From: Oceanospirillum beijerinckii DSM 7166
GTDB lineage: Bacteria > Pseudomonadota > Gammaproteobacteria > Pseudomonadales > Halomonadaceae
DNA length: 64,000 bases
Reading direction: 5' to 3'
Assembly: GCF_000422425.1 (NCBI RefSeq)
Contig: NZ_AULT01000029.1
Coordinates: 17,607 to 81,606 of the forward strand
Program-made: the position numbers and the translations under genes
The notes under the pieces: model-generated
What the model was told of the DNA's origin: nothing
Databases searched by the model: none
The model's input: the letters and a program-made list of their open reading frames with translations, nothing else
In this document: one piece after another, positions 1 through 64,000 of the stretch
Layout of the letters: the number at the start of each line of letters is the position of its first letter
How positions within the stretch are numbered: position 1 is the first letter of the stretch

Positions 1-164
<164 letters not shown>

Positions 165-197
165 AAGCATACTCAGCTGTAGCCCTTCAAACGACTT

Positions 198-243
198 GAG
201 CGCAACAGATTCCCTGCCATTTGGAAGAGTTGCGCTCTTTTTT
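198..243 (+). terminator. Rho-independent terminator of the upstream oxidoreductase gene
   Basis: A perfect 9-bp stem, GAGCGCAAC (198-206) with GTTGCGCTC (229-237), is followed directly by six T. It ends the plus-strand oxidoreductase transcript before the convergent copper operon. Confidence 0.8.
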
Positions 244-301
244 ATACCTCTCTATCCCTGCTTTTCTGCCAACGATATTCAACACAGATCTTTTCCAGTT
301 G

Positions 302-382
302 CTATTGGGGGCGCTTAATCCAGAACCACCAGATAATCAGCCCAATCAGAATCAAGCCCAGGGTATTAACTAAGAACCCCAT
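302..382 (-). CDS. 26-residue single-helix membrane peptide coupled to copA
   Basis: ATG at 382-380 lies one base after the copA stop (TGAGATG). A strong AGGAGG sits about 9 bases upstream, inside the last codons of copA, so translation is probably coupled. The product begins MGFLVNTLGLILIGL and continues IIWWFWIKRPQ. That is one hydrophobic helix with a short basic C-terminus, consistent with an inner-membrane peptide. I do not recognise a named family. Its placement recalls small subunits of P-type ATPases such as KdpF, which is an analogy and not homology. An alternative is a chance ORF, but the good ribosome binding site, tight spacing and clean helix argue against that. Confidence 0.6.
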   Translation of the reverse strand: MGFLVNTLGLILIGLIIWWFWIKRPQ

Positions 383-383
383 C

Positions 384-2669
384 TCACACAACCTCCTGCT
401 TAGCTAACACTTCCGCTTGTTTTTTAACCGACTTATCAGAATCCAGACGCTGCAGCCTTAATCGATTCGCATTGCTTACTACGGTCACTGAAGACAGAGC
501 CATCGCTGCCCCGGCAAAAGCGGGATTCAATAGCCACCCGGTCAACGGGAAGAGCGCCCCCGCTGCCAGCGGAATACCGATACTGTTGTAGATAAAAGCA
601 CCCAGCAGGTTCTGCTTAATATTACTCACAGTTAAGCGGGACACCTGCATCGCATCGGCAATCCCGTGTAAAGAGCCACCCATCAAAGTCAGATCAGCAC
701 TTTCAATGGCAATATCGGTTCCAGTACCAATCGCAATACCCACATCAGCCTGAGCCAGCGCCGGGGCATCATTGATACCATCACCCACCATGGCCACCTG
801 TTGACCGCCAGACTGCAGCTGCCTGATCGCATCGGCTTTACCATTGGGTAATACCTCTGCAACTACTTCATCGATACCCACTTTTTGCGCCACTACCTGA
901 GCCGTTGAACGATGATCACCCGTCAGCATGACGACCCGGACGCCCTGAGCTTTAAGTCTGGCGATAGCAGAAGCAGCGTCTTCTTTAATTGGATCGGAAA
1001 TACCCAGCACAGCCACCAGCTGTTTATTTACCGCCAACATCACAGGCGTACAGGCCTGGTTGGCCAGCTGCGCCATAACAGCCCTACCCTGAGCAGAATC
1101 CACCTGATTGGCCGTCATCAAGGCCTGGTTGCCTAATAACAACTGATGATTATCCAGCACACCTTGAATACCTAAACCCGGCTGCGGCTGCACTTGTTCT
1201 GCCGCAACGGGTTTTAACTCACAAGCTGCAGTCTTAGCCAAAATAGCCTGTCCCAAGGGGTGCTCTGAAGCTAATTCCAAGGCACTGGCCCACAACAGCA
1301 CATCAGACTCTGAGTGACCGCCTAAACAAACGATATCCGTCAGTTCCGGCTTACCCTGGGTCACAGTACCCGTTTTATCCAATACCACCACATCCAACTC
1401 AGAGGTTTGCTGCAAAGCATCACCACGGCGCAACAGAATACCGCGTTCGGCCGCTTTACCTACTCCCACCATAATCGACATGGGTGTTGCCAAACCCAGG
1501 GCACAGGGGCACGCAATAACCAGCACTGTCATAGTAGTCACTAACATATAGGCCGACACAGGCTCAGGGCCAAAGTTATACCAAGCCAATGCGGTTAACA
1601 CGGCTATTACTAACACGACAGGAACAAACACAGCAGCGATCTTGTCCGCCAAGCGCCCCAAAGCTGGCTTGGCATTTTGTGCCTGCCGCACCTGATCAAT
1701 AATCTTGGCCAGCGCCGTATCCTGACCCACACGCAGGGTTTTAATCTTGATGCTGCCACTTTGGTTGATGGTGCCCGCAGTGACCTCATCCCCCTTGTTC
1801 TTAGCAATCGGCAACGGCTCACCAGTGAGCATGGATTCATCGACCAGAGTCTCACCGCTCATCACCTTGCCATCCACAGGAATTCGCTCCCCCGGACGCA
1901 CACGAATCATATCCCGCTTTTGGATCGATTCGATGCGCATATCCACCTCTTCACCGTCTTCACGACGGATCAAGCGGGCAGTAGAGGCCTGTAGATTAAG
2001 TAACTTACGAATCGCCTGCGAAGCCTGCCCGCGGGCACGGCTCTCCAGCGCCTGACCCAGATTAACCAAACCGATAATAAAGACCGCAGCCTCAAAGTAG
2101 ACATGACGCGCCTGCTCTGGCACTAATTCCGGCCAGATTGAGATCAACATGGAGTAAAACCAGGCGGTGCCAGTACCCAGAGCGATCAGGGTATCCATAT
2201 TGGCGTAGTGGCGCTTAAATGCCAGCCAGGCACCCTGGTAAAAATGCCCGCCGGAGTAAATCATCACCCCCAAAGTCAGCAGGCCAGTAACCAACCAAAA
2301 TACCTGCCCAAACAGACTATTCAGCATTGGCATCACAGGCAGAAACATCAATAGCATGAGAGGAATGCCCAGCGCTAAAGCGACTGCTGTTTTTTTCAAT
2401 TGCTGATAATAATGCTGTTTTTCCTCATCCTGGCGCTGAGTTTCACCATACTCACTATTCAGTACTGTAGCACCAAACCCAGCTTGCTCAATGGCCTGGA
2501 TGACCTCTTCAGGGGGTAAAGAAGTACTCACCTGGGCAGAGCGATCCGGCAGATTCACCTCGGCTCGTTCAACTTTCTCCAGCTGATCCAGGGCACTCTG
2601 CACCTGCTGTACACAGCTGGCACAGTGCATCCCCCGTAAAGCCAGACGAAATTCCTGAGTCTGCGACAT
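384..2669 (-). CDS. copA: Copper-exporting P1B-type ATPase CopA
   Basis: Heavy-metal P-type ATPase of 761 residues that pumps Cu(I) out of the cytosol. One N-terminal metal-binding domain has the GMHCASC motif (about residues 13-19). Six to eight membrane helices follow, with the CPC transport motif (ACPCALG, about residue 386), the phosphorylation site DKTGT (about 431), the actuator-type sequence DESMLTGEP, and the hinge GDGINDAPA (about 630). One metal domain and the CPC motif fit the CopA1 type; a CtpA/CcoI-type pump for cytochrome oxidase assembly is possible because a ccoM-like gene occurs at 38.4 kb. It lies downstream of copZ on the same strand, 147 bases apart, and probably shares the MerR-type promoter at 3107-3138. 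Confidence 0.93.
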
Positions 2670-2816
2670 AACATCTCCTGCGTACGTTTGTTGGCAAAGC
2701 TGGCAGCAAGGTTAGTGGTAATAATAGACGGTAAGCATAGGTGACAATAATGGATGGTAAGGCTAGCCTTGCCAGCCTTTGCCTTACCTAATGCTTTGCG
2801 CTGTAAATAAAAACGC

Positions 2817-3020
2817 CTACTTCTTCTCTTCTGCATCAAAACCCGCTTCTTCAACGGCATCGATCAATACCTGGGGATCGACATCTCCGGTAACAATAGC
2901 CTCGTACAAGGTAACATCTGCCTGTTCAACGCCATCCACCATAATCAGAGCTTCAGTTACAGAGTTCACACAACCGTTGCAAGACAGGCCTTCCAGAGTC
3001 AACACAACCTCTTTACTCAT
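2817..3020 (-). CDS. copZ: Copper chaperone CopZ-like (HMA domain)
   Basis: A 67-residue single HMA domain with the metal site LSCNGC (residues 12-17) and the usual beta-alpha-beta-beta-alpha-beta pattern. It ends in an acidic and lysine tail (FDAEEKK). Such proteins carry Cu(I) in the cytosol and hand it to the N-terminal domain of CopA. Length is typical for CopZ/CopP. It is the first gene of the leftward copper operon and precedes copA. An Asn-Gly pair between the two cysteines is a little unusual; His/Ala-Ser is commoner. Confidence 0.85.
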   Translation of the reverse strand: MSKEVVLTLEGLSCNGCVNSVTEALIMVDGVEQADVTLYEAIVTGDVDPQVLIDAVEEAGFDAEEKK

Positions 3021-3106
3021 TTAATTCACCACTTTGTTGAAAATATATCCAATAAAACAGACCACTCTTGAGGCCTGTCATGATTTAAGCAACTGCGATT
3101 ACAGCC

Positions 3107-3138
3107 AGTTTAAACCCTGAAGTGTACTCCAGGGTCAA
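3107..3138 (-). promoter_or_regulatory. MerR-family (CueR-like) promoter of the copZ-copA operon
   Basis: On the minus strand a -35 TTGACC (3138-3133) and a -10 TAAACT (3112-3107) are separated by 20 bp, the stretched spacing that MerR-family activators need. The spacer is filled by the imperfect dyad ACCCTGGAGTACACTTCAGGGT, whose ACCCTGGAGT arms resemble CueR/CadR-type operators. It lies about 90 bases upstream of the copZ start. The regulator gene is not in the window. Confidence 0.72.
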
Positions 3139-3200
3139 GCTTATTTAACAGCAAGGAAGGATTATAAAATCAAGCACTGAACAGAACAGAACATAACAGA

Positions 3201-3677
3201 TCAATGCTTAGGCCGATTCCAGGCTTGATAGATAGGTTCAGGCCAGCGGGACTGGAACCAGGCAATCGTTGCATCAATTTCCTGATCTGACAGCTTATCG
3301 TCCCAGGCAGGCATATCGCTCGGGATATCCGGGCCTTGACCATATTTAATCACCTGTCGCAGCTGATCCAATGGATGATGCCAGGCATGTCCTGAGCCAT
3401 TTAACGGCGGAGGCAGGTAACGCCCATCCGCCTTGGGTTGACGCCAATCAGGGTTCCCTTGTGCAAAACCACCATGACATTGAGCACAATTCTGCTGAAA
3501 TATGACCTTCCCCTGCTCAACCATAGCAGCACTATACCAACGCTCAGCCTCTGATACCTGAAGCCCCGTGCTAACAGCGCTTGATTGCTTATGTTGTTCA
3601 TCCGTTGCGGAAGGCTCACTGCAGGCCGTTATCAGGCCAATGGCCAGCAGAAGAGAGAAGATAATATGTCTTTTCAT
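3201..3677 (-). CDS. Monohaem c-type cytochrome lipoprotein
   Basis: 158 residues. The N-terminus is a lipoprotein signal with lipobox LITAC (cleavage before Cys19), so the protein is likely anchored on the periplasmic side. A single haem motif CAQCH lies at about residues 64-68, in the context GKVIFQQNCAQCHGG. A likely axial methionine lies in PSDMPAW. This is a class I cytochrome c, similar to small electron shuttles and to copper-resistance-associated c-type cytochromes. It reads in the same direction as copZ-copA and is separated from copZ by the MerR-type promoter, so it is probably a separate unit upstream of that operon. Confidence 0.8.
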   Translation of the reverse strand: MKRHIIFSLLLAIGLITACSEPSATDEQHKQSSAVSTGLQVSEAERWYSAAMVEQGKVIFQQNCAQCHGGFAQGNPDWRQPKADGRYLPPPLNGSGHAWHHPLDQLRQVIKYGQGPDIPSDMPAWDDKLSDQEIDATIAWFQSRWPEPIYQAWNRPKH

Positions 3678-3858
3678 TCTTTTAATTCCAAAAACTCTTT
3701 GAGCATGCTTATTCAGAACATGGGAACGGCATCAAGATAAAACAATCTGCTTGCTGCCCCAAAACCACATTCATCAATGACTTGCTTTATTTATGAGACA
3801 AGCGCTGCTTCAAACCACAGCACATAATCAATAATCAGGATAAAAGTCTGGAATTAAC

Positions 3859-4482
3859 CTAATGACGCCAACAGCAGAACAGACGCTGGCGATTAACAAT
3901 ACGAGAAACTGAACGCCTGAAAGATAAGCCATAAGCGCTTAGCCTGAGTAAGCGCAGGCAGAATATAACGAGCAAACACAGAGAAAAGATTTCAAATGGC
4001 AGGACCGACAAACCATCCTGCTCACAGCAGCTTATCTCAGGCCAATCTCCGGTTGAAGTCGTGCTAACAAGTGTATTAGTGCTTGATGCTGTTCGGATTG
4101 ATATAACACCGGATCTTTGTATTATGGTGCTGGCCTCAATCAAGTCATGGTATCGGTCAGGTGAAGCCTTAGCCACATGAAGTATCGGTTGAGCCTGGAC
4201 CTGGGTCGATATCTGAGAAAAGTGAGCACCACCATATGGCGCCTGCATCAACCCCTTAACGCAATGCAGAACAATCAACAGAATCAGAGCGATAGGTAAC
4301 AATACGGGCAAGCTGACTCTCGTCACAACCGCCAGCGCTTTCACAAAACGAGAATGGAACCGTGTAAACAACCGTGTAAACCTTGTGCCCTGAAACAGGG
4401 TCTGAAAAAAATCTACTGCCATCAAAGTAAAAGCAAAGAGCGCTATCCCACGATAAAATGCGTATAAAAAATAACACAACAC
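3859..4482 (-). CDS. Doubtful membrane ORF, no recognised family
   Basis: An open frame of 207 codons beginning with GTG. It shows a hydrophobic stretch near the N-terminus, a second one (about residues 57-73, LPVLLPIALILLIVLH) and a third near the C-terminus, which is rich in Cys, Arg and Leu. There is no clear ribosome binding site and codon use looks less regular than in neighbouring genes. It may be a fast-evolving hypothetical protein or a chance frame. Nothing else convincing is coded between 3678 and 4603. Confidence 0.25.
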   Translation of the reverse strand: MLCYFLYAFYRGIALFAFTLMAVDFFQTLFQGTRFTRLFTRFHSRFVKALAVVTRVSLPVLLPIALILLIVLHCVKGLMQAPYGGAHFSQISTQVQAQPILHVAKASPDRYHDLIEASTIIQRSGVISIRTASSTNTLVSTTSTGDWPEISCCEQDGLSVLPFEIFSLCLLVIFCLRLLRLSAYGLSFRRSVSRIVNRQRLFCCWRH

Positions 4483-4603
4483 TTGAAATTCGGGCTATTG
4501 GAAACCAATTATCTACCTGAGTTCCAAGAAAATATCTAAACCAATTTACTGCTTACTAAAACAATACCCTGGATCTGATCAACTTCTGATCAGAAAGGAT
4601 TAT

Positions 4604-5560
4604 ATGAGTCAGACAGCCATGCCTAATAACGCCTCTATAGAAAACAGCGCTCCAGCCACTGCTACACATCACCACGCCACACAGGATAACTGTGTTATCG
4701 CACTGAATTCTCTAGGCGTTATTTGTATTGAAGGCGATAACGCGGCAAAACTGCTACACGGTCAGGCCACCAATCATATTGAGAGCATGCAACCTGGTGA
4801 TATTAAACCAGCGGCTCTGTGCTCACCCAAAGGGCGTATCTATGCCTCTTTCTATGCCTTGCATCAAGGCGATCATTTTAAACTGATTATGCCCCGCTCC
4901 ACTATTGAGCATACACTAATAACCTTAGGGAAATTTACACCACTGTACCGCTGCCAACTGAGAGATACCTCAGAGCAATACCAGGCTGTCGGCTTCACCT
5001 CTGACACCATTACACTGGACGGTCTGGAACTCAGCCCTATCGCCCTGCCCGAAGAAAACAGAAGTTTGCTTTTACTACCAAAAGAGCAAGCAGCAGCGAC
5101 TCTTGAAGTCCTCTCCCAACAGTTTACAGCAGAAACAGAAAACTACTGGAACCTGCTTAGCACTCGTCTGGCCCGGGTATTAATCGAACAAGACCATAGT
5201 GACCAGTTTATCCCTCAGATGCTGAACTATCAGGCTACGGGCATGATCAGTTTTAAAAAAGGCTGTTACACCGGGCAGGAAATTATTGCACGTGCGCAAT
5301 ACCGCGGCGGTGTTAAAAAGCGCGTTCAGCGCGTAACTCTGGCTCAGGGCACAGAAGCACAGCGAGGTAACATTATCGTCAGCGCTGAAGGTGATGCTGG
5401 CGAAGTATTACTGACTGCCTATAATCCTCAGGGTGAACAGGAGTGTCTGGCTGTAGTGAAAGATAATGCACTGGATCAAACGCTACACCTGAATAAAATG
5501 GATGGCCCGGTACTGCAGCTGCAACCTCTGCCTTATGAGCTGGATAAGCGGGATATCTAA
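4604..5560 (+). CDS. ygfZ: Folate-binding Fe-S/tRNA maintenance protein YgfZ
   Basis: A 318-residue member of the YgfZ/GcvT-like folate-binding family. The family signature KGCYTGQEIIAR, with its conserved cysteine, lies at about residues 222-233. YgfZ supports repair or activity of certain Fe-S enzymes, including the tRNA methylthiotransferase MiaB, and uses tetrahydrofolate. The N-terminus carries a His/Ala/Thr-rich extension of about 20 residues before the domain starts. ATG at 4604 is preceded by GAAAGGA. The repeat CTGATCA-actt-CTGATCAG at 4575-4593, just before the ribosome site, could fold in the leader. It is transcribed alone and ends at a hairpin at 5602-5637. Confidence 0.88.
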   Translation: MSQTAMPNNASIENSAPATATHHHATQDNCVIALNSLGVICIEGDNAAKLLHGQATNHIESMQPGDIKPAALCSPKGRIYASFYALHQGDHFKLIMPRSTIEHTLITLGKFTPLYRCQLRDTSEQYQAVGFTSDTITLDGLELSPIALPEENRSLLLLPKEQAAATLEVLSQQFTAETENYWNLLSTRLARVLIEQDHSDQFIPQMLNYQATGMISFKKGCYTGQEIIARAQYRGGVKKRVQRVTLAQGTEAQRGNIIVSAEGDAGEVLLTAYNPQGEQECLAVVKDNALDQTLHLNKMDGPVLQLQPLPYELDKRDI

Positions 5561-5601
5561 TCCAAGACAGCTTGCCCCTTTATCATGCAAACCCAATCCT
5601 C

Positions 5602-5637
5602 AAACAGCCCAGCAAAAACATCATGCCTGGGCTGTTT
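5602..5637 (+). terminator. Hairpin terminator after ygfZ
   Basis: An 11-bp perfect stem, AAACAGCCCAG (5602-5612) with CTGGGCTGTTT (5627-5637). The T run is short, so termination may be partial. Confidence 0.6.
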
Positions 5638-5745
5638 CAAACTGGTGGCTGGCTTCTGATTCTTGATCAGAAAAATAACTGCGCTAGTGCAATAGCCTCA
5701 CCTGATCTAAGATTAAGCTAACTCTTCCCATCCAAGAGGCTGTCC

Positions 5746-7083
5746 ATGTTTGATCAATACTTACGCACCGTGCTGGAGTGCGTGGATAATCGCTATGGCG
5801 ATGATTTCTTCAGCTCTATTACCTTGCAGCTGGATAGGATCATAGCGGCAGACTACACCTTTATCGCCCGCTTAAATACGCATACCCATAGTGCCAGAAC
5901 CATCGCTCTAGTAGCGAAGGGAGAGTTGACTGACAATATTGAATACGACCTGAAACACACTCCCTGTGAAAATGTGGCAGACGACTCAGTTTGCTGCTAT
6001 CCCGCAGACGTCTGCCAGGCCTTTCCCAATGATCAACTGCTGGTTGATATGAAGATAGATGCCTATCTAGGTACACCGTTAAAGGACTCAAATGGTCAGG
6101 TAATAGGGCTAATTGTTGCTCTTTATGAAACCCCTATCAAAGAGGAAGAACTCACCCAGGCCCTGTTTGAGGTTTTTTCCGGGCGCATCGCTGCCGAGAT
6201 TGAACGTCAGGAGTATGAGACAGCACTGGAAAAACTGAACCAAAGCCTGGAAGAGAAAGTCGATCAACGTACCAAGGAGTTACAGAAAGCCTTACTAACA
6301 CTGAATAAAGCCCAACAACAGTTGATCGAGTCAGAAAAGATGGCCGCACTGGGCAATCTGGTAGCCGGTATTGCCCATGAGGTGAATACCCCCTTAGGCG
6401 TCGCCATTACTTCACAAAGCTACTTGGCAGATCAGTTTAAAGAGCTTTGCCAACAGATGGATCAGGAAACTCTGACCAAAGAAGGCTTACTGCAATTCAG
6501 AGAAGATATGGCCGAAGCCCTGCCTTTACTCTATAGCAACCTGACACGAGCTGCAGAACTGATCCAAAACTTTAAACGCATTGCCGCTGATCAACATGAG
6601 GATCGGGCAGATACCATCACGCTGGATAAATACTATAAGCAGGTGGTATCAACACTACACCCTCTGCTAAAAGAACAAGCCGTTGATATTACGCTGGATA
6701 TTCCAGGTATCAATATATACACATATCCCAGTGCCCACGCACAGATTCTCAGCAACCTGATTAAAAACAGCGTAATGCATGGCTTTGCAGATACCCCAGG
6801 AGAGCATCTGATTCAGCTACACGGGCAGTTAACAGACCATGGTAAAGGGGTAAAAATAACTTACCGCGACAACGGTGCAGGCATAAACGAGGATACCCGT
6901 AAACGTATCTTCGAACCCTTTTATACCACTGCGCGTCATAAAGGTGCTGTAGGTCTGGGGATGTCGATTGTGTACAACCTGATTAAGCAGAATCTTAATG
7001 GCGAGCTTGAACTGTTAAACTCTGAAGCGGGACTAATGCTGGAATACAGCTTCCCGGTTTCTGGGATACCGTCGGATTTATGA
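5746..7083 (+). CDS. GAF-domain sensor histidine kinase (soluble)
   Basis: 445 residues with no membrane helices. A GAF-like sensor domain covers about residues 10-155. It is followed by a coiled coil (about 155-200, with KLNQSLEEKVDQRTKELQKA), a HisKA domain with the phospho-acceptor in GIAHEVNTPLG (His about 211), and an HATPase domain. The ATPase shows an N-box NLIKNSVMHG (about 336), a G1-type DNGAGI and a G2-type GLGMSIV. This layout matches cytosolic kinases whose coiled coil is of the RsbU/HAMP-less type. No response regulator lies next to it, so its partner must be encoded elsewhere. The ligand cannot be read from the sequence. A CEN-VCCYPADVC stretch in the GAF domain is cysteine-rich and could be redox or metal responsive, which is inference. 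Confidence 0.85.
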   Translation: MFDQYLRTVLECVDNRYGDDFFSSITLQLDRIIAADYTFIARLNTHTHSARTIALVAKGELTDNIEYDLKHTPCENVADDSVCCYPADVCQAFPNDQLLVDMKIDAYLGTPLKDSNGQVIGLIVALYETPIKEEELTQALFEVFSGRIAAEIERQEYETALEKLNQSLEEKVDQRTKELQKALLTLNKAQQQLIESEKMAALGNLVAGIAHEVNTPLGVAITSQSYLADQFKELCQQMDQETLTKEGLLQFREDMAEALPLLYSNLTRAAELIQNFKRIAADQHEDRADTITLDKYYKQVVSTLHPLLKEQAVDITLDIPGINIYTYPSAHAQILSNLIKNSVMHGFADTPGEHLIQLHGQLTDHGKGVKITYRDNGAGINEDTRKRIFEPFYTTARHKGAVGLGMSIVYNLIKQNLNGELELLNSEAGLMLEYSFPVSGIPSDL

Positions 7084-7149
7084 CCTATCCAAGTTCCATT
7101 TATCACCTGGATTCATCAACTGAATAGATCATAAATAAGCGCAGAGGTG

Positions 7150-7836
7150 TCAGGCTGGCTCAGAGGGTAACTGCCAATCAACTGGCATTTTGCCTCGCTG
7201 CTGCAAAAACTGATTGGTTTGGCTGAACTGATGATTACCAAAGAAACCGCGATGGGCTGACAAAGGTGATGGATGTACCGACTTCAGCACCAGGTGTTTC
7301 TGCTGATCCACAAAGGCCGCTTTTTTCTGGGCATAACTTCCCCAAAGCAGGAATACCACGCCATCCAGCTGCTCATTGATAATATGAATCACCTTATCGG
7401 TAAACTGCTCCCAGCCCTTTTTCTGATGCGAACCGGCTTTACTTTGCTCGACGGTCAACACACTGTTGAGCAACAGTACACCTTGCTGAGCCCAATGAGT
7501 TAAATAACCATGATTCACAGGCTGAAAACCCACGTCTGCCTGCAACTCTTTATAAATATTCACCAGTGATGGTGGTGTTTTCACACCAGGACGCACAGAG
7601 AAACACAGACCATGAGCCTGATCAGGGCCATGATAAGGGTCTTGCCCTAGTATCACCACTTTCACCTGATTTAACGGTGTATATTTAAAGGCATTAAACC
7701 AATCTGATGAGTGAGGATAAATCACCTTCTTTTGCTGTTTTTCCTGAGCCAAAAAGGCTTTTAACTGCTTCATATAAGGCTGTTCAAATTCACTGCCAAG
7801 TGCAACAAGCCAATCTTCGGGCAGATCAATCGCCAC
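7150..7836 (-). CDS. ung: Uracil-DNA glycosylase (family 1)
   Basis: Removes uracil from DNA in base excision repair. The water-activating motif GQDPYHGP and the C-terminal [13 protein letters not shown] motif are both present, as are LLLNSVLTV and [11 protein letters not shown] chose the GTG start at 7836, which gives 228 residues, the usual length for Ung. The open frame extends to another GTG at 7896, but that would add 20 residues with no family counterpart. It is convergent with the kinase gene upstream in coordinate and is followed on the other side by the apt terminator. Confidence 0.93.
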
Positions 7837-7920
7837 ATCTCTGTATCCTGATATCCGACAAAAATTTGCCGTAAGTCTATCAGATGCGACCCGCACTTGC
7901 AGAAACAGTCAACCATAAAA

Positions 7921-7948
7921 AAACCTGAAGCTTACACTTCAGGTTTTT
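7921..7948 (-). terminator. Rho-independent terminator, apt side (bidirectional look)
   Basis: A perfect 10-bp stem, AAACCTGAAG (7921-7930) with CTTCAGGTTT (7937-7946), is flanked by A and T runs on both sides. Read leftward it ends the permease-apt transcript 30 bases after the apt stop. Confidence 0.8.
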
Positions 7949-7976
7949 CAGAGCAAGACAGCCTCAAGGAGCTGAG

Positions 7977-8525
7977 TTACTGGCCTTCAAACTCACAGAT
8001 TGAGAAGACATCAATACCCAGCTCAGCCAACTTTTTCGAACCGCCCAGATCTGGCAGATCGATAATGGCACCGGCTTCTACCACCTCAGCACCTAAACGC
8101 TGAATCAGATTAGCTGCAGCAATCATAGTACCGCCAGTCGCGATCAGATCATCAATCAGCAATACACGATCACCCGGATTAAAGGCATCGGTATGCAGCT
8201 CAACGGTGGCCGAACCGTATTCCAGCTCATAACTCTCTTCCACCGTTTCAAAAGGCAGCTTGCCCTTTTTACGAACCGGAATAAAGCTGGTATTCAGCTC
8301 ATACGCAATCGGTGCGCCCAAAATAAAGCCGCGGGCATCCACACCAGCCACCGCATCAATCTGATGATCGTGATAACGGTGAATAAAGGCATCAATCAGA
8401 AAACGAAACGCCTTTTTATCCTTAAACAGCGTTGTGACATCACGGAACATAATGCCCGGCTCTGGCCAATCCGGCACAGTACGGATAACAGAGCGCAGAT
8501 AATCACTGTAGTATGCATCAGTCAT
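7977..8525 (-). CDS. apt: Adenine phosphoribosyltransferase
   Basis: 182 residues. It converts adenine and PRPP to AMP in purine salvage. The PRPP-binding motif [13 protein letters not shown] is complete, and the N-terminal [17 protein letters not shown] and the GVDARGFI segment match the family. The gene starts 3 bases after the stop of the purine permease gene, so the two form one transcript: the permease imports the base and Apt traps it as nucleotide. Confidence 0.95.
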
Positions 8526-8528
8526 TGT

Positions 8529-9824
8529 TTAGCCCTGCAGGAAAACAAATTTCAGCACAAACAGAGCCGCCAGCACCATCACACTGATAGAGACATCATC
8601 ACGACGACCGGACATCAGCTTGATACCTGCATAGGTGATAAAGCCAAACGCAATACCGTTAGCAATAGAGAAGGTCAGCGGCATCGCAATCGCAGCCACA
8701 AACACAGGGGCCGCTTCGGTCAAATCGGTCCAATCCACTTCAGCCAGACCACTGGTCATCAGTACCGCCACGTAGAACAGCGCCCCAGCCGTCGCATAAG
8801 CTGGTACAGAGCCCGCCAGCGGCGAGAAAAACAGACACAGCAGGAAAAGTATACCCACAACAACAGCAGTCAAACCGGTACGACCACCGGCAGAGATACC
8901 CGCCGTACTCTCAATATAACTGGTCGTTGTGGAAGTACCCAGTGCAGCACCAGCCATAGTAGCCGTACTATCAGCCATCAGCGCACGTCCCAGACGTGGC
9001 AGACGCTTGTCTTTATCCAGCAGCTTGCCCTGTTGCGCTACGGCAACCAGAGTACCTGAGGTATCAAACAGATCCACAAACAAGAAGGCGAAGATAATGC
9101 TCAGCATACCCACTTCTAAGGCACCGGCCAGGTCCATCTTCATAAAGGTCGGAGCCAGACTTGGTGGCACAGACATCACACCTTTCAGCTCATTCAGGCC
9201 CATCACCATGGACAGTACCGTAACCACCAGAATACCGATCATTACGGAACCCAGTACGCGACGGTAGGACAGGGAAACAATGATAAAGAAGCCCAGAATG
9301 GCCAACATCACCTTAGGGTCGGACAAGTCACCCAGAGTTACCAAAGTCGCAGGGCTGTCGACCACGATACCTGCACTTTTCAGTGCAATCATCGCCAGGA
9401 ACAGGCCGATACCTGCCGCAATGCCTAAACGCAGCGACAGTGGAATACTGTTAATAATCCACTCACGAACCTTAAAGATACTCAGAACGGTAAAAATCAC
9501 ACCGGAGAAGAAAACCGCCCCCAGAGCCGACTCCCAGCTGTACCCCAGCTCCAGCACCACGGTAAAGGTGAAGAAAGCATTCAGTCCCATGCCCGGAGCC
9601 AGAGCAATAGGATAATTCGCCCACACACCCATGATCAGAGAACCGATAGCCGCAGCCAAACAGGTGGCAACAAATACCGCACCGTAATCCATACCAGCCA
9701 TGGCCAGTAGAGAAGGGTTCACAAAAATGATGTAAGCCATGGTCAGGAAGGTCGTCACACCTGCCACAACTTCTGTTTTAACGTTTGTATTGTGCTCTTT
9801 GAGCTTAAATAATTTTTCCAGCAT
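8529..9824 (-). CDS. Purine base permease, AzgA-like NCS2 family
   Basis: 431 residues, with about 12-14 hydrophobic segments. It belongs to the AzgA-like branch of NCS2 transporters, which carry adenine, guanine or hypoxanthine with protons. Typical features are the N-terminal EVVAGVTTFLTMAYIIFVNP, APGMGLNAFF and the later FDTSGTLVAVA and STTTSYIESTAGI segments. It is the first gene of an operon with apt. The upstream leader contains a terminator-like hairpin (9850-9880). The exact substrate cannot be decided from sequence; the apt neighbour points to adenine. Confidence 0.88.
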   Translation of the reverse strand: MLEKLFKLKEHNTNVKTEVVAGVTTFLTMAYIIFVNPSLLAMAGMDYGAVFVATCLAAAIGSLIMGVWANYPIALAPGMGLNAFFTFTVVLELGYSWESALGAVFFSGVIFTVLSIFKVREWIINSIPLSLRLGIAAGIGLFLAMIALKSAGIVVDSPATLVTLGDLSDPKVMLAILGFFIIVSLSYRRVLGSVMIGILVVTVLSMVMGLNELKGVMSVPPSLAPTFMKMDLAGALEVGMLSIIFAFLFVDLFDTSGTLVAVAQQGKLLDKDKRLPRLGRALMADSTATMAGAALGTSTTTSYIESTAGISAGGRTGLTAVVVGILFLLCLFFSPLAGSVPAYATAGALFYVAVLMTSGLAEVDWTDLTEAAPVFVAAIAMPLTFSIANGIAFGFITYAGIKLMSGRRDDVSISVMVLAALFVLKFVFLQG

Positions 9825-9849
9825 TGGCTTGTCCAGAACAGGTCCAGAA

Positions 9850-9880
9850 ACAACAAAACCCGGAAAGGTCGTTTCCAGGT
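9850..9880 (-). promoter_or_regulatory. Terminator-like hairpin in the purine permease leader
   Basis: Read on the minus strand, ACCTGGAAA (9880-9872) pairs with TTTCCGGGT (9866-9858), nine pairs including one G-U. It is followed by TTTTGTTGTTT. The hairpin ends about 25 bases before the permease ATG. Further downstream the leader repeats TTCTGGAC twice. This could be an attenuator or the read-out arm of a purine-responsive leader. I could not fit the known purine riboswitch consensus. Confidence 0.4.
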
Positions 9881-10081
9881 TTCATATGAGAATTACAACA
9901 TAAGCTGCATATCGTGGCGACATCTTAGCCAAAAGTCTCACAAAAAGCGAGAATTCAGAGTAAAAACTCCAGCACCTCTTAAAAAGATTACTTACTCAAC
10001 GATAGCCTATTAAGTAAATCTTAAGTAAAAAAGACCTGGATCAATCAAAGCCAATAAATACCACAAATAATATGCTTCGGT

Positions 10082-10693
10082 TTATTTAGCCTGCTGAGCC
10101 AGTACTCGCTCAACGGTATCGACTATCGCCTGAGTCTGCGGATCAATTTCGATATTGACATAGCTACCTAGCATTCTGTGACTAATGACCGTGCGTTGCA
10201 GTGTTTCTGGAATCAGATTAACGCAAAAATTACTCTTATCACGCTGACCAACCGTCAGACTGATACCATCAATACCGATATAGCCTTTTTCAAAAATATA
10301 TTTTTCGTAACCTGCAGGCAGGGCAAGCCAAAGTTGATAATTATTTTCAGATTCAATGATATTGACCACATCCGTGGTACACATAATATGGCCAGACATC
10401 GCGTGACCACCAATCTCATCACCAAACTTGGCTGCACGCTCAATATTTACCTCATCACCTACTTCCAGAGCGCCCAGATTAGTTAACCGCAAAGTCTCCT
10501 GCATCAGATCAAAGCACACAGTTCTGTTATGTATATCAGTAACCGTCAAACAACAACCATTATGCGCAACGCTGGCGCCAATTTCTAAACCTTCTACCAA
10601 ATCAGACGGCATCTCAACAATGTGAGTACGAAAGCCTTCCTTAACAATAATTTCTGAGATAACGCCAGTGCCCTGAACAATACCGGTAAACAT
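10082..10693 (-). CDS. ribE: Riboflavin synthase alpha chain
   Basis: 203 residues from the start [10 protein letters not shown], which is the universal family N-terminus and has AGAAGGA 6-7 bases upstream; the open frame extends 10 codons further without family support. The protein has two tandem lumazine-binding barrels: [14 protein letters not shown] in the first and [14 protein letters not shown] in the second. It converts two 6,7-dimethyl-8-ribityllumazine molecules to riboflavin. It is a single-gene unit, as in enteric bacteria and vibrios. No FMN riboswitch consensus is visible in the leader. The 366 bases between its start and the small-RNA promoter at 11059 are AT-rich; I see no gene there. 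Confidence 0.93.
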
Positions 10694-11058
10694 AATTAAT
10701 CCTTCTATCCCAGCCGACGGCAAGGAGTTACAATTTATTTCAAAAACTTACAATCCAAATATACTACGGACTTAACTACAGTATTCTTATCACTATCTCA
10801 AGCAGATTACCCAAGATTATTGTATTGACCACCTGGAGTAAGGATAAATGTCGAAAAATTTGTATGCAGGCGCTTATCTAGCGAATCGACAGCCCCCCGA
10901 CCCAAAACTCTTAGTCGCAATAACACTGACAGAATATCAATCATGCAAAAAAATCTAACATTGTGACAATATTCAATAAAATATTCTAAAATTAAATAGC
11001 GCTATAGAAGATATGCAACACGTAAATCTTTTTTTACACTATATCTATCTAAGTCAAA

Positions 11059-11087
11059 TTGACGTGTTTATTGTTAGCCTTTAGTAT
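11059..11087 (+). promoter_or_regulatory. Sigma-70 promoter of a candidate small RNA
   Basis: TTGACG (11059-11064) and TAGTAT (11082-11087) are separated by the ideal 17 bp. No protein gene follows on this strand; the transcript would run straight into the terminator at 11167-11190. Confidence 0.6.
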
Positions 11088-11094
11088 TAGCGCC

Positions 11095-11190
11095 ATAGGG
11101 TCGCGCTACATTTTCCTGTGTTTGCAGGCGCGTTACAAAAGTGCAAACGGGTTTGTCCAGCGTTTTGCCACCTCTATGGGGTGGCTTTTT
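11095..11190 (+). ncRNA. Candidate small RNA of about 96 nt
   Basis: This stretch begins 7 bases after a good sigma-70 promoter and ends in a terminator: GCCACC (11167-11172) pairs with GGTGGC (11180-11185), followed by five T. Inside it, GTTTGCA and TGCAAAC can form a 7-bp stem with a 15-base loop, followed by an unpaired T-rich linker. There is no start codon with a ribosome site. It does not match small RNAs I know by sequence (Spot 42, RyhB, 6S or SRP RNA), so its role is unknown. It sits alone between ribE and the YaaR-like gene. Confidence 0.5.
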
Positions 11191-11267
11191 CTCTGAACGC
11201 TTTCTCTGATAGGTCAAAGGAAGCCTCTCTCTGAGAGAAACCTCTGTTAGCTCTTGCATATGACTTC

Positions 11268-11297
11268 AGCCTCACACACAGTGCGAGGCTTTTTTTT
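11268..11297 (+). terminator. Second plus-strand terminator downstream of the small RNA
   Basis: AGCCTC (11268-11273) pairs with GAGGCT (11285-11290), with three further inner pairs, followed by eight T. No plus-strand gene ends here. It either backs up the small-RNA terminator or ends a second short transcript (about 11191-11297). Confidence 0.65.
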
Positions 11298-11420
11298 GCC
11301 TGAAATCCAGCACAGCCACACCTGGAGATAACCAACACAAATAACTTACACAATAAGCTCTTACGATGAAAAGAGCTTATCCTGAAAAACGACGAGCAAA
11401 AGTGTCTCACCACAGGGAGA

Positions 11421-11885
11421 CTAGGACAACAGATCGACCACCAGCCCTTTAATATGAACTAATTTGGTGGCAATCTTGATTTTATCTTTCTGCTCAGACA
11501 GCACCAGCTGCAGTAGCTCTTCCGCCTCATGGTCGATCAACTTAACCACATGGTGTTTTTCCGCAGCAGACCAGCCTGCACCAATACCCTCGACCTGATA
11601 CGCGCCCTTGGTCGCGGTTGAGATCAGATTACTTAACAGCGCTTTAAATACTTCAAGATTGCCTAATGAAGGATTACGCTCCAGATTAGCCCCCGCATCA
11701 TCAAGCGCCAGACGCAGATGATCCAACTGTTGATTCAGCGAAGGCTTAGCCACCTCATCGACCTGTTGAACCAGATGATCGGTAAAACTGCGCCCTAATG
11801 CTGCCGTTCCTGCTGCGCGCGTTTTCCCCTTGCGCCCATTAACACCTGTGCGAAAAGACTTAAGTTTGTCATTTACGTTAATCAT
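11421..11885 (-). CDS. YaaR-like (DUF327) protein
   Basis: 154 residues, predicted all-helical after a basic, Gly/Thr-rich N-terminal segment of about 30 residues. The pattern DHLRLALDDAGANLERNPSL, then LEVFKALLSNLISTATKGAY and the C-terminal KLVHIKGLVVDLLS resembles the DUF327/YaaR family. That family is found widely and has no settled function. It lies 4 bases after the DUF2489 gene on the same strand, so the two are probably co-transcribed. Confidence 0.65.
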   Translation of the reverse strand: MINVNDKLKSFRTGVNGRKGKTRAAGTAALGRSFTDHLVQQVDEVAKPSLNQQLDHLRLALDDAGANLERNPSLGNLEVFKALLSNLISTATKGAYQVEGIGAGWSAAEKHHVVKLIDHEAEELLQLVLSEQKDKIKIATKLVHIKGLVVDLLS

Positions 11886-11889
11886 GCCA

Positions 11890-12336
11890 TTAAGCCTTTT
11901 GTGTTAATAACCAGCGCGCGCCATCCAAAGCGGCATCCTGATACTCAGCTTCCAGCGCCATACGCTCAACATCCTGCCTCATACGCTCCTGCTTAGGCAG
12001 ATCTTTACGCGCCTGATGAGCGGCCAGATGATCACCGCGACGGGAAATTTCACTAAACACCTTAGCTTCTGGCAGTTCAAACCACTCGGGCTCAATAATA
12101 TCGATCAGGACCCGGATTCTCAGACAGGCTTCCATCACATCAACCTGCTCTTCCAGTAATGCCCGTGCAATAAAATGGATATTTTCCAATGTTTTCACTC
12201 GGGCCTGATCAACAACCGCTTGCTGCTCTTGCTCACGGGCTTTCACCTTAAGCCTTAGGGTGTGGGCATAGTAGGCCAAACCGGCAACAATCAATAGACC
12301 AACCACCAGTAAAGCCAATGCAGCTTGTGTAGACAC
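11890..12336 (-). CDS. DUF2489 membrane-anchored protein
   Basis: 148 residues. One N-terminal transmembrane helix (about residues 6-27, ALLVVGLLIVAGLAYYAH) precedes a basic and helical cytoplasmic part. The segment FIARALLEEQVDVMEACLRIRVLIDIIEPEW is the typical DUF2489 core. Function is unknown; homologues occur in pseudomonads and related marine bacteria. It lies between the LonB-type protease gene upstream (107 bases) and the YaaR-like gene downstream. Confidence 0.7.
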   Translation of the reverse strand: MSTQAALALLVVGLLIVAGLAYYAHTLRLKVKAREQEQQAVVDQARVKTLENIHFIARALLEEQVDVMEACLRIRVLIDIIEPEWFELPEAKVFSEISRRGDHLAAHQARKDLPKQERMRQDVERMALEAEYQDAALDGARWLLTQKA

Positions 12337-12443
12337 TAAAATCTCCTCAACTTTTTAAATCGCATGCCAATAGGTTTCGCAGCAGGATCTGCGCCAACTG
12401 CCTTAAGAGTTGGTACAATCATTTCTATCCCGATAAACGCGAC

Positions 12444-14846
12444 TTATCGCGTTTTCTTTTTCTTACCACCATGGGCCTTTTTTCTCAGCTTGTTTAAGCG
12501 CTGCTGAATTTTACCGTAAAGTGTATTTTTGGCATAACATCCTTTGTCATTAGCCTGCCCGGCTGGAATATTGGTCATTAGTTTTATTGCCTGACTCACA
12601 TGTTCAACCGCATAAATAGCAAATTGCCCCTCTTTACACGCCTGCACCACCTCATCTTTAAGCATCAGGTTATCAACGTTCTGCACAGGAATCACCACCC
12701 CTTGATCTCCAGTGAGACCTCGGCTGGCACAGGTATCAAAGAACCCTTCGATCTTTTCATTCACACCACCGATGGGCTGTACATCACCAAACTGATTAAT
12801 CGAACCTGTCACCGCAATGCCTTGATTCACTGGAATTTCCGCCATAGCAGACAGCAAGCAAACCAGCTCTCCCAGAGAAGCACTGTCGCCATCCACACCA
12901 TGATAGGATTGCTCAAATACCAGGCTGGCAGCCATCGGAAGTGTATCGCTATGACCAAATAATGCATTCAGGAAAGAGGTCAGAATCATAATGCCTTTGG
13001 AATGCAACGCACCGCCTAATTGGACACTGCGCTCAATATCCAGCACCTCACCGTTACCATAATGCACAGTGGCTGTAATACGGCTGGGCTGACCAAAATC
13101 ACTTTCTCCGATGCGTAATACGGTAAGACCATTGACCTGACCGATCTTCTCACCATCACAGTCGATCAGAATCACACCATCCTTAATGGAGTCGAACATC
13201 CGCTCTTTGACGTGACCGGAACGATATTGCCGACTGGCGATGGCCTGCCTGACCGCCTCATCATCAATAATGTCTTTATTTTCACTTCTGGCCCAGTAAT
13301 CGGACTCTCGCAGCAGGTGATTAAGATCAGCGGCATTAAGTGATAAACGCGCCTGATGATCTGCTTCGCGGGCTCCCTGCTCAATCACCGTCATAATAGC
13401 ATCCTGATTCAGGTGCAGCAGACCATCCTGATGCACCATAGAACTGATCAGACGCGCATACAGCCATTGATTCTCTTTTGAACGCGGCATATCACCTTCA
13501 AACTCCGCCAGCACCTTAAATAGCTCAGCAAAGTCAGGGTCATACTGCTGTAACAGATAGTACTGCTCAGCATCACCCAGCACAGCGACGGTCACGTTCA
13601 GCTCAATCGGCTCAGGCTCCAGACTGACACTACCGGACAATGTCAGCTGTTTTTCCAAAGTATCAATACGCAGACAACCGGTTCTTAATGCCAGTTTCAG
13701 GCCATCCCAAGCATAAGGCTGTTGCAGCAACTTGCCCGCATCCAGAATCAGAAACCCCCCGTTAGCCTTATGTAACGCCCCCGGACGGATCAGAGAAAAG
13801 TCGGTAGCTACTGTGCCCATATAGGTAATGTTTTCCACATTACCCACCAGATTATTATGGGTCGGCAGATCCTCAATAATCAGTGGCGCTCCGGTATCCG
13901 GGTTGCAGGAACTCATCACATTGACCTGATAACGCGCTGGAATTTTATGATCCGGCGATGCACGGGTCACCGCATCGGCATTTTCATCTTCTTCCAGGAA
14001 AATTTCGACATTCTCAACCAGGTCTTTCTGTACCGCTTCCAGATAAGCATGCACTCGCTCCTGAGCCTGATACTTATCTTTTAACTCCACCAACCAATGC
14101 TGGATCGCTGTCAGAGTAATTTGCTCATTTAATGCCTGCTGTTTTTCACGACTGTCTTTTTCCAGATGGGCCAGCTCTCTTAAAGCCGCACGCAACTCCT
14201 TCTCCATCTGTTCAATGCCGTTTTTAAACGTCTCCCGTTCCTCATCAGGTAAGCAATTAAACTCCTTGACAGCATAGGGCTCACCCTCAGCATCTACAGG
14301 CATAAAGGAGTAGCCACCAGGATTCTGCAGTACCAGTTTCAGCTGATATTCTTCCGCCTTCGCAGCCACCTCTTTCAGCATATGCTCCTGAACGTCGGAG
14401 AAATCCTCCCGAATCAGCTCCGCCTTTTCAACAAAGGCCTCTTGCTCAAACGCAGAGGGAATGGCATGGCGCAGCTCTTTGATCAGCGCCTCCATATCCT
14501 TTTTCAACTCAGCAGCCATTCCCGATGGGAGTTTCAGCGCCCAGGGCTTACGAGGGGAGTCAAAGTTGTTGACATAGCACCAATCGGCTGGGGCAGGCAT
14601 CTGCGCTGCATGAGCGGATAGAAAACGTTTAAGCATGGTACGTTTGCCCAGGCCATTTTCACCCACAGCAAACAGGTTGTAGCCTTTTTTAGGTACTGCA
14701 ATCGCAAAACGCACCGCTTGCTCTGCCCGTTGCTGGCCGATAAAGCGATCCAGAGGTTTGATCTGCCCTGTATGATCGCAGGGAAAGTTCTTTTTGATGC
14801 ACCGTTTCTTCAGTCGAGAAACAGCTAAAGGCTTGGGTGCCTGCAT
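12444..14846 (-). CDS. LonB-type ATP-dependent protease (YcbZ/LonH-like)
   Basis: 800 residues. An N-terminal AAA+ region has a Walker A FAVGENGLGKRT (about residue 62), a long coiled-coil insertion (about 120-290) and a Walker B-like NGGFLILDAG. The C-terminal Lon protease domain has the Ser-Lys dyad: Ser in GVDGDSAS (about 654) and Lys in GGVNEKIEGFF (about 697). It is the soluble class without the classical Lon N-terminal substrate domain. Such proteins are distinct from housekeeping Lon and their substrates are poorly known. It is preceded by GGAGAAT and probably leads the transcript with the DUF2489 and YaaR-like genes. Confidence 0.9.
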   Translation of the reverse strand: MQAPKPLAVSRLKKRCIKKNFPCDHTGQIKPLDRFIGQQRAEQAVRFAIAVPKKGYNLFAVGENGLGKRTMLKRFLSAHAAQMPAPADWCYVNNFDSPRKPWALKLPSGMAAELKKDMEALIKELRHAIPSAFEQEAFVEKAELIREDFSDVQEHMLKEVAAKAEEYQLKLVLQNPGGYSFMPVDAEGEPYAVKEFNCLPDEERETFKNGIEQMEKELRAALRELAHLEKDSREKQQALNEQITLTAIQHWLVELKDKYQAQERVHAYLEAVQKDLVENVEIFLEEDENADAVTRASPDHKIPARYQVNVMSSCNPDTGAPLIIEDLPTHNNLVGNVENITYMGTVATDFSLIRPGALHKANGGFLILDAGKLLQQPYAWDGLKLALRTGCLRIDTLEKQLTLSGSVSLEPEPIELNVTVAVLGDAEQYYLLQQYDPDFAELFKVLAEFEGDMPRSKENQWLYARLISSMVHQDGLLHLNQDAIMTVIEQGAREADHQARLSLNAADLNHLLRESDYWARSENKDIIDDEAVRQAIASRQYRSGHVKERMFDSIKDGVILIDCDGEKIGQVNGLTVLRIGESDFGQPSRITATVHYGNGEVLDIERSVQLGGALHSKGIMILTSFLNALFGHSDTLPMAASLVFEQSYHGVDGDSASLGELVCLLSAMAEIPVNQGIAVTGSINQFGDVQPIGGVNEKIEGFFDTCASRGLTGDQGVVIPVQNVDNLMLKDEVVQACKEGQFAIYAVEHVSQAIKLMTNIPAGQANDKGCYAKNTLYGKIQQRLNKLRKKAHGGKKKKTR

Positions 14847-15209
14847 TGAATTCTCCTAAAAAGCAAGCTGTATCAATGTATTATGCACCAAGCCAGTGAA
14901 TTCAGCATCCATTTGTCGACACCATTTCCTCTCCTTTCGCTCAGACATCACCTTAATCCTTAAGCACACACTTACATAGCACTTACGAAGTATTTACTTA
15001 ACATTACAAAACCCTTCGCCTTTTGGCGGATATAGACTAATACGACTTTTTGGTAGATTAAGACTATAAATATTAAAAAAGTCACCTTCTGAGTTAAGCC
15101 CCTTTTGAATACTACTCTCCCATCCAAACAGAAGCGGAGCGCCTTATTCAAAAGCACTCAAACGAAGCGTATGACAGCAAATCTCCCTTGAGCCTGATGT
15201 GGTACTCCA
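14847..15209. other. Gene-free region between divergent lon-like and chemoreceptor genes
   Basis: 363 bases separating two divergent genes. It should hold both promoters. It is AT-rich with no strong dyad or repeat, and short frames in it lack ribosome sites. I see no clear sigma-28 flagellar promoter for the chemoreceptor. Confidence 0.6.
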
Positions 15210-16847
15210 ATGACTCAAACACTCCGTTCTATCGGTATTAAATCCCGCATGGTACTTGTCCTGCTGGTTACCGTGCTTAGCATTGTCGCCTTGATGAGCT
15301 TTTCCCTGAAAACCAGCTATGAGATGCAGATCCGCGAGAAACAGCAAAAAACCCAGCATATGGTGGAATCCGTGATATCCATGGTTCAACACCAACATCA
15401 ACTGTTTAAAGATGGTAAAAAAACGGAACAGGAAGCCAAGGACTCCGCTCTCAAAGCCATTGAAAAGCTACGCTATAACAAAACAGATTACTTCTGGGTG
15501 AACGACCTGGATGCCATCATGGTGATGCACCCGATCAAGCCTGCTCTGAATGGTAAAAACCTGTACGGTTTGAAAGACAAGCAAGGCAAACAGTTCTTCA
15601 AAAATTTTGTTGATATTGTAAAAGCCAAGGGCGCAGGCAACGAAAGCTACCTATGGCCTAAACCAGGCTTTGAAGAGCCGGTTGAGAAAGTATCCTACGT
15701 GGAAGGCTTTAAACCCTGGGGCTGGGTAATAGGAACCGGCATCTATGTAGATGATGTTAAAGCGGAGTTCTGGAGTAACGCATCTTCTCAAATCATTATC
15801 GCCGCCATCGGGTTAGGCCTCACTATTCTGGTGCTGTTCCTCATTGCCAGCAGTATTATCAACCCAATGGAGGCAGCCAACCGTGCCATGCACAACATCA
15901 GCCAAGGCGACGGCGATCTGACCCAGCGCCTGGATACCTCTGGTAATGATGAGATGAGCCAACTGGCCCGGGCCTTTAATCTGTTTGTCGACCAGATCCA
16001 GAGTGTCATCAAAGAAGTGGACAACTCAACCCAAAGAGTTGCAGCAGCAGCATCACAGCTCTCTTCAACCACGGAACAAACCACTCAGGTGATTACACGC
16101 CAAACCTCTGAAACCGACCACGTAGCCACAGCCATTAATGAGATGGCAGCCACTATTCATCAGGTAGCCCAAAGTGCACTCCAGGCAGCCAGCACGACCC
16201 GCGAAGCAGATGCACAGGCTCAAGATGGTAAACAGAACATCCATGAGACCGCTCATACTGTAAGCTCACTGTCTGACGAGGTTGGTCGAGCCACTGAAGT
16301 AATTCAACAACTGGAAGCACAGGCGGAAAATATCTCCTCTGTTCTGGATGTCATCGGTGGTATTGCCGAACAAACCAACTTGCTGGCATTGAACGCTGCA
16401 ATTGAAGCGGCCCGCGCCGGTGAACAGGGCCGGGGCTTTGCTGTGGTCGCTGACGAAGTACGCACCCTAGCAAGCCGGACGCAGGAAAGCACCCATGAAA
16501 TCGAGCAGATGATTGAGCAACTGCAGGCCGGTGCCAAACAAGCCGTAACCGTAATGGAAAACAGCCGCACCAGCACTCAGCTGACGGCTGAAAAAGCGAT
16601 GGCAACTCAGGGAGCACTGGATACCATTTCGGCATCCATTCAGGGTGTCAATGATATGATTAACCAGATTGCCAGCGCAGCAGAACAACAATCTTCAGTG
16701 GCAGAAGAGATCAACCGCAACGTGGTTAATATCGTTGATCTATCTAATGATACCGCTCAGGCGTCTGAACAGACCAGCCAGGCCAGCGCTGAACTACACA
16801 CACTGGCAGAACAACTCAAACAACTGGTACATCGATTCAAAATCTAA
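15210..16847 (+). CDS. Methyl-accepting chemotaxis protein with Cache sensor domain
   Basis: 545 residues. TM1 (about 12-31) and TM2 (about 191-213) frame a periplasmic single-Cache domain with [16 protein letters not shown] and [15 protein letters not shown], typical of sCache_2 domains that bind small carboxylates. A HAMP domain follows (about 214-268), then the cytoplasmic signalling domain. Its hairpin tip is [34 protein letters not shown] (position about 383-416; shown here only to mark the family core). The protein feeds the CheA/CheW chemotaxis pathway. It has no C-terminal CheR-tethering pentapeptide. A second receptor follows on the same strand after 400 bases but is probably transcribed separately. 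Confidence 0.92.
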
Positions 16848-16890
16848 AACATCAGCACGAGCAATAACCATCTAATACATACATTATCTG

Positions 16891-16915
16891 CCGGCCTCAA
16901 CCCTTTTGAGGCCGG
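16891..16915 (+). terminator. Strong hairpin after the Cache chemoreceptor
   Basis: A perfect 10-bp stem, CCGGCCTCAA (16891-16900) with TTGAGGCCGG (16906-16915) and a 5-base loop. No T run follows, so it may stabilise the mRNA end or act with Rho. The remaining bases to 17250 are AT-rich leader of the next receptor with no gene. Confidence 0.5.
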
Positions 16916-17250
16916 TAACCATACTGAACAAATACGACTAATCTGATTCCAAACCAATAAACCATGGCCGTAAACCTAGACTCGACTGTTGAATAACAAA
17001 AAGCCACACAAAGATTCAGTCAAATCAATCATCTGCGTGATAGAATTTTAATTAATCAATTTATATTAACGTCAAAATATAGCTGTACGGAACAAAATGC
17101 CAATACTAAGCACTGTTTTCCCATCTTTCAGGTGAAAAATAGAAATAGTTCTGTTTCGTCAGACACTATCTATACTTAGGCAAAGAACACAAGCCCCCAT
17201 AAACTGTTTGCTTAAGTGTATGACCGTTTTTTTATCAAGCAGGGCCAAGT

Positions 17251-18849
17251 ATGCTGAACTCTATTGCCAATTTTATTGATTTTCTTCTACGCTTATGTGG
17301 CGCAAGAAGCCTCAACTCCCAATTTCTACTTTCTTACGCACTTATATTCATTCTGGCAATAGCCTCAGGTGTTTCCCTCTATCTTAGTATGGCCATCAAC
17401 CCTCAAACGATTAACATTGCTGGCCGTCAACGCATGCTCAGCCAGAAGATTGCCAAAGAGGCATTGCTGGTCGCAGCACAGGTAGAAAACCAAAATACCT
17501 TACAGAAAACCATGCAGCTGTTTGAGCGCTCTCACAAAGATATCATTCATGGAAATACAGAATTGGGCATGAACCCAATTAATGACAAAGCGATTCTGGC
17601 TCAAATGCAGAAAGTAGAAGGATTATGGCAAAGCTACAAAGGGATGATTAATCGCTATGCCAGCACCCCGACCCCTGAGCTGACACAAGAGATCCAAAAG
17701 CAATCACCTATCGTGTTAAAAGAGATGAACCAAGCGGTCGTAATGATGACTCAGGCCGCAAACAGCACGATGAAAAGCATGCTAATGACAGCTTTTATCT
17801 GCGTTATCGTTATTGTATTTATGGTGATTATGGGACGTATCTTTGGCTTAAGACAGCTGATGGATAATATCTCACGATTGCAAAGGCGCCTCTCTCATGT
17901 GGGACAGGGTGATTTCACCCATCGCTTTAACGTTACTCATACTGATAATGAAGTAGGCAAAATGTTTTCGGCCTATAACGATATGGCTGATCAGGTCAGC
18001 TCTCTGGTTAACAACGCTCGCCAGGCGGCGGAAAGAACCAGTCGTCATAGCAAAAATGTAGTAAAAGCAACCAATGACGCTGAAGCGGGTGTTGCTCAGC
18101 AATATAACGACATCGATCAGGTCGCTACCGCCATGAATGAGATGAGCGCCACCGTTAGCGAAGTGGCTCAAAACGCAATTCAGGCCGCAGAGGCTGCTCG
18201 CAGCGCTGACGACCAAGCCCGCAACGGTATGCAGGTGGTTCGGTCAGCGGTGAACCAAATCCAGAAAATGGTCAGTCAATTAAACGACACTTCCAATGTA
18301 TTGGATAAACTGGAGGCCGAATCAGAAGAGATTGGTAAGGTATTAGAAGTGATTACCGGAATTGCCGAACAAACAAACCTTCTGGCCTTAAATGCCGCCA
18401 TTGAGGCAGCCCGCGCGGGTGAACAGGGCCGCGGCTTTGCAGTAGTCGCGGATGAGGTGCGCACCCTGGCCCAACGTACCCAGGAATCGACAGAAGAGAT
18501 CAAGCAGATTATCGAACGCCTGCAGAGCCAGGCACGCAATGCCGTTAGCTCTATGGAGCAAAGCTCACAGCTGGCCAGTACCAGTGTCTCACAAGCAGAA
18601 GAAGCTGCCGGGGCGTTGGAGCATATTGCCATGGCAGTAGACAGCATCAACTCAATGAACACCATGATTGCAACCGCTGCCGAGGAACAGAGCCAGGTCG
18701 CCGAAGATATTGATCAGCGGATTGTCAGTATTGCGGATGTAGCAGAGAAAACACGTAACGACACCACTGAAGTAGTACAAGCTACGGAACAAATTGAGGG
18801 TGAAGTTAAAGAACTGGAAAAACTGATCAAGCAGTTCAAAACCCATTAA
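17251..18849 (+). CDS. Methyl-accepting chemotaxis protein with PilJ/NIT-type sensor
   Basis: 532 residues. TM1 (about 26-46) is followed by a periplasmic helical domain with [17 protein letters not shown]. This is the P-box-like signature shared by PilJ, NarX/NarQ and McpN sensor domains. TM2 (about 177-197), a HAMP domain and a full signalling domain with the [20 protein letters not shown] tip follow. In Pseudomonas aeruginosa a PilJ-domain receptor (McpN) mediates nitrate taxis; a nitrate or nitrite ligand is a reasonable inference here. The adjacent short proteins of the cluster give no further clue. A clean terminator follows. Confidence 0.9.
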
Positions 18850-18882
18850 AAATAGCACCTGACTTCAGACAGATATTTTCAC

Positions 18883-18918
18883 AGCCCGCTTTCAACTTAT
18901 TGTTATAGCGGGCTTTTT
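18883..18918 (+). terminator. Rho-independent terminator after the PilJ-type receptor
   Basis: A perfect 8-bp stem, AGCCCGCT (18883-18890) with AGCGGGCT (18907-18914), is followed by a T-rich tail. Confidence 0.75.
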
Positions 18919-19118
18919 ATTTTGATTTATGCACATGCGAACCGCACTTTGCGTCTCGCCTGTGCAACACGAAAGACTTTAAATCAGACCTTAGCTATGC
19001 TTGAAAATTTCTCTTAAAAAACCTCCTGCAGCTCCAAACACAACGACTACACTCAAGTGTGTACACCCGGACGCTATAACAAAAAACATACTGTACATTA
19101 AGCAGGAGAGACACCCTA

Positions 19119-19387
19119 TGCTGACTTTTGAAGATACCGTAGGCCTGAGTGATTTATCGGAAGGCGAAGTACTTGCGATTGCCGAGCATGAACACACCGC
19201 CCCTATCATCGCCTCTGGTATTGGCTCATTTTTGATGCAACACCACGGCGAACAGGTTATAGGCCAATATATACTGGAAGACCTGACCCGCGCCCAGCGT
19301 CATGGTGACTACCAGCATCAAGCTGATCTAGTGAAAGTGCTGACCCACTTTCTGGAAGAACACCCAATTCAAGGTCACGCCCATTAA
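19119..19387 (+). CDS. Small conserved hypothetical protein
   Basis: 89 residues starting MLTFEDTVGLSDLSEGEV. I chose this ATG because AGGAGAG sits 7-8 bases upstream; the open frame extends 39 codons further without a ribosome site. The protein is helical, acidic in its first half and His-rich (EHEHTAP, QHHGEQ, HGDYQHQ, HPIQGHAH). Similar short proteins occur in pseudomonads and relatives without an assigned function. The histidines suggest possible metal binding, which is inference only. A terminator follows at 19466. Confidence 0.7.
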
Positions 19388-19465
19388 TAAAATGGCATAA
19401 GCAACCAATAAAAAAGATCAAAACTAGAACTCAGCTACTATATCCTCCAATTCGTTGCGTTGTTT

Positions 19466-19491
19466 AAGCCGACCATACTGTCGGCTTTTTT
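19466..19491 (+). terminator. Rho-independent terminator
   Basis: A perfect 8-bp stem, AAGCCGAC (19466-19473) with GTCGGCTT (19480-19487), followed by a T run. Confidence 0.75.
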
Positions 19492-19525
19492 TATCCATTT
19501 ATTTTGCTTATAAGAGACTCTCCGA

Positions 19526-20516
19526 AGGGTAAACGCATCTAAATTTTAGGTCGTCTTAAATAGGATGCTTTCCAGATATCTATCATCTACTCCCGCTAAT
19601 TTAAGCTTTCTTGCTATACCACCCTTAATCGTTTCATCCTGTTTGATTAAGTGAAGTGCTATATGCCTCAGTATTGCCAGATTTTCTGCTGAGTAGCCCG
19701 AGTGGATCAGGCAATCATCCTCCCTAAACCCCACATCAAGGCTCCAGTGCAAACCGTTCTCTATACCCCAATGCCTTCGTATAATACCACTCAGTTGCTC
19801 TGCAACTGGAGGTAAACTACTGATAAAGTGTCGAACTTCTCCATACTTCTCCCCATCAACCAAATGATTGCTATAGACCGCTACCGCACTTTGAATACCA
19901 GGCCAGCGTGAACTCGCATCAATAGAAATAACGGTGTCTTTGATAACCAGTTGCTCCAGTAATTTAGGGATAGCCGTTATTTCATTCGATTTCTCCTCAG
20001 TCTTTTGTTGTCCAATGACCAGATTATGTTCACCAATCCAGGCACTCACCATGTGTATCGCTTGCTTCCCTTTGGCTTTTGACCTTGAGCCTCGTAATGT
20101 TTTGCCATCAATGGCAATTTGATGACCTTCCAGCGAAATGCCAAGACTGGCGACCCAATCAGCAAAACATTGGCGAAAAGCCTCTGGATCAACATGCATG
20201 AAAATACGTCAAATAGTGTCGTGATAAGGAGGTGCCATTAGGTAGGTCCAGGAAACGTCGAAGCCAGGACTCTTTACTTTTGGCAAAGAGCTCAATTTCT
20301 TCCCTGCCATCAAACCCACAAATCGTGGCATACAGGCCGATAAAAACGGCATCAATAAGTTTGTGGCGGCGGGTTCTTTCTACCCGAAATTCAGGGAGTT
20401 TGTCGAAGCAAGCTGCAATTGTATTTTCTTCAAGCATAATGGAACTCAGGGAAGGTTGGTCAGACCAAAGAGTAATCGGTTACGGTCAGGATGAAAAATT
20501 TAGATGCGTTTACCCT
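19526..20516 (-). mobile_element. Decayed ISAs1-family insertion sequence (991 bp)
   Basis: The element is bounded by perfect 22-bp inverted repeats at 19526-19547 and 20495-20516, beginning AGGGTAAACGCATC. It encloses one broken transposase gene. No target-site duplication is visible: the ten bases left (GACTCTCCGA) and right (GTCAGGTGAC) of the ends do not match. The element is shorter than full ISAs1 members (about 1.2 kb). With the gene damage this means it cannot move by itself, but its ends look intact and could be used in trans. Confidence 0.85.
19546..20437 (-). pseudogene. ISAs1-family (H-repeat) transposase, frameshifted and internally deleted
   Basis: The N-terminal piece (82 codons, 20437-20189) matches the family start, with LIDAVFIGLYATICGFDGREEIE and FLDLPNGT. 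The reading frame is then lost: the continuation HDTI-stop-RIFMHVDPEAF lies one base out of frame and has an in-frame TGA. The C-terminal piece (from 20199) has IAIDGKTLRGS, EITAIPKLL and HWGIENGLHWSLDV, the DDE catalytic elements. Between ISIDA and RWPGIQSAV about 65-75 residues normally present (the ALKGNQ segment) are missing without a frame change. So three independent lesions can be seen. Confidence 0.8.
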
Positions 20517-20547
20517 GTCAGGTGACTTCCACCTTTTGAGAACAAAT

Positions 20548-21351
20548 CTAGCACTCTATGTTTTCATGATGACTGACTACTAGGTTATCCAGCAGCATAG
20601 TAAAGGACCAACCAAATACCGGATTCACAAATGCAGAAGCAAACATCACAATACCGGCGGACTGAGACGTTTTGGAATCACGGGTCATCTGCATACCGGC
20701 CTCCAGCAACGGAAGAAATACACCCACTAACAACGCAACACGCAGCACCGGCGGCCATACAGCCAGATCCATACCATTAGCCCAGTCAAACAGTGCCTTG
20801 ACCTGGCTGATCATGCCGACAGCCCCGAGATAGATCAGCAGACCTCCCCGCCCCCCTTCGCCTGTAAGCACCATCAACTTACTGCCGCCTTTGGTAATAC
20901 TGAGGAACAGACCAAACAGCCCCACCATAATCCCGAGCGCCATCGGATGACCACCTGAAGCCACAATTAGGGGAATCATGGGGATCATGGGCCCGTGTGT
21001 ACCAGCCAGGTTGGCATTCGGATTAAAAATGCCAGAGAACAAAATCACAAACAGTAATGCCGCGATCAGCATCTCAAAACGTACATTTTCGATTACAAAC
21101 TCACTGGACAAACCCAGAGGCGAGGCAAAAGCCGCCACAACAGCTGCAACCATAACAATCTTACCAATCGTTGCGGCCAGCGCAGGCACAAAATCCTCCA
21201 TCTCGAAGTGATAATCACGAAACGGCAGGTTAACCCCCCAGCGCTTGGGGTTCATGATGGTCAGCTCGTGCTCCAGATACTCTGCACGCGAGTTAAAACT
21301 CTTACTCGGCTTACGCTGAGAGCGATAGCAGCCATTATTTTGTTGCGTCAT
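20548..21351 (-). pseudogene. DUF3360 family membrane protein, C-terminal half missing
   Basis: 267 codons. After a polar N-terminus containing EYLEHELTIMNPKRWGVNLPFRDY, eight or so hydrophobic segments follow (for example LFVILFSGIFNPNANLAGTHGP and MALGIMVGLFGLFLSITKGG). This matches the start of DUF3360 proteins, a SulP/permease-like family of about 490 residues known mainly from vibrios. The match stops after TMLLDNL; the last residues VVSHHENIEC look like read-through into unrelated sequence. The ISAs1 remnant begins 31 bases beyond the stop. I infer that a deletion next to the insertion removed the second half. The stated full length is from memory of the family and should be checked. 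Confidence 0.6.
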
Positions 21352-21714
21352 ACGAATCTACTTTGTTGCGTTTATCGGGAAACTTTGACGTAGCACTTGT
21401 TGTAATAACGACCTAAGCAGAACATCTAAACGGACAGTTTCAACTCACTCGTCACGATACTTTCCAGCTCAAGTACAAATCTACCAATCAGTAGGCCAAA
21501 GAATGGTAAAATATATGACCAACCAGTCTCCATTCGACGTAGGCATTTGATACATAAGTCAAATTTTTAACCTACATATAAAGAAGCAGTTATTAACACT
21601 TCATTCTCACGACACTATTTAGTAACAAATACCTGTCTTTTTTGCGCTATGGAGACACTAAAGACAAAAAGGCGATAAAATTCTGAGAAGATAACCCAGC
21701 CTGAAAGGTAATAC
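21352..21714. other. Divergent intergenic region, no gene seen
   Basis: 363 AT-rich bases between the truncated DUF3360 gene and the Crp/Fnr-like gene. It must carry the promoter of the latter. I see no strong dyad, repeat or coding frame. Confidence 0.5.
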
Positions 21715-22278
21715 GTGATTTACGACGATTTGAACCTGCCACCACCACCGCACCCTGAGTTTAACCTACAGGATCAAACGCTATTGGAGCTTGAAGCCCA
21801 GCAAGCGCTGATTCGTCAGGGTGATATCAGTCATAGTATCTACTGGCTGGAAAAGGGGTTGGTTCGAGCAGTGTTTAGCGATGACACAGGCAAGGAGTTC
21901 ACCAAGGAGTTTTTCTGGGAGGGCGATATTATCTTTCAGCCCCGTAGCCTGCTGACTGATGAGCCTTTACCCTACAGCATGCTGGCACTGGAGGCTTGCC
22001 GTTATCGACAGCTCAGTATTGAGCGTTATCTGGAATTTGTGCGAACCGATCCGCAATGGCAACAATACCATCAACGCATATTGACGCTGCACCTGATTAA
22101 CAGAGAAAGAAAAGAAGAGTTCCTGCTGCTTAACAGCCCGGAAAAACGAGTGATACGTTTTAATCAAAATTTTGCCTGGCTAATCAAACGGGTGCCCGAT
22201 TATATTCTGGCGTCTTATCTGGGTATGACGCCTATAAGTTATAGCCGGATCAAAAAGCGCCTGGGTCTTTCCTCTTAA
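21715..22278 (+). CDS. Crp/Fnr-family transcription regulator
   Basis: 187 residues, GTG start with AAAGG 6 bases upstream. A cyclic-nucleotide-binding-type beta roll covers about residues 15-115 (IRQGDISHSIYWLEKGLVRAVF, EFFWEGDIIFQP). A C-terminal helix-turn-helix (YILASYLGMTPISYSRIKKRLG, about 163-184) completes it. There are no clustered cysteines, so it is not an oxygen-sensing FNR, and the cAMP phosphate-binding RxS motif is absent. It resembles the short Crp/Fnr-like regulators of unknown ligand often seen next to transporters. The regulated target may be the divergent DUF3360 gene or elaA downstream. Confidence 0.8.
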   Translation: MIYDDLNLPPPPHPEFNLQDQTLLELEAQQALIRQGDISHSIYWLEKGLVRAVFSDDTGKEFTKEFFWEGDIIFQPRSLLTDEPLPYSMLALEACRYRQLSIERYLEFVRTDPQWQQYHQRILTLHLINRERKEEFLLLNSPEKRVIRFNQNFAWLIKRVPDYILASYLGMTPISYSRIKKRLGLSS

Positions 22279-22367
22279 CAATTGTTAATGCACTCAGGTG
22301 ACATGCCTACTACAGTAATTGCCAGTTACCAATCAACCGTTTATACAACAAGTAAGAAGTCACACCC

Positions 22368-22883
22368 ATGAACTGGCAACTCAAAACCTTTAAACAACTC
22401 TCCGCTGATCAACTGTATCAACTACTGAAACTGCGCAGCGATATCTTTGTTGTGGAGCAAGACTGCGCCTATAGCGATATGGATGGATTGGATCGCCATA
22501 GCCAGTGCTTGCATCTGATGGCATATGGCGAAGTAACCACTATGTATGATAACGACACCAGCAACAGCCCAGAAGATCAACAGGAAGTCCCTCTGATTGC
22601 CTATGCCCGTCTACTTCCACCCGGTGCATCTTACCCAGGCATGAGTAGCATTGGCCGCGTTATCGTTAACCCGGATTACCGCATTAAGGGTATGGGACAC
22701 CAGCTGATAGAGATAGCTAAAGAGCATACACTGCAATACTGGCCTGGATTGGATATCAAGATTGGCGCTCAGGCTCATCTGGAAAACTTCTACGCTCAAC
22801 ATGGCTTTAAGGTCATCTCTGAGCCGTATCTGGAAGATGGCATTCCTCATATCCATATGCTGTTTAGCCCTGATGCTCAGTAA
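22368..22883 (+). CDS. elaA: ElaA-type GNAT acetyltransferase
   Basis: 171 residues of the GNAT fold in the ElaA family. The N-terminal LYQLLKLRSDIFVVEQDCAY and the later SIGRVIVNPDYRIKGMGHQLI (motif A, acetyl-CoA site) with AQAHLENFYAQHGF are typical. The substrate is unknown. Compared with Escherichia coli ElaA (about 153 residues) it has an insertion near residue 60-75 (MYDNDTSNSPEDQQE). Its TAA overlaps the ATG of the EamA gene by one base, so the two are translated from one mRNA. Confidence 0.85.
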   Translation: MNWQLKTFKQLSADQLYQLLKLRSDIFVVEQDCAYSDMDGLDRHSQCLHLMAYGEVTTMYDNDTSNSPEDQQEVPLIAYARLLPPGASYPGMSSIGRVIVNPDYRIKGMGHQLIEIAKEHTLQYWPGLDIKIGAQAHLENFYAQHGFKVISEPYLEDGIPHIHMLFSPDAQ

Positions 22884-23836
22884 TGGCAGCTAAATCTTTG
22901 AATACATCAAATGCTCCTGCCCACCAATCTCAACCCTCTCAATCTAGACCCACTCAGGTAGCACCTACCGCCTTGGTGGCGATTATCGGGTTGTTAGTAG
23001 GTAACCTGATCCTGACACTGGGTGATATCGCCATTAAAAGTCTGGGCGCCAGCGTAGGCTTGTTTCAATACCTGGCCATTCGCTATCTGCTGACTCTAAT
23101 GCTGATTTGGCCGATTTGGCGACGCTTATCAGCAAAACAGCGAGCCCCCAGTGGTTTTAAGATCCATCTATTAAGAGGCCACCTGTCTCTATTAGGTGCA
23201 GTCTGTGCTTTTTATTCGTTACTACACCTGAGTTTAGCCACTGCCAATGTGATCTTTTACGCAGCTCCTCTAGTGACACTGCTACTGGCCAGAATCTGGT
23301 TAAAACAAGCGCTCACTTATGTACAGGTGACTCAGGTTTGTCTGGGCTTTATCGGCGTGATGATCGCCTTACGGCCCGATGAACTGCATTGGACCGTACT
23401 GACCGCTATAACCGTCGCTTTTACCGTGGCCCTGTTTAATCTGTTGAGCTGCAAGATGCCCAAAAACCAGGCGATGCCCAGCATGGTGCTTTGGGGTAAC
23501 CTCAGTGCACTTCCCCTATCTGTGGTCTTAGCCATTATCTTCTGGCAACCATTGCAGATTGAGATGCTGATACTGGCGGCTATCGTAGCGATTACGACCA
23601 CCCTATATCAAGTGATTGCGGCTAAAGCCTATCGCAACAGTAGTGCCGGTGAGATTGTTATCGCAGAATATTCCGGCCTGCTATTTGCCTTGCTGATTGG
23701 TATCTTCAGTTTTGATGAACCCGCCCATTGGTACACACTGACTGGCATCAGCCTGATTATTCTACCCATGGCCTGGCAGAGTGCTCATCTCTATCGAAAA
23801 CGCGCCTCGACCATGCAAACACCCAGCGCCTCCTGA
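22883..23836 (+). CDS. EamA/DMT-family transporter
   Basis: 317 residues with ten predicted transmembrane helices and two EamA repeats, after a polar, Gln/Ser/Pro-rich N-terminus of about 25 residues. Such proteins export or exchange metabolites such as amino acids or nucleotide derivatives across the inner membrane. The typical GDIAIKSLGASVGLFQYLAIRY opening is present. It overlaps elaA by one base and probably forms an operon with it. Substrate cannot be inferred. Confidence 0.85.
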   Translation: MAAKSLNTSNAPAHQSQPSQSRPTQVAPTALVAIIGLLVGNLILTLGDIAIKSLGASVGLFQYLAIRYLLTLMLIWPIWRRLSAKQRAPSGFKIHLLRGHLSLLGAVCAFYSLLHLSLATANVIFYAAPLVTLLLARIWLKQALTYVQVTQVCLGFIGVMIALRPDELHWTVLTAITVAFTVALFNLLSCKMPKNQAMPSMVLWGNLSALPLSVVLAIIFWQPLQIEMLILAAIVAITTTLYQVIAAKAYRNSSAGEIVIAEYSGLLFALLIGIFSFDEPAHWYTLTGISLIILPMAWQSAHLYRKRASTMQTPSAS

Positions 23837-24011
23837 TTGAATACCGCCGGAGTATCTGTTAAAAAACGCGGCTTTTTCCCTATGCTTCAGCTATTTCCCC
23901 TATGATTTAGCTAAGGCTATCGATTAGCCAACAACCTTATTACCCTGCAACACCGGTGCTCTATGCAATATAGAGCACTGGATTTTTGTACAAGCCGTGA
24001 TGGAGAGCCCT

Positions 24012-25028
24012 ATGTCCAACTTATCCCAATTTATCGCCGCCCTGCCAAAAGCAGAGCTGCATCTGCATATCGAAGGCTCTTTTGAACCCGAGCTGATGTT
24101 TAATATCGCCGAACGTAATGGTATTACCCTGCCATTTGACAGTGTTGAAGCACTGAAAAAAGCCTATGAGTTTAATAACCTGCAGGAATTTCTGGATATC
24201 TATTATCAGGGTATGAATGTGCTGCAAACGGAACAGGACTACTATGATCTGACCATGGCTTATCTGCAGCGTGTAAAAACCGATAATGTGCGTCATGTGG
24301 AGATATTTTGGGATCCTCAGGGCCATCTGGAACGTAATATTGCCTTTTCTACTCAGATCAATGGCATCCTAAAAGCTTTGGAAGAGGGTGAGCAGCTACT
24401 GGATATCAGTTATCGCCTGATTATGTCTTTCCTACGTCATCTGCCGGAAGAGAGTGCTTTTGAAACCCTGACTCAGGCCGAACCCTATCTGGATCATATT
24501 TATGGTGTGGGTCTGGACTCTTCTGAAGTAGGACACCCACCCGAGAAATTCGCCCGGGTGTTTGCCGCCTGTAAGGAGAAGGGCTTAAAAGTAACCGTCC
24601 ATGCAGGAGAAGAGGGTCCGGCAGAATACGTCTGGCAAGCATTGGACCTGATACAGGTGGACCGTGTCGACCACGGCAACCGCTCGTTGGAAGATGACAA
24701 ACTGGTACAACGCTTAGTCGCTGATCAGCAAGTACTCACTGTATGTCCATTATCTAACCTGAAACTGCAAGTAGTGACAGATCTCAGCCAGCACCCTATC
24801 CCAAACATGCTGGAAGCAGGTCTAAAAGCCACCGTAAATTCCGATGATCCCGCTTACTTCGGCGGTTATATGAATGACAACCTCAATGCCCTGCAACAAG
24901 CGGTTGGTCTGGATAAAGCTCAATTGGCTACTCTGACTCGTAACGCCATTGAGGGTAGCTGGGCAGAAGCAGAACGCAAAAAGCTATTATTAGCCGAACT
25001 GGATCAGGTCATCGCCGAATTTACTTAA
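24012..25028 (+). CDS. Adenine deaminase (adenosine-deaminase-like family)
   Basis: 338 residues starting MSNLSQFIAALPKAELHLHIEG; this ATG has GGAG upstream and was preferred over a GTG five codons earlier. Zinc site residues are seen in ELHLHIEG, in HAGEEG (about 196-201) and in VNSDDPAYFGG (about 276-286). The SSEVGHPPEKF segment and overall likeness to Pseudomonas aeruginosa PA0148 place it in the branch that deaminates adenine to hypoxanthine rather than adenosine. It links to the purine uptake and salvage genes at 8-9.8 kb functionally, though it is unlinked in the map. Confidence 0.87.
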   Translation: MSNLSQFIAALPKAELHLHIEGSFEPELMFNIAERNGITLPFDSVEALKKAYEFNNLQEFLDIYYQGMNVLQTEQDYYDLTMAYLQRVKTDNVRHVEIFWDPQGHLERNIAFSTQINGILKALEEGEQLLDISYRLIMSFLRHLPEESAFETLTQAEPYLDHIYGVGLDSSEVGHPPEKFARVFAACKEKGLKVTVHAGEEGPAEYVWQALDLIQVDRVDHGNRSLEDDKLVQRLVADQQVLTVCPLSNLKLQVVTDLSQHPIPNMLEAGLKATVNSDDPAYFGGYMNDNLNALQQAVGLDKAQLATLTRNAIEGSWAEAERKKLLLAELDQVIAEFT

Positions 25029-25070
25029 TAAATGAAGAGTTCGCTGAATAAATGCTGCTGAAGGAATAAG

Positions 25071-25133
25071 CACTCACACAAAAGTTTCTCTTTAGCAGAT
25101 GGCCGAAAATACCGAAATACTTTTGTGTAAGTG
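25071..25133 (-). repeat. Palindromic dispersed repeat, copy A (63 bp)
   Basis: The ends CACTCACACAAAAGT and ACTTTTGTGTAAGTG are inverted repeats with one mismatch in 15. The interior contains GGCCGAAAATACCGAAAT. It belongs to a family with three longer copies at 27865, 28169 and 47544 and has a shortened centre. It lies about 100 bases before the AraC-type gene. Confidence 0.8.
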
Positions 25134-25229
25134 TGTACCGCTATATTCTCTGCTCAGAATGCCAGAGAATATAGCCTCTCCTGCTCCAACAATTTTTGTT
25201 TCAGCATTTAAGATAAAAAGGACCTTGAC

Positions 25230-26342
25230 TTGCTCAGCATTCCATTGCCTTTTGTAATTACCCTGCTACTGACTATACTGGCTATTACACTGTATCAACG
25301 TCAGCGGCACGTTCCCCACTCCCTACAACCTAGCACATTAAAACCTGCCATTGGCTTTATTGGCTTATGTGCGGTGATGATCACCCTGGTAGGCATACGT
25401 TGGAGCTGGGATATCGCATTTATTCGTTTCTTACAACCGATAGTCGCTGCTACGGTGCCCTCAGCGGCCTGGTATTGTTTTAGCCAGAGCCAAAGTCAGA
25501 AACGATTGTCTTGGCCCCACTGGTTATCCCCTATCGTTATCGCTGGACTGTCTTATAGCTACCCTATTTGGCAGCCACCAGTTGATGCTTTATTAGTGCT
25601 ACTCTACGTCGGCTATGGCGCGGTGATGATTCGCACTGCTATGCGAATATCTCAAACAACTGAGACACCGCCTGCCCGTATTAGGCTCTCCCAGATTGAT
25701 CAGGTATCCAGAGCAGAATTCATAGCGGGCTGCGCACTACTCTTTTCTGCTTGTGTTGATCTTTTGCTGACTTTGGATTTTGCGCTCTATCAGGGTCAAC
25801 ATGCGACCATGCTGGTGAGTACAGCTCAATCCCTACTGATTCCGCTACTGGTTTGGGCTGTTGTCACGGTTGGTCAGAGTATTGCCGATGACAGCCCTGA
25901 GCAGCAAGAAGCGGAAAACTCGAAACCGACAACGACTGACAGTGCACAGGACCAAGTCAACTACTCCAAAACAATCCCAGATATAAGCCAGATAGACCAT
26001 GAAACCCGCCAGACCGCAGTCGCTATCAAACAGTTAATCACTGATAGGCAACTATTTTTAGACCCGGACCTTACGTTAAACCGGCTGGCTCGAAAAGCGG
26101 GCATTCCTTCCCGACTGATTTCGGAGGCGATTAATCAAGTTGAGCAACAGAGTATCTCCCAACTGCTGAATCACTACCGGATAGAGCACGCCAAGCATTT
26201 GCTACTGACCACCGATGACACCATTACTCAGATCTATCTCAGTTCTGGCTATCAGACCAAATCCAACTTCAACCGGGCTTTCTCTAATATCACGGGTACA
26301 ACCCCCAGCCAGTTTCGTCGCCAGGCTGCCAACTCCGATTAA
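25230..26342 (+). CDS. Membrane-anchored AraC-family regulator
   Basis: 370 residues, TTG start with AAAAGGA upstream. About seven hydrophobic segments fill residues 5-210. A polar, Gln/Thr-rich linker follows (about 215-255), then a C-terminal AraC/XylS DNA-binding domain with two helix-turn-helix units (LNRLARKAGIPSRLISEAINQ and ITQIYLSSGYQTKSNFNRAF, about 280-365). A DNA-binding domain on a polytopic membrane part means the promoter must be reached while the protein sits in the membrane; ligands of such regulators are mostly unknown. The final GTTPSQFRRQ is typical. A repeat copy lies just upstream and a strong hairpin just downstream. Confidence 0.82.
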   Translation: MLSIPLPFVITLLLTILAITLYQRQRHVPHSLQPSTLKPAIGFIGLCAVMITLVGIRWSWDIAFIRFLQPIVAATVPSAAWYCFSQSQSQKRLSWPHWLSPIVIAGLSYSYPIWQPPVDALLVLLYVGYGAVMIRTAMRISQTTETPPARIRLSQIDQVSRAEFIAGCALLFSACVDLLLTLDFALYQGQHATMLVSTAQSLLIPLLVWAVVTVGQSIADDSPEQQEAENSKPTTTDSAQDQVNYSKTIPDISQIDHETRQTAVAIKQLITDRQLFLDPDLTLNRLARKAGIPSRLISEAINQVEQQSISQLLNHYRIEHAKHLLLTTDDTITQIYLSSGYQTKSNFNRAFSNITGTTPSQFRRQAANSD

Positions 26343-26375
26343 ACACCGGCACAGAAGCTTTTTTACACTTAGACC

Positions 26376-26409
26376 TTATCGCCTCCGGCCATTGGCCGGA
26401 GACGATAAA
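26376..26409 (+). terminator. Long hairpin between convergent genes
   Basis: TTATCGCCTCCGGCCA pairs with TGGCCGGAGACGATAA with one mismatch. It lies between the convergent AraC-type and hydrolase genes. A second, weaker stem occurs at 26451-26484 (ATGGTAAG with CTTACCAT, around a seven-C run). T runs are missing, so terminator function is likely but not certain. Confidence 0.5.
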
Positions 26410-26516
26410 AGTATTCATGCTGTAGCGCTTAAGTCTACAAAGAGACAAATATGGTAAGAATGGCTTCGCTCCCCCCCTTACCATAAGACCATATGCGATT
26501 ATCAGAACTCATATCA

Positions 26517-27644
26517 TTAGTGGTTACTGGGCTCAAAACCATACTGCTTTAAAAAAGATTGAATATCGGTAAATATCTTCTGATGCAACTTGATCCGATC
26601 TTGTCCCTTACCGTCCTTGCAGATAATACCGTCACCGGGAAACTCCTGTTCCAAAATCTCAACAGCTCCCGGTTTACACGGTTGCATAAAGCTAAAATGA
26701 GTCGCGCCCCGATACACCCGGTAACTTTGCTTTTTCAATGGCATATGTTCAGCCAGATAGCCAGACTCAAACTGCTGCGGCAGATCGCCAATATCCACAC
26801 CCGCAGCCAAAATGAGGCTTGGAATATCAACCTGACTTAAGCTGGCAGGAGAAAAACTTCTGGCCAAGCCTAAATCCAAAGAGATCACCGCCTTGATTCG
26901 AGGATCTTTTAGGCTTGTACTTGTACTCGCTTGCGAACTCTCACTTTGGCCATTCGGAGCTGGCTCTCCAGGTTGCACTTGCGCTAAACCCAATTCTACG
27001 GCCAAACCACAGGTACGAGGATTGGGTAACAATACACACTCTTGCTTAAAGTACTTACGATCAAATTTGGCACCAGCCAGATTTATCACCGTCCAGCCAC
27101 CCAGAGAGTGCCCCATTGCAATCACCTTATTGCGATCAATTAACGGATTCCAACGGGACTGTGCGGTTAACCAATCCAATAAGCGACTGATATCCCGAGG
27201 TCGTTGCCACCACTGTGCCGCTGCTTTAGGCGATTGATTAAAGGTCGTCGTACCAGGGTGATCAACCGCCGCCACCAGATAACCTGCCTGTACTAAACGC
27301 GCCGCCAGCCAATTAAGATTACGCCAACTTCCCCGATAGCCATGGGACAGAACAACAAGGGGATATAAACCTTTTTTAGGCTCCGCTTTTTTAATCACCT
27401 CAGTTCCAATAAAAGCAATATTGTCACCCACTTTTTCTATGCTGATAGACTGATGATTCTTCCCATCCTCCCCATTACTATCTGCGACATTATTATTTGC
27501 TGCATACCATAATGTAATATTTAAAGGTCGTTTACTTTGCTGAGCTATTTCCTGTTGATAAAAGCCTATGTTGTGAGCGTAAACAGGTAAGCCAATAGTG
27601 ATAAATAAAGCGATGAATAATAACCGGGTAAGATACGCCTTCAT
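26517..27644 (-). CDS. Secreted alpha/beta hydrolase (PAF-acetylhydrolase/dienelactone-hydrolase type)
   Basis: 375 residues from MKAYLTRLLFIALF, an ATG preceded by AGGAGCG; the open frame runs 35 codons further upstream but lacks the signal-peptide start. A cleavable signal peptide ends around PVYAHN. The nucleophile is in GHSLGG (about residue 178 of the mature frame), VVLSHGYRGS gives the oxyanion region, and a histidine in ATHFSFMQP is the likely catalytic base. It should act in the periplasm on an ester or lipid; the substrate is unknown. Four cysteines in the second half may form disulfides. It diverges from the DyP-glycyl radical gene. Confidence 0.8.
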   Translation of the reverse strand: MKAYLTRLLFIALFITIGLPVYAHNIGFYQQEIAQQSKRPLNITLWYAANNNVADSNGEDGKNHQSISIEKVGDNIAFIGTEVIKKAEPKKGLYPLVVLSHGYRGSWRNLNWLAARLVQAGYLVAAVDHPGTTTFNQSPKAAAQWWQRPRDISRLLDWLTAQSRWNPLIDRNKVIAMGHSLGGWTVINLAGAKFDRKYFKQECVLLPNPRTCGLAVELGLAQVQPGEPAPNGQSESSQASTSTSLKDPRIKAVISLDLGLARSFSPASLSQVDIPSLILAAGVDIGDLPQQFESGYLAEHMPLKKQSYRVYRGATHFSFMQPCKPGAVEILEQEFPGDGIICKDGKGQDRIKLHQKIFTDIQSFLKQYGFEPSNH

Positions 27645-27779
27645 AACACGCTCCTGATAATCCTTAGCAGTTGAACAAATTAACGGTCGAACAACGTAGC
27701 GGCCAAACAAACTCCCTATCAGACTTTGCCAACCGCAGTTAATGATCACCAGAATCGCTATAAGCCGGTTACCATGCGA

Positions 27780-27797
27780 CCTAAAACGCGTTTTAGG
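27780..27797. promoter_or_regulatory. 18-bp perfect palindrome, operator candidate
   Basis: CCTAAAACGCGTTTTAGG is perfectly symmetric. It lies in the 640-bp region between the divergent hydrolase and DyP-glycyl radical genes, 136 bases upstream of the hydrolase start. The size and symmetry suit a TetR- or LacI-type dimer. No such regulator is encoded in the window. Confidence 0.5.
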
Positions 27798-27864
27798 ACG
27801 TCCTATTTCAGGCTTTACATCTGTTTATGTACCTTGTCAGGAAGCAAATCAGATAACTGTCTAG

Positions 27865-27948
27865 CACCCACACAAAAGTTTCTCTTTGATAGACGGCTTC
27901 ACTCTTCAGCCGCTGGCCGAAGAATATCGAAACACTTTTGTGTCAGTG
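27865..27948 (-). repeat. Palindromic dispersed repeat, copy B (84 bp)
   Basis: The ends CACCCACACAAAAGT and ACTTTTGTGTCAGTG are inverted repeats. The centre has its own dyad, CTTCAGCC-gct-GGCCGAAG. It has the same orientation as copy A and is inverted relative to copy C, 220 bp away. A degraded duplicate of its right arm follows at about 27950-27990. Confidence 0.85.
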
Positions 27949-28168
27949 AAATTGTGTAAGTGTGAGTCGAAACATTTTTATGTCAGTGGGTATAAATAAC
28001 ACCTTATTACACGCCCCTTACCACAAGACACGTAATGTCAGGTAATACTTCCTCTACACCTTTCTCCTTATGATTTCTGTACTTATTACTCTGAATAAAG
28101 AAAGACAGGGCCGATGTGAAGCTACGACAGGGAAATAAAAACACCCCGCTCACTTTCACATCAGATCC

Positions 28169-28252
28169 CACTTACACAAAAGTATTTCGACATTCTTCGG
28201 CTATCGGCTGAAGAATGAAGCATTTTGCTATAAAGAAACTTTTGTGTGAGTG
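28169..28252 (+). repeat. Palindromic dispersed repeat, copy C (84 bp)
   Basis: The ends CACTTACACAAAAGT and ACTTTTGTGTGAGTG enclose an inner dyad around CATTCTTCGGC-tat-CGGCTGAAGAATG. It has the same length as copy B and the opposite orientation. It ends 34 bases before the start codon of the DyP-glycyl radical enzyme, so it must lie in or next to that promoter. Confidence 0.85.
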
Positions 28253-28286
28253 CTTATTTACTTATAAACCGTGAAGGGTGTCATCG

Positions 28287-31200
28287 ATGAACGTTCATCA
28301 GGAAACCAAACTGAGCCGACAGCAGCTGAATGCCAACTTTGCCCAACAGGGCATCGCCTTTTTCCCTGCCTTTGGTCACTTTACGACCATTTATCTGAAA
28401 GATGATCAAAAGAACATTAAGCAGCAATGGCTGAAAGTGGTTAAGGAGATCGATACCCTGTGCGCACAACAGAAAGAAAAAACCGTGTGTGTATTTGGTG
28501 TCGATTATGAGCTTTGGCAACAGTGGTGTGATCAGGACAAAATGCCAGCACCACAAGGCACTACCGATTTTGTCCGTCTGGATGACAAGCCTTTTGCCAA
28601 TACCCGCGGTGACCTCTGGTTCCATATCAAGGGAACCAGCGCTGAGAGCTGTGCACTGATTTATCACACTATTCTCAAAAAACTGAAATCCGTTACCCGC
28701 ACCCATACCCACACGCCTGCTCATAAACAACAGGGTGGTAAGGTCTTTGGTGGCCGCTTTATTGATGCCATGATCAATCCTGTGGATCAGGTCAACCTGT
28801 CCGAACGGGTGATCGTTGGTGAGGAGGATCTGTTCTATCGCGGCTCCGCCTATGTACTGCAGCAGAAATTTGTCCATAACTGGGCGGCGCTGGACAATAT
28901 GAGCATGGTCGAGAAGGAGGATATGATAGGCCGCAACCATAACCAGGCCATCATCCCGATGCACGATGAGCGCAGCCATATCAAGTGTGTGCGCCAGCTG
29001 AACGGTGAACGGGTGACACAACGTATTCTGCGTCAGGCCCTGCCTTTTGGTCATTCCGATAGCGGTGCAGGTAAAGAAGAAGGCGTCTACTTTGTCGCTT
29101 ACGGTAACGACGGCAATGTGTTTGAGCAGCTGATCAAAAATATCGTCGGCTCGGACAAAGGCTTTGTTAAAGACAAGATGCTGAGCAACAGCCAAGCCAT
29201 TACCGGTAACTTCTGGTTTGTACCGGCAGCAGAGCTGATTGGCCTGTCTGGTCCTGAAGCCGATATCCCTGTGCCACTGAATGACTATTACAATGTGCGC
29301 AGCGACAACGGTCTGATGTTCTACAACAACCGGGACTTCCTCAATAAAGCGCAATCGGCCAATGCTAACGACATCCCGATCAGCGATCGTATTATGCTGC
29401 TGTTAGGTCAAACCTTCAGCGAATGGAACGATACCTGGGAGAAGAAAAAGGTGATGCCTCCTTTGGGCCACCTGAAGGATCATGTCAAAGCTGAGCGCTG
29501 GCAGGGCTACAAAAAGGTCGCCAAGAGTAAATCCGCCGCCTTGCGTAAAGGTTTAGCGATCAAGATCAGCCTGTCCGATACCTTGCTACGACCTGAATAT
29601 CGTGAAAAAGCGGGCCTGTACAATATCAAACCCAACGAGATCATTATCGGTAATATGCCACCGCTGACGTTGGGTACGGGTACTCAGGTGATGGAATATC
29701 TGACCGCCGATGAGAAGATTGAACACTTTTTTGGCAATCTGAACGAGTACTCCGCCACCGGCCATAATATTCCGAATTACCACAAGGTTATCCGCCTGGG
29801 TATCGGCGGTATGATCGAGGAAGCTCAGCTCAACCTTGATGCTTCCAAAGGCGAGAAAAAAGCCTTCTATCAATCCGTACTCTGGGCACTGGAAGGTCTA
29901 CAGGCGTTTATCCTGGCCCATGCCAAACTGGCCGAAGAAAAAGTACAGGCATGCACGGATACCGATCTTCATAATAAAGAGCACTATGCGGCAATTGCGG
30001 CTCGTATGGAGAAGCTGGCTTACGAGGCACCACAAGGCCTGTTGGAAAGCCTGCAGCTGATCTTTATCGTCAACTGTGCCTTGCACCAATCCGGCGAACC
30101 TATGTCCATCGGTCGTCTGGATCAATACCTGATCGAACCTTACGAGCAGGATATTGCCGCGGGCCGCCTGACTCAGCCTCAAGCTCAGGAGATTATCGAC
30201 GCCTTCTGGTTGAAGATGGATGAAACCGTACTCTACAACCGCCAGCATATGGAAGACTACCTGAACTATGGTACCGGTGCGGTGTTCTATTCTGCCGGTA
30301 ACTTCCCTCAGGGTTCCGCGCTAAACCAGTGGGTGCAGCAGGTCACTATTGGCGGTTATCTGCCGACCAATAGCAAAAAACCAAAAGACGGCTGTAATGA
30401 TATTACACTGATGTGTCTGCGTTCCGCCCGTCGTCTGCCATTGAATGCCCCTTGTCTATCTCTGCGTGTCCACCAGGCGATGAAGACACCGCTGCATGAA
30501 GAGATTCTGCAGGAAGCCGCCATGTCCATTATGTCTGGCGGTGCCGATCCTATCCTGATGAATGACGACAAACTGGTTAAAGGCCTGATGGCCAGTGGCC
30601 CGCTGCAACTGGCCGACGCCCGTGATTATGTCTGTGACGGCTGTTACGAGCCGATTATTGGCGGTAAGAGTGAATGGGCGTTCAGCTATGTACCGATCCT
30701 GCCGGTCGTGGGCATGGCGATGAACCAAGGCGCTACCATCGCGGGTGCCGGTTGGCAGCATCTGCGCGGTATCAAAACCGGCTGGAACTCCCCAGCACCG
30801 GAGCAGATCACAAGCTTTGACCACTTCATGGAGATTTTCTTTACCCAATATAAATGGCAGATCAGCAAGTTCTATAACACCCTGATGAACAGCTATGGTG
30901 CCCTGTGGGATGTGCGCCCAAGCCCACTGTTCTCTGCCATGACCGACGGTTGCATGGAAAGCGGTAAGGATATGACCAACGGCGGTGCCGAATATCATAT
31001 TGTCGCACCGATGATGTGCGGTATTACCGATACCATCAACGCCCTGTATGCCATTAAGAAGATGGTATTTGACCAGGAGACTGCCGTTACTACCCTGCCG
31101 GAACTGCTGCAAGCCCTGTGGAATAACTGGGGTGAAGATATGCAGGAGCCTTTCCACAATGTGATGGCCGGAAATGGTCGTACGGAAGAGGCTGCTCTGC

Positions 31201-31913
31201 GCTATAAGCAGCTGCGCCAAGCAGCGTTAGCCCTGCCTAAGTTTGGTGAAGGTAACTCCGAAGATGTGAAGGCATTGGCTCAGCAGGTCGTACAGGGTTG
31301 TGTCGATATTATCCATGATGGCATTAATAAACCGGTTAAATCGGTGAAAAAAGCCTACAAGCAACTGCAGAAGCAATATGACCTGCCAGAGCGTAAGTTT
31401 GAGTTTGTGGTGACTCCGGGTGTCGGTACCTTTGAAGATAACCTGGGTCTGGGCTCCGGTATGGGGGCATCGCCGGATGGACGCCTGGCCGGTGACCCGA
31501 TTGCCGATGATTTCTGTGCCGCACCAAGTCCTGCAGATCAGCCTCCAAAAACTGAAGCCTACGATATCTACCAGTGCCTACAGGACTGGAATATCGAAGC
31601 AATCAATGTCGGCCTGTCTAACGCCGCCCCGATTGATCTGAATATCAAAGAGGACTTCCCGGTGGATGAGCTGACCGAAGTGATTCGTCAGTTTGCCGAC
31701 AGCAAGCTGGGCTCTAACCTGCTGACCTTTACTACTGCGGATCCTGAAACCTACAAACAGGCGGAAACCTTCCCTGAGAAATACGACCTGGTTCGCGTAC
31801 GCCAGGGTGGCTGGAGTGAGTTCTATATCGCCATGTTCCCAGAGCATCAAAAGTATATCTCACGCCGTCGGTTTTATGAGGTGAAGTCACCGGGCAAAAC
31901 CGCTAGATCCTGA
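28287..31913 (+). CDS. DyP-type peroxidase fused to a glycyl radical enzyme
   Basis: 1208 residues from the ATG at 28287 (AAGGGTG 6-8 bases upstream; a GTG three codons earlier is the alternative). Residues about 10-320 resemble DyP/YfeX-type haem peroxidases. They have the distal Asp in GRFIDAMINP (Asp160), the proximal His in DERSHIKC (His231) and the distal Arg in ILRQALPFG (Arg249), followed by GVYFVAYGNDG and GNFWFVPA. Residues about 370-1205 form a full pyruvate formate-lyase-like glycyl radical enzyme, with IKPNEIIIGN, the active-site cysteine in DGCYEP (Cys786) and the C-terminal radical loop RVRQGGWSEF (Gly1175 before Trp). The canonical loop is RVxGY, so this is a divergent class. 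No signal peptide is seen. No radical SAM activase is encoded in the window. The reaction is unknown; the joining of a haem peroxidase to an oxygen-sensitive radical enzyme is the main point of interest. Confidence 0.85.
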   Translation: MNVHQETKLSRQQLNANFAQQGIAFFPAFGHFTTIYLKDDQKNIKQQWLKVVKEIDTLCAQQKEKTVCVFGVDYELWQQWCDQDKMPAPQGTTDFVRLDDKPFANTRGDLWFHIKGTSAESCALIYHTILKKLKSVTRTHTHTPAHKQQGGKVFGGRFIDAMINPVDQVNLSERVIVGEEDLFYRGSAYVLQQKFVHNWAALDNMSMVEKEDMIGRNHNQAIIPMHDERSHIKCVRQLNGERVTQRILRQALPFGHSDSGAGKEEGVYFVAYGNDGNVFEQLIKNIVGSDKGFVKDKMLSNSQAITGNFWFVPAAELIGLSGPEADIPVPLNDYYNVRSDNGLMFYNNRDFLNKAQSANANDIPISDRIMLLLGQTFSEWNDTWEKKKVMPPLGHLKDHVKAERWQGYKKVAKSKSAALRKGLAIKISLSDTLLRPEYREKAGLYNIKPNEIIIGNMPPLTLGTGTQVMEYLTADEKIEHFFGNLNEYSATGHNIPNYHKVIRLGIGGMIEEAQLNLDASKGEKKAFYQSVLWALEGLQAFILAHAKLAEEKVQACTDTDLHNKEHYAAIAARMEKLAYEAPQGLLESLQLIFIVNCALHQSGEPMSIGRLDQYLIEPYEQDIAAGRLTQPQAQEIIDAFWLKMDETVLYNRQHMEDYLNYGTGAVFYSAGNFPQGSALNQWVQQVTIGGYLPTNSKKPKDGCNDITLMCLRSARRLPLNAPCLSLRVHQAMKTPLHEEILQEAAMSIMSGGADPILMNDDKLVKGLMASGPLQLADARDYVCDGCYEPIIGGKSEWAFSYVPILPVVGMAMNQGATIAGAGWQHLRGIKTGWNSPAPEQITSFDHFMEIFFTQYKWQISKFYNTLMNSYGALWDVRPSPLFSAMTDGCMESGKDMTNGGAEYHIVAPMMCGITDTINALYAIKKMVFDQETAVTTLPELLQALWNNWGEDMQEPFHNVMAGNGRTEEAALRYKQLRQAALALPKFGEGNSEDVKALAQQVVQGCVDIIHDGINKPVKSVKKAYKQLQKQYDLPERKFEFVVTPGVGTFEDNLGLGSGMGASPDGRLAGDPIADDFCAAPSPADQPPKTEAYDIYQCLQDWNIEAINVGLSNAAPIDLNIKEDFPVDELTEVIRQFADSKLGSNLLTFTTADPETYKQAETFPEKYDLVRVRQGGWSEFYIAMFPEHQKYISRRRFYEVKSPGKTARS

Positions 31914-31993
31914 TAGTCAGCATTTAACTTAAGCTCACAGGAAATCAGTCGAACCAGGGGACCTACAGACCATCAGTAGGTTTCCTGAACAAG

Positions 31994-33145
31994 ATGGAAA
32001 AGATTATGATGAAACTTAAACTGAACGCCATGTTTCTGCTGTTAGGTGGTTTACTGTTTCAAGCCCATGCCTACGGCGCTGCAGAGAAGAAACAAGAATC
32101 TCTGGTACAAATGATTACTGTAAACAGCTTTAGCCAACTACAACAAGCAGTACTGGAACTGAAAGAAGAGAGCAAACAGAAGAATCTGTCTAATACCCTG
32201 ATTGTAATGGATGATGACGACACACTAACCATGATGGAGTGTGAGGATCGCAGCAAGCCAATAAGCTGTCAGTTCCTCGGTGGTCCGGCCTGGTTCAGCT
32301 GGCAGGAAAATCTGTTAAAGCAGTATCAAAGCAATCATCCAGTCCCTCAAGATCTAAACCTGCTGCAACAGCTGGAAGCCAAAAATGGCAAGCTGACCAA
32401 GCAGGAAAAAGAGCTGAAACACGAGCTGGAGAAACTGGCAAAGGAAAGTGCTAATACGGTTAAACCGCCGTTGGTAGCCAACAATATGGGCGACTTGTTG
32501 GATATCGCCGCCCTGCTGCTGGCGATCAACAATATGCCCTATACCGAAGAGAAGGAAGTGCCTTCCGTACTGAAAACACTGACCAAAGATCAGGCCAAAC
32601 TGCTGGTACTGACTGCCCGAGGCACCAGCAACCTGTCAGCCACTGAAAGCCAGTTTGCTGCCCTGACAGCTACAAAAGCGGATCAAAAGAAAGGAATCAC
32701 AGCCGTGAGTTTTCAGGAGCTGATTCATAACAATGCACTGAATGGGCAAAAGAGTGGCATCGCCAGTATCGCCGGCCCATTTGCTCCCTGTACCCAGTCA
32801 ACAAACGCCAGAAGCGTGAGCTATCAGGAAGGTGTGATGTATGTCGCCGGTCAGAATAAAGGTGAGATGCTGAAATGCCTGCTAAGCAAAACGGACTCGG
32901 GGCAGATCCAAAATATCTTCTTTATCGATGATACCCTGCAAAACGTAGTTGATGTGTTCTCTGCCTTTGAAGGTCAGGATCAGTACAAGGTGACCGCCAT
33001 GCACTACACCTACCTGAAAAAGCATAAAGACGCCTTTATGAATGAAAAAGCGCTGCAGGATAAAGCCAATCAGCGCTGGGAGGATGTTAAAGCAAGCCTG
33101 GCGAGTCATCTGAAAAATCCAACAGCAATTTCTAAAGTTCAGTAA
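31994..33145 (+). CDS. Periplasmic DUF2608 (HAD-like) protein
   Basis: 383 residues with a signal peptide (LKLNAMFLLLGGLLFQAHAYG); translation may instead start at the ATG five or six codons later. The segment LIVMDDDDTLTMM matches HAD motif I, and NIFFIDDTLQNV matches the late acidic motif, so a phosphatase-like fold is likely. A Lys/Glu-rich coiled coil covers about residues 125-155. DUF2608 proteins are known mainly from Legionella and related bacteria and have no defined substrate. It follows the DyP-glycyl radical gene by 80 bases, with a weak hairpin (ACCTAC/GTAGGT) between, so co-transcription is possible. Confidence 0.7.
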   Translation: MEKIMMKLKLNAMFLLLGGLLFQAHAYGAAEKKQESLVQMITVNSFSQLQQAVLELKEESKQKNLSNTLIVMDDDDTLTMMECEDRSKPISCQFLGGPAWFSWQENLLKQYQSNHPVPQDLNLLQQLEAKNGKLTKQEKELKHELEKLAKESANTVKPPLVANNMGDLLDIAALLLAINNMPYTEEKEVPSVLKTLTKDQAKLLVLTARGTSNLSATESQFAALTATKADQKKGITAVSFQELIHNNALNGQKSGIASIAGPFAPCTQSTNARSVSYQEGVMYVAGQNKGEMLKCLLSKTDSGQIQNIFFIDDTLQNVVDVFSAFEGQDQYKVTAMHYTYLKKHKDAFMNEKALQDKANQRWEDVKASLASHLKNPTAISKVQ

Positions 33146-33303
33146 ACAGCACTCCAATTACCCAAGAAATGACTCAGAGTATGGCTGGTGTTGTAATTAT
33201 ACAAATAAACTGACATCAGCCTTGTTTCTTTGAATCTACAACCCTCTCTTTAAACCTCAGCTCTTTAAGCGCCAGTTCAGAATTTTCTCGGCATCTATAT
33301 CAT

Positions 33304-33327
33304 TACCCTCTCTGGCCGGAGAGGGTA
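33304..33327. terminator. Hairpin downstream of the DUF2608 gene
   Basis: TACCCTCTC (33304-33312) pairs perfectly with GAGAGGGTA (33319-33327). It is followed by AAAAG rather than a T run, so it may be a weak terminator or an mRNA end stabiliser. Confidence 0.4.
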
Positions 33328-33432
33328 AAAGTGTTACTCTGCTTATCAACCTTTTTTTCACTCAGAATAGACTTTAATATCAGGCTATAGATAACCGGTT
33401 TCACACATAAACAACCCTGATATCACCTGATT

Positions 33433-33453
33433 GATACCGTGCGGATCGGTATC
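33433..33453. promoter_or_regulatory. Dyad upstream of the two-component operon
   Basis: GATACCG (33433-33439) and CGGTATC (33447-33453) form an inverted repeat with a 7-base spacer, 45 bases before the response regulator start. It may be an operator or a leader hairpin. Confidence 0.4.
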
Positions 33454-33497
33454 GCATCAGAGTCGGAAGTAAAACATTTCAAGAGAAACTCAAACCT

Positions 33498-34175
33498 ATG
33501 AAACTACTACTTGTTGAAGATCATCAGGATATCGCCGGTATCATCTTTGATTTTTTTGAGCTTAAGGGCTACGTGCTGGACTACGCCTGCAATGGCCAAC
33601 AGGGTTTTGATCTGGCCAGAGACAATCACTACGATCTGATTATTCTCGATGTGATGCTGCCACGTATGGATGGCTATACCGTGTGCAAGAAGCTGAGAGA
33701 GCAAGGAATCGATACACCGATTCTAATGTTAACCGCGCGGGATACCCGGGAAGATACCCTGGCCGGCTTTGAGCAAGGCGCTGATGATTATCTGGTCAAA
33801 CCCTTTGACCTGGAAATTCTGGAAGCCCGCATCAAAGCCTTGACACGACGCAGGCTCGGCCAAACTGCCACTAAAGCCATTCGCTTTGAACAACTAACGC
33901 TGGACATCAACACCCATTCCCTGAACCGGGGCGATTGCCGTCTCTCTCTCAATCCCACCCAGTTTACTATCCTGAAACTGCTGATCATGCGCGCACCGGA
34001 AGTGGTGAGCAAAGAAGAGATTGTCCACACGCTATGGGGCGAGGATGAACCGGAAGGTAACGTGCTCAGAAGCCATATCTATCAACTGCGCAACCAGATT
34101 GATAAACCCTTTAGCCATCACTACCTGAAAACAGTTCCCAAGGTAGGCTATCAATTGATCGGAGAAGACAGCTAG
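33498..34175 (+). CDS. OmpR/PhoB-family response regulator
   Basis: 225 residues. The receiver domain has the acidic pair EDH (residues 7-9), the phospho-acceptor in IILDVMLPRMDGY (Asp51) and the Lys in LVKPFD (about 101). A winged-helix effector domain follows (about 128-222), ending YLKTVPKVGYQLI. Its stop codon overlaps the GTG start of the next gene, the kinase, so both are made from one message. The controlled genes are not evident; the downstream mgtE is one candidate. Confidence 0.92.
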   Translation: MKLLLVEDHQDIAGIIFDFFELKGYVLDYACNGQQGFDLARDNHYDLIILDVMLPRMDGYTVCKKLREQGIDTPILMLTARDTREDTLAGFEQGADDYLVKPFDLEILEARIKALTRRRLGQTATKAIRFEQLTLDINTHSLNRGDCRLSLNPTQFTILKLLIMRAPEVVSKEEIVHTLWGEDEPEGNVLRSHIYQLRNQIDKPFSHHYLKTVPKVGYQLIGEDS

Positions 34176-35524
34176 TGCCCCCATCACAGCCTGATCATGT
34201 CATCCTGAAGGTATTCCGTAGCGTAAAAAGCGCTAAACAACTCACCTTCACCTATTTCTCTATTGTGGCCTTCGCCATTATTACCTTTCACTTTGCACTC
34301 TTTGATATCACTCTGGATAAACTGGAGCGACTGACTACCCAAAATCGACTGCTGCATGATAAGCAGCAGGCCGAGGAGCTGTTGCGGAGCCACTTTCAAA
34401 CACAGTTTGAAATCCCACCATTCAGCAAGGCTTATCTCAACCGTCAGGATATTCCTGACAATCTCACTCTACCGAAAAAAATGAAACTCGACCAAGCCTA
34501 TGAGATTGAACGAGGTGACGGCAGTCTGGAAGATGAATATTACCTGATGTACTCCAAGATACAGGTCAATGGGCAAGAGCATTCACTTTACCTGCTGCAC
34601 TTTGATGCTATATACGAACAAAGTGAAGCGGAGGCGTTTCAGGCCCAGAGTAAGCAGCTATTACTGTCGTTTTCTTTGCTCTGCATCAGTCTGTGGGTAG
34701 TGTTAAGTATCTCCAAACACCTGACTTCACCGCTGGCGCAGCTGACGAAGACACTGCAACATCGCACGCCTCAGGATCTTTCGCCTATCCCCGTCCCCGA
34801 AGGAGTTTCGACCCGGGAGGTGCTGCAATTGGTGGAACAGCTTAATCAATATCAGAATCAGATCCATGAACTACTGGAACGGGAGCGAGCATTTAACCGG
34901 TATGCCAGCCATGAACTGAGAACCCCTCTGATGGTAATTAAAGGGGCCGTATCCTTACTGGGCCAATCAAACGATGCACAGTTCATCGAAAAACAACGCC
35001 AGCGCTTGCGACAAGCCAGTACAGAGATGAACGATTTTGTCAGCACCCTGCTATCACTGACCCGCGAGGAAGATATCAGTCGATTGAGCTATCGTACTCT
35101 CACACCGCAAGAAGTCGAAGATTGCGTCGAAAGTCACCAACACCTGTTAACCGGTAAACAGGTGCAATGCCAGATCAAAATGACCGATAGCGTTCATATC
35201 AAAATGCCTGAAACCAGTTTTAAAATTCTGCTCGGCAATCTGATCAAAAACGCATTTGCCTGTACAGAACACGGGCAGGTCTCTGTAAAAGTAGATTCTC
35301 AGCAGATCCAGGTCATCGACACCGGTATAGGCCTGGGCAGCACCCCTCGCGGGGTCGAAGGGTTTGGTTTAGGCCTGTTGATAGCTCATGATATCTGTCG
35401 CAAATATGACTGGCAGCTGGAGCTGATCAATAATGATCATGGAGGCTGTACCGCCAATATCACTTTGCAAAAACCCATAAGCATCAACCCTCCCAGAGTA
35501 AAAGTGGGTACTGACGCGACTTAG
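34175..35524 (+). CDS. Membrane sensor histidine kinase
   Basis: 449 residues, GTG start overlapping the response regulator stop by one base. TM1 (about 27-47) and TM2 (about 160-178) bracket a periplasmic domain of about 110 residues with no known fold signature. A short HAMP-like linker leads to HisKA with RYASHELRTPLMV (His about 243). The HATPase domain has NLIKNAFAC (N-box), DTGIGLG and FGLGLLIAHDI. It is the partner of the preceding regulator. The periplasmic part lacks clustered acidic residues typical of PhoQ or PmrB metal sensors. Confidence 0.9.
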   Translation: MPPSQPDHVILKVFRSVKSAKQLTFTYFSIVAFAIITFHFALFDITLDKLERLTTQNRLLHDKQQAEELLRSHFQTQFEIPPFSKAYLNRQDIPDNLTLPKKMKLDQAYEIERGDGSLEDEYYLMYSKIQVNGQEHSLYLLHFDAIYEQSEAEAFQAQSKQLLLSFSLLCISLWVVLSISKHLTSPLAQLTKTLQHRTPQDLSPIPVPEGVSTREVLQLVEQLNQYQNQIHELLERERAFNRYASHELRTPLMVIKGAVSLLGQSNDAQFIEKQRQRLRQASTEMNDFVSTLLSLTREEDISRLSYRTLTPQEVEDCVESHQHLLTGKQVQCQIKMTDSVHIKMPETSFKILLGNLIKNAFACTEHGQVSVKVDSQQIQVIDTGIGLGSTPRGVEGFGLGLLIAHDICRKYDWQLELINNDHGGCTANITLQKPISINPPRVKVGTDAT

Positions 35525-35648
35525 GTTTAAAGCACCCGTCAACATTCAAACGAGGAAAACACCACCACAGACCTAAGCGTTGTTCGGCCGAATAAATGTC
35601 ATAGAAAACAGCGACAATGCTTCTTTTCCTCTGTCCAGGAGTTCAGCC

Positions 35649-37082
35649 TTGTTGGAAGCACATTCACATCGACTCAACCAAGTGATTCAGCGTATTCAGG
35701 CTTTGATCAGTCGTAAGGAAGTGATCGAAGCCTGGTTGCAAAAACAGAATCAGCAACCGAAACAGCAGCTCACCGATGCCGTTACGCAACGTCAGCATCT
35801 CGCTGAGCTGGAGCTGTTGATTAATCGCCTGCACCCTGCTGATATCGCCCTGTTACTGGAACTGATCCCACCTGAGCAACGCTTACTGGTCTGGCATCAG
35901 GTACAACACTGTCATGCAGGTGCTGTGCTACTGGAACTATCCGATTCCGTGCGCTCCAAGTTACTCAACGCATACCGTACCGAAGATCTCACTGCTGTCA
36001 CACAACATCTGGAAAGTGACGAAATTGCCGACCTGTTGCAGGAGCTGCCAGAAGAGATTGTACCGGACCTGCTCTCCTCTCTGCCTGGAACTGAACGAGA
36101 GGATGTACGCTCCGCACTGAGTTTCCCAGAGAACAGTGTTGGGGCTTGGATGGAATTCGATATGCCCGTTGTCGTACAGGATAATATGACACTGGATAAC
36201 GTACTGGCCTACCTGAGACAAGAGGGTGAGTTGCCGGATAACTCCGGCCACATTATGGTCACCGACAGTTCCGGTATACTACAGGGCACCCTGGCACTGG
36301 AAGATCTACTCACTCATAAGGGTGATATCTCTATCTCAGCACTGATAGACAAACACCCCATCACTTTCCAGACCAAAGACTCCGCTGAGGAAGCCGCACG
36401 CAGTTTTGAGCGTTACGAGCTGATTGTTGCCCCGGTGGTAAACGCACATAACAAACTGGTCGGTGTACTCAGAGTCAGTGCCCTGATGGATCTGATTGAC
36501 AAGCTGACCCAACAAAAACTGCTGGCTCAGGCGGGTCTAAGCAAAGAAGAGAACCTGTTCGACCCTATTACCAAATCCGCCAAAAACCGCTGGCCCTGGA
36601 TCGCTCTCAATCTAATGATTGTTTTTGCGGCCTCACAGATTATTGATCAATTCGAAGGCGTGATCAGCCAGACCGCGGCCCTTGCCGCCCTACTGCCCAT
36701 TACAGCCAATATCGGCGGCAATGCTGGCAATCAGGTGGTAGCCCTCGTTATCCGAGGGCTCGCCACCAAACAACTGGATGCCAGCAACCGCTTCCAGCTG
36801 GTGAAAAAAGAACTCTCCATCGCCATCATGAACGGTACTATATGGGGCATAATAACCGGTCTGCTCACCTTTGCCCTGTACCAAGATGCCAGCTTAGGCT
36901 TAGTGATGTTACTGGCGATGTTCTGCACCATGCTCTTCGCCGCCTGTATCGGTGTCGCCATTCCTATACTGCTCAAAGCGATGGGGCAGGATCCTGCTTT
37001 GGGCAGCAGTGTGATTATCACCGGCACTACAGACACTTTGGGTTTTTTGATTTTCCTGGGTCTGGCAACGATGATCCTGTGA
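35649..37082 (+). CDS. mgtE: Magnesium transporter MgtE
   Basis: 477 residues from the TTG at 35649, which has AGGAG at 35637-35641; the open frame begins 23 codons earlier at another TTG with no ribosome site. The layout is the MgtE N domain (LINRLHPADIALLLELIPPEQR and the repeated helical units), two CBS domains (about 130-255), a connecting helix, and five transmembrane helices. The pore region PITANIGGNAGNQVVALVIRG is conserved. MgtE is a Mg2+ channel gated by cytosolic Mg2+ through the N and CBS domains. It lies 124 bases after the kinase gene and ends 12 bases from the convergent arfB. Confidence 0.92.
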   Translation: MLEAHSHRLNQVIQRIQALISRKEVIEAWLQKQNQQPKQQLTDAVTQRQHLAELELLINRLHPADIALLLELIPPEQRLLVWHQVQHCHAGAVLLELSDSVRSKLLNAYRTEDLTAVTQHLESDEIADLLQELPEEIVPDLLSSLPGTEREDVRSALSFPENSVGAWMEFDMPVVVQDNMTLDNVLAYLRQEGELPDNSGHIMVTDSSGILQGTLALEDLLTHKGDISISALIDKHPITFQTKDSAEEAARSFERYELIVAPVVNAHNKLVGVLRVSALMDLIDKLTQQKLLAQAGLSKEENLFDPITKSAKNRWPWIALNLMIVFAASQIIDQFEGVISQTAALAALLPITANIGGNAGNQVVALVIRGLATKQLDASNRFQLVKKELSIAIMNGTIWGIITGLLTFALYQDASLGLVMLLAMFCTMLFAACIGVAIPILLKAMGQDPALGSSVIITGTTDTLGFLIFLGLATMIL

Positions 37083-37094
37083 CAATACTGACAT

Positions 37095-37508
37095 TTAATA
37101 ATCCACCTTACCTCGCATCGACTTCACCTGGCCACGTTTGGTTTTACTATCCATACGACGCTTCTGGGAACCTCGGGTCGGTTTGGTGGCATGGCGGGTT
37201 TTCTGTACCACGGTCGCTGCCAGGATAAGAGTCTTAAGACGTTCCAGCGCATCGTCCCTGTTTTGCTCCTGGGTGCGAAACTGCTGAGCCTTAATGATGA
37301 GTACACCCTCTTTACTGATACGTTTATCTTTCAGCTCCAGTAGGCGTTGCTTATAAAACTCTGGCAGAGAGGAGTTAGGGATATCAAAACGCAGATGAAT
37401 CGCTGACGAGACTTTATTGACGTTCTGCCCACCAGAACCTTGGGCACGAATGGCACTGAGTTCTAGCTCATCATCTGGAATGGAGACGGTATTGGAGATA
37501 ATTAACAC
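37095..37508 (-). CDS. arfB: Peptidyl-tRNA hydrolase ArfB (ribosome rescue)
   Basis: 137 residues. It has the release-factor GGQ motif in RAQGSGGQNVNK (Gln about 28) and the basic C-terminal tail rich in Lys and Arg (KKRRMDSKTKRGQ type) that enters the empty mRNA channel. ArfB (YaeJ) releases nascent chains from stalled ribosomes. Length and motif order fit exactly. Start ATG at 37508, convergent with mgtE. Confidence 0.92.
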   Translation of the reverse strand: MLIISNTVSIPDDELELSAIRAQGSGGQNVNKVSSAIHLRFDIPNSSLPEFYKQRLLELKDKRISKEGVLIIKAQQFRTQEQNRDDALERLKTLILAATVVQKTRHATKPTRGSQKRRMDSKTKRGQVKSMRGKVDY

Positions 37509-37917
37509 TTATAAAATCACTATTTAACAGTTGCCTGAGGCGATTTCCGATCGTTGGCGATAGGAGCAAAAAGCCAGAAAATCAATGGCTGTTTATCTGC
37601 CTCAATTTCTTTACGCTGTTGTAATACCTGAGTCAGTAACCGCAGTGGGTGATAAATAGACTGAATAATCGTCCGTGAAAAACACGGGGATATCAGTCTC
37701 CCAATGAGCTTTTTAAGGGGGGCAGCGAGTAGATCTACTCGATGCATAAGTTGGATTGTAATTATTACTTGAATCCAAGATATTCGCTTAGCATCCAGGC
37801 TACTCTTTATCGGTATACTCTCGAATGAAAGCATAAACCAACCATACCTTAATGCCTAAAAATAGAAAAAGGAGACTATTGCCTCCCTTTTCCGTAACAG
37901 ACCAAACGGATAAGTGC
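37509..37917. other. Region without a convincing gene
   Basis: Two overlapping minus-strand frames of 104 and 76 codons cover parts of this stretch (37520-37834 and 37800-38030). Neither has a clear ribosome site or recognisable domain, and the second overlaps the better gene at 37918. I treat the region as non-coding or as a decayed gene. Confidence 0.4.
37868..37891 (-). terminator. Terminator of the 116-residue protein gene
   Basis: Read leftward, AAAGGGAG and CTCCTTTTT form a short stem around GCAATAGT and end in five T, 26 bases after the stop codon. Confidence 0.5.
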
Positions 37918-38268
37918 TTACGCATCAATATCCAATACATTACCCAACGATTCTTGATTCGTTCGAGCTTCCGCTTGACGTCTTGCCAAATCGCTGGACT
38001 GAGTCTCAGCCAAATCGAGTTGATCTTCAATTGTATTACGTGTCGCCTGCTGTTCAGTCGTATCTGCAGTACGTGTCACTTCTGTTGCAGGCTGAGAACT
38101 AATTGCAACCCTGTCAGGTGTTACACCGGCAGTGGAGGTCGGCTGAGAATCTGCCGCTTCTTCTCGACGCTGTGTACTGCTAGCGTCCAGTCTCTGCTGT
38201 GCACGATTGTCAGTACCTGCCAACTGTCTGTTGATCAAGGTCGCATTCGAAGAGCTAGCTTCAATCAT
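37918..38268 (-). CDS. Disordered hypothetical protein
   Basis: 116 residues with a strong ribosome site (TTGGAGG 6 bases before ATG). The sequence is rich in Ala, Thr, Gln, Ser, Asp and Arg, with no hydrophobic core, cysteines or signal peptide. The C-terminal half (TADTTEQQATRNTIEDQLDLAE) could be helical. I do not recognise the family; the composition recalls secreted or flagellum-associated small proteins, but that is only an impression. It is flanked by a terminator and by the ccoM-like gene upstream on the same strand, 144 bases away. Confidence 0.6.
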   Translation of the reverse strand: MIEASSSNATLINRQLAGTDNRAQQRLDASSTQRREEAADSQPTSTAGVTPDRVAISSQPATEVTRTADTTEQQATRNTIEDQLDLAETQSSDLARRQAEARTNQESLGNVLDIDA

Positions 38269-38294
38269 AACAAACCTCCAATGCTAAAAAATAA

Positions 38295-38339
38295 AACCCA
38301 TACGAATATCAGATATGACACCTGACATAGGTATGGGTT
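38295..38339 (-). terminator. Stem-loop between ccoM-like gene and downstream gene
   Basis: AACCCATAC (38295-38303) and GTATGGGTT (38331-38339) form a 9-bp stem with a 27-base loop, about 75 bases after the ccoM-like stop. On the minus strand it is followed by TTATTTTTT, so it can act as a terminator. It also overlaps the leader of the 116-residue protein. Confidence 0.5.
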
Positions 38340-38412
38340 CAATATAGACTCTTTTTGGCATTACGGAAAGCCTATATTCTATTCCGTCTAAGCCAGCGTC
38401 TTATGCTTTTGA

Positions 38413-38520
38413 TTAATCTTTAGGCTTATCGTGCATGATGAAGTAACCAAAGCCAACAAAAAATGCAATAGCACCACCCACAACCAGTAAACCAGCGATT
38501 ACAGCATCATCTACGTACAT
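38413..38520 (-). CDS. ccoM: Small cbb3 oxidase subunit CcoM-like protein
   Basis: 35 residues: one transmembrane helix (VIAGLLVVGGAIAFFVGFGYFI) preceded by MYVDDA and followed by a short HDKPKD tail. This matches the shape and sequence style of CcoM, the single-helix subunit found in Pseudomonas stutzeri cbb3-type cytochrome oxidase. The ATG at 38520 has GAGAGG 8 bases upstream; another ATG lies two codons earlier. An FNR-type site 128 bases upstream agrees with control by low oxygen. The other oxidase genes (ccoNOQP) are not in the window. Confidence 0.65.
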   Translation of the reverse strand: MYVDDAVIAGLLVVGGAIAFFVGFGYFIMHDKPKD

Positions 38521-38647
38521 GATCATTACCTCTCAGCACTAGGCTAGCGAATAACTCAAAAAACAATAAACTGATGTCAGGTTAGCAACCTATTCGCTTT
38601 AAAACCCTGCGCCAGATCAATTTAATTAGCGACTGCGCATTTAACTC

Positions 38648-38661
38648 ATGATCCGGATCAA
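38648..38661 (-). promoter_or_regulatory. FNR/Anr-type box upstream of ccoM
   Basis: On the minus strand TTGATCCGGATCAT matches the FNR consensus TTGATnnnnATCAA at 9 of 10 fixed positions. A plausible -10 (TAAATT or TAATTA, 38619-38628) lies so that the box centre is about 39-42 bases upstream of the start point, the usual activating position. The 17-bp tandem repeat further upstream (38731-38764) is unrelated. Confidence 0.65.
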
Positions 38662-38730
38662 GAAAACAGAGCTTTTATTCCACAAATGCTTTAAGAGCCA
38701 CGTATTCCGTGACTTGTAACTAAACTGAAA

Positions 38731-38764
38731 AAGAGGAAAAACTGATAAAGAGGAAAAACTGATA
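38731..38764. repeat. Short tandem duplication
   Basis: Two directly repeated 17-bp units reading AAGAGGAAAAACTGATA lie just downstream of the carboxylesterase gene. They are probably a slippage product. Confidence 0.6.
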
Positions 38765-38802
38765 AAGGCATAACTATTTACTCAGCTCTCTTTGAAAGCG
38801 CC

Positions 38803-39492
38803 TTAAGCAGATCGCAGCTGTTTACTCAAATACTGCCCCATTGCTTCCAGCTGAGCGACACAGACTTCATGACTCATAGGATAAGGCTGCCAGTGACTTT
38901 CCTGACTAAGACTCTCCGTGTTTTCAAAAGCTTTCTTACCCATGGTAAAGGGTACGACATCATCATAAGAACCATGGGCATGCCAGAAACTCACTTGCGT
39001 CAGATCTGCCGTCTGGCCAATAGGCAATGCCTGATAAGTTGATAGCGCAAAAACCGCTTTTGGCAAAACAGCATCCTGATAACGAGCGCTATTGAGCGCT
39101 GCTTCCAACACTACAGCCCCACCCTGAGAGAAGCCTGCCCAGTAAATCTGATCAGCGGAAATTCCTGCCTCAACTTGCTGGCGGGTTAAATAATGTAATG
39201 CTTGAGCCGCCTGTTGCAGATGCTCAGGTACAATTTCACGTTCAGGTAACATACGTAAAATATCGTACCAAGCAGGCATTTCCCAACCGCTATTGATTGT
39301 GACCGGGCGTACCGGTGCCTGGGGAAAGAGAAATTTGACACCCGCCTGTTCCGGCAGTTTCAAATAAGGCACAGCAGGAATAAAGTCATCCGCTGAAGCT
39401 CCTAAGCCATGCAACCAGATGACACAGGCTTTAGGGTTTTCTGTTTCACCTGCTACTAACAATCCCTGCTCCATTGATGTCACGTTACCCAT
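38803..39492 (-). CDS. Carboxylesterase/lysophospholipase-type hydrolase
   Basis: 229 residues of the phospholipase/carboxylesterase alpha/beta hydrolase family (EstB, YpfH-like). It has the N-terminal CVIWLHGLGASADDF oxyanion region, the nucleophile in GFSQGG (about residue 125), the Asp in HGSYDDVVPF and the His in YPMSHEV. There is no signal peptide, so it acts in the cytosol on short acyl esters or thioesters. It has its own transcript. Confidence 0.87.
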   Translation of the reverse strand: MGNVTSMEQGLLVAGETENPKACVIWLHGLGASADDFIPAVPYLKLPEQAGVKFLFPQAPVRPVTINSGWEMPAWYDILRMLPEREIVPEHLQQAAQALHYLTRQQVEAGISADQIYWAGFSQGGAVVLEAALNSARYQDAVLPKAVFALSTYQALPIGQTADLTQVSFWHAHGSYDDVVPFTMGKKAFENTESLSQESHWQPYPMSHEVCVAQLEAMGQYLSKQLRSA

Positions 39493-39738
39493 CTATTTCC
39501 CCACCTTCTCTATAAACATAAACCGAAAGCCCTATCTTCTCTTATGAGTCAGCTGATCAGATAGTTTTTTTTGCAAAATACTCAGGTTAGCAAAAACTGC
39601 TTTGGGGTAAACTCAATAGCCCAACCAGTCAACCTGACTTTACGACTGTAACGATACATAATTAATATTTTTTTGAAATCAATCCCCCTTTTCTCTATGC
39701 TGCCTGCAGCCTCTCACAGTTCATACGGTTTTCGTTTC

Positions 39739-40563
39739 ATGCTCAAACATTTTAGCCAGATTGTTATCGTTACAAGTGTTCTTCTCCTGGCTGCCTGTGG
39801 TGGGCACTCAACTTATGGACCAGGTTCTTATGCCACTCAAAAACAGCGTCAGGGCCAGCATATTGTGCAAAAAGGCGAAACGTTTTATAGCATCGCCAAA
39901 CGCTATGGCATGAACGTTAAAATGCTGTCCCGTTACAATCCCAAAGTGGTACCCAGCCGTTTACTGGCGGGTACTGTTCTGAGTATCCCTGTCGATAAAA
40001 ACGAAGTCGCCAATGATCGTGTCCCCTATGTGGTTCAAAAAGGCGATACTCTAAGCCGCATTGCCGATCACTTTGCCGTCAAGTTGAATGAACTCAAACT
40101 TATTAATCCCACAATTGACCCAAGAAAGCTCAGCGTGGGGCAAAAAATCTGGATTCCAACCGGCGAGCGTAAAGTAGAGGGTTTTATCTGGCCGTTGAAC
40201 AATCCACGCATGATCAGTGGTTTTGGAGAAGAAGACTGGGGACTTCAGAAAGGTGTCAACCTGATAGCTCAACACGGCCAGACTGTTTTTGCCGCAAAGG
40301 AAGGCACTGTCAGCTTCGCAGGTAGCATGCGCAGTTTAGGGAAGGTCATTATTATCCAGCACCCGGGAGATCAACAGACCGTTTATGCTGGTTGTGACAC
40401 CTTGAAAGTTAAGGTGGGTGATAAAGTCAAACAGCGCCAGGGCATCGCGACAGTAGGACACAACTCTTTAGTTAACCGGCCAGCACTTCATTTCCAGTTT
40501 CGGGACAGAGGTGCACCTCTGCCACCAGAAAACTATCTGCCTGCAATTGCTTCAACACGTTAG
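39739..40563 (+). CDS. LysM-LytM lipoprotein with lost zinc ligands (NlpD-like)
   Basis: 274 residues from the ATG at 39739, which gives a clean lipoprotein signal (VIVTSVLLLAACGG, acylated Cys at about 20); a longer TTG frame from 39673 is less likely. Two LysM domains (HIVQKGETFYSIAKRYG and YVVQKGDTLSRIADHF) bind peptidoglycan. The C-terminal M23/LytM domain lacks the zinc ligands: GVNLIA in place of the usual HxGxD, TVYAGCD in place of TxYAHLS, and PALHFQF in place of HLHFE. It therefore cannot be a peptidase, and it resembles NlpD/ActS-type activators of cell-wall amidases. No amidase gene is nearby. Confidence 0.82.
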   Translation: MLKHFSQIVIVTSVLLLAACGGHSTYGPGSYATQKQRQGQHIVQKGETFYSIAKRYGMNVKMLSRYNPKVVPSRLLAGTVLSIPVDKNEVANDRVPYVVQKGDTLSRIADHFAVKLNELKLINPTIDPRKLSVGQKIWIPTGERKVEGFIWPLNNPRMISGFGEEDWGLQKGVNLIAQHGQTVFAAKEGTVSFAGSMRSLGKVIIIQHPGDQQTVYAGCDTLKVKVGDKVKQRQGIATVGHNSLVNRPALHFQFRDRGAPLPPENYLPAIASTR

Positions 40564-40644
40564 TCCCTTTAATCATGACCAACCCAACGCTCAACGATGC
40601 AACCATCAACAAACCGATCACAACCCGATGCAGGACGCACAGGC

Positions 40645-41574
40645 TTATACTCCAGACTTCACTTTTAAAAGACCTGCAGGCATTGGCTTGGACTCCTGAT
40701 CAAACTCCGTGCGATAGCCATTTTCATCAATCCAGGCTGAAATCAGTTTTGCCGGAGTGATATCAAAATAGATATTGCGAGGGTTAATAAAATCGATCTC
40801 GGGTAACTGAAGCTCATCCGGGTCCATCTCTTCCAGTTCAACCTCATCCGCATGAGTCGGGCTGTGCTTAAAGCTCTCTGCCACCACCCAAACCGGTACA
40901 CTTTGATCATAGGCTGCCAGTGCAACCAGGTAGGTACCGGCTTTATTGACCACAGAACCATCCTGCAGTACGCTGTCCGCACCAATCAATACTAGGTCTG
41001 CAAGACGTACAAAATTACCAATCTGTGCCTCGGTGATATAGGTTGTAGGCACTTGCATCTCAGATAGAGCCCGCGCCATACGGCGACCTTCAATACCAGG
41101 ACGGGATTCGGTCATGATCACTTTAAACTCACTGCCCTGGAGCGATTTCAGAATCTGCATCACGGTCGTACTGTAACTGTGCACCATGACAACAGAGCCC
41201 GGCACTACCTGAGGACTGATCTGTTGGGTAATCTGCTTACTTGCCCGTACAGATGTTTCTGACAACATACGGGCTTGATCCGCCGCAAATTGACGGGCAC
41301 TATCAAGATCATCCAACGGCATACCCGGCATCAGCTCAATCCAGTGCTGCAGTATATTCCATAGCACCGCCATACTAGGCCGAGCCTGCTGAATAGTCAT
41401 TGCCAGATCAGTCAGCTCTGCCTTAAGCTCCATCGCACTCTCGACATCGCAAGCTTCCGCATAATCGCCAATATCCGCCAAAGCACTCCGGGACAACTCA
41501 CTGCCACCTTTACGCACGTCTTCTTTAATGGCTCGAATGCGTCGTTCCTTAAATTGCTCATTATTACGATACAT
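40645..41574 (-). CDS. eIF2B-like/ribose-1,5-bisphosphate isomerase-like protein
   Basis: 309 residues of the eIF2B alpha/beta/delta-MtnA-R15P isomerase superfamily. The core VMVHSYSTTVMQIL, VIMTESRPGIEGRRMA and LIGADSVLQDGSVVNKAGTYLVAL is well conserved. Bacterial and archaeal members isomerise phosphorylated sugars; the real substrate here is unknown. The C-terminus is longer and acidic (VELEEMDPDEL). It starts 15 bases after the KDPG aldolase stop, so the two belong to one transcript and may act on related sugar acids or phosphates. Confidence 0.75.
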   Translation of the reverse strand: MYRNNEQFKERRIRAIKEDVRKGGSELSRSALADIGDYAEACDVESAMELKAELTDLAMTIQQARPSMAVLWNILQHWIELMPGMPLDDLDSARQFAADQARMLSETSVRASKQITQQISPQVVPGSVVMVHSYSTTVMQILKSLQGSEFKVIMTESRPGIEGRRMARALSEMQVPTTYITEAQIGNFVRLADLVLIGADSVLQDGSVVNKAGTYLVALAAYDQSVPVWVVAESFKHSPTHADEVELEEMDPDELQLPEIDFINPRNIYFDITPAKLISAWIDENGYRTEFDQESKPMPAGLLKVKSGV

Positions 41575-41589
41575 GCGTGTTGCTCTCCT

Positions 41590-42231
41590 CTAATTAAAAT
41601 CAGCCAATATGGCCTGCAGCTGCTGCATATTGTCGCGGATGTGTTGCCAGTTCTGTTGTTGGATCTGATCAATAGGAGCCAACCAAGTGCCGCCCACAAC
41701 AGGAACATTATCTAACGTCAGATATTGCGCCAGGTTCTTTACAGAGATACCGCCAGTAGGGCAAAAGTTCAACTCGGGTAAAGGCGCCCCCATCGCTTTT
41801 AATAAGGTGCAACCACCAGATACTTCAGCGGGAAACAGTTTCAACAAAGAGTAGCCATAGGAGTGCGCCAACATCGCTTCCGAGGGAGTCATCACACCTG
41901 GGATAAAACCGATCTCAGTACGCTGACCCGCTTGTAGTAATGATTCTGGAGCCCCTGGTGATAACGCAAATTGAGCCCCCGACTGTTGCACATCTTGCAA
42001 TTGTTCCGTGGAAGTTATCGTACCTGCACCCACAACCAACTCAGGATAACGAGTCGCCAGGAACTCAATGACGTTAAGTGCTTTAGGTGTGCGCAGAGTA
42101 ATTTCAATGGCATTTAACCGAAACTCCAATAGACAGTCAGCCAGAATCCGGGCTTGCTCATTATTATCCAATACCAGTACAGGCAACACTTTCTGACGGG
42201 TTATCTGTTGATATAACACGGCACTTAACAT
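41590..42231 (-). CDS. eda: 2-dehydro-3-deoxyphosphogluconate aldolase (KDPG/KHG aldolase)
   Basis: 213 residues. It cleaves KDPG to pyruvate and glyceraldehyde 3-phosphate in the Entner-Doudoroff route and often also handles 4-hydroxy-2-oxoglutarate. The base Glu is in AIEITLRTP (about residue 44) and the Schiff-base Lys in SLLKLFPAE (about 131); VVGAGTITS and FCPTGGI are also typical. Edd, Zwf and Pgl are not nearby. It is the first gene of a two-gene unit with the eIF2B-like protein. Confidence 0.92.
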   Translation of the reverse strand: MLSAVLYQQITRQKVLPVLVLDNNEQARILADCLLEFRLNAIEITLRTPKALNVIEFLATRYPELVVGAGTITSTEQLQDVQQSGAQFALSPGAPESLLQAGQRTEIGFIPGVMTPSEAMLAHSYGYSLLKLFPAEVSGGCTLLKAMGAPLPELNFCPTGGISVKNLAQYLTLDNVPVVGGTWLAPIDQIQQQNWQHIRDNMQQLQAILADFN

Positions 42232-42391
42232 CTTATTTCTCTTAATATTTCTAATAGTTCTTGCAGTCGCCAGAACAGTATACCCTTATCCTACACTGCA
42301 GACGTTAAAAACGCACAACGATCGCATTGACTCAATGGAGCCCTAAAGCTGATATCGTTTGTGTAAGATTTGACGCTGTCTAACGTCTGAA

Positions 42392-43621
42392 TCAAGTCGG
42401 CTTATGCTGTAAACGTTGTTTTAACAGCCACATCATCACAGGTTGCGCCAATACCAGAATCAGAGTAATTTGGCTTAAAAATGCGATACCTTCCAAAGTA
42501 CCATCGGCATTGGCTGTTAACAGATAAGAGCTGCCTACAGAAGCAGCGCCTGTGGCGACATGCTGGCAAGCAGACTGCACTGAGGTAAAAGCCGCGCGTT
42601 CATGGGCGTCAGGTGTTTGACTGGTTAAAGCACTCTGCGCCACTCTACGGGCTGAAGAGAACACCATAAAACCGGTAAAGATCCATAACACCCACTCAAA
42701 TGGTGGGACCTGAATAAAGCCAACCCAGAGCACAGTAGCCAAACCCAGACAAACCACACTGCCTGTTAGTACACTGCCCAGCCGATCAGATAAATATCCC
42801 GTCAGTTGCATCCCGACCAAAGAGAAAACCCCACCCATCATATACAGCTCACCAATACGCTCACGGGGAAACTCCAGATTAAACTGAACGTAGGCCGAAA
42901 GGTTTGGGATCAGTAGGAAGTTACCAAACATAGACACCACAACGAGCATCAAGGCCAACCGTGTTAGTGGCTTTTTCAACAACATGATTGGGCCTACAGC
43001 CTTAGCCTCTCCTTGCTGCTGAATATGTGCAACCATCCTGGGCAACAGTAAATAAAGCGCCACTAACAGCATAATTCCACTGAGCGCGATAACATAAAAA
43101 GGCGCTTGCCAACCATACCTGGCGGATAACTCCAAACCAAAAGGAATACCCACAATCGCAGCAACAGAAAATGACCCCATAGCGATAGCCATCGCCCTGC
43201 CCCGGCGCTTAACCGGTACGACATCTATAATCATTGCCAAACCAATCGCCGATGCCGGACCACCAAATAAACCGGCGCAGATCCGGCTCATCATCAAGGT
43301 CGCCTGATCCACTGCAAGAGTGGCCGCAAAAGTACCGACAGAAAGTCCTGCTAACGCCCAAATAGCAATCTTTCTGCGATCAAAACGATCCAAATGACGA
43401 CTCAACAGGAAACCTGAAGTTGCCGCAGCAAAGGTATAACTACCACCGATTAATCCCAAATCAGACATGATAATGCCCAGTGCCTGCGCAAAATCAGGGC
43501 CTAAGGGAATCACCATCATAAAGTCGACGATATTAATAAACTGAATCAAGGTGACCAGTATCACCACCCGCCATTCTCCGACAGGAGCCGGCGATGAGTT
43601 ATCAGAAGCCGTATCGGCCAT
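42392..43621 (-). CDS. MFS transporter
   Basis: 409 residues from the ATG at 43621, preceded by GGAG; a longer frame starts at 43660. There are twelve predicted helices. The loop 2-3 motif HLDRFDRRKIAIW and GLFGGPASAIGLAMIIDVVPVKRRGRAM (motif between TM4 and TM5) fit the drug:H+ antiporter or sugar efflux (SotB-like) branch. Substrate is unknown. The gene stands alone. Confidence 0.85.
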   Translation of the reverse strand: MADTASDNSSPAPVGEWRVVILVTLIQFINIVDFMMVIPLGPDFAQALGIIMSDLGLIGGSYTFAAATSGFLLSRHLDRFDRRKIAIWALAGLSVGTFAATLAVDQATLMMSRICAGLFGGPASAIGLAMIIDVVPVKRRGRAMAIAMGSFSVAAIVGIPFGLELSARYGWQAPFYVIALSGIMLLVALYLLLPRMVAHIQQQGEAKAVGPIMLLKKPLTRLALMLVVVSMFGNFLLIPNLSAYVQFNLEFPRERIGELYMMGGVFSLVGMQLTGYLSDRLGSVLTGSVVCLGLATVLWVGFIQVPPFEWVLWIFTGFMVFSSARRVAQSALTSQTPDAHERAAFTSVQSACQHVATGAASVGSSYLLTANADGTLEGIAFLSQITLILVLAQPVMMWLLKQRLQHKPT

Positions 43622-43916
43622 ATAAACTCCGCACTTATTTAGACACTGGAAGATGGCCAAAGACAGTGAAATATCGCCTTTAAAAGTAATCCAGCAAGAG
43701 AGAGGAACCCTGTCAGAAATCCATACAATGAGACAGAAACAGGATAGGTAAACAACGAGGTCTGCTCAGTACAAGCATGTGCATACAGGCACTTTAGAAG
43801 CCGACAGCAGCAAGAACCAATTAACATACGAATAAGCCTGCATTATAACGCAGGAGTACGAGTCACCACTATCAGATAAAACTGACAAAATAACTCGGCT
43901 TTGTTAATTTCCAATC

Positions 43917-45590
43917 TTACACATTGCCATTATGTATCTTTTTCACAACTTGCAAACCTAAACGCTTGGCCAGGCGCACCAGGTTTGCCCGGTCCATCTT
44001 CAATTCCCGCGCGGCCGCAGCCCAGTTGCCCTCATACTGGGTCAAAGCCTGCAGTATAAGTTGTTGCTGGAATTGCTCAGTACTCTCTTTAAGGCCTTGA
44101 GATGATGCCAACGTCAGTGACACAGATGAGGCATCACCAGCCACTTCCCCATTACTTATCTTATCTTCAGCCTCAAAGCTACTGAGAGTCATTGGATCTG
44201 TAAAAGAAGAAACCAGCTCACCAAGGTGATGGCACTGAATACAAGTAATATCCCCCCTTCGCTGTGTACCAGAAAGCAGCTTATTACCTTGTTTATACTC
44301 TGCGTTAGCGATCAGAGCTGCACGCCCCATCACATGCTCAAGCTCACGTACATTGCCCGGCCAGGAATACGCCTGCAGTGCCTGATGGGCCTGACTGTCA
44401 ATGATTAACTGTGCTAACCCCAGCCTACGCCGCGACTGTTCCGCAAAATAACCTGCCAGCAAAGCCACATCACCATGACGCCGACGTAACGGAGGCACCT
44501 TAACAGGGTAGACACTCAGTCGGTGATAGAGATCAGCCCGGAAGCGTTTCGCTGCCACCTCCTGCTGCAAAATACGATTGGTTGCCGCCAAAACCCTGAC
44601 ATCGACGTGAGAGATGCTATCCCGGCCAACTGGCTGAATTTCCTGATTTTGCAGCGCTCTCAGCAGCTTACTCTGGGCGACTAAAGGCAACTCACCTATC
44701 TCATCCAGAAATAGTGTGCCGCCATCAGCCAGACTGAATTTACCGACCCGATCCCGGTCTGCTCCGGTAAAAGCCCCTTTCACATGGCCAAATAACTCAC
44801 TCTCGATCAGGTTTTCTGGAATCGCTGCACAATTCACATAAACCAAGGGTCCATCAGCACGGTTAGATTGTTCATGCAGTGTTCGGGCGACCAACTCCTT
44901 ACCGACGCCCGTTTCACCTTCAATCAAGATGGCATAATCAGAAGGCGCGACCAGAGCCAGCTCTCGTTTCAGCTGTTGCATCTCAGAACTATCACCTATC
45001 AGCTCGCCACCATCTTTGGTTAATGCTTCCCGGGTTAACTCAGTAATTACATGACGAGTGTGAGCCGAATCATCTTCCAAGTGCTGCAACAGCATTGCTG
45101 TTTTCAGACTCGCCGCCGCCATGGCACTGATCACTTCCAGCGTGTACTCTGGAATCTCATCAAAAGCACCAGGGGTCATACTGTCCAGAGTTAACACACC
45201 GATCAGTTGCTGATCAGCCATTAATGGCAGTCCCATACAGGCATGCACGGGTAAGTCACCACGATGGCCCTGCAACATACCATCATACGGATCTGGCAGA
45301 TCACAGTGAGTCTGAAAGCGAGTCGGAATATTAGTCTGGCAGATCTGTTGAAAACGAGGCTGGGAGTCAATTGTAAAGCGTCGACCTAACACATCGGCGG
45401 TCAGCCCCTTTTGTGCCAACGGTTTTAGCAAATTACCATTACGCTGCAGTAACACCACCGCATCACACTGAATACTGCCCCGAACGGTGTTGAGCAAGCG
45501 ATCGAACCTATCTTTTGCACTTAGACTATTGGCCATATCTATCGCCAGTTGCAACAGGGCGTTATGTGAAATCTGGTTTGCGGGCGACAC
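43917..45590 (-). CDS. norR: Nitric oxide-responsive sigma-54 activator NorR (FhpR)
   Basis: 557 residues. An N-terminal GAF domain (about 15-170) can hold the NO-sensing iron. A central AAA+ domain follows with Walker [10 protein letters not shown], the sigma-54 contact loop GAFTGA and [15 protein letters not shown]-terminal Fis-type helix-turn-helix ([25 protein letters not shown]) completes it. A cysteine pair CIQCHH lies in the linker before the DNA-binding domain, which is less usual. It diverges from the ppyR-like gene and hmp. The intergenic region holds two GT-N7-AC sites and a sigma-54 promoter, which is the classical NorR arrangement. Confidence 0.92.
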
Positions 45591-45671
45591 TAGAGGCTGC
45601 TCTTATAGCTGGGTCCTGCCACAACATAACATACTGCTATTTCCAGTATAAAGTCTAAAAAGCACAGAAGA

Positions 45672-45706
45672 GTCAAAAGGACCTTTATTATTCATGTCTT
45701 TTTGAC
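45672..45706. promoter_or_regulatory. Two NorR-type binding sites
   Basis: GTCAAAAGGAC (45672-45682) and GTCTTTTTGAC (45696-45706) both fit the GT-N7-AC core of NorR enhancer sites. The flanks extend them into a larger inverted repeat (AGAGTCAAAA with TTTTGACTCT). They lie 70-100 bases upstream of the sigma-54 promoter. Escherichia coli has three such sites; a third is not clear here. Confidence 0.7.
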
Positions 45707-45772
45707 TCTTTTATATAAATAAAAAGTCCAAGAGAACAATCAACATACTGATTTATATATCTTTTTCAAAAA

Positions 45773-45788
45773 TGGCATATCTACTGCA
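45773..45788 (+). promoter_or_regulatory. Sigma-54 promoter for ppyR-like gene and hmp
   Basis: TGGCATATCTACTGCA has GG and GC at the exact -24/-12 spacing (consensus TGGCAC-N5-TTGCA). Transcription would start near 45799, about 90 bases before the first gene. Confidence 0.75.
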
Positions 45789-45890
45789 ATACCCGAGTAA
45801 AGCACTCCGATAAAGCATGCAACAACATAGGTAGAGACCTCAAGCCATGATGTTGCAAAGCCCGGACCACGAAGCGTGAGGGGATAATTC

Positions 45891-46202
45891 ATGTACAGCC
45901 ATTTTTGCTTTGCCTATTTACTGTCTGATCAGGCGCTATCTGACCCAATTAAAAGCCGTCAAAACAAATATCACTCACTTTACCTGGCCGGGAACATTCT
46001 CATGATGATCTCGGCAGCGGCTATGTGCATCAGTACGTTAGTGGCTTACCTGATACCGGAGTATTTCGCCCTGGGCACTCAGGTATCAGCCCATATCGCC
46101 ACAATGCTCTGTGCCACAGGTTTAAAAGTCGGCTATGCCATGCACCTACTCGGTGAAAATGACCAAATCGGTCACCCCCATAGTGCGGCTTCTGGCGTTT
46201 AA
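45891..46202 (+). CDS. ppyR: PpyR-like small membrane protein
   Basis: 103 residues with two hydrophobic helices (about 33-56 and 62-86) and polar ends. The core NKYHSLYLAGNILMMISA and LCATGLKVGYAMHLLGEN resembles PpyR. In Pseudomonas aeruginosa that gene sits beside fhp and fhpR in the same NO-responsive locus and has been linked to psl and pyoverdine expression. The ATG has GAGGGGA upstream. Here it is the first gene after the sigma-54 promoter and precedes hmp by 114 bases. Similarity is read by eye, so the name is provisional. Confidence 0.6.
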   Translation: MYSHFCFAYLLSDQALSDPIKSRQNKYHSLYLAGNILMMISAAAMCISTLVAYLIPEYFALGTQVSAHIATMLCATGLKVGYAMHLLGENDQIGHPHSAASGV

Positions 46203-46316
46203 ACCCTATTGCCTCATTGAGATCTCAGCCTTGGTTGAATCAAGACGAACACAGACCGATACCGTTCCACACACCATAAAATCAACGCAAAAGCAGATAA
46301 AGGATAGAAACAGAAG

Positions 46317-47534
46317 ATGTTAACTCAGGATCAAATTACCATTGTAAAAAGCACTGTACCTCTACTGGAAAGCGCAGGCCCTGCGATTACACAGCATTTT
46401 TATCAACGTATGTTCAGTCACAACCCCGAACTGAAAGATATTTTCAACATGAGCCATCAGCAATCCGGTGGACAACCACTGGCACTGTTTAATGCCATCG
46501 CTGCGTACGCTAAGTATATTGATAATCTTCCCGCACTAACCTCAGCCGTAGAAAGAATTGCCCATAAACACATTACGTTTGATATTCAGCCGGAACAATA
46601 CGATATTGTCGGCCATCATCTTATTCAGACCCTGAAAGAACTGGCTCCCGGTGCTTTCACAGCAGAAGTTGAAGACGCCTGGGTTGCAGCTTACCAGCAG
46701 TTAGCTGATATCTTTATTGGTCGAGAAGCAGAAATCTATCAGGCTAACGCCCGTGCAAAAGGCGGCTGGCAAGGAGCACGTCTGTTTAAAGTTCAGGATA
46801 AAAATCAGGAGTCAGAACTGGTCACCAGCTTTATTCTGGTGCCTGTGGATGGTCAACCTGTGGTCGATTTTCAGCCGGGTCAATATCTGGGCATTCGCCT
46901 GCAACCTGACAGTTCAGATTATCAGGAGATCCGCCAGTACTCCCTGTCTGATAGAGCCAATGGCAGCAGCTATCGCATTTCGGTAAAACGGGAAGGTATA
47001 CAAGAAACGAGTAGTCAACCGGGCATTGTCTCCAACTATCTGCATGATCATGTTGAGGTTAATGATGAGCTGGAGCTGTTTGCCCCTGCTGGCGATTTTT
47101 TCTTTACTGATCATCAGCGCCCTGTGGTCGCCATCTCGGCCGGTGTTGGCCTGACACCCATGATCTCAATTGTAGAAACCCTGGCTGCACAACAATATAA
47201 GCAACCGGTGTTTTTCTTACACGCGTGTGAGAACCGTGCTCAACACTCATTTGCTCGTCGAATCCATGAACTAGGTGAGTGCCTGCCGCTAAGCAACCAT
47301 ATCTGGTATCGCAATGCTGATAGTGCAGAAAGCAATGCCCCCTTAAACCTGAATATCCACCATGGCCTGATGCAGCTGAACAAAATCAAACAGCAGCTAC
47401 CATTGGAAAACGGCGACTTCTATCTATGTGGTCCAGTTGCTTTTATGCAATTTGCCAAACAGCAACTGCTGGAATTGGGCGTTGACCAAAGCCGTATTCA
47501 TTATGAAGTCTTTGGCCCTCATCAGGACTTCTAA
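46317..47534 (+). CDS. hmp: Flavohemoglobin (nitric oxide dioxygenase)
   Basis: 405 residues. The N-terminal globin has the proximal histidine in IAHKHITFDIQPEQYDIVG (His about 85) and distal Tyr/Gln in ITQHFYQRMFS. An FAD domain with RQYSLSD and an NAD(P)-binding domain with AGVGLTPMISI and FYLCGPVAFM follow. Hmp oxidises NO to nitrate with O2 and NAD(P)H and so detoxifies nitrosative stress. Its place downstream of NorR sites and a sigma-54 promoter explains control by NO. A palindromic repeat (copy D) follows the stop by 10 bases. Confidence 0.95.
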   Translation: MLTQDQITIVKSTVPLLESAGPAITQHFYQRMFSHNPELKDIFNMSHQQSGGQPLALFNAIAAYAKYIDNLPALTSAVERIAHKHITFDIQPEQYDIVGHHLIQTLKELAPGAFTAEVEDAWVAAYQQLADIFIGREAEIYQANARAKGGWQGARLFKVQDKNQESELVTSFILVPVDGQPVVDFQPGQYLGIRLQPDSSDYQEIRQYSLSDRANGSSYRISVKREGIQETSSQPGIVSNYLHDHVEVNDELELFAPAGDFFFTDHQRPVVAISAGVGLTPMISIVETLAAQQYKQPVFFLHACENRAQHSFARRIHELGECLPLSNHIWYRNADSAESNAPLNLNIHHGLMQLNKIKQQLPLENGDFYLCGPVAFMQFAKQQLLELGVDQSRIHYEVFGPHQDF

Positions 47535-47543
47535 CCTTTTACA

Positions 47544-47627
47544 CGCTTACACAAAAGTGATTCGATATTTTGCGGCCAAGTGCTGAAAAATAAAACCTTC
47601 TGCTCAAGAGAAACTTTTGTGTAAGTG
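47544..47627 (+). repeat. Palindromic dispersed repeat, copy D (84 bp)
   Basis: The ends CGCTTACACAAAAGT and ACTTTTGTGTAAGTG are inverted. Length and orientation match copy C. It starts 10 bases after the hmp stop, so it could also act as the transcript's end hairpin. From 47628 to 47894 I see only AT-rich sequence that must hold the promoter of the next gene. Confidence 0.85.
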
Positions 47628-47894
47628 CTTATTAGACAGTCAAAATTGCACTACCGTTATTCAGCGACTGAAGCCACACATGGTTTAACCCTTACCCTCC
47701 TTATACTAACCAAACCCATTGTCAAACTCACAATAGAGACAGAGACTGACCTATAGCAAACGCTCTCTCTCTCTGAGTTGCTCAAGAGAAAGAAGCCAAA
47801 CGTTTATAGACACAGTAGTCCTGGGCAATATCCCCTGGTCAGTTGCATGCATATATTATAAGTTAGACGGTAAACTCTAAAAATAAAGAAGATC

Positions 47895-49395
47895 ATGACT
47901 GAGCCTAACGAGACAGCTATACTCAAGGATTCCGCCTTCAAAACACTAGCGGATTCATTCGCGACATTTTATAGCAATACCATCGCCATCGATCAGAAAC
48001 ACAGGATCACCTGGATCAGTCAGGGTTACCAAGAATTTTTAGGTCTGGAGCACAACCCTGTCGGTGAACCGATTACCCGCTATATCCACAACAGTTTTCT
48101 CCCCAGAGTGGCAGATAGTGGCGAGCCAGTGCTATTGGAGCTGCTACGAGTGAAGCAGCAATGGATTCTGGTCAGTGTCATTCCACTCCAGTCTGATCAG
48201 GGTGAAGTAATCGGGTCATTTGGTTTTGTTGCACTGGAAAACCCTCAAGGCACACACTCCCTGGTCAGCCGCTTTAATCAGCTGCAGCGCCAATTAGATA
48301 ATGTCACTCAGGAACTCAATCAAGCTCGACAACATAAATACCGTTTATCTCAAATTACAGGCCGCAGCGAACAGCTGCAAAGTGTCAAACACCAGATCCG
48401 GCAAGCCGCCCGTTTTGATATTTCAGTACTGCTGACCGGAGAAACCGGTACCGGCAAGGAGCTGTTTGCCCACGCCCTGCATGAACTCTCCAGCCGCTCC
48501 CATCAGGCCTTTGTTTCACTCAATGTCGCTGCAATTCCCGATAATCTGATTGAAGCGGAATTTTTTGGCGTTGCTCCCGGCGCCTATACCGGTGCATCGA
48601 ACAAAGGGCGTAAAGGTAAGCTGGAGCTGGCCAATGGCGGCACCCTGTTTCTGGATGAAATTGGCGATATGCCACTGGAGCTGCAAAGCAAACTGCTACG
48701 CGCCCTGCAGGAGAAGGAGTTTGAGCCATTAGGCTCCAATAAGATAAGAAAAGTTGATATTCGTATCGTTGCCGCCACCAGTCGTAATCTGCCAAAAATG
48801 GTAGAAAACGGCGAGTTTCGCGCAGACCTTTACTACCGCCTGAACGCCATGCCAATTCACCCCCCCCCCTCTCAGGGAGCGTCAGGCAGACATTGACCTG
48901 ATTGCAGAGCGCCTGCTGGATGAACTCTGCATCAGGCTGCAACTGCCGGTTAAATATCTGACACCGGATGCCATTAACCTACTATTTCAACACACCTGGC
49001 CGGGCAATGTACGGGAACTGCAAAATCTGCTGGAACGAGCGGTAATTATGGCAGAGGAAAACAACGAGATAGATGCCCAGCTGATTCAGTCGCTGCTGAT
49101 TAACTCCGTTCAAGTGGCGCAGATACCATCCACACAGAATCCAGTTACAGGATTGCCTTCACCTATGGCACCACCAGTGATCACTCACTTGAGTAAAAAC
49201 GCACAGCCGCAGACCAAGGCTCCACCACAGCCTCTGCATCAACAAATGGCCCAAACAGAGCGCCAGGCCATTGAAGCCGCATTGGCTTACACCCAGGGCC
49301 ATAAAGTCAAAACGGCTAAACTATTGGGTATCTCACGTGCCAGCCTGTATGAAAAGATGCGTAAACTGGAGATTCAATACTCAGAGACATGCTAA
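47895..49395 (+). pseudogene. PAS-domain sigma-54 activator, frameshifted in a 10-C run
   Basis: The first frame (47895-48896) encodes a PAS-like sensor (about residues 18-125) and most of an AAA+ domain: Walker A TGETGTGKE, the sigma-54 loop GAYTGA, and [12 protein letters not shown]. It then shifts at ten consecutive C (48860-48869). With one C fewer the frame continues PPPLRERQADIDLIAERLL, then [15 protein letters not shown], and ends with a Fis-type helix-turn-helix (KVKTAKLLGISRASLYEKMRKL) at 49395. The repaired product would be about 500 residues. This is either a sequencing error, a fixed mutation or a phase-variable tract. Convergent to the 3-hydroxybutyrate oligomer hydrolase gene, which it may control. 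Confidence 0.85.
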
Positions 49396-49435
49396 AGAGC
49401 TGAGTACAGCGAAGACTTAACACGTGGAAAAGAAA

Positions 49436-49469
49436 AGCCCCGACCAGTACGAGCGAACTGATCGGGGCT
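49436..49469 (-). terminator. Terminator of the oligomer hydrolase gene
   Basis: AGCCCCGA (49436-49443) pairs with TCGGGGCT (49462-49469), with four more inner pairs. On the minus strand the stem is followed by TTTTCTTTT. It separates convergent genes. Confidence 0.7.
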
Positions 49470-49572
49470 GCCGGGAATAACACTGTTTTTTAGGGAAGCA
49501 GAGCTGGGTTCGGCAAGCTAACAACAAAGAGCAACTAGCAACAAAGAGCGGTAAAGCAATCAGCCCGTCGAC

Positions 49573-51702
49573 TTAATGAGGAATTGCCAGCGTATTATCC
49601 AGCCAGCGGATAGCATCATTACCCGGTGTGATCAGTACCTCACCAAACATGGCATTAGTAATCTGCTCTTCACCGCTTTCCTGCATCGACGTCGTGCGAA
49701 TCACCTGACTCGGAGACAGTGCATCACCATCACTCAGATAAGCAAACATCTGATTCAGTGCCTGTTCAAAGTAAGGATGAATATAGGCGTAACGGTGCTG
49801 CATATTAGATGGCGTGGCATAGAAGCCAAGGTTGGGTGCTAGCAGATAGGCAAACATCTCCAGGTGATGGCCATTTTCGATCTCCCAATACACTACATCA
49901 TCGCGGGCATCTACCTGACGATTACGGGCGTAGTAGGCGCGACCACCATGGTTCGGGGCAACCACCTGATCCGCACGACCATGCATAATAATGGCCGGTT
50001 TACCCTGTAGATCACCACTCATAATCGCTTCCTGAATACCGGCCTGAACTCGGTCAAAGTCACCGTTGTCCTTGTAAGTATCCAGAATGCCCAACTCAGT
50101 TAACTTGGCCTTGCCATAGCGGGACATCGCAAAGAAACACAGGTCTGCATCCAGATTTTTATCCGCTGTGGAGTTAAACGCCGTAGCCCCATAAGGATCA
50201 TCCGCATTCATATTGACCGGTTGAATCCAGCGGCTACCACCAGCGATCATATTCTGCCCCAGGAAACGCAGCGCTTTATCTTCATCGCTCAGCACTTCAA
50301 ACTGCTTGGTACCGCCGTTATAGCTGGCGAAACTGATACCACACAGCTGATCAGAGATACTATAGCGGCCGTAGGAGTTACCATAGGTATTGGTTATTTC
50401 AGAAAACATATTACTAAACGCTGGAATACCCAGGTTCTGCTCCGGTAGGAAACCCGCCGTGGTATTCATCAGATCCTGTGCCTCCTGAGCCAATACCTGC
50501 AGATCATCTGAATCCGACGTTAACAGCCCTAATTGCTGCAGACGGGTACAACGCTCAGGAGATTTCGCTGAGTTGACCAAATCAGCACTGTCATTTGCAG
50601 CCAGGTTGTTAGCACAGGGTTGATAGACTGCGCCAAAGGCGTGCATATCGTATAAGCTCCAGCCTACTGATTCCGGCCCCCAACTGCGCTCACCCTGAGT
50701 AATGGTAAAATCATGCTGATTCATCGCCGTACTCGGCTCTACCGCAACCACGCCATCGATCAGCCCTTGGCTATCCTGCTCTGCGGCCATTAAGACAGAA
50801 CGACCACCGTTAGACCAGCTGGCTGCAATCACCGTGGTATTATCAGGGTTAAAGGCCTGATCAGGATAAGCCTGATGCAAGGCGTAGAAAGCAAACTCGA
50901 TGGATTGCAGGGTATTCAGTCCCCAGTCCTTGCCTGGGTTTTGCTGGGAGTGAGCGTGTTTGGTTGTGGCAGTGCGTGCATCGGTAGAGTCCTGAAAACC
51001 TTCAGCAAACTCAGCGGTAAACGCAGAAGTTGTGCCTGCACTGGCTGCATCTACCACCTTACCATCCAGATCAATCACCTGCTGACTGCCAATAAAGTGT
51101 ACGCCATCACCTGTACCTTTATCGGTATAGGCCACGGCACAACCTCGTTTTAATGCGGCATCACCTGCCGTGCCCGCCGCTCCATAAACACCACGGGAAC
51201 CCGACGATGGGCCAGCAATAATACAAGGCTTATCTGTAGAGAAACTGCTTGGCACCTGCACCACCAGTTTGACATTGGTTTTGCCTGAGCCGTCATCAAC
51301 TATGGCTTGATATTCCGTACCCGACACCAGACCGGTAAACGCCTCTACCGAATGAGAGCTAATCCCATCGGTCACCAAAGGTCCCCAATGTACACCCCAA
51401 CCTCCAGGTGTTACCGGATCCATCATGCTTTTATAGTTGTTGCCCAGCTGATAGCGACGGATCTGCTCAAGGCTTGCATCCACAGCCACTGCATCCGGCG
51501 TTACAGTGCCTGTATCACTAGCCAGTGCAGCCCCCGTCAATAGGTCATCACTGCTGCCATCCACCTGAATGACATCAACTGAACCAGAAAGATAGCTGGG
51601 CAGTACACTGTAATCCGTCGTGTCTTTTGTGCTGTCGGAGGAACCTAAGCAACCCGATAGCACCAGTGAGCTGGCAGCCGTTAAAAGAAGAGTCCTTTGC
51701 AT
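49573..51702 (-). CDS. D-(-)-3-hydroxybutyrate oligomer hydrolase
   Basis: 709 residues from MQRTLLLTAASS, a lipoprotein signal with Cys in LVLSGCLGSS; this ATG has GAGG upstream, and the frame extends 12 codons further. The family core is present: PSSGSRGVYGAAGTAGDAALKRGCAVAYTDKGTGDG, marked here by position about 180-215, the nucleophile in ASWSNGGRSVL, and the late IMHGRADQVVAPNHGGRAYY that supplies Asp and His. These enzymes cut short 3-hydroxybutyrate oligomers to monomers after poly-3-hydroxybutyrate depolymerisation; a lipoprotein form would act at the cell surface or in the periplasm. Polyhydroxybutyrate synthase and depolymerase genes are not in the window. Confidence 0.85.
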   Translation of the reverse strand: MQRTLLLTAASSLVLSGCLGSSDSTKDTTDYSVLPSYLSGSVDVIQVDGSSDDLLTGAALASDTGTVTPDAVAVDASLEQIRRYQLGNNYKSMMDPVTPGGWGVHWGPLVTDGISSHSVEAFTGLVSGTEYQAIVDDGSGKTNVKLVVQVPSSFSTDKPCIIAGPSSGSRGVYGAAGTAGDAALKRGCAVAYTDKGTGDGVHFIGSQQVIDLDGKVVDAASAGTTSAFTAEFAEGFQDSTDARTATTKHAHSQQNPGKDWGLNTLQSIEFAFYALHQAYPDQAFNPDNTTVIAASWSNGGRSVLMAAEQDSQGLIDGVVAVEPSTAMNQHDFTITQGERSWGPESVGWSLYDMHAFGAVYQPCANNLAANDSADLVNSAKSPERCTRLQQLGLLTSDSDDLQVLAQEAQDLMNTTAGFLPEQNLGIPAFSNMFSEITNTYGNSYGRYSISDQLCGISFASYNGGTKQFEVLSDEDKALRFLGQNMIAGGSRWIQPVNMNADDPYGATAFNSTADKNLDADLCFFAMSRYGKAKLTELGILDTYKDNGDFDRVQAGIQEAIMSGDLQGKPAIIMHGRADQVVAPNHGGRAYYARNRQVDARDDVVYWEIENGHHLEMFAYLLAPNLGFYATPSNMQHRYAYIHPYFEQALNQMFAYLSDGDALSPSQVIRTTSMQESGEEQITNAMFGEVLITPGNDAIRWLDNTLAIPH

Positions 51703-51779
51703 ATCAACCTCGTATTGTTGTTTTTCTAAGCTGTTCATAATGGATCAAAGGTCAAACCAATCCAACGTAACTCAACTAA

Positions 51780-51888
51780 TCCAAGATATATGCCAAATAT
51801 CTAACCTGCTGATAAGCAATGATTTATTATCATCCCACTCACCAATATCCAGAAAACCAGACACAAGACCGTCTAAAAAACCAGACAC
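51780..51888 (-). promoter_or_regulatory. Possible sigma-54-type promoter with direct-repeat upstream sites
   Basis: On the minus strand TGGCATATATCTTGGA (51795-51780) has the -24 GG but G in place of the -12 C, so the match is imperfect. Upstream lie two identical 12-bp repeats (GTGTCTGGTTTT, at 51888-51877 and 51864-51853), 24 bp apart, a spacing suited to an activator. They would serve the oligomer hydrolase gene, and the neighbouring sigma-54 activator is a natural candidate. This is inference. Confidence 0.3.
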
Positions 51889-52032
51889 CATCCTGAATTT
51901 AAGACAGTGAGAGAAAGGCCTATAAAACGATACACATAAATAACTGTTTCCAACAAAAGTGAACTTATGAAATTCTTGCATTAAAATTCAGATAAATGAG
52001 ATTGATAAGAGCGGGTTCTGTAGCCCAATAAT

Positions 52033-52623
52033 ATGAATAAAAAAAGAAATGAAGCAGTAAATAGCGAGAATCTGCGCATTGGTCGCCAGATTCGGGATAT
52101 TCGTAAAGCAAAAGGTGTGACTCTGGCCGAGATGGCCGAGCGTATTCAGCGCTCTGTGGGTTATGTCAGTCAGGTTGAGCGTGGGGTATCTTCTCTACCG
52201 ATTCCAATTCTTCAAGCGATCTGCGATGTATTAGGGATTCAGATCAGCTGGTTTTTCCACTCAGACCGGGAAGCCCCTGCAGAAGAGTTAAATCATATTG
52301 TACGAAAATCAGCCCGACGCAGTTTAAGCTTTTCCGATGGGGGTGTACGTGAAGAGCTGCTATCCACCCGCCTATCAGGCCAACTCCAGATGATACTCAC
52401 GACCTTTGCACCCGGAGCCAGGGGCAGTGAAGCTCGCCAGCTAAAAGGTGAAGAAGGCGGCCTGGTACAATCAGGTATGATAGAACTGTGTATCAACGAC
52501 CAGTGCTTTATTCTGCATGAAGGTGACAGTTTTACACTGGAAGCGAATGATCAATACCGGGTACGCAACCCTTCGGACGAGGAAAAGGCGATTGTAATCT
52601 GGAATATCACCGGCGGTTATTAA
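52033..52623 (+). CDS. XRE-family regulator with cupin domain
   Basis: 196 residues. The N-terminal helix-turn-helix (IGRQIRDIRKAKGVTLAEMAERI followed by VGYVSQVERGVSSL, about 17-70) and a C-terminal cupin (about 110-195, with GLVQSGMIELCIND and HEGDSFTLEANDQYRVRNPS) form the usual sensor-regulator layout. Cupin ligands in this group are small carboxylates or amines. It is convergent with the TRAP transporter genes and could regulate them or the hpa pathway; that is inference from position. Confidence 0.82.
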   Translation: MNKKRNEAVNSENLRIGRQIRDIRKAKGVTLAEMAERIQRSVGYVSQVERGVSSLPIPILQAICDVLGIQISWFFHSDREAPAEELNHIVRKSARRSLSFSDGGVREELLSTRLSGQLQMILTTFAPGARGSEARQLKGEEGGLVQSGMIELCINDQCFILHEGDSFTLEANDQYRVRNPSDEEKAIVIWNITGGY

Positions 52624-52717
52624 TCACAGCTCTTTCCCTCAAAGGAATCATCTGCGGTAAAGCCTTCCTTAGCTACTTCAATCTCAAATTGAGCGGCATG
52701 ATAGAGAATCCAAACAG

Positions 52718-52751
52718 AAAGGGGCAGCTCGTTTAACGGAGCCACCCCTTT
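52718..52751. terminator. Bidirectional hairpin between convergent genes
   Basis: AAAGGGG and CCCCTTT pair, extended inside by GCTC/GAGC. It lies between the XRE-cupin gene and dctM, with A-rich and T-rich flanks. Confidence 0.6.
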
Positions 52752-52780
52752 CTTATATTGCTTTTTAACGGTATAGCATC

Positions 52781-54103
52781 TTACCCGTATAGCACCTCTG
52801 GTAACCAAAGTGCGATTCCCGGAAACATCAATAGCAAAGCCAGGCCCAGAATCTGTAGCAGAATAAAAGGCACGGCCGCTTTATACAGATCGTAAATGGT
52901 GACTTCCGGAGGGGCCACCGACCTCATATAGAAGAGATTGTACCCAAAGGGCGGTGTCAGATAGGCTGACTGCATACTTACGATAAACAGAATCGCAAAC
53001 CAGATGGTGTCAAAACCCAGAGATTCCACAATCGGCACAAACAAAGGTGCAGTGATAAAGACAATGGCGAAGTCATCCAAGAACATGCCCAGCACGAAGT
53101 AACATGCCAGCATAATCATGATCACATAGATGGGTGCGACATCGTTATCTTCGACCAGCTCTTGCAGAATAAAACCGGCATCCAGGCCAATATAGACCTT
53201 ACTGAAGAAGATCGCTGCGATAGTGATCCAGATCAGCATCCCCATCAACTTTGTGGTGGAGATTAGCACTTCCTTCATCATCTTCAGGTTCAGCGTACGG
53301 TAGATCGCCGCACAGAGAATAGAACCCGCCGCACCAATCGCTGAAGCTTCTGAAGGTGCAGTAATGCCTGTAATGATACAGAACAGAACCGTCGCAATCA
53401 GAGCCCCCGGTAAAATCAGGGCTTTCAGTGATGCTACTTTGCCGCGCCAGTCCACCTGATGCTCTTCTGACAGAGCGGGTGCAAGGGATGGCGTAATGCG
53501 ACTGCGAATCAGGATATACAGAATGTAGATACCCGCCAGCATCAGCCCCGGTATAACACCTGCAGCAAACAACTTACCTACAGACTCTTTCGCCAGGAAG
53601 GCATAAAGAATCATCAGCAGGCTAGGCGGAATCAAAAAGCCCAGAGCACCACCGGCCATAATGGTGCCTGTGGCAAGCTTTTTGTCGTACCCCCGCTTTA
53701 GCATCGCAGGCAGGGCGATAACACCCAGGCTCACGGTTGCCGCACCGGACACTCCCGCCATCGCCGCGATCAATGCACAGACAATAACAGTACCAACTCC
53801 CAGACCGCCGGGGGTTTGCCCCATCAGTTTGCTCATCATCTCAAAAAGATCGTCGGTAATACCGGAGCGTTCCAGCATCAGCCCCATGAAAATAAACATG
53901 GGCAGAGCTACCAGGAGGAAGTTGTCCAGGGCAGCAAATGAACTGAGTGTCAGGAGTTCAATAGCTCCTGGCCCCCATAGTGTGTAAGCAAATCCCAGCC
54001 CGACGGTCAGTAATGACCAGGCCAGGGGAGCCCCCATCATCAGCATCAGGAACATCGTCCCGAACATGCCAATGGTAATGATTAATGGGTCAAGTTCAGT
54101 CAC
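52781..54103 (-). CDS. dctM: TRAP transporter large permease
   Basis: 440 residues with about 12 transmembrane segments and the DctM-type sequences APLAWSLLTVGLGFAY, MFIFMGLMLERSGITDDLFE and GGLGVGTVIVCALIAAMAGVSGA. It is the sodium-driven channel of a tripartite ATP-independent periplasmic transporter. It follows dctQ on the same strand, after 130 bases. Confidence 0.93.
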   Translation of the reverse strand: MTELDPLIITIGMFGTMFLMLMMGAPLAWSLLTVGLGFAYTLWGPGAIELLTLSSFAALDNFLLVALPMFIFMGLMLERSGITDDLFEMMSKLMGQTPGGLGVGTVIVCALIAAMAGVSGAATVSLGVIALPAMLKRGYDKKLATGTIMAGGALGFLIPPSLLMILYAFLAKESVGKLFAAGVIPGLMLAGIYILYILIRSRITPSLAPALSEEHQVDWRGKVASLKALILPGALIATVLFCIITGITAPSEASAIGAAGSILCAAIYRTLNLKMMKEVLISTTKLMGMLIWITIAAIFFSKVYIGLDAGFILQELVEDNDVAPIYVIMIMLACYFVLGMFLDDFAIVFITAPLFVPIVESLGFDTIWFAILFIVSMQSAYLTPPFGYNLFYMRSVAPPEVTIYDLYKAAVPFILLQILGLALLLMFPGIALWLPEVLYG

Positions 54104-54233
54104 CTGAATCCCCTGTTAATTTAAAAGTTGTATCAATGTCAGCCATCTCAGACTATCGGCACAGTTGCAGATAAGGCATGCAGCGCGTTCCTTGCTAATC
54201 GAACTTAATTATTTTCAGCCCAGTAATAGACGC

Positions 54234-54749
54234 TTACTTGTCTGGACGATAATTAAGTGCGACTTGTATATCCCTGATGAGATGTACTAACCCCTGTAAC
54301 CAGATCAGACCCACACCGATGGGTAGCATGGTTTTAAAAGGGTAAATAGGTGGAGCCCAGGTACTTTTTGAGGACAGTTCTCCGCTTTGCCAGGAGTCGT
54401 AGGCAAACTCGCAGGCAGCCACAAAAAATACGCCAAACATAATAAGCACCACACAGCCCGTAATCACGTCGAGAATAGCCCGACCGCGTTTATCGAACAG
54501 GTGATAAACCACTTCACTACGGACATGACCATGATGCTTATGAGTGTAAATACCCGCAAACATACAAAAGGTGCCGTACAGCATAGTAGTTGATTCGTGT
54601 GCCCAGGATGTTGGGCTAAGGAAGAGATACCGGGCGGCGATCTCGTACAACAAGACGCCAATCATGGCAAGGCACATCCAGGAGCTGGCCTTGCCGATGA
54701 ACTCGGATATCTCGTCCTGATAGTTCAGGAGGCGAGATATCCCGGACAT
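54234..54749 (-). CDS. dctQ: TRAP transporter small permease
   Basis: 171 residues with four transmembrane helices, with YEIAARYLFLSPTSWAHEST (the DctQ signature) after the first. It joins DctM in the membrane. Its ATG overlaps the stop codon of dctP by one base, so translation is coupled. The 130 bases between dctQ and dctM contain no gene. Confidence 0.9.
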   Translation of the reverse strand: MSGISRLLNYQDEISEFIGKASSWMCLAMIGVLLYEIAARYLFLSPTSWAHESTTMLYGTFCMFAGIYTHKHHGHVRSEVVYHLFDKRGRAILDVITGCVVLIMFGVFFVAACEFAYDSWQSGELSSKSTWAPPIYPFKTMLPIGVGLIWLQGLVHLIRDIQVALNYRPDK

Positions 54750-55762
54750 TATGCTCTCCCAGTGGCTTTAGCCGCTTCGGTCAGAATGTCGATTGCTTTA
54801 CGGTTACGATCAGAACGTGCCGCTTCTTCTTCCCAGATCACTTTCGCAGCGTTGCGCAGACGGGCAGAATCTTCAGCATTTAGAGAACCCATTTCGAACT
54901 TACCGGTGGTAGAAGCATCAATAGAACCGCTAACCATCCAGTTGTGCATCTTAGCCGCGTGTTTAGCGAAAGAGGTTTCGATGATGGTGCGGTGACTATC
55001 AGACAGAGACTTCCACTTGTCCATGTTGATCAGCATTTGATCGGTATAACCCGGGCTTACCATGTTCAGAGAGGTGTAGTACTTAGCAGTTTCGTACAGT
55101 TTCATCGACAGGTATTCGTTAGTACCGGCATAGATCACACCGTCGATAGCGCCAGTGCTCAGGCCAACGTATAGCTCAGAACCCGGCAGGAATACCGTTG
55201 GGATACCAAACTGATCCAGGATCTTAGCGATACTTGGTGTCGCACGGATCTTCATCTTCTTCAGATCATCCAGACTGTTTACTGGCTTTTTAGTCAGAAG
55301 ATCGAAAGGACCGCCCATGATAGGGCCTAAGTAGTGAACGTTTTGCTCAGCATAGGCTTCACGGATCAAATCGATCAGACCTTTGCTTTCCATGATGTAC
55401 ATGGCTTCATCATAGTTGGTCCATGCTGCAGGCAGACCTGCTTCAATAGACGCGATATCCAGCTGACCCGGCCAGTAACCTGCGTAACCCTGACACATAT
55501 CGATCGTACCAGAGCCTACTGCTTTAAACATCTCGGCATCAGGTACCAGAGAACCACCGGTGTAACGACGCACTTTAAGTGCCTTATTAGAAGCACTCTT
55601 AACATCATCAGTGAACTCTTTAAAGATATCGTTGGCTTCCTTACCCCAATAAGTTTGCATTCTTAAAGAAGTTGCAGCTTGAGCTTGCGAGGCGATGCTC
55701 ATTGCCATAGGGGCGGCCACCAGACCTGCAGCGGCCGTTTTCAATAGATCACGTCTTTTCAT
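54749..55762 (-). CDS. dctP: TRAP transporter substrate-binding protein
   Basis: 337 residues with a twin-arginine-type signal (MKRRDLLKTAAAG, cleavage near SQAQA). The DctP fold shows TGGSLVPDAEMFKAVGSGTID, the conserved carboxylate-binding Arg in MKIRATPSIAK, and LSTGAIDGVIYAGTNEY. Length and features are near the TakP-like group, which binds 2-oxo or monocarboxylic acids. The hpa cluster 2 kb away suggests an aromatic or dicarboxylic acid; the sequence alone does not decide. It is the first gene of the dctPQM operon. Confidence 0.9.
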   Translation of the reverse strand: MKRRDLLKTAAAGLVAAPMAMSIASQAQAATSLRMQTYWGKEANDIFKEFTDDVKSASNKALKVRRYTGGSLVPDAEMFKAVGSGTIDMCQGYAGYWPGQLDIASIEAGLPAAWTNYDEAMYIMESKGLIDLIREAYAEQNVHYLGPIMGGPFDLLTKKPVNSLDDLKKMKIRATPSIAKILDQFGIPTVFLPGSELYVGLSTGAIDGVIYAGTNEYLSMKLYETAKYYTSLNMVSPGYTDQMLINMDKWKSLSDSHRTIIETSFAKHAAKMHNWMVSGSIDASTTGKFEMGSLNAEDSARLRNAAKVIWEEEAARSDRNRKAIDILTEAAKATGRA

Positions 55763-56517
55763 GTTGTTATTTTCCTTAGGCTGCGTTGTTTATCATTATT
55801 GATTCACGCTTGTTTGTGAAGGCTTTTCCAGACATAAAAAAGCCGTCGCAATCACTTGTACTAACTGATGTTGATCTTAATATCTGGTTAGAACAATTGG
55901 TATAATTTTACACTCTTACAAGAAAAACCTGGTGCAAATAGGCAATTTTTTTCTTCTCCATCCTGAAAAAAACATATATGTGAAAATATCTTCAACAATT
56001 TCACATTTACATATGTAAACAGGTAATTACATCGATTTTTATCTCATTTACAACCGTACTCTTTTCACCAATGCGTTTAAAAAGCGTAGCTGAAATAATC
56101 AGAAAAAACGGTCTATTTATGGCACAAGTTTGTCATATCAGTGTTCAATAATAGTAGAACACTCTATTTAGCCTAATTGACTATATCTAACCCAAAATAA
56201 AGGAAAAGATATTTTATTGCCCAATAAAAATAGACATGACGGTTATAATTTTGTCTTTTTCAGAGAAATTCACTATTTGATTTTTTTCAAAACAGGAGAA
56301 TGAGACAGAAACACACAATACAACGGAGCAGCCCAGACTGTCTGGAGCAAGGCTTCAGGACATCTATCACATTGATTTTTATAAACAACTTATTCTTTTT
56401 AATACACAGGTGGATAAGCGCCTGTCCAGTTTGCCCCATTCCGGACTTACACTGACGCTATTTCGAGATAAGAAACAGATCCATTGCACATCAACAACAC
56501 CAAATTAGCACCAGCTT
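55763..56517. other. 755-bp gene-free region upstream of dctPQM
   Basis: An unusually long AT-rich spacer between the dctP start and the rnz stop. It holds a 14-bp perfect palindrome TTTACATATGTAAA (56006-56019) within a larger set of ACATATATG/CATATG inverted elements (about 55970-56019). A stretch at about 55885-55900 reads TTAGAACAATTGGTATAATT and could be promoter or operator. No frame with a ribosome site is seen. Confidence 0.5.
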
Positions 56518-57531
56518 TCAGACACCAACCAGGAATAGCCTCCCGCTCCGATCTAAACAATACTGATCAAAGTCGTTCGCCAAAAACAGCGTGCCTTGAT
56601 AATGCGCTCGGGCTTCCTGTTCTATCTCGGCAATACCTCTGTCACGCTTCTTAGTGGGATTGGCCAAATAGCGAGGGCTAAAATGAGTCAAAATCAGGTT
56701 ATTCAGTCCTTGCCGCTGTGCAAAGCGAGCCACTAATTCAGCACTGCTATGCTGAGGTTCAGGGCCCACATGCTCCAGCATATCCTGAGTGTAGGTGGCC
56801 TCATGAATCAGTAGGTTTGCATCCCGGCAAGCTCCAGTAAGCAGCTCAGGGCTATCATTATCACCACCTATAACGATGACTCTTGCCTGCCAGGATGGAT
56901 AAGCATATTCATCCGACTTCAGCAGGCGGCGTGCGACTTGTTTCAAACCGGGCTCATCAATCCTGTCTACACCCACCGGATAATCAACATTCAGCCCCTG
57001 CTGTAGCTGAGCATAGTGAGGACCTGAAGGAATACCTTCAGCCTGCAGTTTTGCTACATCCAAGCGGCGGGGAATATCAATCTCTTCCATACGATAAGCC
57101 CAGCTGGGAACCCGGTGGCTTAATGTATGTGCCGTAATCCGCATTCCGGCCAGCTCTATGCAAAGGTCCTCAGAAACCGGGATAAACTCCAGCGGATAGT
57201 TAATCTGTAACTCAGTAAAGCGCATTACAGACTGCAAATACTCCCAAACGCCGTTAGGCCCCACCAACACCAAAGGATCTTTTCGACCATTAAGCTGGCA
57301 AGAGGCTAACAAGCCAGGTAAGCCGTAGCAGTGATCACCATGAATATGAGTGATTAAAACCGCACTCACTTTTTGTGGGGATAAAGTGGTACGCAACAAC
57401 TGGTGTTGAGTTGCCTCCCCACAATCCACCAACACCCAGTGCTTGCCCTGATCAGGCATGATAGCGGTAGCAGAGACATTACGCTGACGACTTGGGGCAC
57501 CAGAGGCGGTACCTAAAAATTTGATTTCCAA
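56518..57531 (-). CDS. rnz: Ribonuclease Z
   Basis: 337 residues of the metallo-beta-lactamase fold. The zinc motif is THIHGDHCYGLPG (about residues 61-73), with additional ligands in HEATYTQDM and LTHFSPRY. The N-terminal FLGTASGAPSRQRNVSA loop is typical of RNase Z, which cuts the 3' trailer from tRNA precursors. Slightly longer than Escherichia coli RNase BN (about 305). It stands alone. Confidence 0.92.
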   Translation of the reverse strand: MEIKFLGTASGAPSRQRNVSATAIMPDQGKHWVLVDCGEATQHQLLRTTLSPQKVSAVLITHIHGDHCYGLPGLLASCQLNGRKDPLVLVGPNGVWEYLQSVMRFTELQINYPLEFIPVSEDLCIELAGMRITAHTLSHRVPSWAYRMEEIDIPRRLDVAKLQAEGIPSGPHYAQLQQGLNVDYPVGVDRIDEPGLKQVARRLLKSDEYAYPSWQARVIVIGGDNDSPELLTGACRDANLLIHEATYTQDMLEHVGPEPQHSSAELVARFAQRQGLNNLILTHFSPRYLANPTKKRDRGIAEIEQEARAHYQGTLFLANDFDQYCLDRSGRLFLVGV

Positions 57532-57837
57532 AATATTTCCATCTTATTGCTACAACTAAACGCACCAAAGATTTAACCGGACCTTATTCGATGTCTCGGA
57601 GACCGCAGATCTGATTGACCTGATATAGATTTCTATCCCCTATTATCACCATTTGTCAGCTTCCGGTCATAGCCCGACCTATACAAGAACCGACTCCTAT
57701 TACCAACATCAGTTTTTGTCATCGATGTAACTGAACCCGTAAACCCGAGATCAGACCCGCTTGCTCCCTCTGAGTTTACCGCCTGATTACAATTCGATTG
57801 CCAAAAGAGCAAAAAAAATCGCAGATAATACTTAACA

Positions 57838-57851
57838 TATTAATTAATATA
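57838..57851. promoter_or_regulatory. AT-rich perfect palindrome upstream of hpaH (operator candidate)
   Basis: ATATTAATTAATAT is perfectly symmetric and lies 101 bases before the hpaH start, in a 420-bp spacer that has no gene. MarR-family repressors such as HpaR/HpcR bind AT-rich dyads in front of such operons, but no hpaR is present in the window. Confidence 0.4.
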
Positions 57852-57952
57852 TTATCTAATAGAGCCAACCTGATAGGGATCAGTATTGGTATTTCGTCAT
57901 TTAACAGACACCTCTCTATCCAAGACGCAATTTATAACAAGTGGGACACAGT

Positions 57953-58756
57953 ATGCTGACTCAAGATCAAATCAAACAAGCTGCGGATCGCCTGTATCAG
58001 GCAGAAAAGGAACGCAAACAGATTCCGGCGCTGACGCTGGATTACCCGGATATGGATATGGATGACGCTTATGCGATCCAGAAGAGTTGGGTCGATCGAA
58101 AGATCGCTGAAGGTGACAGTGTGCGTGGTTATAAGATTGGTCTGACGTCCCGCGCGATGCAGATGGCTTCCCAAATCGACACCCCTGATTACGGTGTGCT
58201 GCTGGAGTCTATGTTCTTTGATGATGGCGCAGAGATTAAAGCCTCTGATTTCCTAGACCCTCGTATCGAAGTGGAACTGGGCTTTGTGCTGAACAAGCCG
58301 CTGTCCGGTGAAAATGTCACCATCTTCGATGTACTGAACGCGACGGATTACGTGATTCCAGCCATGGAGCTGATCGACGCACGTTGTCTGCGTACCGATC
58401 CTGAAACGGGTTACACCCGTAAGGTGTTCGACACCATCTCTGATAACGCGGCTAATGCGGGTGTGATCTTCGGTGGTCGTCCGGTTAAGCCAACAGAGAT
58501 TGATCTGCGCTGGTCTGCTGGTCTGTTGTATCTGAATGGTCAGATCGAAGAGACCGGTGTGGCGGCAGGTGTTCTGGGTAACCCTGCAAACGGTATCACC
58601 TGGGTATGTAAGCGTTTTGCTCCTCATGGCGTTGGCCTGGAGCCAGGTCAATTTATTCTGTCCGGTTCGTTCACCCGTCCTGTGCCGGTAAAAGCTGGTG
58701 ATACAGTTCATGCGGACTTTGGTCCTCTGGGCAGCGTAACGGCACGTTTTGTCTAA
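57953..58756 (+). CDS. hpaH: 2-oxo-hepta-3-ene-1,7-dioate hydratase
   Basis: 267 residues from the ATG at 57953; a GTG four codons earlier is the alternative. The sequence tracks Escherichia coli HpaH (HpcG) along its full length, with [48 protein letters not shown] and [15 protein letters not shown]. It hydrates the dienoate to 4-hydroxy-2-oxoheptanedioate with Mg2+, the step before the aldolase. It starts the lower homoprotocatechuate pathway cluster, 42 bases before hpaI. Codon use is strongly biased to CTG, CGT and GGT as in highly expressed genes. Confidence 0.94.
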
Positions 58757-58798
58757 ACTAAAGCCCATTCAGAGAAAGCAAAGAAAGAGCACACAACG

Positions 58799-59602
58799 AT
58801 GGAACTGCCAAAAAACAGATTCAAACAGGGGCTAAAAGAAGGCAAAACCCAATGGGGTTTGTGGCTTGGGCTGCCTGGCGGTACTTGCGCAGAGATCTGC
58901 GCCGGTGCTGGTTTTGATTGGGCGCTGATCGACGGTGAACACGCGCCGTTTGATCTGAACGCCATGACCACTCACCTGCAAGCGATGGCACCTTACGATG
59001 TGTCGCCTATCGTTCGCCCGGTGGAAGGTCGCACTGCACTGCTGAAGCAGATTCTGGATATCGGTGCACAAACCGTACTGGTCCCTATGGTCGATACTGC
59101 GGAACAAGCCCGTGAGCTGGTACAAGCAGTCCGTTACCCACCACAGGGTATTCGTGGTCTGGGTAGCTCCCTGGCGCGTGCCGCAAACTGGAACCGTATT
59201 CCGGGCTATCTGCAAAACGCAAACGATGAGATCTGCCTGATCGTACAAGCGGAAACCACAACGGCGATCGAAAACCTGGCGGAAATCGCTGCGGTTGATG
59301 GTGTCGATGCGGTGTTTATTGGTCCTTCCGATCTGTCTGCGTCGATGGGCCATATCGGTAACCCGGACCACCCGGAAGTGGTTGCAGCCATTGAAAACGG
59401 TATTCGCACCATTACTGCCGCTGGTAAAGCGGCGGGTCTGCTGTGTATCAACCCTGCCAAAGCCCAGCACTACGTTGAAGTGGGTGCCCGTTTTGTTGGT
59501 GTTGGTGTGGATACGCTGATTCTAAGTAATGGCGCTAAGCAGCTGGCGGAAAAATTCAAGTCTGGAGAAGAGTTAGAGTCTTCAGGCTCCAGCGGTTACT
59601 GA
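58799..59602 (+). CDS. hpaI: 4-hydroxy-2-oxoheptanedioate aldolase
   Basis: 267 residues of the class II HpcH/HpaI aldolase family. LIDGEHAPFDL (base His and metal site), RPVEGRTALLKQILDIGAQTVLVPM and VQAETTTAIENL (metal-binding Glu) are conserved. It cleaves the substrate to pyruvate and succinate semialdehyde. The C-terminal tail (GEELESSGSSGY) is an extra polar extension. After the stop come 264 bases with a BIME-like repeat and a strong hairpin before hpaG1. Confidence 0.94.
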   Translation: MELPKNRFKQGLKEGKTQWGLWLGLPGGTCAEICAGAGFDWALIDGEHAPFDLNAMTTHLQAMAPYDVSPIVRPVEGRTALLKQILDIGAQTVLVPMVDTAEQARELVQAVRYPPQGIRGLGSSLARAANWNRIPGYLQNANDEICLIVQAETTTAIENLAEIAAVDGVDAVFIGPSDLSASMGHIGNPDHPEVVAAIENGIRTITAAGKAAGLLCINPAKAQHYVEVGARFVGVGVDTLILSNGAKQLAEKFKSGEELESSGSSGY

Positions 59603-59644
59603 TACACATCTTGATAAGCATTATGTAGGAAGCGGGTAATTAGA

Positions 59645-59723
59645 GTAGGTCGGATAAGCAAAGCGCCATCCGACGCTAAACGCCAGAATTGTCGGAAGGC
59701 GCCTTACGGCTTTTCCGACCTAC
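59645..59723. repeat. REP/BIME-like repeat pair 1
   Basis: Two inverted REP-like units occur: 59645-59674 (beginning GTAGGTCGGATAAGC) and 59691-59723 (ending TTTTCCGACCTAC). Each has its own small stem (GTCGGAT with ATCCGAC; GTCGGAA with TTCCGAC). They resemble enterobacterial REPs with a GACCTAC end. The inverted copy lies at 62885-62969. A 16-bp direct repeat, ATCAAGCGTTAAAAGC, follows at about 59743-59779. Confidence 0.8.
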
Positions 59724-59803
59724 ATATCGAGTCAAAATGAAATCAAGCGTTAAAAGCGATGTTATCAAGCGTTAAAAGCTTAGCCTGATATTCGATTTTA
59801 AGC

Positions 59804-59835
59804 CCCGGTGTTTACCTAAACAGGTGAACACCGGG
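59804..59835 (+). promoter_or_regulatory. Strong 14-bp hairpin in front of hpaG1
   Basis: CCCGGTGTTTACCT pairs with AGGTGAACACCGGG with one G-U pair and a 4-base loop. It ends 31 bases before the hpaG1 ATG. Without a T run it looks like an mRNA-stabilising element or processing site at the start of the G1-G2-E segment. Confidence 0.6.
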
Positions 59836-59866
59836 CATCAGATTAGAAAACTATAGGATAGAGCAA

Positions 59867-60511
59867 ATGAGTACTAACCCTATCGTAACAGGGAAGCTGG
59901 TGTGCGTTGCACTGAACGACCAGCAACAGCTAGACAAACTGGATGCAACCTTTAACGAAGCACCCTACAAAGCAGCACCGACTCAGCCGGTACTGTACTT
60001 CAAGCCGCACAACACCTGGAACACCGACGGTGCCACCATCGCCTGGCACGAAGAAGGCCTGGTCGTGGGTGCGAGCCTGACCGTGGTATTCGGTAAAGAG
60101 TGTTGTCGTACCAGTGCAGAAGAAGCACTGAGCTACGTTGAGGGTTATACCCTGACTCATGATTTCTCTCTGCCAGAGAAAAGCTACTACCGTCCAGACA
60201 TCAAAGGTAAGTGCCAGGATGGTTCGGCACCTGTTGGTGCTGTGGTTGTACCTGCCAGCGATGTGGCTGATCCACAAGCGCTGACCGTGGTAACTCAGGT
60301 GAATGGTGAAACGGTTTCTGAACTGCCTGTGAGCCAACTGCACCGTGGCGTGGCTGAGCTGATCAGCATTATCTCTAACATTATGACGCTGCAACCTGGC
60401 GATGCGATTGCTGTGGGCTTCCCTGGTGACCGTCACCCAGTAAAACAAGGCGACAAGGTGACTTCTTCTATCGCCGGTGTAACTGAACTGACTAACCAGG
60501 TGGAGGCATAA
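59867..60511 (+). CDS. hpaG1: Homoprotocatechuate lower-pathway isomerase/decarboxylase, HpaG1 subunit
   Basis: 214 residues of the fumarylacetoacetate-hydrolase fold, matching the N-terminal half of the fused Escherichia coli HpaG. PTQPVLYFKPHNTW, TLTHDFSLPEKSYYRPDIKGKCQDG and NIMTLQPGDAIAVGFPGD are typical. HpaG decarboxylates and isomerises 5-oxopent-3-ene-1,2,5-tricarboxylate. The two halves are separate genes here, as in some other species. It lies 3 bases before hpaG2. Confidence 0.9.
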   Translation: MSTNPIVTGKLVCVALNDQQQLDKLDATFNEAPYKAAPTQPVLYFKPHNTWNTDGATIAWHEEGLVVGASLTVVFGKECCRTSAEEALSYVEGYTLTHDFSLPEKSYYRPDIKGKCQDGSAPVGAVVVPASDVADPQALTVVTQVNGETVSELPVSQLHRGVAELISIISNIMTLQPGDAIAVGFPGDRHPVKQGDKVTSSIAGVTELTNQVEA

Positions 60512-60514
60512 TCA

Positions 60515-61303
60515 ATGAAACACGCACGAGTTTTATATAAAGGTGAAGGGCAACATAACGACGTTGAGCTGGATGTAACTGTTAACGATCAAGGCGATCT
60601 GGTAACGGCTGAAGGTACGGTTATCAGCGAAAGCGAAGTGACCTGGTTATCGCCCATCAAAAATCCAGGCACCATCTTTGCGCTGGGCCTGAACTACGCG
60701 GATCACGCTGCTGAACTGGCGTTTGAGCCACCAAAAGAGCCACTGGTATTCTTGAAGGGTGCTAACACCCTGACTGGTCACAAGCAGAACGCTTACCGTC
60801 CGGACAATATCGAATTCCAACACTACGAGTGTGAGCTGGTAGCGGTAATCGGTAAAGAAGGTAAGAACATCTCCCGTGAAGATGCCATGGATTACATCGC
60901 CGGTTACACCGTATGTAACGACTTCGCGATCCGTGACCACCTGGAAAACTACTACCGTCCAAACCTGCGTGTGAAGAGCCGTGACTCCCTGTGTCCTATC
61001 GGCCCTTGGCTGATCGACAAAGAAGACGTAGGGGATATCTCTGATCTGCGTCTGACCACGCACGTCAATGGTGAGCTGACTCAGGAAGGCACCACGAAAG
61101 ACATCATCTTCGACGTACCTTTCCTGGTGGAGTACCTGAGCAAGATCATGACCCTGAAGCCAGGCGATATGATCGCTACCGGTACGCCAAAAGGTCTGAA
61201 AGATATGCAGCCTGGCGACACCGTTGTGTGTGAAATTGAAAAAGTCGGTGCTCTGACCACGTACATCGTGTCTGAGCAAGAGTTCTACGGCGACAAATAC
61301 TAA
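60515..61303 (+). CDS. hpaG2: Homoprotocatechuate lower-pathway isomerase/decarboxylase, HpaG2 subunit
   Basis: 262 residues matching the C-terminal half of HpaG. It carries FALGLNYADHAAEL, HYECELVAVIGKEG (metal-binding acidic residues), NDFAIRDHLENYYRPNLRVKSRD and MIATGTPKGL. It is the active half in fused homologues, with HpaG1 as partner. An N-terminal stretch of about 45 residues precedes the fold. Confidence 0.92.
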   Translation: MKHARVLYKGEGQHNDVELDVTVNDQGDLVTAEGTVISESEVTWLSPIKNPGTIFALGLNYADHAAELAFEPPKEPLVFLKGANTLTGHKQNAYRPDNIEFQHYECELVAVIGKEGKNISREDAMDYIAGYTVCNDFAIRDHLENYYRPNLRVKSRDSLCPIGPWLIDKEDVGDISDLRLTTHVNGELTQEGTTKDIIFDVPFLVEYLSKIMTLKPGDMIATGTPKGLKDMQPGDTVVCEIEKVGALTTYIVSEQEFYGDKY

Positions 61304-61328
61304 TCAGATAATCCTTGGAGACTTCGAA

Positions 61329-62849
61329 ATGAGTGAACTGAACGAAAATATCGCTAAAGCCGAGGGTTATCTGGCCCGCTTTAAAGAAAACACTCTGGGT
61401 CACTACATCAATGGTGAGTGGACTCTGGGTACGGGTACAGAGACGTTTGATAACACGACGCCTACTGACCAGAGCTACCTGGGTAAAGTGGTTGCAGCTA
61501 CTGAAGAAGACGTCAACGCAGCCTGTGAAGCGGCAGCGGCAGCAGCGGCAGCATGGGCAGCCACTCCAGGTGCTGAGCGTAAAAAGATTCTGCACCGTCT
61601 GGGCGATGAGCTGGAAAAACGCGCTGAAGAGATCGCGCTGGTTGAGTCTATGGACTGTGGTCAGCCTCTGCGTTTTATGCGTCAGGCAGCGGTACGTGGT
61701 GCGGCTAACTTCCGTTTCTTCGCGGATCAGGCACCTGAAGCCCGTAACGGTCTGTCTCTGCACCAAGATCAGCACACTAACTTCACTGTGCGTAATCCAA
61801 TCGGCCCTGTGGCGGTCATCACGCCATGGAACACACCTTTCATGCTGTCGACCTGGAAGATCGCTCCAGCACTGGCAGCAGGTTGTACTGTAGTACACAA
61901 GCCTGCTGAACTGAGCCCTCTGACCGGTGCGATTCTGGCCGAGTGTGCAGAAGCAGCAGGTCTGCCAAAAGGTGTTTGGAACACCATTAACGGTTTTGGT
62001 GCTGTTGCCGGTAAGACTCTGACTCAACACCCTGCGATTAAAGCGGTTGCTCTGGTGGGCGATTCTGCAACAGGTAAAAAGATTCAGGCACAGACGGCTG
62101 ATACACTGAAGCGTCTGCACCTGGAACTGGGTGGTAAGAACCCTGTAATCGTATTTGACGATGCTGACTTCGACCGTGCACTGGATGCGGTTGTATTTAT
62201 GATCTACAGCCTGAATGGTCAGCGTTGCACCAGCTCCAGCCGTCTGCTGATCCAAAGCGGTATCAAAGACAAGTTCCTGGCGGCGCTGAAAGAGCGTGTA
62301 GCCAACCTGAAAGTGGGTCACTCTCTGGACCCTAACACTGAAGTAGGCCCTCTGGTTCACACCGGTCACTACGATAAAGTCACCAGCTACTTTGAGATTG
62401 CTAAGACAGACGGTGCAACTATCGCGGTGGGCGGTAAGTCTCTGCGTGATGAAATGGGCCCAGGTAACTATGTGACGCCAACGCTGTTTGTTGAAGCGAA
62501 AAACAGCATGCGTATTGCCCAGGAAGAGATCTTTGGCCCTGTGCTGACGGCTATCGAATTCGACACTGAAGAAGAAGCGGTACAGCTGGCTAACGACACC
62601 ATTTACGGTCTGGCGGGTTATATCTGGACCTCTAACACTGGTCGTGCCATGCGTATGGCAGACAAAGTTGAAGCCGGTATGCTGTGGGTGAACTCTGAAA
62701 ACAACCGTAACCTGCCTTCTCCGTTCGGCGGCATGAAGATGTCTGGTATCGGTCGTGATGGCGGTGACTGGAGTTTTGATTTCTACATGGAAACCAAAAA
62801 CGTGTGTATCGCTCACGATACTCACCGTGTACCTGTACTGGGTCGCTAA
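61329..62849 (+). CDS. hpaE: 5-carboxymethyl-2-hydroxymuconate semialdehyde dehydrogenase
   Basis: 506 residues of the NAD-dependent aldehyde dehydrogenase family. The catalytic Cys is in NGQRCTSSSR (about 299), the Glu in HLELGGKNP (about 265), the cofactor loop in VGDSATGK, and FGGMKMSGIGRDGG near the end. It oxidises the ring-cleavage product of homoprotocatechuate to the tricarboxylate that HpaG uses. The gene follows hpaG2 by 25 bases with GGAGAC before the ATG. Confidence 0.94.
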   Translation: MSELNENIAKAEGYLARFKENTLGHYINGEWTLGTGTETFDNTTPTDQSYLGKVVAATEEDVNAACEAAAAAAAAWAATPGAERKKILHRLGDELEKRAEEIALVESMDCGQPLRFMRQAAVRGAANFRFFADQAPEARNGLSLHQDQHTNFTVRNPIGPVAVITPWNTPFMLSTWKIAPALAAGCTVVHKPAELSPLTGAILAECAEAAGLPKGVWNTINGFGAVAGKTLTQHPAIKAVALVGDSATGKKIQAQTADTLKRLHLELGGKNPVIVFDDADFDRALDAVVFMIYSLNGQRCTSSSRLLIQSGIKDKFLAALKERVANLKVGHSLDPNTEVGPLVHTGHYDKVTSYFEIAKTDGATIAVGGKSLRDEMGPGNYVTPTLFVEAKNSMRIAQEEIFGPVLTAIEFDTEEEAVQLANDTIYGLAGYIWTSNTGRAMRMADKVEAGMLWVNSENNRNLPSPFGGMKMSGIGRDGGDWSFDFYMETKNVCIAHDTHRVPVLGR

Positions 62850-62884
62850 GCGAGCCGGATTTATAACGGTCCTGATACGTTGTT

Positions 62885-62969
62885 GTAGGTCGGAAAAGCC
62901 GTAGGTGCCTTCCGGCAAACGCTGAGTATCTGAGTCAGTGTCGGATGGCGCTTCGCTTATCCAACCTAC
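62885..62969. repeat. REP/BIME-like repeat pair 2 (inverted relative to pair 1)
   Basis: Two units, 62885-62916 (beginning GTAGGTCGGAAAAGCC) and 62940-62969 (ending TTATCCAACCTAC), correspond to the reverse complement of the pair at 59645-59723. Together the two pairs flank hpaG1, hpaG2 and hpaE in opposite orientation. Confidence 0.8.
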
Positions 62970-63022
62970 TCTGATGCTAAGAAGCGTATCGGGATTGATC
63001 GTATTGATTGTTGTGCTCTTTC

Positions 63023-63068
63023 GCCACAGTCCCCCGTTTTGATAAGAGACGGGCCCTGTGGCCTTTTT
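63023..63068 (+). terminator. Terminator-like hairpin between hpaE and hpaF
   Basis: GCCACAG (63023-63029) pairs with CTGTGGC (63056-63062), with inner CCCG/CGGG pairs, followed by CCTTTTT. It ends 15 bases before the hpaF start, so it could cut transcription before hpaF or modulate its translation. Confidence 0.6.
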
Positions 63069-63083
63069 GTTTCAGGAGATCTC

Positions 63084-63479
63084 ATGCCTCATTTTATTAT
63101 GGAATATTCCGCAAATCTGGATGACGATCTGGATATCCCAGCCCTGTTTGAAGCGCTGAATGAAACCGCTATTGGTACCGGTGTGTTCCCAATTGGCGGT
63201 ATCCGTACCCGCGCGATTCGTTGCGAACACTATCGCATTGGTGAAGGTGACCCAGATAATACTTTTATCCATCTGACTGCCAAAGTGGGTTCCGGTCGTG
63301 AGCCTGAGGTGCTGAAAGCCGCCGCAGATAAGGTGTTCGAAACCTTTACCGCGCAACTGCAGCCGGTATTTGACCGCCGTTATATGAGCATCGGCTTTGA
63401 GATGACCGAACTGCACCCTGTGCTGAACTACCGTCAGAACAATATCCACCAGAAGTTAGCCGCCAAGAAAGAAGGCTAA
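63084..63479 (+). CDS. hpaF: 5-carboxymethyl-2-hydroxymuconate delta-isomerase
   Basis: 131 residues from the ATG at 63084 (CAGGAGAT 4-7 bases upstream), starting MPHFIMEYSANL with the conserved N-terminal Pro used as base in the tautomerase superfamily. EHYRIGEGDPDNTFIHL and LHPVLNYRQNNIH match HpaF. It isomerises the muconate intermediate in the homoprotocatechuate pathway. It is separated from hpaE by a BIME and a terminator-like hairpin. Confidence 0.92.
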   Translation: MPHFIMEYSANLDDDLDIPALFEALNETAIGTGVFPIGGIRTRAIRCEHYRIGEGDPDNTFIHLTAKVGSGREPEVLKAAADKVFETFTAQLQPVFDRRYMSIGFEMTELHPVLNYRQNNIHQKLAAKKEG

Positions 63480-63725
63480 AGCGGCTAAGAAAGAGAGTTA
63501 AGGCTGCTGGTGAATAGCTAAAAGATGACAAGGCTACAAAAGATGGATGTAGTCTGAGCAACTTGAAGTGATCTGATGACTGGATACGTACTGAGTCCAA
63601 AAACCAGCACTTCAAATACGTGGATAAACCGGTTGTCCCACTGGTTTATCTACACCTGCTAAATAATACCGATCCAGATAAGTTGTTGTAGATACCATCT
63701 CTCCAAATCACCTTCAACAGCTCTT
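63480..63725. other. Spacer between hpaF and an IS110-type element
   Basis: No gene is seen. A stem GATAAACC (63623-63630) with GGTTTATC (63643-63650) may end the hpaF transcript. The right part probably belongs to the IS110 element; the boundary cannot be set because IS110 members lack inverted repeats. Confidence 0.4.
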
Positions 63726-64000
63726 TTAGGCTGATTGAGGGTGATATTCGCTTTGATGCTTTACAACACCAAAACAAATTTGAACAAGCTTGCGCATACC
63801 TGCGCACAGGGCCTGCATTTTACTTTTACCCTTCTCTACTAAACGCTTAAATTGATGTCGAATATCTGGGTTATGTTGTAAACAACTGACTGCTGCCATA
63901 TAGAGCTTTGCTCTTATTTTGGCTGGCCCCTGCTTACTTAAACGGCTTCTTCCTTTCCATTGCCCTGATTGCTGGATACGAGGCACTAAACCCAAATAGG
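63726..64000 (-). CDS. IS110-family transposase, C-terminal part (runs off the window)
   Basis: About 91 codons of a gene that begins beyond the right edge. The sequence YLGLVPRIQQSGQWKGRSRL, KIRAKLYMAAVSCLQHNPDI and GKSKMQALCAGMRKLVQICF is the transposase_20 domain with the conserved Ser/Gly region of IS110 transposases. Intactness cannot be judged. Confidence 0.85.
   Translation of the reverse strand, partial: YLGLVPRIQQSGQWKGRSRLSKQGPAKIRAKLYMAAVSCLQHNPDIRHQFKRLVEKGKSKMQALCAGMRKLVQICFGVVKHQSEYHPQSA

Follow-up and report, generated by a model that had tools for sequence, protein, structure and literature searches.

Glycyl radical enzymes (GREs) carry out reactions that are among the hardest eliminations and C–C cleavages, and they are regarded as strict anaerobic chemistry that depends on an activase, with R-V-x-G-Y as their standard signature. 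In the passages of PMC6386719 drawn on here, the known GREs are described as requiring a radical-SAM partner and as extremely sensitive to O2. The window analysed here (a whole stretch of 64,000 nucleotides from Oceanospirillum beijerinckii DSM 7166) encodes a GRE fold joined to a DyP-type peroxidase, and its relatives were compared across homologous proteins, loci and carrier genomes.

A DyP-type peroxidase and a GRE fold in one frame

A single frame on the + strand (28287..31913; 1208 codons from the ATG at 28287, the frame itself opening upstream at a GTG at 28278) codes for two complete folds: a DyP-type peroxidase domain (residues 13-320; 28323..29246) and a GRE of the dehydratase/lyase type (residues 361-1200; 29367..31886), on the same strand as all features given below. 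The sequence-only reading of this DNA had proposed such a fusion, and both domain searches and the AlphaFold2 model (pLDDT 91.3, pTM 0.92) bore it out, with the N-terminal half exceeding the cut-off of the DyP family model and matching its fold, and the C-terminal half adopting the PFL/RNR-type barrel. The solved structures nearest to the fused DyP are DtpB, YfeX, DypB and SO_0740, which places it with the B-type enzymes. Both domains were present in 116 of 120 homologues (the best 120 of 268 found by phmmer), and one ORF spanned them in 50 of the 71 loci collected; the phmmer and locus sets overlap (P0036, for example, is L033). A sequencing joint, which the reading had named as a possible objection, and a frameshift chimera were therefore rejected. 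Databases name these proteins ‘Dyp-type peroxidase’ or ‘pyruvate-formate lyase’, and the architecture is not rare there. The reading knew of no described enzyme of this kind, and our searches of the open-licence PMC literature likewise listed no description of one.

The window protein carries the DyP set of residues that had been recognised from the sequence, namely a predicted proximal haem ligand, His231 (28977..28979), with a distal acid, Asp160 (28764..28766), and a distal arginine, Arg249 (29031..29033). His231 was kept in all 113 listed full-length proteins and in all short-form (29/29) and long-form (17/17) loci. Position 160 was more variable: Asp in 102 and His in 11 of the 113 proteins, Asp in 24 and His in five of the 29 short-form loci, and Glu in all 17 long-form loci. 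Arg249 was kept in 108/113 proteins, 24/29 short-form and 17/17 long-form loci, and was thus missing from five of the 113 proteins and five of the 46 full-length loci. Since Arg249 is lost and Asp160 is His in members whose Cys and Gly are intact, the peroxidase chemistry may have changed in some of them.

In the GRE half, His493 (29763..29765) aligns to the GH motif of glycerol dehydratase, and Cys786-x-Glu788 (GCYEP; 30642..30650) supplies the predicted thiyl cysteine and acid/base glutamate. The glycyl loop, Gly1174-Gly1175-Trp1176 (GGW[STN]E[FY]; 31806..31814), aligns with the GYS of 1r8w, and reads RVRQGGWSEF in the window, so that the standard signature is absent and Trp1176 occupies the position of the Tyr of ordinary GREs. 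As the GGW loop was one of the two patterns by which the 71 loci were collected, its conservation was judged from the 120 phmmer homologues. Among these best 120 of 268, Cys786 was found in 119 and Glu788 in 120, while Gly1175 and Trp1176 were invariant in the 118 long enough to cover the loop, in keeping with the residues and the unusual GGWSEF loop noted earlier. His493 and Glu788 are conserved like Cys786 and Gly1175, down to about 40% identity. The Pfam Gly_radical model was not among the matches listed for the fusion protein at E <= 0.001, and the curated NCBIfam cut-offs for GREs were not reached (PFL2-3, 240 versus 678 bits). A quick tree (LG+G4, SH-aLRT only, with long outgroup branches and a support of 85 on the fused side of the split) placed the family as a deep branch of its own outside five ordinary GREs.

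Split loci and gene neighbourhood

A sister clade encodes the GRE without a fused DyP. In all 12 complete loci of this kind with downstream DNA, a DyP peroxidase gene directly followed the stand-alone GRE, and it was also the next gene in both partial loci (2/2), so the suggestion that the DyP is dispensable where the GRE stands alone was rejected. The separate DyP is nearest to EfeB structures, whereas the fused one is nearest to B-type structures. Two loci labelled ‘split’ in the tree, a frame-broken fusion (L038) and a truncated contig (L074), were not counted as split loci, although they sit among the 15 stand-alone rows of the residue count.

The DyP partner is constant across loci, while the other neighbours vary. 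In the window, a DUF2608 gene for a HAD-like protein (31994..33145) begins 80 bp downstream of the fusion; a gene of this type adjoins the fusion in 6/71 loci, and phosphoesterase, PLD-like, HAD and deaminase genes lie close to some loci. A role in defence was considered and rejected: PADLOC gave no match for the fusion, DUF2608, the stand-alone GRE, its DyP, the deaminase, the HAD or the phosphoesterase, and matched only the PLD-like neighbour, weakly (DrmC, ZacB).

Search for a radical-SAM activase

The fusion itself is the only PFL-like protein in its own genome, where the highest score of the activase model TIGR02494 was 25 bits (cut-off, 174). Of the 23 radical-SAM matches (PF04055) in this genome, 18 were named as other enzymes above curated cut-offs (MoaA, two LipA, MiaB, RimO, RlmN, BioB, HemN, HemW, QueE, EpmB, PqqE, ArsS, CofG, CofH, two of the QhpD type and YgiQ). 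The matches listed for the other five (L011, L015, L016, L023 and L024) included no activase model at E <= 1e-10 (1e-15 for L016).

Genome searches were extended to 45 of the 71 loci, hand-chosen from isolates and from MAGs with longer contigs, with two genomes carrying two loci each. Among the 45 other carrier genomes, 41 encoded this GRE type alone and four an ordinary GRE as well. TIGR02494 was over its cut-off in none of the 41 (best 51 bits). Strong matches occurred in G005, G009, G012 and G027, each near an ordinary GRE, those of G009 and G012 (127-128 bits) falling under the cut-off. Similarly, when 274 genomes of the same class, G000 among them, were drawn as a sample, all four ordinary-GRE genomes had a TIGR02494 match that exceeded the cut-off and shared a contig with the GRE, and neither of the two fusion carriers (the own genome and G224) had one. 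Across both sets, an activase match lay near the GRE in 8/8 ordinary-GRE genomes and was over the TIGR02494 cut-off in 6/8. The search with TIGR02493 covered six genomes.

The PF13353 (Fer4_12) model is loose, being above its cut-off in 45/46 genomes, but whole-profile matches of at least 90 bits were confined to six (G015, G019, G023, G027, G042 and G044). Those of G027 and G044 adjoin a class III ribonucleotide reductase (RNR), which accounts for them, and five of the six, including that of G044, fall among the 41 carriers with this GRE type only. An activase hidden among Fer4_12 proteins was accordingly rejected as a general answer. In G015, G019, G023 and G042, a small NrdG-like radical-SAM gene occurs with no class III RNR to account for it; it is not on the contig of the DyP-GRE gene, and could act as an activator in these four genomes. 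The search would overlook any radical-SAM enzyme that has diverged beyond the reach of PF04055.

The peroxidase as a candidate starter of the radical

Because a recognisable activase was absent from nearly all of the searched carriers and a DyP gene adjoins the split GRE, we infer that the peroxidase may replace the activase. Given H2O2, the DyP half is predicted to take over the task of a radical-SAM enzyme and generate the radical in the GRE half, a reading to which we attach nearly, though not quite, an even chance. Of the three roles first offered for the peroxidase, namely protecting the radical, supplying an oxidised substrate and replacing the usual activation, the last is favoured: no activase was recognised in the own genome, and none over the TIGR02494 cut-off in the 41 carriers with this GRE type only, whereas 8/8 genomes with an ordinary GRE have a match near it. 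Haem would be bound at His231 and converted by H2O2 to ferryl haem (Compound I), from which a hole would travel via conserved Trp and Tyr residues into the GRE half. A radical would then form at Trp1176/Gly1175 and, subsequently, a thiyl radical at Cys786, which would abstract a hydrogen from the substrate, with Glu788 and His493 serving as acid and base as in eliminations of the glycerol dehydratase type. With peroxide as the starter instead of reduced [4Fe-4S]/SAM, re-arming of the enzyme could take place in air, where the glycyl radical so made would still encounter O2.

Six aromatic residues (W199, Y346, W380, W682, W948 and W1176) are invariant across 78 hand-chosen full-length rows, although the role of the Trp residues may be structural. 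For an A-type DyP, PMC10646903 describes a hole passing from the haem onto Trp and Tyr. For B-type DyPs, the portions of PMC8154254 used here state that no evidence of protein radicals following H2O2 activation existed before that work, and the tyrosyl radicals they describe are linked to a single enterobacterial enzyme in its resting state. That the fused DyP is itself B-type is a counterpoint to the starter model, as are the changed Arg249 and Asp160 positions of some members, the NrdG-like genes of four carriers and the absence of the RVxGY signature.

Alternatively, and in our view improbably, an ordinary GRE could be activated by a radical-SAM protein that escaped recognition, with the DyP removing harmful peroxide. 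Functional proximity would suffice to explain both fusion and operon, and candidates could be sought among the NrdG-like genes without an assigned role in 4/41 carriers or the 5/23 own-genome matches not named above any cut-off. However, no activase candidate is common to the carriers, either by TIGR02494 (0/41 over the cut-off) or by strong PF13353 matches (5/41, one beside class III RNR), whereas every ordinary-GRE genome (8/8) has an activase match nearby. In addition, glycyl radicals are destroyed by O2, an oxidant that DyP peroxidases do not consume, and this counts against a protective role.

A somewhat fainter prospect is a relay, in which a compound oxidised by the DyP is passed on for cleavage or dehydration by the GRE half. 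Fusions often unite consecutive enzymes, and some loci have phosphoesterase, PLD-like, HAD and deaminase genes nearby that hint at a pathway, but these neighbours are inconstant where the DyP partner is constant, and the missing activase, and with it the activation of the GRE, would be left unexplained. Furthermore, DyP active sites are reported as sterically restrictive in the parts of PMC8154254 used here. Least probable, and very unlikely, is a GRE-like half that has no radical left and either relies on two-electron chemistry or serves as a scaffold. The unfound activase, the Trp in place of the signature Tyr and the family's deep position in the tree, apart from the five ordinary GREs, would suit it, but drift would be expected at a dead radical site, and the conservation of Cys786 (119/120) and Gly1175 (118/118) among the best 120 of 268 homologues, equalled by His493 and Glu788, speaks against it.

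Returning to the peroxidase as starter, many carriers belong to genera regarded as aerobic. We tentatively propose, with slightly less assurance than for the window protein, a class of oxygen-age thiyl/glycyl-radical enzymes in which Compound I, from a fused or adjacent haem peroxidase and H2O2, starts the radical without an activase in aerobic bacteria spread over about ten phyla. If so, a widespread and conserved peroxidase-partnered GRE would break the rule that these enzymes are anaerobic and activase-dependent, and could offer radical biocatalysts switchable by peroxide in air.

Set against known systems, the family differs from the B-type DyPs (DtpB, YfeX, DypB, SO_0740) in that its fused peroxidase is covalently joined to a GRE fold, and in that some members have His for the distal Asp and lack the Arg, while others have Glu for Asp. 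In contrast to the glycyl radical dehydratases and lyases (B12-independent glycerol dehydratase, 1,2-propanediol dehydratase and CutC), it has a DyP N-terminal or adjoining, a GGW rather than a GY loop and no recognised activase gene, and it forms its own deep clade below the curated NCBIfam GRE cut-offs. Activases of the PflA, PflC/E and NrdG types are the partners that ordinary GREs require, and were matched near 8/8 of them here, whereas 0/41 DyP-GRE carriers exceeded the TIGR02494 cut-off. The proposed logic is that of class I and class III RNR, in which one thiyl-radical fold has two starters, an oxygen-dependent metal site in class I and an activase-made glycyl radical in class III. Here, however, a haem peroxidase would play the part of starter, and the GRE is of the PFL/dehydratase type rather than an RNR. 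If the proposal is correct, it would be a second oxygen-compatible starter of thiyl-radical chemistry besides class I RNR, bringing GRE chemistry into air as class I RNR did for the RNR fold.

Domain architecture and conserved residues

The DyP-type peroxidase domain and the glycyl-radical-enzyme (GRE) fold occupy a single frame at window positions 28278-31913 (+ strand; 1211 codons, or 1208 from the ATG at 28287). The sequence-only reading had placed both in one 1208-codon frame, and Pfam bears this out, matching Dyp_perox_C at residues 161-318 (E 1.1e-22) and PFL-like at residues 482-1014 (E 6.5e-103); domain coordinates refer to the 1211-residue frame, and all other residue numbers count from the ATG at 28287, as in that reading. 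The DyP superfamily model of NCBIfam exceeds its cut-off on the fusion protein. Curated NCBIfam GRE models score far under theirs (best PFL2-3, 240 versus 678 bits), which gives an early hint that this half differs from ordinary GREs. Fold and radical residues of a GRE are present; the standard signature and a cognate activase, both tested, were not found.

Among the best 120 of 268 relatives, the two predicted radical sites are upheld: Cys786 is conserved in 119/120, the sole exception being a Tyr in the MAG protein P0036 (locus L033), whose frame stops before the glycyl loop, and Gly1175 is present, together with Trp1176, in 118/118 of the proteins reaching that loop. Glu788 (120/120) and His493 (119/119) are similarly conserved in this set. 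The proposed peroxidase triad Asp160/His231/Arg249 is present in the window's protein and varies at two positions among relatives. In the 113 full-length fused proteins listed, His231 is universal (113/113), and Arg249 (108/113) and Asp160 (102/113; 11 have His instead) are not; the long-form group of fused loci has Glu at position 160 in 17/17. Exceptions for Arg249 are the loci L037, L040, L041, L043 and L064 and the proteins P0110 and P0116-P0119. These five loci are fused and combine replacement of the distal Asp by His with loss of Arg249; their titles include the anaerobes Scalindua and Desulfobacca, and constraint on the peroxidase residues may be weaker in such lineages. Six Trp/Tyr residues (W199, Y346, W380, W682, W948 and W1176) do not vary across the 78 rows of a full-length alignment, picked by the author for length and spread. 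Two DyP-GRE proteins of ~1525 aa (P0037, P0038) have His at position 160, retain Arg249 and carry an annexin domain (PF00191), possibly a trace of eukaryotic hosts.

Distribution and the split form

A search of 5.8 billion proteins returned the 268 relatives, with both domains in 116 of the best 120. In a scan of a species-genome collection, 50 of 71 loci had DyP and GRE on one ORF, 47 with a nearly whole GRE part and three frame-broken. These one-ORF fusions occur in the Pseudomonadota, Planctomycetota, Gemmatimonadota, Acidobacteriota, Thermodesulfobacteriota, Bacteroidota, Myxococcota, Cyanobacteriota, Actinomycetota and Chloroflexota, some represented by MAGs only, and among the named isolates are Anabaena, Archangium, Corallococcus, Actinoalloteichus, Massilia, Janthinobacterium and Thalassospira. 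Stand-alone GRE forms are found in Ensifer, Sphingomonas and Flavobacterium. Many of these carrier genera are aerobic; class III RNR is present in 8/46 carrier genomes, O. beijerinckii not being one of them.

In the GRE-part tree that the sequence-only reading had proposed (77 rows, quick method), five ordinary GREs were placed outside the DyP-associated family, and 13 stand-alone GREs grouped in a single clade (SH-aLRT 100), with the fused ones on the opposite side (85). A DyP gene is next in 12/12 complete stand-alone loci with downstream DNA (L070, L072, L073, L075, L076, L078-L081, L083, L084 and L086; L085, which stops at a contig edge, is outside this count) and in both partial loci (L090, L092). 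Pfam matched Dyp_perox_N and Dyp_perox_C above cut-offs in three of these neighbours (L080, L070, L072), the remainder being assigned by a profile of the DyP cluster. Two distinct DyP types are paired with family GREs, since the closest structures to the Ensifer DyP (L080:12469-13962) are EfeB and those to the DyP halves of the window's fusion and of L055 are B-type and related; this double pairing would reflect independent recruitment or a replacement.

The DyP-GRE pairing is the constant feature and other neighbours vary, with HAD/DUF2608, PLD-like, phosphoesterase and deaminase genes near subsets of loci only. Cytidine deaminase-like and HAD-like genes recur at L080 (12469-17521), L086, L078 and L064, and all but one of these loci also have a PLD-like gene (clusters 12, 3, 2); these neighbours possibly belong to one pathway. 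Elsewhere in the window lie a PhrS sRNA match (38364-38554, - strand; Rfam, 44.5 bits against a gathering threshold of 37, spanning the whole model) and a flavohaemoglobin-type gene (46317-47534, +; globin, FAD and NAD domains) flanked by sigma-54 activator genes (43917-45590, -; 47895-48896, +).

Activase search and a candidate mechanism

In known GREs, according to PMC6386719, the radical is installed by a partner radical-SAM enzyme. The O. beijerinckii genome (5.3 Mb, 99% complete) encodes a single PFL-like protein, the fusion, and its best match to the GRE activase model TIGR02494 scored 25 bits, where the cut-off is 174. Eighteen of its 23 radical-SAM matches were named as other enzymes above curated cut-offs, and the remaining five (L011, L015, L016, L023, L024) matched no activase model at the thresholds used. 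Of the radical-SAM loci L014, L017, L012 and L019 in this genome, two encode maturases of QhpD type (quinohemoprotein amine dehydrogenase) and the others encode CofG and CofH of F420 type.

Across 45 other carriers, TIGR02494 exceeded its cut-off in two and reached 127-128 bits in two further; these four (G005, G009, G012, G027) are exactly those with an extra ordinary GRE, which lies ~4 kb or less from the match. The cut-off was passed in 0/41 carriers with only the DyP-associated GRE (best 51 bits). A second, tool-drawn sample of 274 genomes of the same class held PFL-like proteins in six: four full-length ordinary GREs, all with TIGR02494 above cut-off on the same contig (4/4), and two of fusion type (O. 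beijerinckii and G224, the latter a 1214-residue frame), with none (0/2). Evidence to the contrary comes from 4/41 carriers (G015, G019, G023 and G042), which lack class III RNR and encode a small NrdG-like radical-SAM protein (L138-L141).

We tentatively propose, with slightly less than even confidence, that the peroxidase half starts the GRE radical instead of a radical-SAM activase. As we infer the steps within the protein, ferric haem and H2O2 would give Compound I, the hole would move via Trp/Tyr into the GRE half, and a radical would form at Trp1176/Gly1175 and then, as a thiyl, at Cys786; substrate hydrogen would be abstracted, elimination would follow, aided by Glu788 and His493, and the hydrogen would be returned. 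In an A-type DyP the hole is described as migrating from haem to Trp/Tyr (PMC10646903). For B-type DyPs, PMC8154254 links tyrosyl radicals to one enzyme in its resting state, suggests long-range paths and states that there had been no evidence of radicals following H2O2; because the fused DyP is B-type, this source weighs against a peroxidase start and slightly lowers our confidence in it.

In the open-licence PMC literature, the scope of the search, no description was found of a GRE with a DyP or haem peroxidase, whether as a fusion or in relation to oxygen tolerance or an activating enzyme. DyP-GRE would constitute a new class if the peroxidase start is true. Both motifs, Cys-x-Glu and GH, suggest a dehydratase- or lyase-type elimination, not pyruvate cleavage. 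The roles of these motifs are known from glycerol dehydratase, with which the GRE half of the fusion aligns.
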